In this document: positions 1 to 47,750 of the stretch, piece after piece
How positions within the stretch are numbered: position 1 is the first letter of the stretch
How the letters are laid out: the number at the start of each line of letters is the position of its first letter
Origin: a virus
IMG/VR virus record: IMGVR_UViG_3300026295_000001
Coordinates: 1 to 47,750 of that record
Reading direction: 5' to 3' (one strand)
Length of the DNA: 47,750 bases
The notes under the pieces: model-generated
What the model was told of the DNA's origin: nothing
Database searches by the model: none
The model's input: only the letters and a program-made list of their open reading frames with translations
Made by a program: the position numbers and the translations under genes

Positions 1-99
1 GTGCTGTGGGCGCTGGCTCTGCGGGTGGCCTCCCTGGGAAGATCACGAGCCCCACGACGATCGACTTTCTGGGCGCCGACACGGGGCCCGCGATCGAGC
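1..99. repeat. Terminal direct repeat, left copy (circular overlap)
   Basis: These 99 bases are identical to the last 99 bases of the window (47652-47750). The reading frame of the gene at the right end continues exactly into the gene at the left end when the copies are merged. A short exact overlap of this length is what a de Bruijn assembler leaves on a circular contig. It could also be a genuine short terminal repeat, which read mapping would separate. Confidence 0.95.
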
Positions 100-971
100 T
101 CGACACGGATACCGCGGCGGTGCTCGTGGCCGAGACCGTGGTCGCGAGCGCGACGGCGAACGACGTCACACTCGCTGGACCGCCGGTATGGACGCTGAAC
201 CAGTTCGTGAACCAGACGGCGGTGGTCGTAGCGGGCACCGGGCTCGGCCAGAAGCGCACCATCCTCTCGAACACCACTGGCGGGAAGCTCGTGATCTCGA
301 ACGGGTCGGACGGCCAGCAGTGGCAGACGGTGCCCGACGCGACGTCGCTTATCCGGGTCGTGATGACGAAGCTCGTGGCGGACGAACTCGTGAGCCTCGT
401 GACGGAGCTGCCGCCGACGCAGCAGCGGTCCGGCTACTTGGTGAAGCTCGACGCGACCGGGAAGCCGTACCTGGACATCGCGAACCCGATCGTGGTCAAC
501 ATCGACGCCGGAATCCCGATTCCCCCCTACGAGCGGATCCTCGGGGGCTCGGTGCGCTTCAAGACGAGCACGCCGCTGTCGCCGACCTCAAGTCCGCTGA
601 CGATCCGGCCCTATCGGGACCGCTATCTGTGGGGGCCGACTTACACGGTGTGGCTTGAGAACGAGCAGGTCTTCCTCGCCGGCCAGCTACAGGACTGGGC
701 GGCCGTGACGTCGATCGACCTCCGGCTCGTGCCAGTGCCGGGGGACTTCGTCGCACGGTCGGACTACTTCGTCCTGCCGGACCTCGCGCGTCCGGTGCTG
801 ATCGCGGAAGCGGCGTGGTTCATGGCGATGCGGCTGCAGGGGATGACGGATGCGCCGCCTGTCCCGATCACGTACTTCGACCAGGAGCGGCAGCGCGCGA
901 ACGATCATTTCCTGCAGGCGATCGGTGCAACAGCGCGGGCCCACGCCACATATCCCAGAGAGGTTTGGTAG
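1..971 (+). CDS. Virion connector/structural protein, C-terminal part (gene crosses the circular join)
   Basis: This is the 3' part of a gene that starts with GTG at 47447 and runs through the join. The merged protein is 391 aa, and bases 6-971 alone encode the last 321. It lies between capsid-region genes and the spike. The N-terminal helical part resembles in style that of the adaptor-like protein at 4745. The middle is beta-rich, and the last 120 residues are helical with a short membrane-like stretch (EAAWFMAMRL) and end in REVW. No enzyme motif is visible. Position and composition suggest a head-tail connector or tail structural protein; the exact role is not recognisable. Confidence 0.8.
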   Translation, partial: AVGAGSAGGLPGKITSPTTIDFLGADTGPAIELDTDTAAVLVAETVVASATANDVTLAGPPVWTLNQFVNQTAVVVAGTGLGQKRTILSNTTGGKLVISNGSDGQQWQTVPDATSLIRVVMTKLVADELVSLVTELPPTQQRSGYLVKLDATGKPYLDIANPIVVNIDAGIPIPPYERILGGSVRFKTSTPLSPTSSPLTIRPYRDRYLWGPTYTVWLENEQVFLAGQLQDWAAVTSIDLRLVPVPGDFVARSDYFVLPDLARPVLIAEAAWFMAMRLQGMTDAPPVPITYFDQERQRANDHFLQAIGATARAHATYPREVW

Positions 972-973
972 CC

Positions 974-3439
974 ATGACGCCACGCTGGCTGGTGCGAGCC
1001 TGGGATGAAGCCCTGGAGGAGGCGCGTGAGCGATCGTTGCCGCAGCGCGTGGTGACCGTCAATGGCTTCCGGCAGCCGAAGCGCGGCTTGTGGCGGCTGG
1101 AGATGCCTGGGCTGCGCTCGCTGGTGCCTGCGGCGCCCCGGTGGTCCTGGCAGGCGCTGGCCGCGGTGGCGGCGAGCCTGGGGGCGGTGCTCCTGTGGCA
1201 CGTCTCGGGATTCGTGCCGGGCGCACTCATGCTGCCGCTCTTCGGCATGGCGACGCTGGGCCTCGGCGCGGACACCCTGCCCGTCGTCGAGAGCACCGCC
1301 GATCGGAACGCGCACTATCCGAGCCCCTTGCCGAACCAGCACGTGTTCAACAAGGGCACCGGGAACATGGAGCGGTTCGACCCGGCGATCGGCTGGGTGA
1401 CGGAGGTGTTGGGCGTTGGGCCGACCGGTGCCGGGGTACCGGGGACGAGCAAGACGGTGAGCACCGCGCTCTACGCGCGCGGGACGAGCGGCAACGTGCC
1501 GAACGACAACGCCGTTGCAGTGGCTGCGGCAATGACGGCGGCCCCCGGCCTCGGTGCGACGATTGTCAACGTCGTTGCGGCGCATCTGCCGTACACTGCG
1601 GCGAACGTACCGGTCAGTACGACCGTTCGGCTGACCCGCGAAGGCGGCAACCCCACCGAGTTCGACGTCGAAGCCTATGGGGCGACGCCGACATCGGCGG
1701 TGGATTCGACGGTGAGTCTGCAGAGGGCGCTCGATGCGCAGACCGCGTTTGGCTACGGCACCGTCCGCCTCCCGGGGCCAGCCTACGCCATCACGACCCT
1801 CCGGTATTACACCAACACAATTCTCCGAGGCCACGGGGCGACGCAGGCCGGCGCTGGCGGGACGCAACTCATTCAGATCAATGGCACTGCGGCACCCATG
1901 CTGCAGCCGAATACGCCAGCCGTGCGCACCCAGTCGTTTCTCTTCGAGGACTTCGCGATCTATGCTGGCAACAATGCGTCCAACCTCGGGGGCATCGACT
2001 GCACAGGCTGCGCTTACTTCACGATCAATCGGGTGACGATCTCGACGTGTTCGACTTACGGATTCCGCGTGGTCGGTGGGTCTACGATCGGAGATGCGGG
2101 ATTTGGCAATCTGACCCGTGTCGCCATCGTCAATAGCACTACGGGCACCTACGCCTTCCTGAGTTCCAGCTCCGCCGTCGATCAGCCCGATGGCATGACG
2201 ATGACGAACGTGTTCATTAGCAGTGCGCAAGGTACGTGGATCAAATATGCCTGTGTTGGCGGCCGTCCAGGCGCAGGGACGGATAGTTGGATTGGGTTGC
2301 GGTGTGAGAGTCCCGGCGGCAGCGCCCTAGCGGACATTACCTTCGATCCTGCGGGCTCAGGTCCGGTCTATTTCACTGACTACCGTCTTGAGAACACGGG
2401 TACTGGCGGAATACAGATCACGCTGAACGGCTTCGGCCCCCAACCCGCCGCAATTTTTGATTCAGGTACGTTCGCGCCAGGAGTTGGTGGATTTACCTGG
2501 ATTGATAACGGCCCAGTACTCTCGCGGCGTACGAACGACCTAAACGGCGCGACCAACGGAATGCTATTCCAGGTGCTTGGCCTCCAGACTGCGCTGCGGA
2601 CCGTGTCGGGTAACACCAGCCTCACTCAGAACGACCACACCGTGCTCGTGGACGCGACGAGCGGCAACGTGACCATCACACTGCCGACCCCTAGCGCCGC
2701 TGTCGGGAACTCGAAGTTCTACATCAAGAAAATCGACGCGAGCGTGAACACGGTCACGATTACTCCCAGCGGCCTAAACATTGATGGCTCGGGCAATAGC
2801 TTGGTGCTGGCGACGCGCAATCAAGCCTTTGAGCTGCAGACCGATGGGGCGAACTGGTTCATTACGGGGGCCCACGCGATCTCGAACGCAGCGCTCCAAC
2901 TCGCTGCGTCGTCCGCGCTATCGTGGGGGTCTCCCAACAACAACTATTTGCAGATTGATGGGACACCGAAGTTCATTTGGGCACTGAGCGGCACGACGCA
3001 ACTGACGATGACGACCAATGCCCTCGCGCCCTCGACTTCGGGCGGCAAGCAGCTTGGGACGTCGGCGCTCCCGTTTAGCAACGTCTTCGCGAGCCTGGGA
3101 ACGACGGACGGCGACTTTGCGCTGACATGGGGCGCATCGGTGGCCGTCAATGCGCAGAACGGCAATCACCAGCGGTTGACCGCCACGTCGAACATCGCGG
3201 CGACGGTCAGCGCGCCCACGAACCCGCCAGCGGCGGGCCAGAGTCAGGATCTCACCATCGAGATTTTCAACAATTCAGGTGGCGCCCTCACCACACCTGT
3301 GGCCTTTGCGACTGGGGCCGGGGCGTTCCTGGCGAGCGGTGGTGTTTCTCCTGCGAACGGGCTGACGATCGAAGTCAAGTTCCGGTGGGACCAGGCACGC
3401 AGTCGCTACATCGAAGTGTCGAGAGGAGCGGCCGTCTAA
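974..3439 (+). CDS. Tail spike with pectate-lyase-like beta-helix and hydrophobic N-terminus
   Basis: 821 aa from ATG 974, three bases after the previous stop. Residues 1-45 are charged. Residues about 52-95 hold two hydrophobic stretches (around WSWQALAAVAASLGAVLLW and GALMLPLFGMATLGLG). Next comes an anchor-like module (LPVVESTADRNAHYPSPL, then QHVFNKGTG) that is also at the start of the 3799 product. From about residue 230 the FDVEAYGATPTSAVDST motif opens a right-handed beta-helix of the Pectate_lyase_3 type, the fold used by receptor-binding spikes that bind or cut host polysaccharide. The C-terminus is beta-rich and may trimerise. Catalytic residues cannot be assigned by eye. The membrane-like N-terminus is unusual for a spike. 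Confidence 0.82.
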   Translation: MTPRWLVRAWDEALEEARERSLPQRVVTVNGFRQPKRGLWRLEMPGLRSLVPAAPRWSWQALAAVAASLGAVLLWHVSGFVPGALMLPLFGMATLGLGADTLPVVESTADRNAHYPSPLPNQHVFNKGTGNMERFDPAIGWVTEVLGVGPTGAGVPGTSKTVSTALYARGTSGNVPNDNAVAVAAAMTAAPGLGATIVNVVAAHLPYTAANVPVSTTVRLTREGGNPTEFDVEAYGATPTSAVDSTVSLQRALDAQTAFGYGTVRLPGPAYAITTLRYYTNTILRGHGATQAGAGGTQLIQINGTAAPMLQPNTPAVRTQSFLFEDFAIYAGNNASNLGGIDCTGCAYFTINRVTISTCSTYGFRVVGGSTIGDAGFGNLTRVAIVNSTTGTYAFLSSSSAVDQPDGMTMTNVFISSAQGTWIKYACVGGRPGAGTDSWIGLRCESPGGSALADITFDPAGSGPVYFTDYRLENTGTGGIQITLNGFGPQPAAIFDSGTFAPGVGGFTWIDNGPVLSRRTNDLNGATNGMLFQVLGLQTALRTVSGNTSLTQNDHTVLVDATSGNVTITLPTPSAAVGNSKFYIKKIDASVNTVTITPSGLNIDGSGNSLVLATRNQAFELQTDGANWFITGAHAISNAALQLAASSALSWGSPNNNYLQIDGTPKFIWALSGTTQLTMTTNALAPSTSGGKQLGTSALPFSNVFASLGTTDGDFALTWGASVAVNAQNGNHQRLTATSNIAATVSAPTNPPAAGQSQDLTIEIFNNSGGALTTPVAFATGAGAFLASGGVSPANGLTIEVKFRWDQARSRYIEVSRGAAV

Positions 3440-3798
3440 TGGCCCAACCTCGCGTCCTCGGCAAGCTCCTCGGCGCCAACATGAACATCACGACCGACCA
3501 GGCGATCCCGCTCGGCTACGGCCACGCAATCGTGACGGATATCGTGGTCACGAATCCCTCGGTCTCGCTCACGCTTGCGGCCGGCGGCCTCTACACGGGC
3601 GCTGGGAAGACTGGGACGATCATCGTCGCCGCGACGCAGCTCTACGCCGCTCTGACCGCTGCGGGGCTCGCCCTGAAGGCCGTGATCGCGGCGCCCGTGC
3701 GCGTCACCACCGCCCAGATCTTCTTCGCGCTCACCACCGCGCAGGGTGTCGCGGCCACCGCCGACATCTACGTCCTCGGGATCGAAGCGGACCAGTAG
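3439..3798 (+). CDS. Small virion structural protein
   Basis: 119 aa. Its ATG overlaps the spike stop (TAATG), and its own stop is followed directly by the next ATG at 3799, so spike, this gene and the next are translationally coupled. The protein is almost entirely short beta strands rich in Ala, Thr, Val and Ile with few charges, like small head-decoration or tail proteins. Two other small beta-rich proteins (37457 and 45349) have a similar look. No family is recognised. Confidence 0.72.
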   Translation: MAQPRVLGKLLGANMNITTDQAIPLGYGHAIVTDIVVTNPSVSLTLAAGGLYTGAGKTGTIIVAATQLYAALTAAGLALKAVIAAPVRVTTAQIFFALTTAQGVAATADIYVLGIEADQ

Positions 3799-4734
3799 AT
3801 GAACCTGGCCGCGTTGCTCGACGCGGTCCCGGTCGTCCAATCGACCAGCGACCGCGCGACCCGGTTCCCGACGCCCGCCGTCGACCAGCGGGTCTACAAC
3901 AAGGGCACAAGCTGGATCGAGCGCTGGAACGGATCGGTCTGGGTACAGGAGATTCCGCTCAGTGCTGGGCCGGACGTAGTGCTGCCGGGGAACGTGAGCG
4001 TCGTGGGCGATCTGACCACGCAAGCCCGACTGCTCTTCACCGCCGCTGTGGGCAAGATCGTCCCCGGCGCGACCAGCCTAGCGTTCCGCGATTCCACCGA
4101 CGCCTTCAACAACCTCCTCCTCGCGAACAACGGGGACGCGACGGTGCGGAACCGTCTCCTCCTGGCCCTGGCGGCCTCGAAGTTGGTGCCCGGCGCGACC
4201 AGTCTTTCCCTGCGGAACAACGCCGATTCTGCCGACAATCTCCTCATCACGGACGCCGGGCGCGTGACGCTGCGCTCGGGCGCCGCCGTTGGGGGTGTGC
4301 TGTATCGCACCGGTCAGTCGATTGCGAGTCCTGCGGGCTCGCCCGCGACCATCACCAGCTTCGTTCTAGGTGGTGGGACGCTCGCCCAAGACGGGCAGGC
4401 GCTCTGGATTCGCGCCTGGGGGACGTTCGCGAACAATGCGAACGCGAAGGCGGTGCGGGTGAACATCGGGGGCGCACTCTTTACCCTGAGCGCCACCGCC
4501 AGCAGCAACAACCGCTGGTGGATCGACTTTCAGATTGCCTACCGCGCGGCCGGCGCATCCGCGCAGCCGTTCGGCGCCTGGATCATTCAAGCCCCGACCA
4601 CCTCGACACAATTCGTCGTCCAGGGGACGACCGTGCTGGACTTCTCTGTGAACCAGACGATCGCGCTCGACTGCACGCAGGTCGCCGCCGGCGACGTGGT
4701 GTTGGAGAGCATGGCCGCCGGGGTCATCCCATGA
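3799..4734 (+). CDS. Tail fibre/spike accessory protein with duplicated anchor module
   Basis: 311 aa. Residues 9-50 (VPVVQSTSDRATRFPTP, then RVYNKGTSWIERWNGSVWV) match the module at about residue 100 of the spike at 974. Residues about 95-165 contain two copies of a 35-residue unit built on KIVPGATSLAFRD and KLVPGATSLSLRN. The C-terminal 140 residues look like a beta-sandwich (ASPAGSPATITSFVLGGG, then GTFANNANAKAVRVNIGG). The shared module suggests that both proteins dock on the same virion partner. Short fibre or second receptor-binding protein is the best guess. Confidence 0.7.
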   Translation: MNLAALLDAVPVVQSTSDRATRFPTPAVDQRVYNKGTSWIERWNGSVWVQEIPLSAGPDVVLPGNVSVVGDLTTQARLLFTAAVGKIVPGATSLAFRDSTDAFNNLLLANNGDATVRNRLLLALAASKLVPGATSLSLRNNADSADNLLITDAGRVTLRSGAAVGGVLYRTGQSIASPAGSPATITSFVLGGGTLAQDGQALWIRAWGTFANNANAKAVRVNIGGALFTLSATASSNNRWWIDFQIAYRAAGASAQPFGAWIIQAPTTSTQFVVQGTTVLDFSVNQTIALDCTQVAAGDVVLESMAAGVIP

Positions 4735-4744
4735 GCGCGTACTG

Positions 4745-5434
4745 ATGGCAGTCACCGCACAGGACGTCCTGACGCGCGCGATCGCGCTCTCGGATGCGAA
4801 CCAAGCCTTCACGACACTCCCCGCGGCTGAGATTCTGGCTCGCCTGAACCTCGCGCAGCGCACCCTCAACGCGCGGCTCGCACAGGAACACCGGCTCTTC
4901 TACCTGACGACCGTGAGTGCCCCATCGACGGTCGGCGCGAGCGGGCGGACGATCGACCTGGCGGCGAGCCCGCCGTTCGTCCTCCCGGTCGAGCGCGTCA
5001 TCCTCCTCTTCCTCCCCAGCGGGACCGAGGTCTCGCTCGTGGACGTCCAGGACCAAGGGGCGGAGCTGGCCCCGCGCTGCTACGGATCCGGGACGAAACT
5101 CGTGGAAGTGGGGAACGACTGGTCGCCCGCATCTGGCGCGGTCACGCTCACGATTTGGTATATATACAAACAAGTCGCCCTGAATCTCGCGGGCGATCTC
5201 ACGCAGACCTTGCAGATCCCCGACGAGTTCGCGCCCTACTTCGACTTCGAGCTCGGGATTTACTTCAATGGCAAAGACCTCGGTCGGAACGTGGCGGATC
5301 CGACCGAACTCCAGCGCCTGGTTGCGATGCAGGAGACGGCCTACAAGAACCTCCTGATCTACGTGGCCCACCTGCACGGGTCTGTCCAACGGCGCTTCGC
5401 GCTCCCGGTGCCCGTCCCCGAGGAGAAGGCGTAA
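4745..5434 (+). CDS. Head-tail adaptor / tail tubular protein A-like
   Basis: 229 aa. The N-terminal helices (AQDVLTRAIALSDANQAFTT, then AEILARLNLAQRTLNARLAQ), the beta-rich middle and the C-terminal acidic helical part (IPDEFAPYFDFELGIYF) follow the layout of podovirus tail tubular protein A / gp4-type adaptors, which bind the portal ring and receive the nozzle. It lies directly before the nozzle-like gene at 5436, the order expected for a TTPA-TTPB pair. Assigned from layout and context, not from a measured match. Confidence 0.62.
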   Translation: MAVTAQDVLTRAIALSDANQAFTTLPAAEILARLNLAQRTLNARLAQEHRLFYLTTVSAPSTVGASGRTIDLAASPPFVLPVERVILLFLPSGTEVSLVDVQDQGAELAPRCYGSGTKLVEVGNDWSPASGAVTLTIWYIYKQVALNLAGDLTQTLQIPDEFAPYFDFELGIYFNGKDLGRNVADPTELQRLVAMQETAYKNLLIYVAHLHGSVQRRFALPVPVPEEKA

Positions 5435-5435
5435 C

Positions 5436-7196
5436 GTGCCGCTCCCAACCAAGACGCTCGGCCCCTTCGCGGGCGGCGTCACGGACGCGGCGTCGCCACT
5501 CCTCGTCGAAGGCAAGCGCGTCGTCCGCTACGCCAGGAATGCGCTACTCGACGGGGTGGGCCGTCTCGTGGCGCGCGCGGGCACGCAGGTCGCCCTCACG
5601 CTCAAGGACGACCAGGGGTCTCCTGCGACGATCACCAGCGTCGTTGCGCTGGCCCAGTTCTCCGATGGCGCGCTCGCGGTCGGGCACTCGACGATCACGT
5701 CCAAGTTCTACTTGTACTGGTTGAAGGCCGACCTCACCGACTGGTACAACAGCTCGAAAGTCCTCCAGGGGACGACGAACGTCCTGCCGGTGGGTGTGCT
5801 CTGGACCGGGACGGCAACGCCCGCGCCCGTCACGATCGCCGAAGGCTTGAACCTGGGATTCATCGCGCACAACAACGCGGGCACGAGCTTCAAGACGATG
5901 AAGTTCGACACGACGGTGACGCCCGCGACGCTCACGGCCTTCCAAGCGAACCTCGACGGTGCCGGTGTGGCCGACACCTACTTCCGTGGCGTGGTGAGCT
6001 TCCAACAGCATCTGTGGGCCTGGGGCTTCGGGTCGGCGACCGCGGGTGACAACGATCGACCGGAGCTCCTGCGGTTCTCGACGCCCTTCTTCGGTGCGAT
6101 GGCGCAGACGGACAACTTCGCGGTCGGGCACGAGGTACGGAGCGTGCGCGAGCGCGTCGTCGCCGCCGTGGTCTCGGGGTCGACGCTCTACGTGGGCACC
6201 AACTTCTCGATCTGGCCGGTGGTGGGGTTCGGGCGCAATTCGTGGGACAAGTCGCGACCGATCGACGAAGCGTACGGGTTCGCCGGTCTCTTCTCGGCTT
6301 GCGCCGGCCCGAACGGCTACCTGTACTACTGGTCGCACCGCGGGCCCATGCGCGTGCTCGGCTACGGCCCGCCGGAGCCACTCTGGCCCCGGGTGGCAGC
6401 GACCATCGTCGGGGTGGTGAACGAGCAGACGATCGTCGCGGCCTACGATCCGAACGTCGATCAAGTGGTGTGGCTCTACCAGGACGGGACGAGCGGGCGG
6501 GTGTCGCGCCTCTGTGCGTACGATGTGATTCGCGAAGCGATCCTCGGGCCGGATGGGGATGTCGGGCTCGGCGTCGCCGCGATGGCGTTCATTGCGCCCG
6601 TCTTTGGAACGCTCGCGGCCGGACCGGTAGGGGCGCCTACCACGCCAACAACGGACGGCGTCGGCACGACGGTCGCTACCGCCCACTGGGTGAACGGGGA
6701 CACGTCGCCGGAGACGCTGACGCAAGTGGAGTATCGGACGCCGCAGGGATCGGGAGCCTGGACGGTCGCGAGCGCCACGATCCCAAGCGGAACCACCAGC
6801 TTCCAGATCACGGGCCTTGCCGGGACGACGCCCTATGAGTGGCGCGCGAAGCACATCCGGAACGGCATTTCGAGCGCCTACCTCGGGCCGGTCGCCGGCA
6901 CGCAGTTTACGACGATCGCCCAGTTGAATCCGCCGACGAACTGCGTCGCATCGGCGGCTGGACCCTACGAGAAGGTGACCTGGACCAACTCGGGGGAGAG
7001 CGGCGTCTCGACCGAGGTCTGGTGGGGCAAGCAAGGGCTCGAGGTGCTGGTGGGGACGTCGTCCCCTGGCATCTCCAGCTACTACGTCATCAATCCCTTC
7101 GCGGGTGGAGGCGGTACCTACGACGCGAAGGTGCGGCACGTGCGCGCCGGTTCAACGTCGTCCACGTTCGCCATCTCGAACCAGGTCTTCCACTAA
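5436..7196 (+). CDS. Tail nozzle / tail tubular protein B-like with C-terminal FN3 repeats
   Basis: 586 aa from GTG 5436, one base after the previous stop. The N-terminus (LPTKTLGPFAGGVTDAASPL, then VRYARNALLDGVGRLVARAG) has the typical opening of podovirus nozzle/stabilisation proteins. The body is a beta-propeller-like series of strands to about residue 390. The last 190 residues form two fibronectin-III-like domains (VATAHWVNGDTSPETLTQVE, and VTWTNSGESGVSTEVWWGK), an addition not found in T7 gp12. FN3 modules on virions can bind cell-surface sugars. It would form the tail tip through which DNA leaves. Confidence 0.65.
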   Translation: MPLPTKTLGPFAGGVTDAASPLLVEGKRVVRYARNALLDGVGRLVARAGTQVALTLKDDQGSPATITSVVALAQFSDGALAVGHSTITSKFYLYWLKADLTDWYNSSKVLQGTTNVLPVGVLWTGTATPAPVTIAEGLNLGFIAHNNAGTSFKTMKFDTTVTPATLTAFQANLDGAGVADTYFRGVVSFQQHLWAWGFGSATAGDNDRPELLRFSTPFFGAMAQTDNFAVGHEVRSVRERVVAAVVSGSTLYVGTNFSIWPVVGFGRNSWDKSRPIDEAYGFAGLFSACAGPNGYLYYWSHRGPMRVLGYGPPEPLWPRVAATIVGVVNEQTIVAAYDPNVDQVVWLYQDGTSGRVSRLCAYDVIREAILGPDGDVGLGVAAMAFIAPVFGTLAAGPVGAPTTPTTDGVGTTVATAHWVNGDTSPETLTQVEYRTPQGSGAWTVASATIPSGTTSFQITGLAGTTPYEWRAKHIRNGISSAYLGPVAGTQFTTIAQLNPPTNCVASAAGPYEKVTWTNSGESGVSTEVWWGKQGLEVLVGTSSPGISSYYVINPFAGGGGTYDAKVRHVRAGSTSSTFAISNQVFH

Positions 7197-7609
7197 TGCC
7201 GGCCGGCTACCTCTACCTGGCCGAGGCGGCGGGCGGTCGCATCATCCGCACGAACGTCGGTGTCTCGCAGATCGGCGATCCCTACGAGCTCGAGCTCTAT
7301 CCGTGGGACGATCGACCGGCGGGCGACGACGGTGAGGTGGTGTTCCGCTGGCTCACTGTCCTGCTGCGTCACACGATGGGCTACAACGTGACCGTGACGC
7401 CGGTGGTCGATGGGACGCCACTGAACGCGGCCAGTTTCGGTGACGGGCCACCGGCCGCGGGCCAGCTCGAGCAGGTCGCACGGTTGCGCACCTGGCCGAT
7501 GACGCGCGGGAACCGGATCTCGGCGATTGTGAAGACGGTCACACTGCTCGGACCGATTGAGGTGGTCGACATCGCGTACAGCTATACGCCGATTCGGCCA
7601 GGGCCCTAA
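7196..7609 (+). CDS. Small tail/virion protein
   Basis: 137 aa. The ATG overlaps the nozzle stop as TAATG. It opens with a beta-rich stretch (AGYLYLAEAAGGRIIRTNVG) and contains WPMTRGNRISAIVKTVTLLG. It has no membrane segment, Cys or catalytic motif. Its place between nozzle and ejection genes, and the stop/start coupling on both sides, make it a virion component. Family not recognised. Confidence 0.7.
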   Translation: MPAGYLYLAEAAGGRIIRTNVGVSQIGDPYELELYPWDDRPAGDDGEVVFRWLTVLLRHTMGYNVTVTPVVDGTPLNAASFGDGPPAAGQLEQVARLRTWPMTRGNRISAIVKTVTLLGPIEVVDIAYSYTPIRPGP

Positions 7610-7899
7610 TGCTCCCACTCCCACAGCCCGAAGACTCGCTCAACGTTCGGGTACTCGCCCGGGTCGAACGGGAGGACTTCACCGGCATCACCGGCACCGT
7701 GGTGACTCTCAGCCAGGATCCGATTGAAGCGGCGGCGGCGCCAGGGACGAGTCAGTACGTGTTCTGCTGGAAGAACGGCCTGCTGGTCCATAATATTGCA
7801 GGCGCCGACTACACGATCGCGGGCAAGGTGGTGACGTTGGCCGCCGCGCTCGTCGGCACGGACAAGCTCAGCGTCTTCTACTGGGCGCGAGGGAGCTGA
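7609..7899 (+). CDS. Small virion protein
   Basis: 96 aa. The start overlaps the previous stop (TAATG). The sequence (EDFTGITGTVVTLSQDP, VFCWKNGLLVH, VTLAAALVGTDKLSVFYWA) reads as one small beta domain. The stretch CWKNGLL followed by an ending that describes a reachable value resembles the small beta domains repeated in many phage tail and fibre proteins. Probably a tail accessory protein; function not known. Confidence 0.68.
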   Translation: MLPLPQPEDSLNVRVLARVEREDFTGITGTVVTLSQDPIEAAAAPGTSQYVFCWKNGLLVHNIAGADYTIAGKVVTLAAALVGTDKLSVFYWARGS

Positions 7900-7900
7900 C

Positions 7901-8497
7901 ATGGCGATCTGGAACCCGGTCACCGGCATCTTCGGCAACAAAAGCAGCGGGCCCGATCGCTCGAAGCAACTGAGCAGCGAGATCGACACGTCGGCCGCGC
8001 TCGACACCGAAGCGCAGGGGAACCGCCGGCGCGCCCGCACACAGTTCAGCGACATCCTCGGCGAGGGGCAGAGCGCGCTCGAGACGTCCGTCTCGTCAGC
8101 GGTGTCGTCGGCAATGCCCGGGTTCCGCAAGGGCATGCAGGACGTGCAGGAGACGGAGATCGCGCGCGGCGTTGGCGGCGGCGGCCTCGGCACCTCCTAC
8201 GAAGGCGATCTCGAGTCGGCGTTCCAGCGCAACATCGCGAATGCTGCGGGGTCGCAGGCGCTCGGGCTCTACGGGCAACGCCTAGGTGGTGCGAGCCAGC
8301 TCTACGGCGTCGACACCGAGGCGTCCATGTTCGGTCGCAACCAGTACATGAACCAGCTCACGAACGCAGCGGACGCCCAGAAGCGGCGCAAGGCGGGGCT
8401 CTACGGGACGCTCGGGGCGATCGGTGGTTTCGCGATCGGCGGCCCGGTTGGCGCAGAGGTCGGCGGCATGGCTGGTAGCGCGATCGGGAGCCAGTAG
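7901..8497 (+). CDS. Internal virion / DNA-ejection protein, gp14-like
   Basis: 198 aa. The first 160 residues are helical and rich in Ala, Gln and Ser, with a Gly-rich turn (ARGVGGGGLGTSYEG). The C-terminus is a glycine-zipper membrane segment (GAIGGFAIGGPVGAEVGG). Podovirus internal core proteins that enter the cell envelope during DNA ejection have this combination. It is the first of three consecutive genes (7901, 8501, 9727) that probably form the ejection apparatus. Confidence 0.65.
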   Translation: MAIWNPVTGIFGNKSSGPDRSKQLSSEIDTSAALDTEAQGNRRRARTQFSDILGEGQSALETSVSSAVSSAMPGFRKGMQDVQETEIARGVGGGGLGTSYEGDLESAFQRNIANAAGSQALGLYGQRLGGASQLYGVDTEASMFGRNQYMNQLTNAADAQKRRKAGLYGTLGAIGGFAIGGPVGAEVGGMAGSAIGSQ

Positions 8498-8500
8498 CCC

Positions 8501-9730
8501 GTGACGCTGCCGGGGCGGCCGTGGCAGTTCGGGGGCACCTACGGTGAGCGCGAGGTCCCCGAAATCGGGTATTACGGCCCCACCAATCCCGGCCACGAGC
8601 TGGCGCAGGCGGTGCTCGGGGCGCGCGCCGCGAAGCGGCAGGACGAAGAAGCGGCGTCCCTGGAAAAAGAGCGGCAGGCGATGGCGGCGTGGCGGCAGGC
8701 GCAAGCCGACCGCGAGAGCCGGATGGACCCCTTGAACGAGGCGGTCGCTCGCGCGCGGCTGCGCGGGATGGGCGTTCGCATGCCCGGAGAGATGCCCGAG
8801 GGCCCGGCGATGCGGACGGACACGCAGGGCGGATTGCCGCCAGCCGGGCAGTTCGGCGCCCACGGGGGCGGTGGTCTTGCTGGTACGGCGCAGGATCCCT
8901 CCATGCAGCGTCCTACGCTCGGCGGAGGCTCGCCCGGTCTCGCTGGCACCACGCAGGACCCGCGGCTCGCTGGCACCGCGCACACCTTGCCGGGCGCCTT
9001 CAATCCCGTTACCGGCGCGCACAACCCGGCCGACATCGACCTGGGCGGCGGGTATTCGATGCCGTACAGTGCGACACCCGAAGCACGCCAGGCACTCTCC
9101 GCGCAGCAGCTCATGGAGTCCGGGATTCCGAACATGACGCCGGGGCTCGCGCTCTACCTGTCCGAGCACCCGGAGCACGTAGGGCCGATGCTGGCGCAGG
9201 CGCACAGTCGCAGCAGCAACGATCCATACGGGCCGGAGTCCACCGCCTTCCACGAGCACATGCGCGTGTTCGATGCGGAGCACCCGCTGCGCGATCAGCC
9301 GGAGATCAGCTTGGCTGGCGCGCTGCAGGAGGTCGACCGGCTGTATGGCAAGGGGATGCCGGGCGGCGCGGCCGAGACGCTCGGCGCCGACCGCCGGATG
9401 GAGCTCGCGCAGCAGATGACGCGGCGCGGGTTCCCAGCCGCGCGGATGCCACTGTCCGGGATCGGCGATCGCAACGCCCGCTTCCAGGCTCGCACGGGTC
9501 GTACGTTGCCGACGCCGTCGCCCGAGGAGCAGACGCAGGACACCCAGGGCGCGGCCCGCGCACGGCAACTCGGCGCGATCCGGAGCATGATCCCGAAGGG
9601 CGCAGATCCCACGCGGGTGCGCGAGATCCTCCGCCAGCACGGCGTCACGGACGAGGAGGCCGCCGGGATCCTGAACCCACCGGCCGCGCCCAAGGCGCCG
9701 CGGGCGCCTGGCGCGGGGAGCCGGTTCTGA
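8501..9730 (+). CDS. Internal virion / ejection protein
   Basis: 409 aa from GTG 8501. The N-terminal 90 residues contain a charged helix rich in Gln, Glu, Lys and Arg. Residues about 115-185 are Gly/Pro-rich and repeat LAGTAQDP, LAGTTQDP and LAGTAHT. The C-terminal 230 residues are helical (ARQALSAQQLMESGIPNMT). It overlaps the next gene by four bases. Composition and position between the gp14-like protein and the giant ejection protein suggest a capsid-internal protein. No catalytic motif is visible. Confidence 0.66.
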   Translation: MTLPGRPWQFGGTYGEREVPEIGYYGPTNPGHELAQAVLGARAAKRQDEEAASLEKERQAMAAWRQAQADRESRMDPLNEAVARARLRGMGVRMPGEMPEGPAMRTDTQGGLPPAGQFGAHGGGGLAGTAQDPSMQRPTLGGGSPGLAGTTQDPRLAGTAHTLPGAFNPVTGAHNPADIDLGGGYSMPYSATPEARQALSAQQLMESGIPNMTPGLALYLSEHPEHVGPMLAQAHSRSSNDPYGPESTAFHEHMRVFDAEHPLRDQPEISLAGALQEVDRLYGKGMPGGAAETLGADRRMELAQQMTRRGFPAARMPLSGIGDRNARFQARTGRTLPTPSPEEQTQDTQGAARARQLGAIRSMIPKGADPTRVREILRQHGVTDEEAAGILNPPAAPKAPRAPGAGSRF

Positions 9731-12700
9731 CCGGACCGCCGATCGACTTCGACGCGCTGCGTGAGGACCTGTCCGGCCTCACGCAGGAACCCGCGGCGCC
9801 GCGCCCGCGCAAACAGAGTCAGCCGATTGACCTTGTCGCGCTCGCTGAGGACCTGAAGGGCGCGCACCCCGCCACTGCGCCGCCGCTGCCCGCCAGCCCA
9901 AGTGTCAGTCCCGCGCGTGGTCGACAATTCCCTGACATTTCGCCGCGCTACGATCGGCTCGGCGAGCCGATGAACGAAGCCGCGCGCGACATCGAGACCG
10001 CGCGCGGCGGTGTGGCTACGGACACCAGCTCGACGGCGGAGCGGGCGCGGCGATTCGGCCAGGGCGCAGTACTCTCGATGGGCCTGCCCTTCCAGCCGCT
10101 CTCGCCGGAGGAGGCCCGTGCGCCGGCGACGCAGGCCGCGGCAACCCGGTACGGTCCCGCCGCTGTCGAGCGCGTGCAGCGCCTGGCGGCCCAGCCCGGG
10201 ACGCCGGCGGGCGACCGACCGAGTCTTGCGCGCCGACTGTTCGAGGCGAGTCCGCTCGGCATCGTGCCGGGCCTGTTGCGGCGCGAGCCGGAGGCGTACG
10301 GCGGCCTGGCCGGCATGGTGCTCCAGGGCGAAGTGCTCCGCCCCGGACCGGGCACGGCGCTGGTCCGCGGGGCCGAAGGAGAAGTCGGGGCGGCCGCCGC
10401 GTTCCGGACGCTGGGCCTCGACCCCAGAACCGCCACGGAAGCCGATGTCATGGCGGCCGCGCGCGAGGCGGCGCAGCGCACCCATCCCGACGTCGCGCCC
10501 GCCGATCGAGTGGCTCGTGGGGGCCCGGCGGATCCCATCGTTGCCGCCCAGGAGTTCAACGCGGCGATGGAGGCGCGCGCGGCCGCGCTGGCGGCGCTGG
10601 GACGGGACCGGCCGGCCCAAGGGTTCCAGGCGCCCGGGGCCGAAGAGACGCAGTTCCGCGCGCGCCAGGCCCAGAGGCCAGCGCCCCCAGCCCAGACGGA
10701 GACGGCGGCCCCTGTGGTCACGCCGCCGCCCGGCCGTGGTGCGGACGTGTTGCGGACGATGTCTGACGAGGAGCTCGCCGCCCAGGGGCCGCTCGGCTCG
10801 ACGCCGCCACCGGAGGCCTCTGCCGCCGCGCGTCCCGGAGTTCCTGCACCGCTGCCGCTGGACATCATCAAGCGGGAGCTCGAGCGTACGGCGCCGGAGG
10901 CGATGGAGGGGTCGCCCCGCGCCCAGGAAGCCCCAGGCGAGGCGATCGGCGCTTCGCGCGCCCCGGAACCTCGGTCCGCCGAACCATCATCGGTCGACCG
11001 GGCGCGGGCTGCGCTCCGCCGGTTGGCGAGTGAGTACGTCGTGGCGACCTCCCAGAAGATCCACATGAAGACCGGCCGGAACCTTGGCATGACGCCCGAG
11101 CAGCATCGGGCCTACGACGTGCAGCATGAGGCGAAGGTCGACGCCGTGCTGAGGGACCTGAACGACGCGGAGTTGGAGCAGCTGTTGTCCGGGACGAACC
11201 GTGAGTCGCGTGCTGAGGGCCGGTCCATCACGCCCAACGACGACCGCGGGGCACCGGACTTCGCGGCTCGCGAACTCATGCGGCGTGAGTCGGCCGAGGC
11301 CGCCTCGTCTGAGGCGGTTCCAGCAGGCGCCCCGCACGACCAGGCGGCTGTGCAGGAGGGTCTGTTCGGCGAGCAGACGCTCGCTGGAAAGGAGCAGGCG
11401 GAGCTCTTACCAGAGACGGCGGGGCAGCCGACCGCGAAGCTCAAGGCCGAGAAGATCGCGCCCGAGGAAGTCGGCCGCGTACAGCGCGAAGGCGCCGAGC
11501 CCGCGGGCGAGCGGCCAGCGGCGCTGCCGCTGGAAGGCAGACCCGGTGAGGCTCGGTTGCCTGACGAGGCGTACAGCCACGGGACCCGGACGCCCAGCGC
11601 CTACATGGAACTCCTGAATCGTGAGACGGCGCTCCGCCAGCAGATCGAGTCCAGACTGGAGGCTGGCGCCCAACTACCACCCGATCTAACGCGGCAGCAC
11701 CAGGACGCGCAGCGTGCCCTCGGCGAGGCGTTCCAGCGCGGCGAGAACGTAGGCCCAGAGCGCAAGCCAGTCTTGGGGCCAGTGCGGATGCCCGGGAAGC
11801 CGGGCGGTCGATGGGAAGCCGCCGCGCGTGGACTTGAGGGCTTCATCGGTACCGGCCCCGAGAGCGTCACGCCCGAAGACCTCGCTAAGACCAAGGTCAT
11901 CGGGAAGCGGCGGCCCGAGCGCATCACTGCGGCGACCTACACGGCGAAGAGTGGGAAGGTCTACGAGGGACAGACACACGACCAGGCGTTCGCAAAAGGC
12001 GCCGCCGCAGGCGAGCCGGAGCTTCACGGCTACCCGGAGATCGACCGCGAGGAACCCGACCAGGACGCAGGGCTCGCCCTTGAAGACCGCGCCGGGTTCC
12101 GCACTTCGAGGGGGCGAGTGGTCGATCGCGAAGAGGCCGGTAAGATCGCGGAGCGCGCCGACCAACTCACGCGCGAAGGAGAAGAGGCTCGAGCTCTAAC
12201 CAAGCGTGCGGGACTCGACGCGGTGGACCTTGAGCCGAGCAGCTTACCGAAGAGTAAGAACGTCGCCCGTCACGCCGAGCTCACGGCACAGATCGCACGC
12301 GACGAGCAGATCACGGGCGCCGGCACCTCGCAGAGCACCTTCACAGACGTGGGCGGTCACATCGGGCAGCCGGGCCAGAAGTTCACGCGCACGTTCGCCA
12401 AGGGCCCGGCCTACGCGGCGCGCGGCCGTCTCGCCCAGGCGCGGAAGCGGCTCGCCGATCTCGAGAAGACGATGGCGCCGGACGAGCTCGCGCAGGCGCG
12501 CGCAGCAGCGACCGAAGCCGGAGCCACGGTGGCGCAGGAGACGTCCGAGAGAATCGCGCAGGGAGGCAAAACCTCAGCTCAGCTCGAGCGCGAAGGCATC
12601 GAGCGGGAGTCCGAGGGCGAGAAGCCGGACTACGAGGCGCTCGCCGCCAAGCAGGCGGGCCCGATCCCGCCGGCCATGAAGGATCTCATCCACCAGCGGC

Positions 12701-15198
12701 TCATCGAGTACGGGGACACCAAGGAGGAGCTGGACGGTCTGCCGCCACTCGAGCTCGCGAACCGAGCGCTCGAGCGCGAGGTCCTCTCGCCATCCGAAGA
12801 GACGCGGCTGCTCGACGCCGTGTGGCCCGACATGGGCGCGCTGCTCCGTGCCCGGCGCAAGGGCGCGCCGATTCCGCAGGTCACCGTGCCCCAGCGCTCC
12901 GTCCGCGACGAGTTCCGCAAGCAGCTCTATCCGGAGAAGCGGGGGCCGGAAGCGCAGGTCGCCGGCCGACTCCTGCGCCGAGCGATCGGTGAGATGCGGC
13001 GCGACAAGGCGATCTACCGCCAGGAGCTCAAGGACGCGCGGCGGTTGCCCGGTGTCGACCTCTCTACTCCCGCCGGGATCGAGTGGTACGACCTCTCCGA
13101 ACGACCGGGGACGCCAGACGTAGCAGGATTGACGAAGCTCGACCCCAAGCTCCAGGAAGCGACGCGAGTGATCCGCAGCCTCTACGCCGGATTGATCCGC
13201 GACATCCAGGCGCTCGGTACCGGCAAGCTCGAAATGCCGATCGAGAACTACATGGGGCACGGGTGGAAGGATCCAGAGGCGGCGAAGAAGGTCTACCGCG
13301 AGCTGTCACAGTCCCAGGCGCGTCGCCCGCTCGCCGGCTCCAAGGCGTTCCTGAAGGAGCGGACGATCCCGCGGCTCGTCGACGGCCTGCGCCGCGGTCT
13401 CGAACCGATCACGAAGAACGGCGTTGATCTGAACCTCTGGAAGATGGACCAGATGCGGAAGTACCTCTTCGCGCAGCGGTTCATGCAGGACGCGAAGGGC
13501 GAAGGGATCGCGCGCTTCTTCCGGGTCGGTGAGAACCTCCCGGACGGCTGGGGCCGCGTCGAAGACCCGACGTTCGCCGTCTATGGCCGAACCGAGGCCG
13601 GTGAGCTCGTCCTGCGCGGCCACTGGGGAATGCCGACGACGGCCCGCGACCTCGTGATGAACTACCTGTCGCCAGGACTCCGCGGCAACCCCATCGCCAA
13701 CGCCTGGCTCGGCGCGGCGAACAGCATGGTCCAGTGGAAGCTCGGCGCCTCCGGGTTCCACGCGGGCTTCTCGACCTACACCGGGGCAATCTCGCGCGTC
13801 GCGCTCGCGATCGGGAAGATGCGTACCGGTCGGGCCCCGGCTGGTCCACCAACAAAGGGCGACGTCCTCGGCGGTGCCGCGGGTGCCGCAGCCGGGATCG
13901 TACTCGGTGGCCCCGGTGGCGCGGGCCTCGGGCTGATCCTCGGGGGTGCGGCGGGCCGCCTGCTCCAGAAGGGACTCGCGCTCAAGGCGGTGTACCTGGA
14001 TCCCGGCGCCGGCACCCTGCTCGAGCAGCGACTCGCCGACCTCATGGCCCGCGCCGGCGGGCAGGCGGAGATGCCGGGCGAGTACCGGACGGCGACGGTG
14101 CAGGCGCTCAAGGCGGCGGCGCGGAGTGGGAACCTCCCGAAAGCTGTGGCTCACACGCTGGCGCTCGCACTGCAGAGCCTTGCCTGGCCGACGATGCAGT
14201 TCTACGTCCCGCTCATCAAGATGGGTGCCTTCTCCGATCTGATGCAGGCGGAGGCGGAACGGCTGGGGCCGCTCGCGACCGAGGCGCAGGTCGACGCCGC
14301 GGCGCAGAGGGTCTGGCACTCGATCGACAACCGCTTCGGTCAGGTCTCCTACGACACGCGCTTCTGGAACAACGCCCTGAAGCACGTGATGATGGGGACG
14401 ATCCAGGCGGTTGGCTGGGACGCCGGGACGGTGGACGAGCTCGTGGGTGGGTTGAAGGACGGGCTCGGCGGCAAGCCGTCACCGCGGCTCGACTTCCTGC
14501 TCGCCCTGCCGCTCACCGTGGCGCTGATCGGGATCCTGACCCAGTATGCCCTCACTGGCGAGGGGCCGTCGAGCGTGCAGGATGTCTTCGAGCCCCGCAA
14601 CGGCAAGGTGGACGAGTTCGGGAACCCGGAGCGGGTGACGCCGGCCACGTACATGAAGGACATCCTGGGCTTCATACGCCACCCGGTGAATACTGCGGTC
14701 AACAAGCTCAACCCGCTGATCGGCTTCCTGGGCCGGCTGCTCTCGAACCGCGACTTCTACGGCAACAAGTGGCGGAACGAGAACGACCCTGTGACCGACC
14801 AGCTCAAGCAGTCGTGGAAGTTCGTACGCGACGAGTGGGCCCCGATCTCAGTGAAGAACGTGCAGGAGGAGCGCCGGCGGGGCGTCACCGGCGGCGGCAG
14901 TCTCCTGCCGATGGTGGGTATCACCCCAGCGTCGCGCGAGGCGGTCCGAACGAAGGCGCAGAACCTGATGATCCAGATGCTGCGGGAGCGGACCCCGGCC
15001 CGGACGCCCGAGGAGCAGGAAGCGGCGCTCGCGAAGCGTGAGGAGCGTCAGGGGTTGTCGCCTGAGCAGCGGCTCGTGGGCATGTTCCGTAAATTGTCCC
15101 CCGACCAGCGCCACCAGGTCTACGCGGCGGCGAACGAACGGGAGCGTGAGATGTTCGGCCCCTACGTGGAGCGGCGAATGAAAGCATACAGGCAGTAG
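9727..15198 (+). CDS. Giant ejection/internal virion protein with embedded DnaJ-like J domain
   Basis: About 1,823 aa if translation starts at CTG 9727, which overlaps the previous stop (CTGA) and follows GGGGAG at a 6-base gap. No ATG or GTG nearby precedes the first repeat of the PIDFDALREDL / PIDLVALAEDL pair (residues about 4-50). Residues about 224-292 form a J domain: LGLDP at 229, the HPD motif at 253-255 and a final EFNAAMEAR helix. Residues 733-815 hold a module ending in GFRTSRGRVVDREEA that I recall from other phage proteins. Residues 1379-1413 are a Gly-rich hydrophobic segment and 1589-1609 a membrane helix (LALPLTVALIGILTQYAL). Length, composition and position suggest the DNA-ejection protein; polyvalent-protein character is likely. 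No lysozyme or transglycosylase motif was found. Confidence 0.75.
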   Translation: MTGPPIDFDALREDLSGLTQEPAAPRPRKQSQPIDLVALAEDLKGAHPATAPPLPASPSVSPARGRQFPDISPRYDRLGEPMNEAARDIETARGGVATDTSSTAERARRFGQGAVLSMGLPFQPLSPEEARAPATQAAATRYGPAAVERVQRLAAQPGTPAGDRPSLARRLFEASPLGIVPGLLRREPEAYGGLAGMVLQGEVLRPGPGTALVRGAEGEVGAAAAFRTLGLDPRTATEADVMAAAREAAQRTHPDVAPADRVARGGPADPIVAAQEFNAAMEARAAALAALGRDRPAQGFQAPGAEETQFRARQAQRPAPPAQTETAAPVVTPPPGRGADVLRTMSDEELAAQGPLGSTPPPEASAAARPGVPAPLPLDIIKRELERTAPEAMEGSPRAQEAPGEAIGASRAPEPRSAEPSSVDRARAALRRLASEYVVATSQKIHMKTGRNLGMTPEQHRAYDVQHEAKVDAVLRDLNDAELEQLLSGTNRESRAEGRSITPNDDRGAPDFAARELMRRESAEAASSEAVPAGAPHDQAAVQEGLFGEQTLAGKEQAELLPETAGQPTAKLKAEKIAPEEVGRVQREGAEPAGERPAALPLEGRPGEARLPDEAYSHGTRTPSAYMELLNRETALRQQIESRLEAGAQLPPDLTRQHQDAQRALGEAFQRGENVGPERKPVLGPVRMPGKPGGRWEAAARGLEGFIGTGPESVTPEDLAKTKVIGKRRPERITAATYTAKSGKVYEGQTHDQAFAKGAAAGEPELHGYPEIDREEPDQDAGLALEDRAGFRTSRGRVVDREEAGKIAERADQLTREGEEARALTKRAGLDAVDLEPSSLPKSKNVARHAELTAQIARDEQITGAGTSQSTFTDVGGHIGQPGQKFTRTFAKGPAYAARGRLAQARKRLADLEKTMAPDELAQARAAATEAGATVAQETSERIAQGGKTSAQLEREGIERESEGEKPDYEALAAKQAGPIPPAMKDLIHQRLIEYGDTKEELDGLPPLELANRALEREVLSPSEETRLLDAVWPDMGALLRARRKGAPIPQVTVPQRSVRDEFRKQLYPEKRGPEAQVAGRLLRRAIGEMRRDKAIYRQELKDARRLPGVDLSTPAGIEWYDLSERPGTPDVAGLTKLDPKLQEATRVIRSLYAGLIRDIQALGTGKLEMPIENYMGHGWKDPEAAKKVYRELSQSQARRPLAGSKAFLKERTIPRLVDGLRRGLEPITKNGVDLNLWKMDQMRKYLFAQRFMQDAKGEGIARFFRVGENLPDGWGRVEDPTFAVYGRTEAGELVLRGHWGMPTTARDLVMNYLSPGLRGNPIANAWLGAANSMVQWKLGASGFHAGFSTYTGAISRVALAIGKMRTGRAPAGPPTKGDVLGGAAGAAAGIVLGGPGGAGLGLILGGAAGRLLQKGLALKAVYLDPGAGTLLEQRLADLMARAGGQAEMPGEYRTATVQALKAAARSGNLPKAVAHTLALALQSLAWPTMQFYVPLIKMGAFSDLMQAEAERLGPLATEAQVDAAAQRVWHSIDNRFGQVSYDTRFWNNALKHVMMGTIQAVGWDAGTVDELVGGLKDGLGGKPSPRLDFLLALPLTVALIGILTQYALTGEGPSSVQDVFEPRNGKVDEFGNPERVTPATYMKDILGFIRHPVNTAVNKLNPLIGFLGRLLSNRDFYGNKWRNENDPVTDQLKQSWKFVRDEWAPISVKNVQEERRRGVTGGGSLLPMVGITPASREAVRTKAQNLMIQMLRERTPARTPEEQEAALAKREERQGLSPEQRLVGMFRKLSPDQRHQVYAAANEREREMFGPYVERRMKAYRQ

Positions 15199-15199
15199 G

Positions 15200-15412
15200 A
15201 TGACGGAGGCCGAACGTGATGCAGCACTCCAGGAACTCGTCGCCCTGCGCGCCGCGCTCCTTGCCGAGCAGCAGCGAATCGCGCGAACGATCCACGAGCT
15301 CTTGAACGTCTTGGCTGTCATCAAGGGCGAAGTTGACCTGGCCGCCGACCGCGGCCGTGCACTGATCGAGGATTTCTACCAGCGCTGGCCGGAGGTCAAG
15401 GACATCAAATGA
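15200..15412 (+). CDS. Small coiled-coil protein of the lysis cassette
   Basis: 70 aa, starting one base after the giant protein's stop and ending in an ATGA overlap with the holin candidate. It is almost one continuous helix (ERDAALQELVALRAALLAEQ) with heptad spacing of Leu and Ala, no signal peptide and no membrane segment. It could be a regulator of the holin or a small virion partner. Family not recognised. Confidence 0.65.
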   Translation: MTEAERDAALQELVALRAALLAEQQRIARTIHELLNVLAVIKGEVDLAADRGRALIEDFYQRWPEVKDIK

Positions 15413-15744
15413 CAGATCCCAACCTGCCTGCGAACGGCCCTGCGGCACTCCACTACCGGCACGTCCGGACGATCACCGGGGTATGCGGCATGATCGCCGG
15501 GATCGCGCTCTTTGTGCTGATTCAGGAGCTCCGGTCGACGACGGCCGCCGCGCTCCTCGCGAAGGGGTGCCCGACGCCGGCGACGGTACTTCCTAGCACA
15601 CTCCAGGCGACCTACGACCTCATCATCCCCGTGGGGGTGCCGCTGTTTATCGTCGTGATGGGGGTGCAGCTCTTCAGCCCGACCGCGTTCGGCCAGGTGG
15701 TGGCCGCGGTGCGCTCGCTCCTGCCGTGGACGAAGGGCCCCTGA
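15409..15744 (+). CDS. Holin candidate, two membrane segments
   Basis: 111 aa. Two hydrophobic segments (TGVCGMIAGIALFVLI, about residues 23-39; DLIIPVGVPLFIVVMGVQLF, about 70-89) flank a loop with one Cys. The N-terminus carries His and Arg and the C-terminus is basic (SLLPWTKGP). Size, topology and its position one base before the lysozyme gene fit a class II-like holin, which would open the inner membrane for the endolysin. No sequence family is recognised, so the call rests on topology and context. Confidence 0.65.
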   Translation: MTDPNLPANGPAALHYRHVRTITGVCGMIAGIALFVLIQELRSTTAAALLAKGCPTPATVLPSTLQATYDLIIPVGVPLFIVVMGVQLFSPTAFGQVVAAVRSLLPWTKGP

Positions 15745-15745
15745 C

Positions 15746-16231
15746 GTGGACCTGAGCCAGGCGGGCGCCGCGTTCACCACGGCCGAAGAGGGCGGCGGCT
15801 TCGCGACGGTCTACCACGACCAATCGGCGCTGCCAACGGTGGGAGTGGGTCATCTGCTCACCAAGAGCGAACTCACGTCCGGCAAGATCAACATTCGCAA
15901 CATCCTGTTCCCCTGGGAGGAAGGGCTGTCGCCGGCAGCGATCGCCGCACTGTTCGAGCAGGACATGAGCGCCGTGGCTGCGGCGGTAACGGCGGCGGTG
16001 AAGGTACCGCTCACGCAGGCCCAGTTCGACGTCCTCTGTGACTTCACGTTCAACTGTGGGGTAGACGCCTTCATGCACTCCACACTCCTGAAGCTCTTGA
16101 ACCAGGGCGACTACGCCGCGGTGCCGGGCCAGCTCCGGCGCTGGGTCTACTCGAAGGGTCAGCGGCTGCCCGTCCTCGCGGCGCGGCGTGAGCGCGAGAT
16201 CGCCCTTTGGAAAGGGGAGTCCGTGCCATGA
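15746..16231 (+). CDS. Phage lysozyme (GH24 endolysin)
   Basis: 161 aa from GTG 15746. The muramidase signature of the T4/P22 lysozyme family is present: E14/E15 before GGGF, then VYHDQSALPTVGVGH, giving the catalytic Glu-Asp-Thr set with D25 and T31. Later it has QAQFDVLCDFTFNCGVDAF, the conserved helix around the substrate cleft, and FMHSTLLKLLNQGDY. There is no signal peptide, so export would depend on the holin just upstream. It would cut the glycan strands of peptidoglycan between MurNAc and GlcNAc. Confidence 0.9.
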   Translation: MDLSQAGAAFTTAEEGGGFATVYHDQSALPTVGVGHLLTKSELTSGKINIRNILFPWEEGLSPAAIAALFEQDMSAVAAAVTAAVKVPLTQAQFDVLCDFTFNCGVDAFMHSTLLKLLNQGDYAAVPGQLRRWVYSKGQRLPVLAARREREIALWKGESVP

Positions 16232-16731
16232 AAACGCCCTCCGAGCTGTTCCTCCGCCTCTGCCTCGCTATGTCTGTCCTCCTGGTCTTCATGCTCATCG
16301 CGCAGTGCCTCCTCGGTCAGGCGCCTCGTGCGCACTACCGCCACGACGGGGTGTGGGTGCTTCCCGATTCCCTGCTCACGCCCGGTGCGATCGAGACCTC
16401 GGACACCGCCATCGTGTGCCACCGCACCACGAAGGCGCTGCGCCACGTGACGGCGGCGATGCACCACGCAATCTTCGCCGAGTACGGAATCCCGTGGGCA
16501 AAGCACGCCGGCTACGAGGACGATCACATCATCAGCCTCGAGCTCGGGGGGATGAATGTGAACGCCAACCGCTTCCCGCAGCCCTACCCGCAGGCCCACT
16601 CGAAGGACTCCGTGGAGAACTGGGCACACCGCCAGGTCTGTAACGGCCGGCTGGCTCTTTGGTACGTCCAGCGCCAGATTGCAGACGACTGGGTGGTACT
16701 CTACCGCGCCATGAAAGGACGGCACCCATGA
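16228..16731 (+). CDS. Secreted or membrane-anchored HNH-type nuclease
   Basis: 167 aa, with an ATGA overlap to the lysozyme. Residues 8-30 (LFLRLCLAMSVLLVFMLIAQ) form a signal peptide or anchor. The mature part has the core YEDDHIISLELGGM followed by NRFPQPYPQAHSKDSVENW and a C-terminal helix (VQRQIADDWVVLYRAM). This DH-x-x-S-LELGG / N-x-x-PQPY / KD-x-x-EN pattern belongs to a broad bacterial group of small HNH-like endonucleases; D-H of DDH and the later Asn and His are the likely metal ligands. A nuclease in the envelope inside a lysis cassette might degrade host or competing DNA. Predicted activity is untested. Confidence 0.68.
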   Translation: MKTPSELFLRLCLAMSVLLVFMLIAQCLLGQAPRAHYRHDGVWVLPDSLLTPGAIETSDTAIVCHRTTKALRHVTAAMHHAIFAEYGIPWAKHAGYEDDHIISLELGGMNVNANRFPQPYPQAHSKDSVENWAHRQVCNGRLALWYVQRQIADDWVVLYRAMKGRHP

Positions 16732-16913
16732 GGCACACTGTTTTTACTGTGTTTTTACTGTTGCTCGTCGTGGCCTGCAGCGATCGACCGGCGGCCGTTC
16801 CGCCGGCGGCCGACACCACCGTGGCGAAGCCGGACAGCGAGCATCACGGTGACCACGACAAGGATCACGGGAAGAAACCCAAGCACCACGACGACAAGGA
16901 CCACCACTCGTGA
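16728..16913 (+). CDS. His-rich lipoprotein, o-spanin candidate
   Basis: 61 aa, with an ATGA overlap to the gene before. The signal peptide ends in the lipobox VVAC (Cys17), so the mature protein is a lipid-anchored peptide of about 45 residues. It starts Pro/Ala-rich and ends in a stretch of His, Asp and Lys (SEHHGDHDKDHGKK and onward). Small outer-membrane lipoproteins overlapping an inner-membrane coiled-coil gene are typical of Rz/Rz1 spanin pairs, and the next gene fits the partner. The metal-binding-like His/Asp tail is not typical of spanins. Confidence 0.6.
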   Translation: MRHTVFTVFLLLLVVACSDRPAAVPPAADTTVAKPDSEHHGDHDKDHGKKPKHHDDKDHHS

Positions 16914-17491
16914 CCTGGCCCCAGCATATCACGGGGCGGCTCCTCTGGCTCGTCGCGGGGCTCGTCCTCGCGTCCGCCGCGTGGCGCGCCTTCTCGCCCA
17001 CCCAACCGGACAAGGCGGACGCCTGGCTCAAGGTCGGTGACAAGTACCGGTGGACGGTCCGTGGCCTCTTAGGGCAGCGGGCGACGGCGGATGCCGCCAC
17101 GAAGCGCGTGACCGCCCTGTACGTGCAGGCGCAGCGTCACAGCGATTCGACCACGCAGGCGTATCACGACGCGATCGCCGCACTCCCGCAGGGGACGCCG
17201 GGGCGCGAGATTCTCGTGCTCAAGGAGCGATGTGACGATGCGCTGGCCGGTCTACAACGGACCCTTCAGCTCTGCGCCCAACGCGGGGATTCCCTCCAAC
17301 AGTGGGGCGCGCTGAACTTCCAGCTCTATGAGGGCGCCGCACCCCGGCTTGCCCAGGCGGATTCGATCATCGCCGCCAACCAGAAGGCCGGGCAGTGCCG
17401 GTTCCTGGTCTTCAAGTGCCCGTCGCGATCGCGCGTGGCCGAGGTGTTCTTCGTCATCGGCGTCGGCGCCGGGGTTGCCTTGACGCGCTGA
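16910..17491 (+). CDS. Membrane-anchored coiled-coil protein, i-spanin candidate
   Basis: 193 aa from GTG 16910 (GTGA overlap). Residues about 9-26 (GRLLWLVAGLVLASAAWR) form one N-terminal membrane helix, followed by about 140 residues of helix with coiled-coil character and two Cys (CDDALAGLQRTLQLCAQ). Another hydrophobic stretch closes the protein (EVFFVIGVGAGVALT). Following lysozyme and lipoprotein genes, it fits an inner-membrane spanin or a lysis regulator. The second hydrophobic end is unusual for an i-spanin. Confidence 0.6.
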   Translation: MTWPQHITGRLLWLVAGLVLASAAWRAFSPTQPDKADAWLKVGDKYRWTVRGLLGQRATADAATKRVTALYVQAQRHSDSTTQAYHDAIAALPQGTPGREILVLKERCDDALAGLQRTLQLCAQRGDSLQQWGALNFQLYEGAAPRLAQADSIIAANQKAGQCRFLVFKCPSRSRVAEVFFVIGVGAGVALTR

Positions 17492-17508
17492 ACGCCACCT
17501 AGTAAACT
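17480..17508 (+). promoter_or_regulatory. Sigma70-like promoter with AGTAAACT -10 element
   Basis: TTGACG at 17480-17485 and TAAACT at 17503-17508 are separated by exactly 17 bases. The -10 lies in the shared element TAGTAAACT (17500-17508). The -35 overlaps the 3' end of the last lysis gene. Transcription would begin near 17515 and enter the 597-base gap that contains the tRNA-like element. Confidence 0.6.
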
Positions 17509-17588
17509 GCGTCACGCGGGCTCGAAGGGCCGGGCAGACCCAGGGTAGGAGCCACGTAAGGAGACAACCGGCACCGGGGCCCGTATTC

Positions 17589-17657
17589 GCGCCGATAGTC
17601 CAAGTAGGACGCCGCGCCACCAGCGCGGAGATCCCCGTTCAATCCGGGGGCGGCGCT
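17589..17657 (+). tRNA. tRNA-Gly-like cloverleaf (anticodon ACC), non-canonical
   Basis: A complete cloverleaf can be drawn: acceptor GCGCCGA (17589-17595) with GCGGCGC (17650-17656), 6 of 7 pairs; TA at positions 8-9; D arm GTCC / GGAC with a 5-base loop AAGTA; anticodon arm CCGCG / CGCGG with loop CCACCAG; a 4-base variable loop; and a perfect T arm CCCCG-TTCAATC-CGGGG. The anticodon would be ACC (17619-17621) and the discriminator is T73. G1-C72, C2-G71, G3-C70, U73 and C35-C36 are bacterial tRNA-Gly identity elements. It is odd in having C33 instead of the near-universal U33, no GG in the D loop and no encoded CCA. It may be a decoy, a regulator or a decayed gene. Confidence 0.55.
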
Positions 17658-17705
17658 CTCGGTAGGTCGCGCAGCCAGCCATCGCCGCGCTTGCATCGAC
17701 GCCGG

Positions 17706-17825
17706 ATGAGCGCGTCACCGGTCCGACCTGGGTGGACCTACCGGATCAATCAAAAGGCGCACGGCGCCTACATGATGGGGTGCCTGGGGAACGGAGCCAA
17801 AGGCCGCGTCGTTGGGGCGCAATGA
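17706..17825 (+). CDS. Possible 39-aa ORF inside the RNA locus
   Basis: ATG 17706 to TGA 17825. The encoded peptide is basic and ordinary in composition (MSASPVRPGWTYRINQKAHG at the start). The ATG lies between the arms of the 17660/17735 stem and there is no clear Shine-Dalgarno, only CGCCGG. It could be a regulated small gene or chance. Listed because it is the best open frame in the gap. Confidence 0.2.
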   Translation: MSASPVRPGWTYRINQKAHGAYMMGCLGNGAKGRVVGAQ

Positions 17826-17986
17826 TCCGTGAAGGAGACGGCGCTCCGCCCAGTAAATCCCCGATGGTGAGTTAGCCGCTGGTCTCCGGGGTGTTCACGG
17901 CCCGGCGACGTGCAGTGCCGGCGCGCGGCGCAGAAGCCCGGCGGTCTTTCCGGGCGGCTGGTCTGACGGCACAACAGGCCAGCACC

Positions 17987-18053
17987 GAGGCGGGGAGTGA
18001 AGGCCGAGTCGGTCACGTCACCGCGTCCCGACAACGCTGGAGCTCCCCGCCTC
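17987..18053 (+). terminator. Long stem-loop, terminator-like
   Basis: GAGGCGGGGAG (17987-17997) pairs perfectly with CTCCCCGCCTC (18043-18053) around a 45-base loop and is followed by TTGACTTTTCC. The stem would close the putative RNA just before the promoter element of the 18089 gene. The T-rich tail is interrupted and the loop is long, so it may be an RNA domain rather than an intrinsic terminator. Confidence 0.4.
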
Positions 18054-18068
18054 TTGACTTTTCCATCC

Positions 18069-18076
18069 AGTAAACT
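18069..18076 (+). promoter_or_regulatory. AGTAAACT promoter element before the early block
   Basis: AGTAAACT is shared with 17501, 28656 and 33612. The ATG at 18089 lies only 12 bases after it and has no Shine-Dalgarno, so if TAAACT is the -10 the mRNA would be nearly leaderless. No good -35 lies 17 bases upstream; TTGACT at 18054 is too close. Confidence 0.45.
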
Positions 18077-18088
18077 ACGTTAACACTC

Positions 18089-18322
18089 ATGCTACCGAGA
18101 CGTGTCAGTGTGGCGGTGAGCCAGAAGGAATATCGCGCCCTCAAGTGGGTCGCCGAACAGGCGCTCATTCGTCGGTACCCGCATGGCACAGGCCGAACTG
18201 TGCGACCGGGCATGGGCGCTATCCTCAGGACCAAGTCGATCGCACAAGCGCTCGCGGAGTACGAGGCGGCAAAGGCGGCGAAGGCGGCCACCAGTGACAG
18301 CGCGCAGGGGGAACAGGGATAG
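18089..18322 (+). CDS. Small DNA-binding-like protein, first gene of the early block
   Basis: 77 aa. The start (RRVSVAVSQKEYRALKWVAE) has the strand-then-helix pattern of ribbon-helix-helix proteins. The second half (AILRTKSIAQALAEYEAAKA) could be the second helix after a Gly/Arg-rich insertion, followed by an Ala/Lys tail. It is the first gene after the RNA locus and sits directly behind the AGTAAACT element, as an early regulator would. The RHH assignment is only a pattern match. Confidence 0.62.
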   Translation: MLPRRVSVAVSQKEYRALKWVAEQALIRRYPHGTGRTVRPGMGAILRTKSIAQALAEYEAAKAAKAATSDSAQGEQG

Positions 18323-18350
18323 CAGGCGGACCGGAGTGAAAGGGGACGCG

Positions 18351-18767
18351 GTGAACGTAGATCGGCAGCTTCGACCGAAGGGCTATCGGGTCCGCATGGC
18401 GCCGGACCATCCGCGTGCCAACTCCAAGGGCTGCGTTCTCGAACACATCCTCATTGTTGAGCGAGTGATCGGTCGCTTCCTCCGGAACGACGAGGAGGTG
18501 CATCACGCGAACGGCGATCGGCACGACAACCGCAACGCCAACCTCGTCGCCTGCCAAGACCGCGCCTACCACATGCTCTTGCACCTACGGATGCGAGCGC
18601 GAGCCGCCTGTGGTCACGCCGATTGGTTGAAGTGCACATACTGCGGGCAGTGGGATGATCTCGCTAGCCTTTCCGTGTCAAGGGACGGGGCTGGCCGCCT
18701 GCTGCAGGTTTACCACAAGTTCTGTGCGGCCAACTACCAGCGCACCCGCGCGAGGAGAACGGCATGA
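18351..18767 (+). CDS. HNH endonuclease with C-terminal zinc ribbon
   Basis: 138 aa from GTG 18351, chosen over GTG 18336 because AAAGGGG lies 5 bases before it. The core (VLEHILIVERVIGRFLRNDE, then EVHHANGDRHDNRNANLVAC) is a free-standing HNH_3-type nuclease: His-His, Asn and the D-N-R-x-x-N-L motif. A Cys-rich tail follows (ACGHADWLKCTYCGQWDD) and matches the tail of the 22648 nuclease. It sits between the early regulator and the exonuclease and overlaps the latter (ATGA). Homing-type genes like this cut DNA of related phages lacking them. Confidence 0.85.
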   Translation: MNVDRQLRPKGYRVRMAPDHPRANSKGCVLEHILIVERVIGRFLRNDEEVHHANGDRHDNRNANLVACQDRAYHMLLHLRMRARAACGHADWLKCTYCGQWDDLASLSVSRDGAGRLLQVYHKFCAANYQRTRARRTA

Positions 18768-19852
18768 GTTCCATCAGCCAGTATAAGGACGAGGCGGAGT
18801 GGCTGAAGGCTCGAGCCACCGGGCTGGGCGCGAGTGACGCCGCCGCCGTGTGCGGCCTCGATCCGTGGCGCACGCCGCTCAACGTGTATGAGGAAAAACT
18901 AGGACTCGCGCCTCCAAAGCCCGACACGCCGGCGATGCAGCGCGGGCGACTCCTCGAATCGGTGGCGTGCGATCTCTACGCGAAGCTGACGAGCCGCAAG
19001 CTCCGGCGGCAGCCGCTCCGGCGCCACCCGTCCTACGACTTCATCCTGTGCTCGGTGGACCGACAGATCATCGCGAACGGCGATGACCACGACGGCCCCG
19101 GCATTTTGGAGGTAAAAAGCCCTGGGCTCCGTGCGTTCAGTCGGATGAAGCGGGAAGGACTGCCCGCGCCGTACATCTGCCAACTCCAGCACTCGCTCGG
19201 GGTGTGGGACTACACCTGGGGCAGCTACGCGGTGTTCAGCGCAGAATTATGGAGCCTTCTCTGGTTCGACGTGAAACGCGACGATGCGTTCGTGGCGTCG
19301 TTGTTCGAGCAGGAGATCAAGCTGTGGAACGACCACATCGTGCGTCGGGTGCCGCCGCCTCCGCTCACGAAGGCGCTGGCCGCACCCGAGGGCGTCGAGT
19401 TGCCAGCGGTCGAAGGGGCCGTCGTACAGCGCGACGACGTGGCATGGACCGAAGCGGCGGAGAGCTACAAACAGGCCGTGACACTGCGTGAGACGGCGGA
19501 GCTGGTGGAGGAGCAGGCGAAGGGGCGGTTGAAGGAACTGCTCGGCGGCTACGGCGTCGCGGAAGGGGCAGACCTGCGGGTCTACTACCGCCAGATGCCG
19601 GGGCGGAAGACGCTCGACAAGAAGGCCCTCGTGAACGCGAAGCCGCTCGACCCGATCAAGGTGGGGACGACGGTTGCGACGTGGGCTGAACAACTCCCAG
19701 ACGTCGAGAAGGCGACCTACAACGTCGGTGGCTTGCTCCTGCGGCTCGCGGAGGACCGGCTGGACCTGGGGGCGTTCGACAAGGTGGGCAAGAACTTTGA
19801 CGAGTTCCGGGCATTTCGGCTGCGGCCAGAGACCGGTGACGAGGATGACTGA
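18764..19852 (+). CDS. yqaJ: YqaJ-family exonuclease
   Basis: 362 aa. The viral recombinase/lambda exonuclease fold shows GASDAAAVCGLDPWRTPL near the N-terminus, MQRGRLLESVACDLY with E65, ILEVKSPG with the metal-binding E116-x-K118, and YICQLQHSLGV with Q142. A charged helical region follows about residue 230. It would digest one strand of double-stranded DNA ends to give tails for the RecT annealase encoded at 21179. The two together form a RecE/RecT- or Red-type recombination system. Confidence 0.88.
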   Translation: MSSISQYKDEAEWLKARATGLGASDAAAVCGLDPWRTPLNVYEEKLGLAPPKPDTPAMQRGRLLESVACDLYAKLTSRKLRRQPLRRHPSYDFILCSVDRQIIANGDDHDGPGILEVKSPGLRAFSRMKREGLPAPYICQLQHSLGVWDYTWGSYAVFSAELWSLLWFDVKRDDAFVASLFEQEIKLWNDHIVRRVPPPPLTKALAAPEGVELPAVEGAVVQRDDVAWTEAAESYKQAVTLRETAELVEEQAKGRLKELLGGYGVAEGADLRVYYRQMPGRKTLDKKALVNAKPLDPIKVGTTVATWAEQLPDVEKATYNVGGLLLRLAEDRLDLGAFDKVGKNFDEFRAFRLRPETGDEDD

Positions 19853-20045
19853 TACGGTGATCGAGCACTACGGGGACGTCGAGATCCGCCAGCAGGAGGA
19901 CGGCCGCTACGCCGCTACCGTCGCGGGCCGCGCGCTGACTGCCAGGCGCGTCGAGAATCTCCGGTTGCTCATCGACACCTGGCGCCGCTACTGGGCCTGG
20001 ATGCCGCCGGGGGCGCCACCGGGTGCCAGAGGCAAGGACGCATGA
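19845..20045 (+). CDS. Small hypothetical protein
   Basis: 66 aa, overlapping the end of the exonuclease by 8 bases. The first 40 residues (VEIRQQEDGRYAATVAGRAL) look like a small beta hairpin fold followed by a helix (VENLRLLIDTWRRYWAW). The Pro/Gly tail is disordered. It may be a partner of the recombination proteins. Not recognised. Confidence 0.65.
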   Translation: MTDTVIEHYGDVEIRQQEDGRYAATVAGRALTARRVENLRLLIDTWRRYWAWMPPGAPPGARGKDA

Positions 20046-20566
20046 CCTTCGTCAAGGCAGCAGACACGTCGGTGCCGGTCTCGCGTTCGCAGGGCGAGCT
20101 CGAGCGGATCCTGCGGCGCTATGGCGCCTCTGGCTTCGGGACGCAGGCCGACTACGAAGCCGGGATCATCCGGGTCTTCTTCCGGGTGCCCGACACCGTG
20201 GGCGGTCCGACGTCGATCCCGATTCGGCTCGAGGTGGACGTGAAGGCGATGGCGGCGGCACTGGGCCGCGATCGCAAGCGGAAGCCGAGCTCGCGGCGGC
20301 GGTGGGTCGACGGCCGGCTGCGGACGTTTGAGCCGAAAGACCCGACCGAGCAGGCGGAGCGCGTCGCGTGGCGCCACCTGGTGCTCTGGGTTGACGCATC
20401 GCTCTCGGCGGTCGCTGCGGGCCTGCAGAAGGTGTCCGAGGCGTTCCTCGCGCACACGCTGGTGCGGGGCGACAACGGCCAGGTCATGCGGATCGTGGAC
20501 CAGCTCGATGCGGCGGCGGGCGGTAACTGGCGGCTGCGGCTCGCACCGCCAAAGGCGGAGAAGTGA
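20042..20566 (+). CDS. Conserved phage hypothetical protein
   Basis: 174 aa. The opening TSVPVSRSQGELERILRRYG is a motif I recall from an unnamed family found in many phages near recombination genes. A basic linker (RDRKRKPSSRRRWVDGR) and an amphipathic C-terminal helix (LRHLV-like, then AGLQKVSEAFLAHTL) follow. No catalytic motif. Nucleic-acid binding is plausible from the basic stretch and from the neighbours. Confidence 0.75.
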   Translation: MTFVKAADTSVPVSRSQGELERILRRYGASGFGTQADYEAGIIRVFFRVPDTVGGPTSIPIRLEVDVKAMAAALGRDRKRKPSSRRRWVDGRLRTFEPKDPTEQAERVAWRHLVLWVDASLSAVAAGLQKVSEAFLAHTLVRGDNGQVMRIVDQLDAAAGGNWRLRLAPPKAEK

Positions 20567-20856
20567 CGGCGGCTACAACTCGGAAGCTCGCCGACAAGGC
20601 TGTGGCGCGCGGGATTAAGTGGCTCGACGCCAACGTCCCGGGGTGGCGGAAGAAGATCGACCTCGACAGCCTCGACCTTAAGTTCCCATGCGACTGTGTG
20701 CTGGGGCAGATCGACGGCAATTTCTACGAGGGCGTCTGGGTCCATCGGCTCACGAGAGCCCAGGTGTTCGCGTTCGGATTCAACGCGACTGCAGCGACGC
20801 CGTTTGGCGCGCTCACCGCCGCGTGGCGTCGGGCGCTCAAGCGGAGGAAGAAGTGA
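20563..20856 (+). CDS. Small conserved phage protein
   Basis: 97 aa from GTG 20563 (GTGA overlap). It has the pattern GIKWLDANVPGWRKKID, then CDCVLGQIDGNFYEG, and ends WRRALKRRKK. This WLDxxxPGW / CVLGQ arrangement occurs in small phage proteins of unknown role. Function not known. Confidence 0.72.
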   Translation: MTAATTRKLADKAVARGIKWLDANVPGWRKKIDLDSLDLKFPCDCVLGQIDGNFYEGVWVHRLTRAQVFAFGFNATAATPFGALTAAWRRALKRRKK

Positions 20857-20999
20857 TGTTCATCGTCTACGCGAAGTGCCGGACCTGTGGCAATGAGGAC
20901 AGCATCGCGTCGTTCGACAATGAGCGCGATGCCGTCGCCTACGTGGCCGAGCAGGCCCAGAAGCGCAAGGACTTCGGCCTCCGCATCGAGGACGAATGA
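20856..20999 (+). CDS. Very small Cys-pair protein
   Basis: 47 aa. TGATG coupling to the gene before and ATGA to the next. KCRTCGNED gives one C-x2-C pair, followed by a helix (ERDAVAYVAEQAQKRKD). A single pair is not a full zinc site, so dimerisation or a partner would be needed. Not recognised. Confidence 0.6.
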   Translation: MFIVYAKCRTCGNEDSIASFDNERDAVAYVAEQAQKRKDFGLRIEDE

Positions 21000-21151
21000 C
21001 ATCGCCCACGCCAGTGCCCGTGTACGACGGCGACAGCGATTTCTGCTCGCGTTGCCACGATCACACGGGGTTCGAGCTCGTGGACGGGGAGTGGCTCTCA
21101 ATCTGCTGCGGTGCGCGGCCGACCGACGTCGACGTTGAACCGCGCGACTAA
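20996..21151 (+). CDS. Very small zinc-ribbon-like protein
   Basis: 51 aa, ATG 20996 overlapping the previous stop. It has FCSRCHDHTG and LSICCGARPTD, two Cys pairs and nearby His, enough for one zinc site. High third-position GC and tight coupling support it as a real gene. Function not known. Confidence 0.6.
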   Translation: MTSPTPVPVYDGDSDFCSRCHDHTGFELVDGEWLSICCGARPTDVDVEPRD

Positions 21152-21178
21152 CGGAGCGTAACCGGAACGGAGGGGTGT

Positions 21179-22069
21179 ATGGCGGACAAGGCGAAGGGCA
21201 CGGCGGTGGCGGGTCGGCCACCCAAGACGGTGAAGGACATGGTCATCGCCGCGCAGGCGCAGATCGCCGCGGTGCTTCCCGCGCACATGGACGCGGCGAA
21301 GGTGGTGCAGGGAGTGCGGCTCGCGATCGCTCAGAATCCCGCGCTCGAAGCCTGCGACCCCAAGACGGTGCTCTTCGCCGTCATGGCGGCGTCGCGCATC
21401 GGGCTCGAGCTCAACTCCCCGCTCCAGCACGCGTGGCTCATTCCCTACGGGAAGGAAGCCACCCTCCAGATTGGCTACCGAGGCTATCAAGAGCTCGCGC
21501 GCCGGGGCGGCGAGATTCGCAACATCGAGGCGCGCGCGGTCTTCCAGGGCGACGACTTCAATTACCAACTCGGCGACAAGCCGTTCGTGAAGCACAAGCC
21601 GAGCGGGGCGACGGACGCGAAGCTTCTCACCCACGCCTACGCGATCGCGTTTCCCAAGGACGGCGGGACGCCCATTATCGAGGTGATGACGCGCGCCGAG
21701 ATCGACGCAGCGCGTAAGGTGAGCCGCTTCGGCGATCGGCCGGACTCGCCTTGGTCTCAATGGACGGCGGAGATGAGTAGAAAAACTGCCGTCCGAAGAC
21801 TGAGTAAGTACCTTCCTCTAAGTCCTGAGATGGCGGCCGCGATCGAGATGGACCTGCGGAGCGAGACGGGGAAGGTGCACGAGCCGAGCGCCCTCATTGA
21901 TAGCAGCGAGAGTCTCGCGGCGGACATGCAGAGCAAGACCGAGGAGCAGCTCGCCGAGCTCCGGGAGCGGATGGCGCCGCCCGCGAAGGCCGAGCCCAGC
22001 GCGCCTGTCACGGCGCAGCCTGCAGCGCCCGTAGCCGAGCAGCCGCCAGTCGGGGACACGCCGTGGTAA
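21179..22069 (+). CDS. recT: RecT-family single-strand annealing protein
   Basis: 296 aa, with GGAGGGG 4 bases before ATG 21179. Typical RecT signatures are QNPALEACDPKTVLFAVMAA, SRIGLELNSPLQHAWLIPYG and ATLQIGYRGYQELARRGGEI. Later it has SPWSQWTAEMSRKTAVRRLS, also characteristic. The C-terminal 60 residues are acidic and Pro-rich, a tail that in annealases often binds SSB. It pairs complementary single strands made by the YqaJ exonuclease. Confidence 0.93.
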   Translation: MADKAKGTAVAGRPPKTVKDMVIAAQAQIAAVLPAHMDAAKVVQGVRLAIAQNPALEACDPKTVLFAVMAASRIGLELNSPLQHAWLIPYGKEATLQIGYRGYQELARRGGEIRNIEARAVFQGDDFNYQLGDKPFVKHKPSGATDAKLLTHAYAIAFPKDGGTPIIEVMTRAEIDAARKVSRFGDRPDSPWSQWTAEMSRKTAVRRLSKYLPLSPEMAAAIEMDLRSETGKVHEPSALIDSSESLAADMQSKTEEQLAELRERMAPPAKAEPSAPVTAQPAAPVAEQPPVGDTPW

Positions 22070-22467
22070 CCGTGCCGCAGTTGACCTACGGGTCGAAGGC
22101 GATGCATCCCGAGCCGGTGAACATGACGATGCAGGATCTCGTCCACGAGCTCGCGGGCGCGGAAGACAGTCCCAACCCCGTGATTGTCGAGCTCGAGCCA
22201 GGCGACGGGACGTACTACAACCTCCTCATCGTGCCCGCTTGGCACATCGACGTCGGCACGTTCCTCGGCCGTTACGGGATCCAGGTGGAGGAGGCAGAGC
22301 GGTATCTGATCGTCACGAAGCTCGACGACCAGCAGGGGCGCGCGTTCTACGCGACCAAGGACGTCGGCGAGTGGGACCTGCACGGGATCGAGAACGACTG
22401 GACGCGGGAGCTGCTCGTCTGGTGGCTCAAGATCCTGTGGGGGCTCATCGAGGAAGCGCGCACGTGA
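22063..22467 (+). CDS. Hypothetical protein
   Basis: 134 aa from GTG 22063, which overlaps the recT stop; GTG 22072 is an alternative. The sequence is acidic, with a helix NMTMQDLVHELAGAED, a beta part (YYNLLIVPAWHIDVGTFLG) and a C-terminal helix (DWTRELLVWWLKILWGLIEE). Probably a small soluble accessory protein of the recombination block. Not recognised. Confidence 0.68.
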   Translation: MVTVPQLTYGSKAMHPEPVNMTMQDLVHELAGAEDSPNPVIVELEPGDGTYYNLLIVPAWHIDVGTFLGRYGIQVEEAERYLIVTKLDDQQGRAFYATKDVGEWDLHGIENDWTRELLVWWLKILWGLIEEART

Positions 22468-22670
22468 CGGGGCCGCAACCGGCTCCACTGCCGAAGATGT
22501 CGCGCGAGGAGAAGTGGTACCGGCGCGACGAGTCCAAGGTGTCCGAGGAGATCGCCCAGAAGGAGGGCGACCACCTTCTCAAGCAGGGAGACCTGATCGG
22601 CAGCGAGGTCGCGTTCCGGATCGCGGCCAGAATCAGACTGAGGCGTGATGAGCAGCTCGAAGCCTTCTAG
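22464..22670 (+). CDS. Small charged helical protein with VTGP start
   Basis: 68 aa from GTG 22464 (GTGA overlap). It begins V-T-G-P, the same start encoded by the junction repeat at 24970, 25763, 26528 and 26963. The rest is a charged helix (REEKWYRRDESKVSEEIAQK). Not recognised. It overlaps the start of the following HNH gene. Confidence 0.6.
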   Translation: MTGPQPAPLPKMSREEKWYRRDESKVSEEIAQKEGDHLLKQGDLIGSEVAFRIAARIRLRRDEQLEAF

Positions 22671-23160
22671 GCTCTGTGAATGTGGGTGCGGGTCGCCCGC
22701 TCCCATCTCACCGCGGACGTACACTAGCCTCGGTGTGAGGCGCGGACAGCCGCGCAGGTTTATTCAGGGCCACAACGTTCGCAAGCAGACTGTGAAACGG
22801 TACCACCAAGTCTCTACACCCGGTGGTACGCGTTGCGTGCACCGCGTGATCGTGGAGACGGCGCTCGGTCACCCACTCCCGCCTGGGGCTGAGGTGCACC
22901 ACGTCAACGGCATCCGTGGGGACAATCGCCACGGGAATCTCGTGGCGTGTGAGGATGCGGCCTATCACAAGCTCTTGCACCAACGCGCGCGAGCGCTGCG
23001 GGAGTGCGGCCACGCCGATTGGCGCCGCTGCCGGCACTGTCGACGGTATGACTCGCCCGCGAACCTTTACATCGGTCCGGGACTGGGACCAACGGTGCAG
23101 CACCGCGCGTGTGACGCTGCGAACGCGCGACGGAGGCGACGTGAGCGAGTTACACGCTGA
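22648..23160 (+). CDS. HNH endonuclease with two Cys motifs
   Basis: 170 aa from ATG 22648, overlapping the previous gene by 23 bases; GTG 22645 is an in-frame alternative. An N-terminal CECGCGSPAP zinc-like motif precedes the HNH core (VHRVIVETALGHPLPPGAE, VHHVNGIRGDNRHGNLVAC). The tail RECGHADWRRCRHCRRYD is clearly related to the tail of the 18351 nuclease. It lies inside the early block between small genes, as an inserted homing-type nuclease would. Its 3' end overlaps the next gene by 20 bases. Confidence 0.84.
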   Translation: MSSSKPSRLCECGCGSPAPISPRTYTSLGVRRGQPRRFIQGHNVRKQTVKRYHQVSTPGGTRCVHRVIVETALGHPLPPGAEVHHVNGIRGDNRHGNLVACEDAAYHKLLHQRARALRECGHADWRRCRHCRRYDSPANLYIGPGLGPTVQHRACDAANARRRRRERVTR

Positions 23161-23659
23161 CTACCTGGCAGTAGACGAGTCACATCGCTGGGGGCGACCC
23201 TTGAACGAGCTCTTTCCCCAACTTCGCCGAGAGGCGTGGGAAGCGCGCGGTGCCTGGCGTTACCGAGTGCTGCCACATGGCGCGCTCGTCTCGGTTCGTG
23301 TCGTGCCGCCCGAGGAAGGCAAGGAGTCGGCCTTTCTCTTGGAGCTACGGATAGCCAGAAAGCAGCCGCCGGCCGACGAGAAGGGGTGGCAATCTTGGAG
23401 TCGCGAGTTGGCTGTGTTTCTTCGTTCGCTCACCGGCGAGGAGGGCGACTGGGAGGAGACGAAGCGGGTGCCGGAGAAGGCGGATGCGACCTTCCGGTTC
23501 CGCGTCCGCCAGTCCGTCATCGTGTGCGTGCGGTGCCGGAAGCGGCCGGCCGTCGACGTGGGGAAGTACAAGGAGGACATCTGTACGGAGTGCGCGACCG
23601 AACTCGGCGCCGAGGAGGCGAGCGAACTCAACGCTAGTCACCAACGGGAGCTCCTGTGA
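23141..23659 (+). CDS. Zinc-ribbon protein of unknown function
   Basis: 172 aa from GTG 23141, preceded by GGAGG at 4 bases. This start lies within the 3' end of the HNH gene. The N-terminal 120 residues are mixed alpha/beta (WRYRVLPHGALVSVRVVPPE). The C-terminus carries two C-x2-C pairs (VCVRCRKRPAV and ICTECATELG), a zinc ribbon. Possibly a DNA- or polymerase-binding early protein. Not recognised. Confidence 0.68.
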   Translation: MSELHADYLAVDESHRWGRPLNELFPQLRREAWEARGAWRYRVLPHGALVSVRVVPPEEGKESAFLLELRIARKQPPADEKGWQSWSRELAVFLRSLTGEEGDWEETKRVPEKADATFRFRVRQSVIVCVRCRKRPAVDVGKYKEDICTECATELGAEEASELNASHQRELL

Positions 23660-24057
23660 CCAAGGACCACATGCTGGACTTCAACGATCTGACCGCGACG
23701 CAGCGTTCACAACTGACCGCGGCGAGCGAGTTGTACGCAAAGCACCTCCAGGCGCTCGCGAAGAGCGCCCGCGAACTGGGCAAGGAGGCGGACGCGAAGA
23801 GCTTCGAGACCGAGGCCGAGGGCGTCACGGCCGAGATCGTGCCCAAGCTCGCGAGCGAGGACGGCGTGAAGCTGCGGGCGCATGAGGTGCGGATCATCGA
23901 GAAGGGGCTGGCCTTCTTTCTCAAGAATCTTCGGGCCGCGAAGGGGACAGTGCGCGGGCTCGGGAAGTTCGCGCTCGCGGAGGAGTTTGAGGCGGAAGCG
24001 GTCGAAGCGGAGACCTCACTGTTGCCCCAATTCAGCGAGCAAGGGAGCCTCGTATGA
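23656..24057 (+). CDS. Helical/coiled-coil early protein
   Basis: 133 aa from GTG 23656 (GTGA). It is nearly all helix, acidic and Ala-rich (ASELYAKHLQALAKSARELG), with no Cys, membrane segment or catalytic motif. The next gene, also coiled-coil, overlaps its stop, so the two may form a complex. Not recognised. Confidence 0.68.
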   Translation: MTKDHMLDFNDLTATQRSQLTAASELYAKHLQALAKSARELGKEADAKSFETEAEGVTAEIVPKLASEDGVKLRAHEVRIIEKGLAFFLKNLRAAKGTVRGLGKFALAEEFEAEAVEAETSLLPQFSEQGSLV

Positions 24058-24776
24058 AAGCCGTGCACCACATCAACGGTGACCTGACTGACAATCGGCC
24101 CGAGAATCTGAGTGTGGACGAGCCCGCGTGGACAGCGCCCCAGGCGTCGCTGCCTATCCAGTCGAGCGAGCACTACCTCGGGGTCTCGGAGGCGCTCCGC
24201 GAAGTCAAGCGGTTCGAGCGGCAGGTAGTCGACTTCTTCGCCCCGCTTAAGAAATCCGCCCGCGCGGCGTGGCAAGGGCTCGTGGATCGGGAGAACGCCG
24301 TGCTCGCCCCGTCCAAGGCGTGGGAGGTGCAGGCGAAGCATGCACTCGCCGCCTACGATGAAGCGCAGGAGCGGCGGCGGCGTGAGGAGCAGCGCCGCCT
24401 AGAGGCCGAGGCGCGTCGACAGGAGGAGGAGCGGCGCCTGGCGGCCGCCGTGCAGCTTGAGACCGAGGGGCTGGCGCAGCGCGACCAGGCGAAGCTCGCG
24501 GAGGCAGAGCAGATCATCGCAGCCCCCGTCGTAATTCACCCCGTCGTTGTGGAGAAGGCGACCCCGAAGGCCGAAGGCATTAGCTATCGCGACGTGTGGG
24601 ACGCCCGTGTAGTGAACCTCGCAGCCTTAATCCAACATGTGGCCCAACACCCCGACTTGACCGGCCTGCTCGAGCCCAAGATGAGCGCGTTGCGAGACCT
24701 GGCGCGGTCGGCGAAGAGCAACTTGGGCCTCCCCGGTGTCGAGGCGTTCTCGACCCGCGTCGTAGCCGCACGGTGA
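24054..24776 (+). CDS. Coiled-coil phage protein with N-terminal HNH mini-motif
   Basis: 240 aa. Residues 4-19 (VHHINGDLTDNRPENL) are a near-perfect HNH core, but the upstream and downstream parts of an HNH domain are missing. Residues 40-150 contain a coiled coil (ERRRREEQRRLEAEARRQEE) and the C-terminus has ISYRDVWDARVVNLAALIQH and LGLPGVEAFSTRVVAAR. This helical core resembles proteins that accompany RecT or ERF annealases in other phages. The mini-motif looks like a fusion or a remnant. Confidence 0.75.
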   Translation: MKAVHHINGDLTDNRPENLSVDEPAWTAPQASLPIQSSEHYLGVSEALREVKRFERQVVDFFAPLKKSARAAWQGLVDRENAVLAPSKAWEVQAKHALAAYDEAQERRRREEQRRLEAEARRQEEERRLAAAVQLETEGLAQRDQAKLAEAEQIIAAPVVIHPVVVEKATPKAEGISYRDVWDARVVNLAALIQHVAQHPDLTGLLEPKMSALRDLARSAKSNLGLPGVEAFSTRVVAAR

Positions 24777-24973
24777 TGAGTCGCGCGGTCTTCATCCCGG
24801 CGGGCGTTTCGCACCGCGGCGTCTGGTGGTTTGACTTCGCCACCGCAGAGATCGTACGGACGGCGGACGGCCAGCGCTGGCGCGTGGAGGACGTGACGCC
24901 GTTGAACGTGGAGGGCGCGGTGGACGTCGAGGCGGTGGACAGATGGGTTGCATCACAGGCGGGGCCCGCGTGA
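24776..24973 (+). CDS. Small hypothetical protein
   Basis: 65 aa with TGATG coupling. It is a beta-rich small domain (VFIPAGVSHRGVWWFDFAT, then TADGQRWRVEDVTPLNV) ending in a helix. Its stop forms the first of the clustered TGACCGG junction elements. Not recognised. Confidence 0.6.
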   Translation: MSRAVFIPAGVSHRGVWWFDFATAEIVRTADGQRWRVEDVTPLNVEGAVDVEAVDRWVASQAGPA

Positions 24974-24990
24974 CCGGCCCCACGGAGAGG
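24968..24990. repeat. Junction element copy 1 (GCGTGACCGGCCCC type)
   Basis: GCGTGACCGGCCCC followed by ACGGAGAGG. It lies exactly on a stop/start junction, the GTGA giving both the stop of one gene and the GTG start of the next. This is the most upstream member of the cluster and a shorter variant; related starts occur at 22464 (GTGACGGGGCC) and 9727 (CTGACCGGACC). Confidence 0.55.
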
Positions 24991-25188
24991 TTCTGGCGGG
25001 ACAGCGCGGCGGCGTGGGCGGCGAAGATTGTCGCCTGCGGTTTGCTTGTCCTGCTCGTGACGTGGCTACTGCACTTCGTGCTCGCATGGACGTGGCGCGC
25101 GCGTCTCGGGTTGACGCTCGGGATCGGCTTGGTGCTGGCAGGCATCTCGTTCGCGCGATTCGTCAGTGACGCGGATAGTTACCGGTGA
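24970..25188 (+). CDS. Small membrane protein, two segments
   Basis: 72 aa from GTG 24970 (VTGPTERFW start encoded by the junction repeat); ATG 24943 would add 9 residues. Two hydrophobic segments, IVACGLLVLLVTWLLHFVLA and LGLTLGIGLVLAGISFARF, are separated by a short basic loop. The early position argues against a holin. Superinfection exclusion or host-membrane interference are options without direct evidence. Confidence 0.6.
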   Translation: MTGPTERFWRDSAAAWAAKIVACGLLVLLVTWLLHFVLAWTWRARLGLTLGIGLVLAGISFARFVSDADSYR

Positions 25189-25766
25189 GTCCCGTGCCCG
25201 CCGCCGTACCCCCCGGAGAGCCTGACGAACATGACGAACCGCTCTACGATGAGCAGGCCGAAGCGGACAGCTTCGATGGGTTCTACAAAGCGGTGCAGGA
25301 GGAGGGCGCCAAGTGGCGAGTGCCGCGTACAACACGACTGTTCATTGCCGCGTGCCTGACAGCTCCACATCAGCGATTGTGGAGGCGACTTCGTGATGCC
25401 GGGAGACAGGCGAATGCGTGGGCGGCCGCATATCGCGAATTGTTGGTTGAGACCAGTCGAAGGAGTACCATGAGCGACAATCCGTCGGACGTGTTCGCGG
25501 GCTGGCAGGCGACGGAGTGGAAGCGCACGCAAGACTGTACCGTGGACGGGTGGCCGAGCGTGACGATTGGCTTGATGGTAAGCCCGTTCTACGACGGGGA
25601 GCGCTACGCGGTGCGCGACGGCCACGGCATGTGCTTGAGCACGTACGGGGAGTGGGAATATGAGCCGCAGCCATCGTCGCGGGACGCCGCGTTTTACGAG
25701 CGGTGCCGCTTTCGGAGTCTCGGCGCGGCGATGATTGCGGCGGAAACGGTGTTGAGGCCCGCGTGA
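25185..25766 (+). CDS. Hypothetical protein with a strong internal start
   Basis: 193 aa from GTG 25185. The N-terminal half has an acidic disordered start and a helical part (TTRLFIAACLTAPHQRLWRR). In the same frame, AGGAG precedes ATG 25470 at a 5-base gap, giving a 98-aa product that starts MSDNPSDVFAGW and forms a separate domain (GWPSVTIGLMVSPFYDGERY). Either two genes fused when a stop was lost, or one gene makes a full-length and a short product. Neither half is recognised. Confidence 0.65.
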   Translation: MSPVPAAVPPGEPDEHDEPLYDEQAEADSFDGFYKAVQEEGAKWRVPRTTRLFIAACLTAPHQRLWRRLRDAGRQANAWAAAYRELLVETSRRSTMSDNPSDVFAGWQATEWKRTQDCTVDGWPSVTIGLMVSPFYDGERYAVRDGHGMCLSTYGEWEYEPQPSSRDAAFYERCRFRSLGAAMIAAETVLRPA

Positions 25767-25788
25767 CCGGCCCCCCAGCGGAGACCCG
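25761..25788. repeat. Junction element copy 2
   Basis: 28 bases identical to 26117-26144: GCGTGACCGG, six C, AGCGGAGACCCG. It lies on the stop/start junction of two genes. The embedded GGAG could act as a ribosome binding site for a later start, but here the longest frame begins at its own GTG (25763). Confidence 0.8.
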
Positions 25789-26122
25789 ACCGCCTGCCGG
25801 CCCAGAGACGACGCAGGGCGCGGATGTCGGCCCCGTGGTGCCCGCGCCGTGGCAAGTGGAACGGGTCGGGGCGGCCTGGCGCGCCGTCTATGATCGAGCG
25901 CATGACGTGACTGCCGCCTGGCTAATGACGGAACACGCAACGCCGGGGCTGACCGAAAAGCTGCAGGCGTTGAGCGTGGCGCTGATGACGCTCGATCAGC
26001 GGCGGCTGGCGACGTTCGCGCCGAGCGAGGGCGATACGTTCACCTGGAAAGCGCGCGCCGAACACGCTGAGGCGGCGTTGGCGGAACTGCGTGCCCGATT
26101 GAACGAACTGGGGGTCGCGTGA
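25763..26122 (+). CDS. Hypothetical helical protein with repeat-encoded N-terminus
   Basis: 119 aa from GTG 25763. The first 25 residues come from the junction element and a Pro-rich linker (VTGPPAETRPPAGPETT). The remainder is helical (AAWRAVYDRAHDVTAAWLM and HAEAALAELRARLNELG). A shorter start after the element is possible. It ends in the next identical element. Not recognised. Confidence 0.58.
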   Translation: MTGPPAETRPPAGPETTQGADVGPVVPAPWQVERVGAAWRAVYDRAHDVTAAWLMTEHATPGLTEKLQALSVALMTLDQRRLATFAPSEGDTFTWKARAEHAEAALAELRARLNELGVA

Positions 26123-26144
26123 CCGGCCCCCCAGCGGAGACCCG
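26117..26144. repeat. Junction element copy 3
   Basis: Identical over 28 bases to 25761-25788. Here its GGAG stands 8 bases before GTG 26148, a convincing start, so this copy seems to serve as the translation initiation region of the next gene. Confidence 0.8.
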
Positions 26145-26147
26145 GCC

Positions 26148-26531
26148 GTGAGCCGTAGCGGGTTCACGTGGGAAGCGTTCCAGACGCGCGTGATCGACGA
26201 CGGGATCGCGGCGGCGGTCGCCGACTACACGGGCGACACGGAGCATCGGCGCCAGATGCGCGAGGGCGCGGTGGCGGGCTTCGAGGCGTGCCGACTGAAA
26301 ACGCCCGCCGAGCTGGCGCTCCTGCTACGCGCTGCGCGCGAGCGAGAGCGTGATGCGATGTTCCGCGACGCCCCGGATACGTGGTGGCACAAATGTTACG
26401 CGGGCGAGGTCGAATGGGTCTGCAACTGTCTGTCGGCGGTGCTGCAGCAGCACGGCCTGCCGATCATTGTGACGCCGACGATGCGCGGCACGTTCAAGGC
26501 GGCCGAGATTCTCGGCGTGAGCGCGGCGTGA
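26148..26531 (+). CDS. Hypothetical protein
   Basis: 127 aa from GTG 26148, placed by the GGAG of the junction element. It is helical and acidic in the first half (EAFQTRVIDDGIAAAVADYT). Three Cys are spread over the rest (FEACRLKT, KCYAGEVEWVCNCL). The ending TPTMRGTFKAAEILGVSAA is helical. Not recognised. Confidence 0.62.
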   Translation: MSRSGFTWEAFQTRVIDDGIAAAVADYTGDTEHRRQMREGAVAGFEACRLKTPAELALLLRAARERERDAMFRDAPDTWWHKCYAGEVEWVCNCLSAVLQQHGLPIIVTPTMRGTFKAAEILGVSAA

Positions 26532-26549
26532 CCGGCCCCCGGGGCCCCC
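26526..26549. repeat. Junction element copy 4, with GC palindrome
   Basis: The 24 bases are identical to the start of the 26961 copy. The part GGCCCCCGGGGCC is an inverted repeat with a 1-base centre and would form a very stable short hairpin. It lies on a stop/start junction (GTGA). Confidence 0.8.
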
Positions 26550-26737
26550 AAAAGGGGACGTCCGATGCACAGCTACGGCCGCGCCGCTGTCGCAATCGCG
26601 CGCCACATGAGACACATGCGTGGCGGGGGCTGAACACGCGGGGCGCCGATTACGATTGCCCCGGCGTCGCGCCGGTCGCACAGGTTATCGACTTGATGGC
26701 GGCGCTCAAAGCAGCGCTCGCGAAGGGGAAATCGTGA
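26528..26737 (+). CDS. Doubtful small gene with VTGPRGP start
   Basis: 69 aa from GTG 26528, beginning VTGPRGPQKGTSD and ending in a good helix (VAQVIDLMAALKAALAKGKS). The middle is Arg-rich and poor. In another frame ATG 26564, 7 bases after AGGGGACG, opens MHSYGRAAVAIARHM but stops after 22 codons. The two halves look as if a frameshift separated them. Confidence 0.4.
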   Translation: MTGPRGPQKGTSDAQLRPRRCRNRAPHETHAWRGLNTRGADYDCPGVAPVAQVIDLMAALKAALAKGKS

Positions 26738-26760
26738 CCGTGACCGGCCCCCCGCAAGGA
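26738..26760. repeat. Junction element copy 5
   Basis: CGTGACCGG, six C, then GCAAGGAG. The AAGGAG lies 6 bases before ATG 26767, a textbook ribosome binding site. This copy shows most clearly that the element can act as an initiation region. Confidence 0.7.
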
Positions 26761-26766
26761 GACAGG

Positions 26767-26955
26767 ATGACTGACGACGCTGGTCTCACGGTGCGCTGGC
26801 AGGAGGCGAGTTTTGATGACGTGGCGGCCTTTTGGGCGAAGCAATACCACGCGCCGATTGAGCACTACGAATGGTTTCTCGACGTGGCCAAGGGCAAGAT
26901 GATTTTTAAGCTCTACGTGCGCGAGCAGTTTCCGGCGCCCCGGGTTGTTCCGTGA
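26767..26955 (+). CDS. Small hypothetical protein
   Basis: 62 aa from ATG 26767 with AAGGAG upstream. Acidic and aromatic (SFDDVAAFWAKQYHAPIEHY, then YEWFLDVAKGKMIFKLYV). No recognised family. Coupled by proximity to the next junction element. Confidence 0.62.
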   Translation: MTDDAGLTVRWQEASFDDVAAFWAKQYHAPIEHYEWFLDVAKGKMIFKLYVREQFPAPRVVP

Positions 26956-26960
26956 GGGGT

Positions 26961-26990
26961 GCGTGACCGGCCCCCGGGGCCCCCACCAGG
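26961..26990. repeat. Junction element copy 6, with GC palindrome
   Basis: Shares its first 24 bases with 26526-26549 and its last 22 with 27235-27256, so it links both forms of the element. It carries GGCCCCCGGGGCC and the downstream ACCAGG. Confidence 0.82.
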
Positions 26991-27229
26991 AGCCGAAGTG
27001 GATTCGCTTCGATTCCACCGGGGCGAGCGACAGTGGCAAGACGGAGACGTGGCGCGTGTCCACGCTGGACGGGACGCCGCTGGGACGCGTCGCGTGGTTC
27101 GGCCGCTGGCGGCGCTATGCGTTCTTTCCGTTCGACGCCACCGTGTTTGAGCCGCAGTGCTTGCGCGATCTCGCGGCATTCTGTGAAGAGCGGACGATGG
27201 CGCATCGGCGCGCGAAGGTGACTGCATGA
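26963..27229 (+). CDS. Conserved phage hypothetical protein, repeat-encoded N-terminus
   Basis: 88 aa from GTG 26963, preceded by GAGGGG at 3 bases. The first 9 residues (VTGPRGPHQ) come from the junction element. The rest (ETWRVSTLDGTPLGRVAWFG, then RWRRYAFFPFDATVFEPQCL and LRDLAAFCEE) matches in pattern a small protein found in many phages of unknown function. Removing the repeat-encoded start leaves the recognisable family, so the element seems to have been added to an older gene. Confidence 0.7.
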   Translation: MTGPRGPHQEPKWIRFDSTGASDSGKTETWRVSTLDGTPLGRVAWFGRWRRYAFFPFDATVFEPQCLRDLAAFCEERTMAHRRAKVTA

Positions 27230-27429
27230 GTGCGGGCCCCCGGGGCCCCCACCAGGGGTACGATGCCCGGATCACCGACTGGTGTTACGGCATCACGGGT
27301 GGCGTGCGGATTGATTGTGCGTGCGGGTACGTCGTGCTCCCGCACCGGGATGTGGACCATGAGACCGTCGTGGCGTATCACAATCGGACGGGCAAATGGC
27401 CTGGAGATTCCCATGGGCCCCACGCCTAA
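27226..27429 (+). CDS. Small Cys-containing protein, repeat-encoded N-terminus
   Basis: 67 aa, ATGA overlap. Begins MSAGPRGPHQG, again translated from the GC element. It continues with YGITGGVRIDCACGYVVLPH and HETVVAYHNRTGKW. C-x-C plus His residues could bind zinc. Not recognised. Confidence 0.62.
   Translation: MSAGPRGPHQGYDARITDWCYGITGGVRIDCACGYVVLPHRDVDHETVVAYHNRTGKWPGDSHGPHA
27235..27256. repeat. Junction element copy 7, with GC palindrome
   Basis: 22 bases identical to 26969-26990. The leading GTGACC of other copies is replaced by GTGC. It lies 9 bases inside the 27226 gene and is translated as GPRGPHQ. Confidence 0.8.
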
Positions 27430-27733
27430 CGATACGGCGGCGCCCTGTCTGGCCTGCGGTGGCGCGGGTGGAACGGTCGGCTATGCGTGTCCTGGATTCC
27501 GTCGCGTCGAAATGCCGTGCGCGCCATGCGGCGGCTCGGGGCGGGCGCCGCCGTGGCAGGCCGAAGCGGTTGAGCGGGGCAAGGTGTTGCGGGCGGATCG
27601 TCTCGCGCGCCGCGTCACGCTGCGCGAAGAAGCGCGTCAGCTCGGCATCAGCGTCGTGGCGCTTTCGCAGGCGGAGCTCGGGCATGCGCCGGTCTCATCA
27701 TGGCCGCAGGCGCTCGCCGTGAGACTCCTGTGA
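27413..27733 (+). CDS. DnaJ-type zinc finger plus HTH protein
   Basis: 106 aa from ATG 27413, with GGAG 6 bases upstream. The N-terminus has two C-x2-C-G-G-x-G repeats (CLACGGAGG and CAPCGGSG), the DnaJ central zinc-finger pattern. The C-terminus (TLREEARQLGISVVALSQAE) reads as an XRE-type helix-turn-helix. A zinc finger with HTH suggests a small transcriptional regulator. Confidence 0.72.
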   Translation: MGPTPNDTAAPCLACGGAGGTVGYACPGFRRVEMPCAPCGGSGRAPPWQAEAVERGKVLRADRLARRVTLREEARQLGISVVALSQAELGHAPVSSWPQALAVRLL

Positions 27734-27737
27734 CGGC

Positions 27738-27755
27738 GGGCCCCCGGGGCCCCAC
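27738..27755. repeat. Junction element copy 8, with GC palindrome
   Basis: GGGCCCCCGGGGCCCCAC, flanked by GGCGG on both sides. It lies in the 31-base space between the regulator at 27413 and the RusA gene (GTG 27765). It is the last copy of the cluster. Confidence 0.75.
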
Positions 27756-27764
27756 GGCGGGCCC

Positions 27765-28223
27765 GTGACGTACGCCATTGGTGTCAGCGGGATCCCGCGG
27801 ACCAAGAAGACCTCCAACCAGGGCGTCGTCATCCCCGGCAAAGCTGGCAAGAAGCCGCGCGCGATCATGTTCCCTGCGGCCGAGTGGAGAGAGTGGGTCA
27901 AGGTCGCCCACATCTTCATCAACGGTGTGACGCTCGTCGCCGTCAAGAAAAGCACGCCCCGGCTGGTGCCGCTGGCGAGCGAGCCGCAGCTCTGGACGTC
28001 GCTCGAGGTGCCGATGAACTGCGCCGCGACGTTCTACCTCGGGAACCGCCAGCACGGGGACCTCCTCGGCTACCTCCAGGGATTGGCCGACCTCCTGGCC
28101 GAGCGCCAGGTCATCGCGAACGACCGCTACCTCGCCCGCTTCGATGCCTGCCGCCTGGTGCACGACGGGAGCACGCCGCGCGTCGAGCTCCTGCTCTCGC
28201 CGTTGCCGCTTGAGCTCGAGTAA
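27765..28223 (+). CDS. rusA: RusA-family Holliday junction resolvase
   Basis: 152 aa from GTG 27765. It has the RusA opening (YAIGVSGIPRTKKTSNQG), a beta-rich middle, then NRQHGDLLGYLQGLADLLAE and IANDRYLARFDACRLV. The aspartates of HGDLL, GLADLL and NDRYL match the metal-binding set of RusA. It would resolve recombination intermediates made by the exonuclease/RecT pair before packaging. The His before the first Asp varies from the common D-x-D-N. Confidence 0.82.
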   Translation: MTYAIGVSGIPRTKKTSNQGVVIPGKAGKKPRAIMFPAAEWREWVKVAHIFINGVTLVAVKKSTPRLVPLASEPQLWTSLEVPMNCAATFYLGNRQHGDLLGYLQGLADLLAERQVIANDRYLARFDACRLVHDGSTPRVELLLSPLPLELE

Positions 28224-28306
28224 TGGGTGCGCGGGCCGTTCTCGTCGAGGTGGCGACCAAGCACGCGGACGAGAAGTACACGCGGATCGAGGAAGCGCGG
28301 GCGTGA
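28223..28306 (+). CDS. Short ORF coupled to rusA
   Basis: 27 aa, TAATG coupled to the rusA stop and GTGA overlapping the next gene. The peptide (VLVEVATKHADEKYTRIEEA) is an ordinary acidic helix with high third-position GC. Its only support is coupling on both sides. Confidence 0.4.
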   Translation: MGARAVLVEVATKHADEKYTRIEEARA

Positions 28307-28608
28307 TCGCGACCGACAGGCCGAGCACCGTCGTCGCGTTGCGCGCGGTGCCTGGCCCCTTCCACGGGTCGCAGCCACCACCGCCGGCGGACGCCTACCA
28401 GCGCGTCCAGCGCGCACTCGACGGGCTTCGCGTGCGCGTCCTGTTGCCGGCGCAGCCAGCGAGCAGCGACCACTGGGTGTGTGGCACGGCGTACCAGTGG
28501 GAGATTCATCCGGACGATCTCCCCGCTATCGTTTTCGCCGCGGGGATCTCGTGGTTCGCGTTGGGGAGGCGGGCGATGGTGTGCGAGCATCAAATCGACG
28601 TGGATTGA
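28303..28608 (+). CDS. Hypothetical protein
   Basis: 101 aa from GTG 28303. Residues about 15-30 are Pro-rich (VPGPFHGSQPPPP). The rest is mixed (AYQRVQRALDGLRVRVLL and WVCGTAYQWEIHPDD). Two Cys and an ending CEHQIDVD. It is the last gene before the promoter gap at 28609. Not recognised. Confidence 0.6.
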   Translation: MIATDRPSTVVALRAVPGPFHGSQPPPPADAYQRVQRALDGLRVRVLLPAQPASSDHWVCGTAYQWEIHPDDLPAIVFAAGISWFALGRRAMVCEHQIDVD

Positions 28609-28633
28609 GCCGCCGGTCTCGCATATTTCGACC

Positions 28634-28675
28634 TAGTAAACCCTACTTGACAGCTAGTAAACTGCCTGCTACCTT
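28634..28675 (+). promoter_or_regulatory. Promoter region with two AGTAAAC elements 21 bp apart
   Basis: CTAGTAAACC (28633-28642) and CTAGTAAACT (28654-28663) repeat at 21 bp, two helical turns, on the same face. TTGACA (28647-28652) lies between them and is followed at 17 bp by TACCTT (28670-28675), a sigma70-like pair. The element could therefore be an operator around this promoter or, by analogy with the 17500 and 33612 sites, TAAACT itself the -10. Confidence 0.6.
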
Positions 28676-28705
28676 CACGCCGTCCCTTACCGTGGAGTGA
28701 TTGCT

Positions 28706-29332
28706 ATGGGTGAGTACGCCCGCCGCCGCGCCGATGGCGTCGAGGTCAAAATCGGCACGTGCGAAAGCATGTATTACCTCCGGTTCGCGCAGTGCCACGC
28801 CGTGCAGCATCTCTCCGGCAACGTCAATCCGTCGAGCGACGATGCCTACAGCCTGCGCTTTCGCTTCCCCTGGCCCGACGAGGACAGCGTGGCGCCCGGC
28901 GAGTTCGAGCCGTACGACCGGGCGGTGTGCGTGTCGGGCGGGAAGGTGCCCGGCGATGTAGACCACGGCATCGTTCAGTTCGTCGCGCACGCGGGCTACA
29001 ACGTGTGCCTCCCGTGCCCGGAAGGCCCGAGCGATCACGGGCTCGTGATTCACCGCAACGGCTTCCGCGGCGCGGTGCTGCTGGAGTCCCAGAAGTACCT
29101 CCGCGATGGGCGGCTCGTGCCGGTGTGCCGTTGCGGCGGCTGTGGGGCGCTGTGGCGCGTCGAGGAGCCGGCCGACATCGAGGCGTTGGCGCTGGCGTTC
29201 CGCGTCGAGGGTGATAGCCGCGAGCGCCTGGGCCGAGCGAACGGCACGGGGGCGGCGGACCGGCGCTGGTTTGACGAGATCGCCGACCGCATCCTCCAGG
29301 GCGCGCGGATCGCGCAGGAGGTGGGCACGTGA
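28706..29332 (+). CDS. Conserved hypothetical protein with Cys-rich motif
   Basis: 208 aa from ATG 28706 with GGAG 8 bases upstream; GTG 28697 is in frame. Start YARRRADGVEVKIGTCESMY is a pattern I recall from bacterial and phage proteins without function. A central part ends in GYNVCLPCPEG and a Cys cluster CRCGGCGALWR lies at about residue 146. It is the first gene after its own promoter. Confidence 0.68.
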   Translation: MGEYARRRADGVEVKIGTCESMYYLRFAQCHAVQHLSGNVNPSSDDAYSLRFRFPWPDEDSVAPGEFEPYDRAVCVSGGKVPGDVDHGIVQFVAHAGYNVCLPCPEGPSDHGLVIHRNGFRGAVLLESQKYLRDGRLVPVCRCGGCGALWRVEEPADIEALALAFRVEGDSRERLGRANGTGAADRRWFDEIADRILQGARIAQEVGT

Positions 29333-29535
29333 GCGGCGCGCGGAAGGTCCCGAGCGCGCCGTTACGCTGCACCGAGGCGCTCCCGCCCGGCTACTTCGTG
29401 GACGTGTGCGCGTGCACCCACTTGCGCTCAAAGCACGCCGACCGGTTCGCGCCTGGGCACGGCCAGTGTCTGCAGGCGGGGTGCCGCTGTGAGCAATTCA
29501 CGTGGGTGGGGCGCCTGGAGCGAGCGCCGAGTTAG
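29329..29535 (+). CDS. Small zinc-finger-like protein
   Basis: 68 aa from GTG 29329 (GTGA). VCACTHLRSKHADRF and GQCLQAGCRCEQFTW give an array of Cys and His fitting one or two zinc sites, a layout common in small phage proteins. Function not known. Confidence 0.65.
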   Translation: MSGARKVPSAPLRCTEALPPGYFVDVCACTHLRSKHADRFAPGHGQCLQAGCRCEQFTWVGRLERAPS

Positions 29536-29728
29536 CTGCGGCAGGTCTCTTGCGCCGTCCAGGGCTCGCCAGTATCGTGGCGGGCCCTTCGCGCGTTCGT
29601 GAGACGCGTGCCCAGGGCGCCGGGTACCGACTGACCACACCCGCCGCGTTCTTGCCCCTGGGGTCGAGGCGCGAGCGCTCACGGTGGCAGCACGGGCCCG
29701 GTCACCCTTCACCCCAGGAAGGTTGCGC
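29536..29728. other. 193-base gap with no supported gene
   Basis: No open frame with start, ribosome binding site and coding character is visible. GC-rich short inverted stretches occur (GGCGGGCCC near 29580 and GGGCCCGG near 29696) but no clear promoter or terminator. AGGAAGG near its right end is the ribosome binding site of the 29729 gene. Confidence 0.5.
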
Positions 29729-30016
29729 ATGTGGCTCCAAGACTCGCACCCCCGATACCTCCAGCTATCTCCAGTCGGTCGTGAGTTCTACCGTGCCGCG
29801 CTGCTCCTGTCTGAGCGCCAAGGCCACCCTGGTCAGTTGATCGGCGACGAAGCGGGGCAGGTGCCTGTCGATCAGGCGACGTACATCGACGGGGCGCCTG
29901 AAGTGGTCGGATCGGGTCTGCTGCGGATACTGCGGGACAGCGCCAACGACGTGCTCGAACTCCCCGCCGTGCTCGACGGGCAACGCATCTGGGTTGCCGG
30001 CGGGAGGGTGCGCTGA
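29729..30016 (+). CDS. Small hypothetical protein upstream of the replication gene
   Basis: 95 aa from ATG 29729 with AGGAAGG 6 bases upstream. Helical start (LSPVGREFYRAALLLSERQG), acidic middle and beta end (LELPAVLDGQRIWVAGGRV). Its stop overlaps the replication gene's start (TGATG), suggesting paired expression. Not recognised. Confidence 0.66.
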   Translation: MWLQDSHPRYLQLSPVGREFYRAALLLSERQGHPGQLIGDEAGQVPVDQATYIDGAPEVVGSGLLRILRDSANDVLELPAVLDGQRIWVAGGRVR

Positions 30017-30786
30017 TGACCTGGGCGAAGTTCGCCGCCGAGATGCCCGAGCACCCCAAGTTCGTAGCCCTCGAACCCGCTACCAAATGGCTGTTCGTGG
30101 AGATCGTGTGCTACTGCAACCGCCAGCTCACCGATGGTTATATCACCGCCGCCCAGGTGCGCCGGCTCGATGTGGCGATGCAGGGTCCGCCAGATGCCAA
30201 GGGACGGCACCACGGCCACAGTAACGGCCACAGCAACGTCACGGCGAGGGTCGCTGCCCTACAGGGTGTCGGCCTATTGGAGGTTGTCAGTGCGCCTCAG
30301 CAGGGGGGTCAGCGAGGGATCAGTGGGGGGGTCAGTGAGGGATCAGTGCGGGAAGCAGTAACCGGGCCTAGTGGGCGCGCCGCCTACTACCACGTGCACG
30401 ACTTCAATAAGTACCAACCTACGCGGGCCGAAGTACTTAAGCAGCTCGCGGAGGGGAAGATTCGCGCCAAGCGTTCGCGCGAACGACGAGCGAACGGCGG
30501 CAACGTTCAGTCGAACGGGAAGCCCCGTTCGCATGATCCGGGCCGTTCCGTGCCGAAAGGCAAAGAAGTTACGACGCCCGAACGTGCGCCCGAACGCGCG
30601 GGCGCTCGCCCTTCGGGCGGCTCGCGCCCTACACCCATCGGCGACATCCCCTCCGCCCCCCTGAACGTCGCCAAGCTCCGCGAGCTCGCACGCGCTCAGG
30701 CACCACAGAACACTCAGCCCCCACTCCCCGAGCCGCCACCCGAGGACGACGACAACACCCAGCCCCCAGCCGGCGACCTCTGGTGA
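30016..30786 (+). CDS. Replisome-organiser/replication-initiation-like protein
   Basis: 256 aa. The N-terminal 110 residues (AKFAAEMPEHPKFVALEPAT, LFVEIVCYCNRQLTDGYI, RVAALQGVGLLEVV) look like a winged-helix unit as in phage replisome organisers. YYHVHDFNKYQPTRAEVLKQ followed by a basic RSRERRANGG is a hallmark sequence of that group. The C-terminal 90 residues are disordered and Pro-rich. It would bind the origin and recruit host helicase. The gene contains a phased hexamer array, as the lambda O gene contains the lambda origin. Confidence 0.65.
   Translation: MTWAKFAAEMPEHPKFVALEPATKWLFVEIVCYCNRQLTDGYITAAQVRRLDVAMQGPPDAKGRHHGHSNGHSNVTARVAALQGVGLLEVVSAPQQGGQRGISGGVSEGSVREAVTGPSGRAAYYHVHDFNKYQPTRAEVLKQLAEGKIRAKRSRERRANGGNVQSNGKPRSHDPGRSVPKGKEVTTPERAPERAGARPSGGSRPTPIGDIPSAPLNVAKLRELARAQAPQNTQPPLPEPPPEDDDNTQPPAGDLW
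30212..30235. repeat. 12-bp tandem repeat in the replication gene
   Basis: ACGGCCACAGTA at 30212 is followed directly by ACGGCCACAGCA at 30224. They encode GHSNGHSN. Together with the array at 30287 it forms a repeat-rich segment in the middle of the initiator gene. Confidence 0.7.
30287..30360. other. Candidate replication origin: helically phased TCAGYG array
   Basis: TCAGTG at 30287, TCAGCA at 30297, TCAGCG at 30309, TCAGTG at 30320, 30332 and 30343, and GCAGTA at 30355 are spaced 10, 12, 11, 12, 11 and 12 bases, one per helical turn. The central part is a 23-base tandem duplication. A relatively AT-richer patch follows (about 30398-30442). The array lies inside the initiation-protein gene. 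Origin function is inferred. Confidence 0.5.
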
Positions 30787-30872
30787 CGAGCACGCGCCGC
30801 GCGGGCGTGGGGCGGGGTGGCGCTGGGCCGAGGCTGGCGTCAGACGGCGGTGGCGCGTAGGTTCGGGTCAGG

Positions 30873-31376
30873 ATGGCCTCGACGGCACTTGCACCCACTC
30901 TCGGGCAACCTGGCGCGACTACGGTAGTCAAGCAGCCGTCGGGGGACTGGTTCCCTGGTCGGCATGGTGGGCGCCTGCTGCGGGGTGGCAAGCGAGGGCC
31001 GCGGGGCACGCTGGCCATGATCCAAGGGTGGGCCACCACGTCCCTAAAGCGAGCGCTCCGCATGGCCGAGCAGATCATGGACAACCCCGAGGCCCGCACC
31101 GCGGAGCGCCTCGCCGCCGCGGAGTTCATCCGCCGCTGTACCGGCATCGACCGCGCCCCCGCTCCCGCACGCAAGAAGCCCGCATCCTTCGGCGTCGTCC
31201 GCGCCCCAGCCGCCGAGCTCGCTCCGCCCACCCCCGCGGCGACCGCCCCCCCGGCCCCCAGAAAGCGAAAGCGGAAAAAGGGGCCCCCCGGCCAGGACGG
31301 GCTGGTGGTCGCGCGGGTAGCGGCTGCGGGTGGAGAGTCCGCGGCTGTGGAAACTCTGCCAGGGGCTGAGCCGTGA
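30873..31376 (+). CDS. Hypothetical basic protein, possible small terminase or DNA-binding protein
   Basis: 167 aa from ATG 30873. The middle is one helical unit (WATTSLKRALRMAEQIMDNP, then RTAERLAAAEFIRRCTGID). The C-terminus is disordered and very basic (RKRKRKKGPPG). A basic helical protein upstream of the packaging genes could be a small terminase subunit, but it lies 3.7 kb from the large subunit and no HTH is clear. Confidence 0.5.
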   Translation: MASTALAPTLGQPGATTVVKQPSGDWFPGRHGGRLLRGGKRGPRGTLAMIQGWATTSLKRALRMAEQIMDNPEARTAERLAAAEFIRRCTGIDRAPAPARKKPASFGVVRAPAAELAPPTPAATAPPAPRKRKRKKGPPGQDGLVVARVAAAGGESAAVETLPGAEP

Positions 31377-31576
31377 AAGTGGGTGCCCGTGTTTTTTTTC
31401 TTCGACTGCTGTGCACGATGGTGGGGCATCGGGTCGAGCGGTGGTGGCGGCCGCGGGGGGCGCACGCGCTGGCGGGGGCGCCGGTGCGGACGTATCCGCT
31501 GCGGGTGGGGACGTGCGGGCGGTGTGGGAAAGTGGTGACGCGGGCGTGGGCGAGCGGGGCGGAGGTGGGGTCGTGA
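31373..31576 (+). CDS. Small basic protein with Cys pair
   Basis: 67 aa from GTG 31373 (GTGA). The start VGARVFFLRLLC is encoded by a run of eight T (31392-31399), striking in this GC-rich DNA. The end has GTCGRCGKVV, one C-x2-C pair. Not recognised. Polymerase slippage on the T run could change the frame. Confidence 0.5.
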   Translation: MKVGARVFFLRLLCTMVGHRVERWWRPRGAHALAGAPVRTYPLRVGTCGRCGKVVTRAWASGAEVGS

Positions 31577-31779
31577 ATTCGGTCTTGAGGCGGTACGGAT
31601 CCCCCGGCGTTTTGGCGCTTGCGCGCGTGTGTGGATATGTCGCGTACGCGGGGATGGTGGGGGTGGCGTTCTGGCTGACGTGCGCGGCGGTGGGGGTGGA
31701 GGTGTCGAACCCGGTGTTCTCGTTCGGCGTGTTGGGGGCGAGCATCGCAGCGACGGTCTGCGGGAGGGAGGACACGTGA
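31573..31779 (+). CDS. Small membrane protein, two segments
   Basis: 68 aa from GTG 31573 (GTGA). Two hydrophobic stretches (YVAYAGMVGVAFWLTCAAVG and FSFGVLGASIAATVCG) with a short Glu-containing loop. It is coupled to the secreted Ig-like protein that follows. Not recognised. Confidence 0.6.
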   Translation: MNSVLRRYGSPGVLALARVCGYVAYAGMVGVAFWLTCAAVGVEVSNPVFSFGVLGASIAATVCGREDT

Positions 31780-33143
31780 GGTACTACGTGGCGGCGGTGG
31801 CATGGTCGGGGCTCTTCGCGGGCATGCTGTTGGCGACGCGGGCGCCGGGGCCGGTGACGGACCTGGTGGTGCTGGCGAGCGCCGACACGACGCTGAGTCT
31901 CGCGTGGACGGGGGCAGCGTCGGGCGATACGACGCTCACGCACTACGATGTGCGCATGGCCGCCGGGACGTTCACCGCGTCGAACTTCCCCTGGGGTGGG
32001 AACGGGGCGTCGGTCAAGAGCGGGACGTGCGCCGGGAACCGGGTACCAGGGCGATCGGCGACGGGCGGGGAGCGCGTGACGTGCACCGTGGGGCATCTGA
32101 CGCCGAGCACCGCGTACAGCTTCGAGCTGGTGCCGTACACAGGCACGCTGAACCTGAACGCGGTGTTCGGGCCGTTGTCGAACGTGGCGAACGGGATGAC
32201 GGCGGCGGCAGCGGTGCGGCCGGTGGCGACGGTGACGGTGCTCGGGCAGTTAACGCTGCTCGTCGGCCAGAGCCAGCGGCTCTTGGTGACGCTGCGCGAC
32301 TCGGTCGGAGCGGCGCTCGCCGGCACGGTGACGTGGACGGCGACAGGCGTCGTGACGGTCGACGGGACGGGACTCGTCACCGCGGTGAGTGCGGGGACGG
32401 GGAGTGTGACGGCGACGAGCGCCAACGGGATCCGCGGCACGTGCGCGGTGACGGTGGTACTGGTGCCGGTCCGGACGCTGACGGTGAGCCCCGCGGTGGA
32501 CACGCTCACAGTCGGGGGCAGCGTGCAGTTGGTCGCGACGGCGCTCGACTCGGCGGGGCACGAACTGCTCGGCCGGCCGGTGACGTGGAGCGACACGACG
32601 GCAGTGGTGTCGGTGTCGCCGACGGGAATGGTCGGGGCGTTGGCGCCGGGGACGGGCCGTGTGTGGGCGACGAGTGGGGCGATCTCAGCGTCCGCGATCC
32701 TCGTCGTTCTCGCGCCCGTCCCACCGCCAACGCCGACCGCGCTGGCGCCGCAGTTGCTGATCGTGCCGCCCGGCCTCACACCCGGCCAGGGCGCGCGCGT
32801 CACGTTCTACGCGGTGCTGCGCGACTCCACGGGCCAGGTGACGATCGGTGAACATGCGACCTGGAGCTCGAGCGACACGACGGTAGCCAAGGTCGATTCG
32901 GTCACGCAGCCGGTGGGGATTTTTTTCCCGGGCCCGGGCCTAGCACGGATCACGGCCACGTTCGGGGGACTCACGGCGAGTGCGAGCGTCAACGTCGCGA
33001 AGGTGACCGTCGCGACGCTCACGGCGCAACTGGCGCCCTGCGTGATTAGTCAGACCGCGCCCACGGATTGCGGGCCGTACCCCGTCGTCAACAACGCGAC
33101 GCACGCGCGGCTCGGGTCCATCGTCCTCACCATCGGGCCGTGA
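31776..33143 (+). CDS. Secreted FN3/Ig-like (Big_2) domain protein
   Basis: 455 aa from GTG 31776. Residues 1-22 are signal-peptide-like (YYVAAVAWSGLFAGMLLAT). A fibronectin-III-like domain spans about 25-135 (APGPVTDLVVLASADTTLSL). Three bacterial Ig-like (Big_2) domains follow: about 146-230, 231-320 (TLTVSPAVDTLTVGGSVQLV) and 335-425 (HATWSSSDTTVAKVDS). The end has two Cys (APCVISQTAPTDCG). It lies in the early region, far from the virion genes. Similar domain strings are frequent in Gemmatimonadota surface proteins, so host origin is possible. Role unknown: virion decoration, adhesion or blocking of other phages. Confidence 0.75.
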   Translation: MRYYVAAVAWSGLFAGMLLATRAPGPVTDLVVLASADTTLSLAWTGAASGDTTLTHYDVRMAAGTFTASNFPWGGNGASVKSGTCAGNRVPGRSATGGERVTCTVGHLTPSTAYSFELVPYTGTLNLNAVFGPLSNVANGMTAAAAVRPVATVTVLGQLTLLVGQSQRLLVTLRDSVGAALAGTVTWTATGVVTVDGTGLVTAVSAGTGSVTATSANGIRGTCAVTVVLVPVRTLTVSPAVDTLTVGGSVQLVATALDSAGHELLGRPVTWSDTTAVVSVSPTGMVGALAPGTGRVWATSGAISASAILVVLAPVPPPTPTALAPQLLIVPPGLTPGQGARVTFYAVLRDSTGQVTIGEHATWSSSDTTVAKVDSVTQPVGIFFPGPGLARITATFGGLTASASVNVAKVTVATLTAQLAPCVISQTAPTDCGPYPVVNNATHARLGSIVLTIGP

Positions 33144-33391
33144 CGACGCTCGAGGTGGTTGGTGCAGTAGCCATCGGGCTGGTCGCGCTGGTCGAAGGCT
33201 ACCAGCTCTACTTCGGCCCGGGCGAGCCGGAGCCGGAGGAGCCGCCGGACTGGTCGGCCGAGGACCCGGCGGTGATCGCCGCAGCGCGCGCGATGTGTTC
33301 GGAGTGGCCGGGCCGACCGCCCTGCGCGGGCTGCATGGCGGACACCAAGCGTGTCCTCCGCGCGTTCGAGGCGGCGCGTGCCGGCCAATGA
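33140..33391 (+). CDS. Small membrane-anchored protein
   Basis: 83 aa from GTG 33140 (GTGA). Residues 4-23 (LEVVGAVAIGLVALVEGYQL) form a membrane helix, followed by an acidic Pro/Glu linker (EPEPEEPPDW) and a small part with three Cys (MCSEWPGRPPCAGCMADTK). Not recognised. Confidence 0.58.
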   Translation: MTTLEVVGAVAIGLVALVEGYQLYFGPGEPEPEEPPDWSAEDPAVIAAARAMCSEWPGRPPCAGCMADTKRVLRAFEAARAGQ

Positions 33392-33608
33392 CGCGTCGCC
33401 CGCCGGGCTGGGCGTGGCGCCCGTGATTAGTGTTCCGCCGCCGGGCGCGGTCCACGACCTCAGTCGCATTCTCCGCACCATTCGGGGGGAAGACCTGGGG
33501 CTCTCCGGCCAGGGGGCCCGGGTGTGGCGTGGGATCCAAGGACGCCTGGCTGCGCTCCTCGCGTCGCGTGGGGTCCGCAGCACGTATCCCTTGCGGCCCG
33601 ACGCGTGA
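33378..33608 (+). CDS. Small hypothetical protein
   Basis: 76 aa from GTG 33378, overlapping the previous gene by 14 bases; later GTGs are possible. Residues 35-70 are helical and basic (DLSRILRTIRGEDLG, then VWRGIQGRLAALLASRG). No ribosome binding site is clear. The promoter element at 33591 lies in its 3' end. Confidence 0.5.
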   Translation: MPANDASPAGLGVAPVISVPPPGAVHDLSRILRTIRGEDLGLSGQGARVWRGIQGRLAALLASRGVRSTYPLRPDA

Positions 33609-33619
33609 GACAGTAAACT
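33591..33619 (+). promoter_or_regulatory. Promoter with AGTAAACT -10, before the anti-defence cassette
   Basis: TTGCGG (33591-33596) and TAAACT (33614-33619) are 17 bases apart. The -10 lies in CAGTAAACT, shared with 17500, 18069 and 28655. ATG 33629 follows after 9 bases without a Shine-Dalgarno, which fits a leaderless mRNA. Confidence 0.58.
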
Positions 33620-33628
33620 AGCTCGCAC

Positions 33629-33760
33629 ATGATTCTCACTACGATGGGCCGCTGGCATCTCGAGCTCCTCGCGGGGCTGGCCGTGGGCTTCTGGTATCAG
33701 CGGAAGCCCCGCAACATCACGATCGTGCTCGGCCCGTTCGCCCTGTGGTACGATGAGTAA
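33629..33760 (+). CDS. Very small protein, probably leaderless
   Basis: 43 aa from ATG 33629. A hydrophobic stretch with aromatic residues (HLELLAGLAVGFWYQRK) and IVLGPFALWYDE at the end; possibly membrane-associated. It sits directly behind the promoter and overlaps the next gene by 8 bases. Not recognised. Confidence 0.55.
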   Translation: MILTTMGRWHLELLAGLAVGFWYQRKPRNITIVLGPFALWYDE

Positions 33761-34001
33761 GCACAACGGGATTCCCGTGCCGCCGATGCCGCGCGCGATG
33801 CGCACCGTCCTGGTGCCCGAGGATCGGCCGTTCATCCTCGTGTTCCTGAACGACGATGGGTATCCGAACATCACCGCGCCCACCGGCCAAGCGGAGGGCT
33901 GCGCGATCGCCTACATGCTGCTCGAGCTCGCGCGCCACTACGTAGACCGCCAGTACAGCGAGTACACCGGCGTGCACCGGCACATGGTGACGCCGCCGTG
34001 A
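33753..34001 (+). CDS. Small hypothetical protein
   Basis: 82 aa. Contains PFILVFLNDDGYPNITAPTG, a small beta unit, and a helix (CAIAYMLLELARHYVDRQYS). Coupled by GTGA to the next gene. In the same cassette as the Acb2-like gene; a role in counter-defence is possible by neighbourhood only. Confidence 0.6.
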   Translation: MSKHNGIPVPPMPRAMRTVLVPEDRPFILVFLNDDGYPNITAPTGQAEGCAIAYMLLELARHYVDRQYSEYTGVHRHMVTPP

Positions 34002-34201
34002 GCCGCAAGTTCGCGATTGAGTTCTTCGGCGGCCCGATCGACGGTCATGTGGTCGAGCTCGTCGAGCCGGGGAAGGCGTGGGCCGCGTGGACGGACGAGG
34101 AGGGCCAGCGGCACTATTACGCGCTCGAGGTCCGGGTCGGCGGGCCCCGCTATGTGTACCGACCAGGAGCGAAACCCACTGCTGCACCCGAGGGGGGCTG
34201 A
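33998..34201 (+). CDS. Small hypothetical protein
   Basis: 67 aa from GTG 33998 (GTGA). An all-beta small domain (RKFAIEFFGGPIDGHVVELV, then RHYYALEVRVGGPRYVYRPG). FFGGPxDGH is a pattern seen in short phage proteins of unknown role. It lies one base before the Acb2-like gene. Confidence 0.6.
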   Translation: MSRKFAIEFFGGPIDGHVVELVEPGKAWAAWTDEEGQRHYYALEVRVGGPRYVYRPGAKPTAAPEGG

Positions 34202-34423
34202 ATGGCCGTGAAGCGCGAGCAGCTCGACGATCTGTTTACTTACCACGCGCCCGACGACGACCAGCAGATCAAGTACGCGAAGATCCGCATGGCGGGTCGC
34301 GCGCTCGCGGAAGTCATCCTGGAGTGCACGCCGGTCTGCGGCGATCAACAGGCGGCGATCCGCCTGCTCCGAGAATCGGTGATGACGGCGAACATGGCGG
34401 TGGCGCTCAAGGGGATTGTCTGA
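34202..34423 (+). CDS. acb2: Acb2-like cyclic-nucleotide sponge (anti-CBASS)
   Basis: 73 aa. The pattern LFTYHAPDDDQQIKYAKIRM, then ALAEVILECTP, then AIRLLRESVMTANMAVAL matches the small helical phage family that includes Acb2: F-x-Y-x-x-P, Q-x-x-x-Y-x-x-I-R and M-x-A-N-x-A-x-A. Acb2 proteins form hexamers that bind the cyclic di- and trinucleotides used by CBASS, and some bind the cADPR-type signals of Thoeris, so the host nuclease or phospholipase is not activated. Recognised from memory of the family; binding residues are not verified. Confidence 0.72.
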   Translation: MAVKREQLDDLFTYHAPDDDQQIKYAKIRMAGRALAEVILECTPVCGDQQAAIRLLRESVMTANMAVALKGIV

Positions 34424-34764
34424 TGCTCGCGTCCACAGAGATTGCGAGCATCGCACACGAGGCGAACCGCGCCTACTGCGCGGCCCTCGGCGACGACAGC
34501 CAGCCGGCGTGGGAGGACGCCCCCGACTGGCAGCGGGAGTCGGCGCGCAACGGTGTCGAGGCGATCCTCGCCGGCCGGGTGCAGAGCCCGGAGCAGTCAC
34601 ACGAAAGCTGGCTGCGCGAGAAGACCGACGCCGGCTGGCGCTACGGTCCCGTCAAGGACCCGGAGCAGAAGACGCATCCGTGCTTCCTGCCGTACGGGGA
34701 GTTGCCCGAGGCACAGCGGCGCAAGGATGCGTTATTCTTCGCGATCGTGAAGGCGCTCACGTAA
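34423..34764 (+). CDS. RyR-domain protein
   Basis: 113 aa with TGATG coupling to the Acb2-like gene. The sequence carries the RyR domain: IASIAHEANRAYCAALGDDS, DWQRESARNGVEAIL, SHESWLREKTDAGWRYGPVK and THPCFLPYGELPEAQRRKDA. The domain occurs in ryanodine receptors and in many bacterial and phage proteins. Its place beside a sponge protein suggests a role in nucleotide-signal or NAD-based defence, but no activity has been shown for this protein. Confidence 0.85.
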   Translation: MLASTEIASIAHEANRAYCAALGDDSQPAWEDAPDWQRESARNGVEAILAGRVQSPEQSHESWLREKTDAGWRYGPVKDPEQKTHPCFLPYGELPEAQRRKDALFFAIVKALT

Positions 34765-34783
34765 CCAGCCACGAGGGGGGCAC

Positions 34784-35116
34784 ATGAGCTTTCGCGTCAT
34801 CGTCTCCGGCCACCGCAACGCGATCGACGGTGAGTTCAACCGCGCCGTCCGCCGGGAGCTCGAGCAGTTGGCGACCTCCGGGTCCGAGGGCGCCCCGCTC
34901 GCGAGTCGCACCCTGCACACCCTGCACGATCTCACGCACGCGCTGCTGCTCCAGCGCGCGCCGCACGAGTGCGAGGTGAAGATCGACCTGTGGGGCGAGT
35001 CGGACGCGCGCGGGTTGGGCGGCATGAAACTCGAGGTGACGATCACGGAGCCGGCGGCGGACATCGCCGTGCCGTCGCCGAAGGAAGCGTTGCTGGAAGA
35101 GCGCGACGGCGAGTGA
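34784..35116 (+). CDS. Hypothetical protein upstream of terminase
   Basis: 110 aa from ATG 34784 with GAGGGGGG before it. Mixed alpha/beta (FRVIVSGHRNAIDGEFNRAV, LHTLHDLTHALLLQRAPHEC), acidic end (KEALLEERDGE). Overlaps the terminase start by 4 bases. Not a recognisable small terminase. Confidence 0.65.
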   Translation: MSFRVIVSGHRNAIDGEFNRAVRRELEQLATSGSEGAPLASRTLHTLHDLTHALLLQRAPHECEVKIDLWGESDARGLGGMKLEVTITEPAADIAVPSPKEALLEERDGE

Positions 35117-36630
35117 CCGCAGTCGTCGCGCCCATCGCCAAGGTACCAGCGGTCGTGCATTTGGACAGCGGCAGGATTATCTACGCGCTCCAGGCGCGGC
35201 AGTACGAAGTCTTCCAACTCACGCCGCTCTACCGCCGGGACGACCAGGTCTACCCGACGCATATCGGGAACGGTGGCGCGGCGGGCGGCGGGAAGTCCTA
35301 CCTCACGCGCTGCGTCCACGCGGGCGTCGCGATCGCGTGGCCCGGGAGCTCGTCGATCATCTTCCGCGGTACCGAACGCGAGGTGAAGACCAACCACGTG
35401 CTCAAGTTCCTCGCCGAGGTCCCGCAGATGATCGGCGACGACCTCCTGTACAAGTACAACGGCGAAGACATGGTGGTGAATTGGGAGAACGGCTCGAAGA
35501 CCTATTTCGGGTTCCTGCGCACCGACCAGGACGTGTTCACCTACCTGGGCGCCGAGTACGACCTCATCTCCTTCGACGAAGCGACGACCTACTCGGAGTT
35601 TCAGATCGCGTTTCTCACGGGGAACCGGCTGCGCGCGACGGTGAAGGGCTCGCGTCCCTTCGCCCTCTATCCGTCGAACCCCGGCAATCGCGGGCATCGC
35701 TGGTACAAGCGCGTGTTCATCGAGCGTCGCTACCGCGAGGACGAGGAGGCGGACGACTACGCCTTCGTCCAGATGTACCTGCGCGACAACCAGGAGCTGA
35801 TGCTCCGGGACCCGAAGTACGTGAAGCGCCTCGATCGCTTACCCGAGCCGTGGCGGTCCTGGCAGCGGGACGGCGACTGGACGGCCGGCGCGGGGACGGC
35901 GTTCCCACAGCTCGACTACAAGAAACACATCGTGCGCCCGTTCGACATCCCCGACTACTGGACCTGGTTCGGGAGTTTCGACTGGGGATTCAACCACTGG
36001 TGGAGCTTCGGGCTCTGGGCGGTGTCGGAGGACGGGCGCATGTTCTGTGTCGAGACGAAGCGCGGGAATCACATGCCCGACCACGCGATCGCGGCCGAGT
36101 GCCGGGAGCTCGTGGGGAACCGCCAGCTCGTCGGAGTGACCGCCGGACATGACTGCTTCGCGCTCCAGCGCGCCCACGTCGCGATGCCCGGGCCGACCGT
36201 CTCCGACATGTTTGCGGCCCAGAGTCTCTACCTCGTGCCGGCCGACATCAACCGGCGGAACGGGTATCGGCAGTTGCGCGCGCGGCTCGAAGGGCCACCA
36301 CCGGGCGACGAGCCCGATCTCGTCTTCTTCGACACGCCGACCAACCGGGCGGTGCTCGCGCACCTCGAGAGTTGCGTCGTCTCCGACCGCGACCCGGAGG
36401 ACGTGCTGAAACCGCGGGAGGGCGAAGACGAGGAGGGGGCGGACGACGACTACGACCAGTGCCGCTACGCGGCGAGCTTCCGGCCATTGGCGCGTGCGGA
36501 GGCCGATCGCGGGACCTTCAGCGCGTGGAGTCCAGAGAGCCTCGCGGCGGAGCGCGAGAAGCTGTACCGGCGGCGGACCGATGTGCGTGCCGGCGCCACG
36601 GCCGACCGCACGTTCGAGGAGCTCGAGTGA
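35113..36630 (+). CDS. terL: Terminase large subunit
   Basis: 505 aa from GTG 35113. The ATPase has Walker A GNGGAAGGGKS with K61 and Walker B YDLISFDEAT with D155-E156. The nuclease half carries FGSFDWGFNHWW (D290), AGHDCFALQ and a late acidic DDDYDQCRYAAS, as expected for an RNase-H-like active site. It packages DNA into the prohead through the portal encoded at 37881. No recognised small subunit is adjacent. Confidence 0.94.
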   Translation: MTAVVAPIAKVPAVVHLDSGRIIYALQARQYEVFQLTPLYRRDDQVYPTHIGNGGAAGGGKSYLTRCVHAGVAIAWPGSSSIIFRGTEREVKTNHVLKFLAEVPQMIGDDLLYKYNGEDMVVNWENGSKTYFGFLRTDQDVFTYLGAEYDLISFDEATTYSEFQIAFLTGNRLRATVKGSRPFALYPSNPGNRGHRWYKRVFIERRYREDEEADDYAFVQMYLRDNQELMLRDPKYVKRLDRLPEPWRSWQRDGDWTAGAGTAFPQLDYKKHIVRPFDIPDYWTWFGSFDWGFNHWWSFGLWAVSEDGRMFCVETKRGNHMPDHAIAAECRELVGNRQLVGVTAGHDCFALQRAHVAMPGPTVSDMFAAQSLYLVPADINRRNGYRQLRARLEGPPPGDEPDLVFFDTPTNRAVLAHLESCVVSDRDPEDVLKPREGEDEEGADDDYDQCRYAASFRPLARAEADRGTFSAWSPESLAAEREKLYRRRTDVRAGATADRTFEELE

Positions 36631-36893
36631 GTAACCGGCCGAAGCTGCGCGCTGTCACCACGGCGCGGCCGCGCGAGGATCCACTGCGCGAGAGCCCCTT
36701 TATCGAGACCTGGCTCAAGGAGCCGGGGAAGCTCGTGACCCGGCGCGAGCTCTACGACTTCATCTCGCGGCTTGAGCGCGGCCGCGCGCGCGCGAACAGC
36801 TTGCACCGGCGGATTGGGTGGGCGCTGCAGAAGGCGTGGCGCTATCTTCGGCGCAGTCCGCTGGACCAGGACGTCCCGAGCAAGGAGGAGTGA
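36627..36893 (+). CDS. Small helical protein after terminase
   Basis: 88 aa from GTG 36627 (GTGA). Basic and helical (IETWLKEPGKLVTRRELYDF, ISRLERGRARANSLHRRI). Could be a packaging or head accessory protein. Not recognised. Confidence 0.6.
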   Translation: MSNRPKLRAVTTARPREDPLRESPFIETWLKEPGKLVTRRELYDFISRLERGRARANSLHRRIGWALQKAWRYLRRSPLDQDVPSKEE

Positions 36894-37060
36894 TGGAGGA
36901 ATCCTACACGACCCGTCGCGTCGTCATCGTCGGCGGTAGTCTCCTGGCCTTGTACTTCGTCAACTTCCTCGCTGGCCTCGTGGGGCCAGCGGTGCAACCG
37001 CCGGTCGATGCGGCCGCCGGGTTCGCCATCGGCATCGCGGTCCGGCATTACTGGTCGTGA
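36893..37060 (+). CDS. Small membrane protein in the packaging block
   Basis: 55 aa from ATG 36893 with AAGGAGGAG upstream. Two hydrophobic stretches (VVIVGGSLLALYFVNFLAGL and AAAGFAIGIAVRHYW). Membrane proteins are unusual between terminase and portal. It may be a second holin or a membrane-linked factor for assembly. Confidence 0.6.
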   Translation: MEESYTTRRVVIVGGSLLALYFVNFLAGLVGPAVQPPVDAAAGFAIGIAVRHYWS

Positions 37061-37434
37061 TCGCGGCGGACGGCTGGGTCGGCCTGGCGAGCTTCGTCTT
37101 CGGATCGCTCTGCCTCGGCTCCGCAGGTCTTGCGTGGGGCCTCTACCTCGGGGAACGCGGTCGACGCCAGGCGGCGGAGACGCTCCTGGTGCTCGGGACT
37201 CCCGAAGCGAAGCCGGCCAGCCGGGTCACCATGAAAAACGCGCCGCTCCTGGAGCCAAAGATGGCGCCCAAGGGCTGGGACAAAGAGACGCTCGACAAGG
37301 GCGCTGCGGCGATCAAGGAGCAGGCGCAGGCCGCCGGCATGCCAGTCTCCGACGACCAGGCGCTGGTGATGGCCGCCGACATGCTGCACATGGCGATGGT
37401 GGGTGGCAGCGAGGACGATGTTTCAGTAGGTTAG
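37057..37434 (+). CDS. Membrane-anchored protein in the packaging block
   Basis: 125 aa from GTG 37057 (GTGA). N-terminal membrane segment (FVFGSLCLGSAGLAWGLYL), then a basic soluble part with helices (KETLDKGAAAIKEQAQAAGM). It follows directly on the small membrane protein, so the two are likely co-produced. Function not known. Confidence 0.6.
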   Translation: MIAADGWVGLASFVFGSLCLGSAGLAWGLYLGERGRRQAAETLLVLGTPEAKPASRVTMKNAPLLEPKMAPKGWDKETLDKGAAAIKEQAQAAGMPVSDDQALVMAADMLHMAMVGGSEDDVSVG

Positions 37435-37456
37435 ACCGTCAACCTCGGGAGCGGCT

Positions 37457-37876
37457 GTGGCGTTCAACATCACAGGTGGCTCGCCCGCGCGTGTGGGCGA
37501 TGCGCCGGTCAACTACCGCGAGCCGCGTCGCTGTTCACAGAAACTCGCGCCCGGCACCGTCATCGCGGTGAGCGACACGAACGCCGAGCTCATCAACGTG
37601 CACGGCGCCGGTCGCATCCGCATCATCGCCAACGTCGCCGGCCAGGCCACCACTCTCCGGGGTCGCTGGCGGCTGGCGGACAACATCACCGACCAGACGG
37701 TCGCAGGGGCAGCGCTGCCCTTCGCCGACGTGGCGCTCGTGGCAGGGACGGAGAACTTCGTCGACATCGCCGCGAACCCTGGGCACGCGTACCTCGAAGT
37801 GCAGATCGTCAATGGTGGGGTGGGTGCGGCGACCGTGACCTACGTCGATGTCTTCATGACCTCGGTCGGGAACTAG
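37457..37876 (+). CDS. Small beta-rich virion protein, head-decoration candidate
   Basis: 139 aa from GTG 37457. All-beta (VINYRE-like start, then GRIRIIANVAGQATTLRGRW and HAYLEVQIVNGGVGAATVTY), acidic and uncharged in places. Similar in type to the 3439 and 45349 products. Position before the portal suggests head decoration or connector; no motif confirms this. Confidence 0.6.
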   Translation: MAFNITGGSPARVGDAPVNYREPRRCSQKLAPGTVIAVSDTNAELINVHGAGRIRIIANVAGQATTLRGRWRLADNITDQTVAGAALPFADVALVAGTENFVDIAANPGHAYLEVQIVNGGVGAATVTYVDVFMTSVGN

Positions 37877-37880
37877 GTAG

Positions 37881-40313
37881 GTGGTCGCAGGGACCTCGAC
37901 GCCGACGAGCGCCTTTGGCGCCACCGACATTCAGGCGGCGCCTACCGCAGTCACCGGACGGTTCGGTCCCGCTCCCCAGCTCGTCCGCGTCTACAAAGAC
38001 ACTCCGCCGCTACGCCAGGAGCCCTTCACCCCCGACGAGTTCGACTCCCGCCGCGTCGAGTGGCAGCTCCGCATGTGGGGCCAGCAGGACCACGCGCTCC
38101 GCCGCCGCGATCGCCAGGTCGAAGAGAACATCCGCATCCTCGCGGGCCAGCACTGGACCGTGTGGAACCCGTGGCTCCAGAAGTTCATGGACGTCTCCGA
38201 GTGGATGACGGACGACGAGCGCCGGTGGCGCCAGCGGCCGGTCGTGAACCGGATCCTGTACTGGTACATCCTCACGCACGCCCGGCTCACCGAGAACCCG
38301 CCGATCCTCACGTTCCAGCCGTCGAACATGGACCGCATTTCGGCCGATCTCGCTGAGGTGCTGGACACCCTGTTCAAGTCCAAGTGGCGCGAGGTCGGGA
38401 TGACGGAGGTGATCGACCGGCTCGTCGCGTGGTTGATCCCGGGGGGCCAGGCGTTCCTGCAGACCGTGCTCGACGCGAAGGCGGGGCCGATGCGCGAGAT
38501 GCGCGGCGACTCGCTCGTGCCCGTGATGCAGATGGACCAGGCCTCCGAATCCTGGCAGCCGGTGCTCGACGCGGGCGGCGCACCCGCCACGCAGTATGTG
38601 AAGGGCAAGATCGGCTTCAAGCGTGGGCCGGGCGGCAAGCCGATCGCCGTCTCCCACGTCCTGCCGAACGGCCAGGTCTTCGATCGTGAGAAGCCCGAGA
38701 GTTATCCCGAGGGCGATCTGCGCGTCGACGTGCTCTCGCCGGTGCAGGTGCGCGGGGAGTGGGGCCCGACACCGTGGCACCAGAAGCGCTGGCACACGGT
38801 CCGGACCTGGTTGACGCCGCCCGAGATCTGGGAGCTCTTCGGCGTGGAAGAACAGGGTGAGACGCCGTCCGTCTCCGTCGCCACCTCTGACCCGGGGTTC
38901 CTGCAGCGCATGTTCTTCGGCTCTGGGTACTTCGGGGCCGCGTCCGACAAGCCGGGCTCGGAGTGGGCGACGATGCCCACGCGCGAGGACTTCGTGGAAG
39001 TGTTCGTGCGCTGGGAGGTGCCGTCTGCGTTCCCGGGCATGGAGCGGCGGCCGGGGACGGACGGCGAGGTCGGGGAGCCCGGCGGCCGGCTCCTCATCAC
39101 CACAAAGCGGAAGGTGCTGCGCGACGGCACGCGACCGGCCGATTTCCACTACTGCTCGCCCATTCGCATCTTCCAGTTCGTCAACGTCCCGGGCCGGCCG
39201 TCCGGGACGACGCCGCAGGAGATGCTCAACCCGATCCAGCGCTCGACCAACCGCTTCTACGCCCAGGTGTTCGAGAACGCGACGTTGCACGCGAACCCGA
39301 TCGGCATCATCGACCAACTCTCGGGGCTCGGCCAGGTGGAGATGACGAACAAGCCGGGCGAGCGCTTCACCGTGATGCGGCGGCCGAACGTGCCGGCGTT
39401 CGAGTATGTGCAGCCGCCGTCGCTCGGTCGCGACGTCTATCAGACCCTCGAGATCCTGCGCCGCGAGTTCCAGGACTTGGGCCACATCGAGGGCGCCGAA
39501 GGGCGTGCCCCGACGCCCGACCCATCTGGCAAGCTGATCCGCGAGCTCCGCTTCAACTCTGATCGGTTCCTCGGACCCACGGCGCGTCGAGCGGTCGAGG
39601 AGCTCGCGCGCATGTACGAAGACTGGATGGAGTGGGCGAAGATCATCTACGACGAGGAGAAGGTCGTCACCTACGTGGGCGAGGACTCGATCCCGCGCAC
39701 CCTGTCGGTCTATCCGGAGCTCTTCGTGAAGGGCGCGGTGCATGTGATCGCGGACATCGAGTCGATGCTGCCGCAGTCGCGCGCGGAGCGCCAGTCGCAG
39801 ATCTCGACCCTCTACACGATGGGCGTCTTCGGCCAGCCGGGGGCGCCGGGCGCGGTGCAGAAGTTCCTCGAGATGGCACGCTTCCCACATCTCGGTCGGA
39901 CCGCCTGGCCGGGTGGTGTGCACGTGACGATGGCGCAACAAAACAACGCGAAGCTCATGCAGGGCGTCGCGGCCGCCCAGATTCCGATCTTCGACTGGTA
40001 CGACAATTCGGTGCACCTGGTCGTGCTCGAGGAGTTCATGGCCGGGCCCTATTACCTGCGCCTCACCCCCGTGATGCAGCAGCAGTTTGCGATCCTTCGC
40101 CAACTCCACAAGAACGCCGCCCAGGCCAAAGCGTTGCAGATGGCGGTCCAGAACCAGGAGTTTGCTGGCGGAGTGGCGGCCCACGGTGCTATAGTGCAGC
40201 GAGCCGCGGCGAAGGCGGCCGGTGTGCCGGACCCGACGCAGGGGGTTGCTGGAGACGCCATGAGTCAGGAGCAGCAGGGCGCGCCACAGGGCGCCGGACA
40301 GGGGGAGCAGTAG
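37881..40313 (+). CDS. Portal protein
   Basis: 810 aa from GTG 37881. Typical portal features: RQVEENIRILAGQHWTVW near the N-terminus, WRQRPVVNRILYWYILTHAR and NPPILTFQPSNMDR in the wing, NPIQRSTNRFYAQVFENA and the crown, and LEILRREFQDLGHIEGAEG near the long stem helices. The C-terminus is Gln/Gly-rich. At 810 aa it is large, as in podoviruses of the P22 type (725 aa). It forms the dodecameric ring used for packaging and tail attachment. Confidence 0.85.
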   Translation: MVAGTSTPTSAFGATDIQAAPTAVTGRFGPAPQLVRVYKDTPPLRQEPFTPDEFDSRRVEWQLRMWGQQDHALRRRDRQVEENIRILAGQHWTVWNPWLQKFMDVSEWMTDDERRWRQRPVVNRILYWYILTHARLTENPPILTFQPSNMDRISADLAEVLDTLFKSKWREVGMTEVIDRLVAWLIPGGQAFLQTVLDAKAGPMREMRGDSLVPVMQMDQASESWQPVLDAGGAPATQYVKGKIGFKRGPGGKPIAVSHVLPNGQVFDREKPESYPEGDLRVDVLSPVQVRGEWGPTPWHQKRWHTVRTWLTPPEIWELFGVEEQGETPSVSVATSDPGFLQRMFFGSGYFGAASDKPGSEWATMPTREDFVEVFVRWEVPSAFPGMERRPGTDGEVGEPGGRLLITTKRKVLRDGTRPADFHYCSPIRIFQFVNVPGRPSGTTPQEMLNPIQRSTNRFYAQVFENATLHANPIGIIDQLSGLGQVEMTNKPGERFTVMRRPNVPAFEYVQPPSLGRDVYQTLEILRREFQDLGHIEGAEGRAPTPDPSGKLIRELRFNSDRFLGPTARRAVEELARMYEDWMEWAKIIYDEEKVVTYVGEDSIPRTLSVYPELFVKGAVHVIADIESMLPQSRAERQSQISTLYTMGVFGQPGAPGAVQKFLEMARFPHLGRTAWPGGVHVTMAQQNNAKLMQGVAAAQIPIFDWYDNSVHLVVLEEFMAGPYYLRLTPVMQQQFAILRQLHKNAAQAKALQMAVQNQEFAGGVAAHGAIVQRAAAKAAGVPDPTQGVAGDAMSQEQQGAPQGAGQGEQ

Positions 40314-40750
40314 TGTACGTGGGACACCGGTTCGGACCGCTGATCTTCACAACCTGTCACCAGGGTGGTGGGGCGCCCTGGATCGACCGGGCGACGACAA
40401 CCGACGCCGAGGGTAACATCTACGAGTCGGTGGCGATTCTCTCGCCGCGCGTCCTCACAACCGAACGGCATGAGCGAAAGGACGGTCCGGCATGGGTGCT
40501 CGGTCTACGGACCGACTGGTCGCGGCGCTTAAGGCGGCTGGCGCGCCCGCTGACCTGGTGCTTCGCGCCGTGGGGGATGCGTTCCATGATTTTCGGTCCG
40601 CCTCAGCCACCCCCATCATGGATCTCGTCGCCGCATGCGAGCGCGCAGGGTTACATGGCCTCGCCGAACGTGCCGTCAACGGAGAGTTCGACGCCGACCG
40701 GGCCGAGGCCGATGAGTGGGCCCGAAGTCCAGATGGGCAACACGCCATGA
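40313..40750 (+). CDS. Hypothetical protein with doubtful 3' half
   Basis: 145 aa from GTG 40313 (TAGTG coupled to the portal stop). Residues 1-65 look coding (VGHRFGPLIFTTCHQGGGAP and ESVAILSPRVLTTERHERK). After about 40500 the composition becomes Ser/Pro-rich like a shadow frame, and the 40492 frame is clearly coding there. Either the genes overlap by 259 bases or a frameshift joins the first half to the 40492 protein. Confidence 0.45.
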   Translation: MYVGHRFGPLIFTTCHQGGGAPWIDRATTTDAEGNIYESVAILSPRVLTTERHERKDGPAWVLGLRTDWSRRLRRLARPLTWCFAPWGMRSMIFGPPQPPPSWISSPHASAQGYMASPNVPSTESSTPTGPRPMSGPEVQMGNTP

Positions 40751-40776
40751 AGGAACTGCTCGACGGGGGTAGCTAG
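40492..40776 (+). CDS. Small helical protein between portal and scaffold genes
   Basis: 94 aa from ATG 40492, AAAGGA 9 bases upstream. Helical and acidic (DRLVAALKAAGAPADLVLRA, then AERAVNGEFDADRAEADEWA). Ends in KELLDGGS directly before the next ATG. Not recognised; structural accessory by position. Confidence 0.65.
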   Translation: MGARSTDRLVAALKAAGAPADLVLRAVGDAFHDFRSASATPIMDLVAACERAGLHGLAERAVNGEFDADRAEADEWARSPDGQHAMKELLDGGS

Positions 40777-41652
40777 ATGCCGGCGACCTCAGCCAAACAA
40801 CGCGCGCTCATGGCGATCGCGGAGCACAACCCCGGGCAGGTCCAGAAACGCAATCGCGGTGTGCTCAAGATGTCGCAGGGGCAGTTGCACGACTTTGCCG
40901 CCACCAAGGGCCTCGGACCCGTCAAGCATGACACGGCCCCACCCGGAGGTTTCGCCCACCAGGGGAGCGTGCAAGAGGGCCCGCGATTTCGCGGTGCCAT
41001 GCGGACCGGCGCGACAATCACCGGCTCGCCGAACCGCGAGGACGAAGCGGCGTTCGATCATGCGGGATCGACCAAGGAGGGCGTCAACTGGCAGGGCGCC
41101 GCCGCCACTGGCCGCACCGTGCCGCCGTCCCCGGTCGGCCAGCGCGATGCCAAAGCTTTCGCGAATGCTGGGACGAGTCGTGAGGGCTACTACACGAGCA
41201 ACTGCGCCACCGATGCCAAGGGCGGCGACTGGGGCAGCGACGGCATGAGCGCCCGGCCCCGGATCCGCCGGAAGACGAGCCGCGAGCACTCGGGTGGATC
41301 GAGCGAAGGATTCCGCGTGCACACCAAGCCCTCCCGCGACGAACAGCCCGATGCGACGAGCCACTACGGGGCGAACCTGGACGAGGCGCAGAATCGCGTC
41401 GCGAACCCGTACTCGGCGAAGCGACCGGGGCAGGGCTCCTCCACGATCGACATGGGCGTGAAGCCGTCGCCGGCGCCGGCGCCGCCAGGTCGCGAGGGGC
41501 GCCACGCCTTCAAGATGGCTAGACCTGAGTTCAAGGGCGACAAGTGGCTGAAGCCCGGGTCCGGGCCGTCCGCGCCGCTCCAGGGTCGTCCCGCACGGCG
41601 CACCGAGCGGCAAGCGTTCAAGATGGCGGGCACCGCCCGCCGCGGGGGTTGA
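40777..41652 (+). CDS. DUF3008-like N-terminus with repetitive disordered body
   Basis: 291 aa. MPATSAKQRALMAIAEHNPG and LKMSQGQLHDFAATKGLG match the DUF3008 pattern (MPA-S-x-x-Q, then K-M-S-x-x-x-L-x-D-F-A). The rest is basic, Gly/Ser-rich and disordered, with repeated elements FDHAGSTKEG / FANAGTSREG, RPRIRRK and AFKMARPEF / AFKMAGTAR. A head-internal or scaffold-linked role is plausible from position. Confidence 0.6.
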   Translation: MPATSAKQRALMAIAEHNPGQVQKRNRGVLKMSQGQLHDFAATKGLGPVKHDTAPPGGFAHQGSVQEGPRFRGAMRTGATITGSPNREDEAAFDHAGSTKEGVNWQGAAATGRTVPPSPVGQRDAKAFANAGTSREGYYTSNCATDAKGGDWGSDGMSARPRIRRKTSREHSGGSSEGFRVHTKPSRDEQPDATSHYGANLDEAQNRVANPYSAKRPGQGSSTIDMGVKPSPAPAPPGREGRHAFKMARPEFKGDKWLKPGSGPSAPLQGRPARRTERQAFKMAGTARRGG

Positions 41653-41655
41653 CCG

Positions 41656-41868
41656 ATGGCGACCAACCGACTCGACGGCCAGGAAGGCGCGTTCGCCAAC
41701 GCGGGGACCACGCGCGCGCACGGTCGTGCCCAGCGCATGCAGGACCGCGCGACCGGCGTCGACCAGATGGTGCAGGAGCAGAAAATCCCGCGGCCGCGGA
41801 TCCGCCGGAAGCGGCCTGGGGCCTTCCGCATCGGCTCCAAACCCCTACCGCCCGTGCCCGGGCAGTAA
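41656..41868 (+). CDS. Small basic protein sharing modules with the 40777 product
   Basis: 70 aa. FANAGTTRAHG and RPRIRRKRPGAFRIGSKP echo elements of the preceding protein. It looks like a free-standing copy of that repeated basic module. Short spacing to both neighbours. Function not known. Confidence 0.6.
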   Translation: MATNRLDGQEGAFANAGTTRAHGRAQRMQDRATGVDQMVQEQKIPRPRIRRKRPGAFRIGSKPLPPVPGQ

Positions 41869-41871
41869 CTC

Positions 41872-43203
41872 ATGGCCAAGACTGACGCGGACCTCGCAAC
41901 CGAAGCGGCGCAACGCGCGGACGCCGCCGTCAACGCACCGCGTGACCCGCGCGCGACCCGCTCGAGCATCAAGTCCGCCGCCTCTGCCGCGCGCGCCGCC
42001 ATTCCGCAGGGCGCGGGCAGGCTGAACGAACCGGTCATCGCCGACGCTGGGACCGGCATCGTCCCGCAGCCGGGCGCTGGACGCCACGAGGGCGAGCGCG
42101 CCCCAGGCACGCCAGCCGGTCCGACCGAAGTCCCGGTCACCATCGCTGACGACGACGAGTACGACGAGATCCAGCGTCAACTCGCGGCCGGTGGCGAGGC
42201 GCCGCCACGCGAAGGCCAGCCGCCGGAGCCAGTGCCCGAGCAAGAGCCGGAACCGGCGCCCGCCGCAGCGCCAGGCGCCGAACCGCCCGCCGAAGGCCAG
42301 GGGGCCGAGGAATGGCCCGTCGTGGCGATCCCGGCGCGGAACGCCGGCCAGCCGCCGATCGAAGCCGAGGTCGAAGACCCGGAGCTCGCGGCCGACATCC
42401 AGCGCCTCGCCCGCGGCTTCATCCGGCGCGAGACCCTCCATCGTGCAATGGCGCAGGTCGAGGCCCAGAAAGAGGATCTCGCGCAGTTCGAGGACGCGCT
42501 GCGCGTCGATCCCGTGAACCTCATCATGGAGAAAGCGCACCCGACCACGAAGGTCGACATGGCGCTCGCGCTGCTCTCTGATCCCGCCGTGTTCAACAAG
42601 GTCATCGAGACCTTCGGTGGGCTCGAGGAGCCGGAGCAGATCAAGGCCGTCGCGCTCAAGATCGAGAACCAGCGGTTGAGCCGACGCTCCGAGACGCTCG
42701 CCGAACTCGACCGGCGGTCGCAGATCCGGACCCAGGGGCGCGAGATCGACCAGGCGATCCAGCGCATCATCCCGGACGACTTGGACGAGCCGACCGCCAC
42801 GGCGCTGTACAAAGACTTGCGCCGTGACGTGACCGATTACATCATCGAGAACAAGCTCCGCCGCCTGCCGATCGAGCAGGTGCCGGACGTCGTCGCAGGA
42901 CGGCTCGCCTTGTACGGCTTGAGTGCCGACGAGGCGGCCGAGCGGTTGCAGGACACCACGATTCCCCCGCTGCCCGTCGCTGCCCGCGGTGTTGGCCGTC
43001 AGGCCCCGCCGCGGAACGGTCGCCCGGCACCGGCGCGAACCGGGGAGAGAGTTGTCGCACAGGCAGACGCCCGCCGTCGCGCAGGCGCCGTCCCCGGAGG
43101 GGGAGCCGGCGTCCCCGCCCAAAGCGGTTGGGTGCTGCCCAAGAAGCAAGGCGTGAAAGGCCGGATCGCTGCCATCCGAGAGATGCTCGGCGGCGGCAAG
43201 TAG
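41872..43203 (+). CDS. Scaffold-like protein
   Basis: 443 aa, ending 51 bases before the capsid gene. Residues 70-160 are acidic, Pro-rich and disordered (PEPVPEQEPEPAPAAA). A central helical region (FIRRETLHRAMAQVEAQKED) and RREVD-like helices follow. The basic Gly-rich C-terminus ends KGRIAAIREMLGGG. Acidic middle with a basic C-terminal helix, before the capsid gene, is the classic scaffold layout. No protease motif. Confidence 0.7.
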   Translation: MAKTDADLATEAAQRADAAVNAPRDPRATRSSIKSAASAARAAIPQGAGRLNEPVIADAGTGIVPQPGAGRHEGERAPGTPAGPTEVPVTIADDDEYDEIQRQLAAGGEAPPREGQPPEPVPEQEPEPAPAAAPGAEPPAEGQGAEEWPVVAIPARNAGQPPIEAEVEDPELAADIQRLARGFIRRETLHRAMAQVEAQKEDLAQFEDALRVDPVNLIMEKAHPTTKVDMALALLSDPAVFNKVIETFGGLEEPEQIKAVALKIENQRLSRRSETLAELDRRSQIRTQGREIDQAIQRIIPDDLDEPTATALYKDLRRDVTDYIIENKLRRLPIEQVPDVVAGRLALYGLSADEAAERLQDTTIPPLPVAARGVGRQAPPRNGRPAPARTGERVVAQADARRRAGAVPGGGAGVPAQSGWVLPKKQGVKGRIAAIREMLGGGK

Positions 43204-43254
43204 CCTGACACCCCTTCTCTCTTCGGACCCTTCGCACTGAGGGGGACTACGCGT

Positions 43255-44733
43255 ATGAAGTGTCTCAAACTCGCCAGTTCGCGACTGGCCCTGTTCCTCG
43301 TGTTCGCGATCACGGCCCTCTTCTGGCCGGAACGGCTGGCCGACCTTGCGTGGCTCGGTCTGGCCGGCGTCACCACCACCGCCCTGAACCCGGGCGGCGC
43401 GTCGGACATCAACCAAGCCTTAAAGATCTTCTTCAACGAGCCCGTAGCCGAGGACATCGTCTACGACTCGGAGCTCCTGTCGCTCTTCGAGGAAGACAAC
43501 AACGTCAAGCAGGACGAGACGACGGGCGGGCGCTACATCGAGACGGCGCAATACTTCCAGCTCCCTGCCGGTGTCGGGGCCCGTGCTGAGAACGAGTACA
43601 TCCCCGTCCCGGACGGGCCGGTCATTCAGAACTCCCGCGTGTTCCTGAAGAAGATCCAGGGCGTGCTCGAGATGACCGGCGACGTGATGCGGCGCGTCAA
43701 GGGCGACCTGGGCGCGTACTTGAACTGGGCCGAACGCGCGATGCCCGACCTCGTCAAGCGCGTCGACCACGAGCTCGATCGGATGCTGTTCGGCTACGGG
43801 AACGGGGCCTTGGCCCGCGTGAACGCGCTGCCGGACGGGACGCACATCGACGTCGACCGAAACTTCGGCATCACGGGCGCACTCCCGGCCTGGCTCAACT
43901 TCCTCGAGGGGATGCGGCTCGTCGCCTCGGTGAACGCGAACTCGAGCCCGCTCCGGAACGCGGGCGCCTCGCAGTCCTGCCAGGTGATCTCGGTGAACCC
44001 GGCGCTGGGCGTGGCCGGGCGGCTCACCACCGACGCGAACCAGGCGGCGCTCGCCGTCAACGACTACCTCTTCCCCGGCGACGCCGCCGGCGCCTCGGGC
44101 CAGGACGCTACCGGCACCGATCGCGAGTGCATGGGCCTGTTCGGGATGGTCGACGACGGGACGATCCTCGCGACCTTCCAGAACCTGGCCCGGGCCACGT
44201 TCCCGCTCTGGCAGTCGGTCCAGGTAGACGCCTCACTCGCCCCCTACCAGCAGGTGCTCACCGAGGACGTGCTGATCTTCGCCGACGACGAAGCCTTCCT
44301 GAAAGGGATGGGCAAGCCCGACGCGATCATCACCTCGCGCTCGGGCGCGCGTGGCTACTGGAAGTCGCTGAAGGGCGATCGCGTCATCAACAAGGCGATC
44401 AACGAGCCAGGCGGCTACCAGGGTGGCTTCGGCCAGGGCGCCGACCGGCCCGGGAAGTTCGGCCTCGAAGTCCTCCTGGGCGACCGGAACGTCCCGATCA
44501 AGGCGTGCCGCAAGTGCCCGTTCACCGTCACCTTCCTGCTCCAGCTCGACACCTTCAAGCGCTGGACGCTGGGCGGATGGCAGTGGGACGATACGACCGG
44601 CGCGGTGTGGAACCGAGTGACGGACGCCACCGGCCGCAAGGACGCGTACTTCGCAGTGGGAAACATGTACATCCAACTTGGGAATCTCGCTCCTCGTAAG
44701 AACGTGAGAGTCAACAACCTGGTGACCACGTGA
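43255..44733 (+). CDS. Major capsid protein
   Basis: 492 aa from ATG 43255, GAGGGGG 9 bases upstream. Parts of an HK97-fold coat are visible: GGRYIETAQYFQLPAGVGAR, VFLKKIQGVLEMTGDVMRR, RVDHELDRMLFGYGNGALA and TFKRWTLGGWQWDD. The first 45 residues are unusual: a basic start, then a hydrophobic stretch (SSRLALFLVFAITALFWPER, then LAWLGLAGV) before the expected TTTALNPGG opening. No alternative start with a ribosome binding site lies downstream of it. Confidence 0.85.
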   Translation: MKCLKLASSRLALFLVFAITALFWPERLADLAWLGLAGVTTTALNPGGASDINQALKIFFNEPVAEDIVYDSELLSLFEEDNNVKQDETTGGRYIETAQYFQLPAGVGARAENEYIPVPDGPVIQNSRVFLKKIQGVLEMTGDVMRRVKGDLGAYLNWAERAMPDLVKRVDHELDRMLFGYGNGALARVNALPDGTHIDVDRNFGITGALPAWLNFLEGMRLVASVNANSSPLRNAGASQSCQVISVNPALGVAGRLTTDANQAALAVNDYLFPGDAAGASGQDATGTDRECMGLFGMVDDGTILATFQNLARATFPLWQSVQVDASLAPYQQVLTEDVLIFADDEAFLKGMGKPDAIITSRSGARGYWKSLKGDRVINKAINEPGGYQGGFGQGADRPGKFGLEVLLGDRNVPIKACRKCPFTVTFLLQLDTFKRWTLGGWQWDDTTGAVWNRVTDATGRKDAYFAVGNMYIQLGNLAPRKNVRVNNLVTT

Positions 44734-44738
44734 TTGCG

Positions 44739-44783
44739 CGCCTTGTTGGTGTGGTACATATTACCCGCCACACCAACAAGGCG
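44739..44783 (+). promoter_or_regulatory. 16-bp hairpin enclosing the HNH ribosome binding site
   Basis: CGCCTTGTTGGTGTGG (44739-44754) pairs perfectly with CCACACCAACAAGGCG (44768-44783); the 13-base loop is TACATATTACCCG. It follows the capsid stop by 5 bases. AAGGCGG (44778-44784), the ribosome binding site of ATG 44789, is inside the 3' arm. It may end capsid transcripts or block translation of the nuclease on them. No T-run follows. Confidence 0.75.
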
Positions 44784-44788
44784 GAATC

Positions 44789-45319
44789 ATGGAGCGCGAG
44801 GCTGGCAGTGGGACGGTACGCTGTTGGAAGTGCGGCACGGACAAGAAGCCAGGTGAGTTCCCGCCCAGTGAGTTGAGCGGGAACCGGAAAAAGCGGCGCT
44901 GTCGAGCATGTGAGGCGGCGCGATCCCGCGCGTACAACGCGGCCCATCGGAACGAACGGGCGGCCTACGCGCTGAAGTGGTACTACGAGAACAAGGGCTA
45001 TAGCGCGGCACATCACAAGCAGTGGGTCAAGGAGAACCCCGAGCGCGCCCGTGCGATCATGGCGAAGTGGCAGAACGAGAAACAGCGACCGTATCGGATG
45101 GTTGCCGCCGAAGCCTTGGGTCGTCCGCTCCGCCGTCGCGAGCACGTGCACCATGTGAACATGGACCACGGCGACAACCACATCGACAACCTGTGGGTCT
45201 GCACGGGTTCAGCGCATCGCCGAGCGGAAGGCTCGCTCTTTCGTCTCGTGAAGCCGTTGATGGAGCGTGGGGTGGTGGTGTTCGATCGCGCCGCTGGGGA
45301 GTATCGGCTGGTGGCGTAG
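44789..45319 (+). CDS. HNH endonuclease with N-terminal zinc finger
   Basis: 176 aa. CWKCGTDKKPGEF and RRCRACEAARSRAYN give an N-terminal zinc site with a following basic helix. The nuclease core EHVHHVNMDHGDNHIDNLWV has the HNH pattern (His-His, Asn, D-N-L). It stands between major capsid and a virion gene, a typical place for a homing nuclease. Its translation start is sequestered in the hairpin just upstream. Confidence 0.86.
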   Translation: MEREAGSGTVRCWKCGTDKKPGEFPPSELSGNRKKRRCRACEAARSRAYNAAHRNERAAYALKWYYENKGYSAAHHKQWVKENPERARAIMAKWQNEKQRPYRMVAAEALGRPLRRREHVHHVNMDHGDNHIDNLWVCTGSAHRRAEGSLFRLVKPLMERGVVVFDRAAGEYRLVA

Positions 45320-45348
45320 CAGGGACCTTAGACAGGGGAGGGTTGCTC

Positions 45349-45795
45349 GTGTCTACGACTGACCGCAAAGTCCACTCCGCGGCGTTCTTCGCCCGCGATC
45401 CGATTGGCCTGGGCGTGGGGTCCGTCCCCATCAGCCAGGCCGCCGTCATCTTCGCGCTCATCGTGCCCTACCAGGGCTTCGTGACGCCGTTCCCGTACGC
45501 GATGAAGGGCTGGCAGGTCGAGAACGTGCAGGTGTTCTGCACGGCGATTGTGGCGACGGCGCAGGTGGACGTGCAGGGGGGCGTGCACGGATCGACGACG
45601 AGCGTACTGACGGGGCTCATCACGCCGGTGGCGGGGGCGGCGACGCAAGGGGTGCTGGTGGCGCCGGCGTCGCGCCGGTTCAACCTGTCGGACGAGCTGA
45701 ACATCAAGTGCACGACCAACGGGACGGGAACGCTGACGAATCTGATCGTCACCGTTACAGTGAGACCTTTTCCGATGGACAACGAGGCGTTCTGA
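45349..45795 (+). CDS. Small beta-rich virion protein
   Basis: 148 aa from GTG 45349 with AGGGGAGG 7 bases upstream. Beta strands with Gly/Thr (AVIFALIVPYQGFVTPFPYA, then FCTAIVATAQVDVQGGVHGS, then LIVTVTVRPFPMDNEAF). It resembles the small decoration-like proteins at 3439 and 37457. Likely head or neck protein. Confidence 0.65.
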   Translation: MSTTDRKVHSAAFFARDPIGLGVGSVPISQAAVIFALIVPYQGFVTPFPYAMKGWQVENVQVFCTAIVATAQVDVQGGVHGSTTSVLTGLITPVAGAATQGVLVAPASRRFNLSDELNIKCTTNGTGTLTNLIVTVTVRPFPMDNEAF

Positions 45796-46418
45796 TCGGG
45801 CGCTTCGTGGAGTGGGCCTCGACGCGGCTCGCGCCCGACTACGTGGTGCGCGGGCTGCGCGCGGTGGATCCCCGGACCGACGTGCTATGGTGGGGCCCGA
45901 TGACCGACGCGATCGAGCAACCGGACCCCGCGAAGCCGTGGCAGCAGAAGGTGGTGCATGTGACGCGGCCGATGTGGGTGGTGGGGACGAAGAGCGAGGC
46001 GCCGGGGGCAGTGAGTCAGGCACGACGGATTCGCCAGCTCGAGAGCATGAAGATCCCGGCGGCCAGTCCCACGTGGGGCAACGTGGACCAGTGGCGGAAG
46101 AGCTGGCGCGACCGACGCCGCTTGGCTGGGCTCCGCTACCAGGGGTTCGCCCCGAAGTTCTTCTGGCCGGCGACGGACTTGGACTGGGCGGTAGTCACCG
46201 AGTATGAGGCGATGGGGTGGTTCGCGCGGCACCTGTTTGAGGTGGTGCAGCGCCAGGTGCTGAAGCAGATGGAGCAGGAGCAGGACGACGGGCTCGCGCT
46301 CACCGAGCGCCAGCGCTTGATCGCCGAGGCGGTGCGGCTCGAGACGCCGTCGATCTGGAAGTACGCGATGGCCGGGCGACGGTCGATCATGGTACCTGAA
46401 CAACAGAGGGTCGCATGA
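45792..46418 (+). CDS. Virion/head protein of unknown function
   Basis: About 208 aa if started at CTG 45792 (CTGA overlapping the previous stop, GAGG 4 bases upstream); GTG 45807 would be 203 aa. Contains RFVEWASTRLAPDYVVRGLR and a tryptophan-rich middle (WRKSWRDRRRLAGLRYQGFA), then a helical end. Overlaps the next ATG. Not recognised. Confidence 0.65.
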   Translation: MIGRFVEWASTRLAPDYVVRGLRAVDPRTDVLWWGPMTDAIEQPDPAKPWQQKVVHVTRPMWVVGTKSEAPGAVSQARRIRQLESMKIPAASPTWGNVDQWRKSWRDRRRLAGLRYQGFAPKFFWPATDLDWAVVTEYEAMGWFARHLFEVVQRQVLKQMEQEQDDGLALTERQRLIAEAVRLETPSIWKYAMAGRRSIMVPEQQRVA

Positions 46419-46987
46419 GCACACGAGCAGGCGTGCCAGAGCCGAAGAATCTCAGGAATCCGGGCCACTTCGGCCCCGCCGTGATCGGGGGATCGAAGCC
46501 GCAGCAGCCGACCGCCGCGCAGTTGAAGGTGCAGCCCGAGCTCGCCGCGCTCGAGCGCCCCGAGGTCGCGGACGGCGAGTTCGAGAAAGAGCAGGCGTGG
46601 ACGGAGATCGGGGCGCCCTTCTTCGGTCCCGCGGTGATCGGAGATTCGGAGCCGCAGAAGCCGACGCCGGAGCAGCTCAAACGCCAGCCCGAGCTCGCGA
46701 AGCTGCACGGGATGGAGGCGCCGAAGGCGGCCGCGGCGGAGACGCGGGCGCAGTTGCCCGTCGAGAAGCTGAAGGAGGCGCTCGAAGACAACCCGTTCAT
46801 CCTGGACGGTCTGATCGCCGCCGAGTTCGAGCGGCCCGAGGGTCCTCGGAAGGCGGCGGTGCGGGTGCTCTTGAAGGCCGAGCAGGAGAAGGCGGAGCCG
46901 CGCGAGGACGTCGTGGCGCGGCTGGCAGATGCGGTCAAGTCGGGAGGCGTGGGCGGCCGATCCGGGACCGGGCCGGTGCCTGGCTAG
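46415..46987 (+). CDS. Virion protein with duplicated FGPAVIG module
   Basis: 190 aa. A 30-residue unit occurs twice: GHFGPAVIGGSKPQQPTAAQ at about residue 17 and PFFGPAVIGDSEPQKPTPEQ at about 68. The last 60 residues form a helical unit (LPVEKLKEALEDNPFILDGL). It lies between head genes and the connector gene; its 3' end overlaps the opposite-strand HNH gene by 53 bases. Not recognised. Confidence 0.65.
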   Translation: MSTRAGVPEPKNLRNPGHFGPAVIGGSKPQQPTAAQLKVQPELAALERPEVADGEFEKEQAWTEIGAPFFGPAVIGDSEPQKPTPEQLKRQPELAKLHGMEAPKAAAAETRAQLPVEKLKEALEDNPFILDGLIAAEFERPEGPRKAAVRVLLKAEQEKAEPREDVVARLADAVKSGGVGGRSGTGPVPG

Positions 46988-47411
46988 CGTGTTCCGTTCT
47001 CCAGTAGTAGCGGCGGCAGTGGCGACGCTCGCACTTGCGACAGCACCGTGCACCTTTGCGGTTGATCCGGGTGTTCTCCTCGTCGAAGACGTGGCCGTGC
47101 TTGCAGTGCATCGCGTAACGACCCCAGGGATTCGCGCGGCCGTGCGCCACCATGTCACGCATATTGTCGCCCTGCGTTCCGGCGTAGAGGTGCTCCGGCC
47201 GCACGCACTTCGGCTGGTCACAGTGGTGCAGCACCCCACAGCCAGCCGGGACGGGGCCGTTCTGCAGCATCCAGGCTACGCGATGGGCAGCCGCGGTCCG
47301 ACCGAGCAGACGCAGGCATCCGTAGCCGTGACCGTCAGTGCCCCCACGCCACAGCCAACAGCGATCGTCGTCCGTCAGCGAGACGTTGTCCCAGAACGAG
47401 TCGATATTCAC
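46935..47411 (-). CDS. HNH endonuclease on the minus strand
   Basis: 158 aa from GTG (complement of 47409-47411). WLWRGGTDGHGYGCLRLLG and AAHRVAWMLQNGPVPAGCG, then LHHCDQPKCVRPEHLYAGTQ with the C-x4-C knuckle, are typical of HNH homing-type nucleases. The end is basic and Cys-rich (CRKCERRHCRRYYW). It is the only supported gene on this strand. No clear ribosome binding site is visible before the GTG. Confidence 0.85.
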   Translation of the reverse strand: MNIDSFWDNVSLTDDDRCWLWRGGTDGHGYGCLRLLGRTAAAHRVAWMLQNGPVPAGCGVLHHCDQPKCVRPEHLYAGTQGDNMRDMVAHGRANPWGRYAMHCKHGHVFDEENTRINRKGARCCRKCERRHCRRYYWRTEHASQAPARSRIGRPRLPT

Positions 47412-47446
47412 ATGACGAACGTACCGATGGACCTGGGTATCCGCTA

Positions 47447-47750
47447 GTGGCGACGCAACTTCAAGACATCATCACGGCGGCCAGGAATCGCCATCAAAGT
47501 TTCCACCGCTCGCGAGTTCCAGATACTGTCGTCGCGTCTCACTTGAGTGACGTCCAGCGCGTGCTCATCACGCGGGGCGCCGATCTCGACTCCAACCGTG
47601 TCGCGATCCAGTGCAACATTGCGTTCGCGACAAGTCCTGCGAACGCCCCGAGTGCTGTGGGCGCTGGCTCTGCGGGTGGCCTCCCTGGGAAGATCACGAG
47701 CCCCACGACGATCGACTTTCTGGGCGCCGACACGGGGCCCGCGATCGAGC
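47447..47750 (+). CDS. Virion connector/structural protein, N-terminal part (continues at 1-971)
   Basis: GTG 47447, overlapping the stop of a spurious frame before it, opens the first 101 codons of a gene that runs over the circular join. The N-terminus (LQDIITAARNRHQSFHRSRV, then SDVQRVLITRGADLDSNRVA) is helical and basic. No strong ribosome binding site is seen. See the entry at 1-971 for the rest. Confidence 0.75.
   Translation, partial: MATQLQDIITAARNRHQSFHRSRVPDTVVASHLSDVQRVLITRGADLDSNRVAIQCNIAFATSPANAPSAVGAGSAGGLPGKITSPTTIDFLGADTGPAIE
47652..47750. repeat. Terminal direct repeat, right copy (circular overlap)
   Basis: Identical to bases 1-99. Merging the two copies restores one open reading frame from 47447 to 971. 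Confidence 0.95.

Follow-up and report, generated by a model that had tools for sequence, protein, structure and literature searches.

A candidate two-signal counter-defence cassette in a virus genome: an Acb2-family hairpin protein encoded together with a RyR-domain protein

Introduction

What purpose might be served by a run of small phage genes in which an Acb2-like protein and a RyR-domain protein are encoded one directly after the other? Acb2, known from Pseudomonas phage PaMx33 (gp24) and from T4 (Vs.4), is an anti-CBASS sponge, and Tad1 is a sponge for gcADPR, CDNs and CTNs that acts on the signals of both CBASS and Thoeris. We considered that the run might divide between two proteins what Tad1 does as one, and we regard it as probably a two-signal counter-defence cassette directed against CBASS and Thoeris, with ligands that are predicted. 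The stretch of DNA analysed here (the window) is the complete IMG/VR virus record IMGVR_UViG_3300026295_000001, of 47,750 bases and 67.7% G+C.

Results

The five genes of the run lie on the plus strand at 33629-34764, downstream of a conserved promoter-like site (Table 1), and are followed by an ORF of 110 aa (34784) and then by a terminase gene (Pfam Terminase_6N). The initial annotation had listed five ORFs and a translational coupling between genes 34202 and 34423. All five were found at the starts it gave, with a codon-position composition typical of coding sequence (GC3 0.81-0.90 versus GC2 0.38-0.51), and the start of 34423 overlaps the stop of 34202 (TGATG). The starts of 33753 and 33998 likewise overlap the stop end of the gene before, and 34202 begins immediately past the preceding stop, with zero gap. 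At the DNA level the locus matched no GenBank phage, and the six proteins searched had zero matches in NCBIfam and PADLOC.

Table 1. Positions of the promoter-like site and of the five genes in the window
Feature	Position	Strand	Basis
Promoter-like site	33591..33619	+	TTGCGG 33591-33596, 17-base spacer, TAAACT 33614-33619, AGTAAACT 33612-33619
43 aa small protein, hydrophobic stretch	33629..33760	+	ORF, composition; no family
82 aa small protein	33753..34001	+	Homologue in L001 only
67 aa small protein, GGPxDG motif	33998..34201	+	Homologue in L001
73 aa Acb2-family hairpin protein, predicted cyclic di-/trinucleotide sponge	34202..34423	+	PF24729
113 aa RyR-domain (RyDEP-family) protein, predicted 3'cADPR/2'cADPR sponge	34423..34764	+	PF02026, 35TM

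A promoter of the run's own, carrying a shared element, had also been suggested. The octamer AGTAAACT occurs in four exact copies in the window, all on the plus strand, against 0.11 expected, and no shuffle gave four. The copy at the head of the run contains TAAACT, with TTGCGG 17 bases upstream, and only nine bases separate TAAACT from the ATG at 33629, so that a transcript from this site would be leaderless or nearly so. The copy at 17501 has TTGACG, likewise at 17 bases; those at 18069 and 28656 lack this spacing. The layout is kept in the closest relative, L001, as TTGCGT-N17-TAAACT-N9-ATG ahead of its homologous small-gene run. Because a generic sigma-70 consensus scan did not call the site, the label 'promoter' rests on repetition and conservation; on these grounds, the site is likely a conserved near-leaderless promoter. 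At 28635-28663, AGTAAACC and AGTAAACT form direct repeats 21 bases apart around TTGACA, and these repeats may be an operator instead of a -10 box.

The product of 34202 matches PF24729 (Acb2_Tad1_hairpin) at 34.2 bits, against a Pfam cut-off of 27. Its AF2 model, built with 20 sequences (pLDDT 92.1), has helices at residues 5-12, 19-42 and 47-68, that is, the short N-terminal helix followed by two long antiparallel ones described for Acb2 (PMC12043709). In Foldseek searches with this model, cGAMP-bound T4 Vs.4 occupied ranks 1-3 (prob <=0.89, TMq 0.52-0.63) at non-significant E values of 1.4-2.4, and Acb2 itself (8h2x) ranked ninth; with a fold of this size, E values of 1.4 or worse are non-significant. 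Among PDB sequences, a profile search recovered 'Acb2 homolog 43' (9ptq), though only at E=0.0011. Cereblon-like PDB matches obtained with the single sequence by phmmer were rejected as chance hits. By its family score and model, the protein is a member of the Acb2 family on a divergent branch, which shares the PF24729 hairpin with Acb2 but differs in being a 73 aa form encoded with RyR, its ligand and hexamer being predicted. The antiparallel beta sheet at the N terminus of Tad1 is not present in the all-helical model, so that the window, unlike Tad1, would divide the job between two proteins with no sheet.

The product of 34423 matches PF02026 (RyR) at 45.1 bits, against a cut-off of 27.4, and PDB entry 35TM (2.2e-13), which is RyDEP, gp78 of mycobacteriophage DyoEdafos (PMC13232231). 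All four ligand or catalytic residues of RyDEP are kept, H75, W78, H100 and D117 aligning with H60, W63, H85 and D102, and they are invariant across 81 aligned RyR sequences. Of eight RyDEP homologues reported, six bind 2'/3'cADPR and two do not, and those from Ruegeria and Pectobacterium are nanomolar sponges (PMC13232231). Identity is 64/112 to the RyR protein of Pectobacterium phage CB1 and 47/113 to that of a Ruegeria phage, which come from the same hosts as the tested sponges and may be other proteins, compared with 35/113 to the glycosidase RyDEP (gp78). Because identity is higher to the Pectobacterium and Ruegeria phage homologues than to gp78, we predict that the 34423 product is a sponge, and by homology it is a probable anti-Thoeris protein of the RyDEP family, a role that the initial annotation had missed. 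It shares with RyDEP and with the sponge-type homologues H4 and H7 the RyR/R12 domain and its four residues, and, like RyDEP, it is a small phage protein adjoining another counter-defence gene. The partner of RyDEP, however, belongs to NARP1 NAD+ synthesis, whereas that of 34423 is an Acb2-family sponge, and the activity of 34423, at 31% identity to gp78, is predicted.

Might 34423 instead be a glycosidase-type RyDEP, which hydrolyses 2'cADPR and 3'cADPR to linear ADPR and is no sponge? The catalytic dyad H75/D117 (H60/D102 in 34423), W78 and H100 are all retained, but these residues do not vary anywhere in the RyR set, and cleavage was seen with none of the eight homologues tested (PMC13232231). 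In addition, Q54 of RyDEP corresponds to A41 in a protein of only 31% identity, and a NARP1-type partner was not found in the genes adjoining 34423. We consider hydrolysis decidedly unlikely, and the sponge is retained in what follows.

The three genes upstream of 34202 had been put forward as candidates for further inhibitors. Their products have no family match in Pfam, NCBIfam or PADLOC; that of 33629 has no matches at all, and for those of 33753 and 33998 the only homologues, among the loci searched, are near Acb2 in L001. At the remaining Acb2 and RyR loci covered by the search, none of the three genes was seen again. The AF2 model of the 33753 product is poor (pLDDT 53). With no families, relatives in L001 only and this poor model, the suggestion is unsupported, and the three may be ordinary small phage genes.

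L001 alone was close among the relatives found by terminase, with 73% identity in that protein and 92% in Acb2. It carries the Acb2 gene without RyR, and other genes occupy the RyR position. The hairpin-RyR pair is therefore not obligatory, and RyR looks like a plug-in at a site where L001 keeps Acb2 and has other genes. Immediately 5' of the L001 Acb2 gene lies an HNH-endonuclease-like gene (L001:1269-1715), a possible route of exchange for the small-gene region.

Is the pairing seen elsewhere? Flanking sequence was searched at 80 RyR loci from viruses, 80 from bacterial genomes and 80 Acb2 loci from viruses. A same-strand hairpin no more than 1 kb from RyR was seen at 13 loci in addition to the window, each hairpin scoring above the Pfam cut-off, with L256 borderline (27.1); the hairpin of L241 (22.5 bits, under the cut-off) was left out. 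In four of these loci, the two modules form a single ORF, as hairpin-RyR in L122 and as RyR-hairpin in L009, L030 and L240; they are adjacent and unfused in L048, L072, L137, L187, L193, L214, L228, L256 and L258. The order and tight spacing of the window recur in L187 (Bacillus canaveralius), L258 (Nonomuraea thailandensis) and L137. RyR domains of the hairpin-linked loci are at most 72% identical, which means that these loci are not copies of one locus. In the bacterial-genome flanks, 7/8 hairpins that pass the cut-off are no more than 500 bases from RyR (binomial P 5e-7), and in virus records with both modules the hairpin lies within 1 kb of RyR in 4/8 (P 8e-5); both P values are rough, as they assume uniform placement, and proximity could be inflated by the clustering that small accessory genes show in phages anyway. 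The Acb2 hairpin and RyR are neighbours, or one fused protein, in many unrelated phages.

In a control of 50 random virus records, picked with an arbitrary 14-mer, PF24729 was found in six and PF02026 in none. Whole-genome co-occurrence is consequently not enriched from the RyR side (PF24729 in 8/80 RyR-bearing versus 6/50 random virus records): the hairpin is simply common, and only its proximity is enriched. Co-occurrence at the genome level was dropped as an argument after this control. From the Acb2 side, RyR is present in 9/80 records versus 0/50 random ones, a figure given no weight because the nine include two near copies and several that are distant.

These results bear on whether 34202 and 34423 are functionally unconnected, two accessory genes that chance has placed under one promoter in a variable region of small genes preceding the terminase. 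Such a region is suggested by L001, with its different genes downstream of Acb2 and its HNH gene upstream, and the missing genome-wide enrichment of hairpins in RyR-bearing records agrees with it; chance would, however, hardly produce adjacency time and again, with four fusions, among divergent loci, and we think this explanation unlikely.

Other partners of RyR were also found. In a Bacteroidetes contig, L236:5965-6639 is an RyR-Tad2 fusion (PF11195, 64.7 bits), and in L182 (Paenibacillus) a Tad2-like gene overlaps an Acb2 gene, with RyR about 5 kb off and a second Tad2-like gene beyond. Tad2 is thus fused to RyR in one locus and near Acb2 and RyR in the other, but it was not found adjoining the cassette of the window. 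L216:5476-6315 (Pectobacterium fontis) encodes an N-terminal Gp49-like domain (PF13876) followed by RyR, and L267:2674-3342 (Vibrio phage FGH) has an architecture resembling it. Frequent RyR proteins, such as L033:3920-4825 and similar ORFs of about 290-320 aa, are extended at the C terminus by about 170 aa with no Pfam match. Runs of RyR occur at L261:161-9271 and L262:2243-11171, with about 11-13 RyR-domain units in about 9 kb, at the starts of two virus records of about 110 kb that have Acb2 too (loci L105 and L103). One protein in these runs, of 268 aa, contains two RyR domains; the H/W/H/D residues are retained in some units, and one or more are lost in others. Such a run is a large paralogous RyR family within one phage.

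Discussion

The interpretation first given for this run stands in most of its parts and lacks support in one. The Acb2-like identity holds at family level (PF24729 over the cut-off and an Acb2-like three-helix model), as do the RyR domain (PF02026 over the cut-off), the coupling of the two genes and the promoter-like site, with its repeated element and a layout kept in L001; a role as inhibitors is unsupported for the upstream genes, which have neither families nor, among the loci searched, relatives past L001.

How might the cassette act? We propose that a short operon would be transcribed from the promoter-like site, with an activity and timing that are predicted. The 73 aa protein of 34202, folded as an Acb2-type helical hairpin, would form a hexamer and sequester the cyclic di- and trinucleotides by which CBASS effectors are activated. 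The RyR protein of 34423 (113 aa) would be made via coupled translation, dimerise and sequester the Thoeris signals 3'cADPR and 2'cADPR, which are made by TIR proteins; that it hydrolyses them is less likely. With both proteins made from one transcript, two signal classes would be blunted.

It might be objected that 34202 is a hairpin-fold protein that binds no nucleotide and that the ligand of the RyR protein is an ordinary adenine nucleotide, bound in some other role. The similarity of 34202 to solved Acb2 structures is weak, and animal R12 domains bind adenine ligands (PMC13232231), but anti-defence activity has been tested for members of each family (PMC13232231; PMC12043709) and a fusion of RyR to Tad2 exists as well, and we judge this very improbable.

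Could the two modules be one physical unit, in which an RyR dimer is tethered to an Acb2 hexamer, giving two kinds of pocket? Fusions in both orders, and neighbours with start/stop overlap, would fit such an arrangement, but most RyR proteins are solitary or have other partner domains (Tad2-like, Gp49-like), which makes it rather doubtful. We offer more readily, and still tentatively, the broader possibility that RyR and the Acb2 hairpin form a recurrent, physically coupled dual sponge with separate pockets that would take up CBASS nucleotides and TIR-made cADPR simultaneously, assembled by phages modularly as Acb2-RyR, RyR-Acb2 or RyR-Tad2.

The first description of RyDEP dates only from May 2026 and set it among NAD+ synthesis genes; Acb2, Tad1 and Tad2 are all unmentioned in that preprint (PMC13232231), and no paper linking RyR to Acb2 or Tad1 came up in our literature search. 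RyDEP recurs as a neighbour of Acb2-type hairpins or in fusion with them, and in one case is fused to Tad2, which suggests that sponges against different alarm signals are packaged together by phages. The natural fusions are ready constructs for asking whether linkage improves evasion, and recurrent partners of RyR or of the hairpin could guide the way to further anti-signal proteins.
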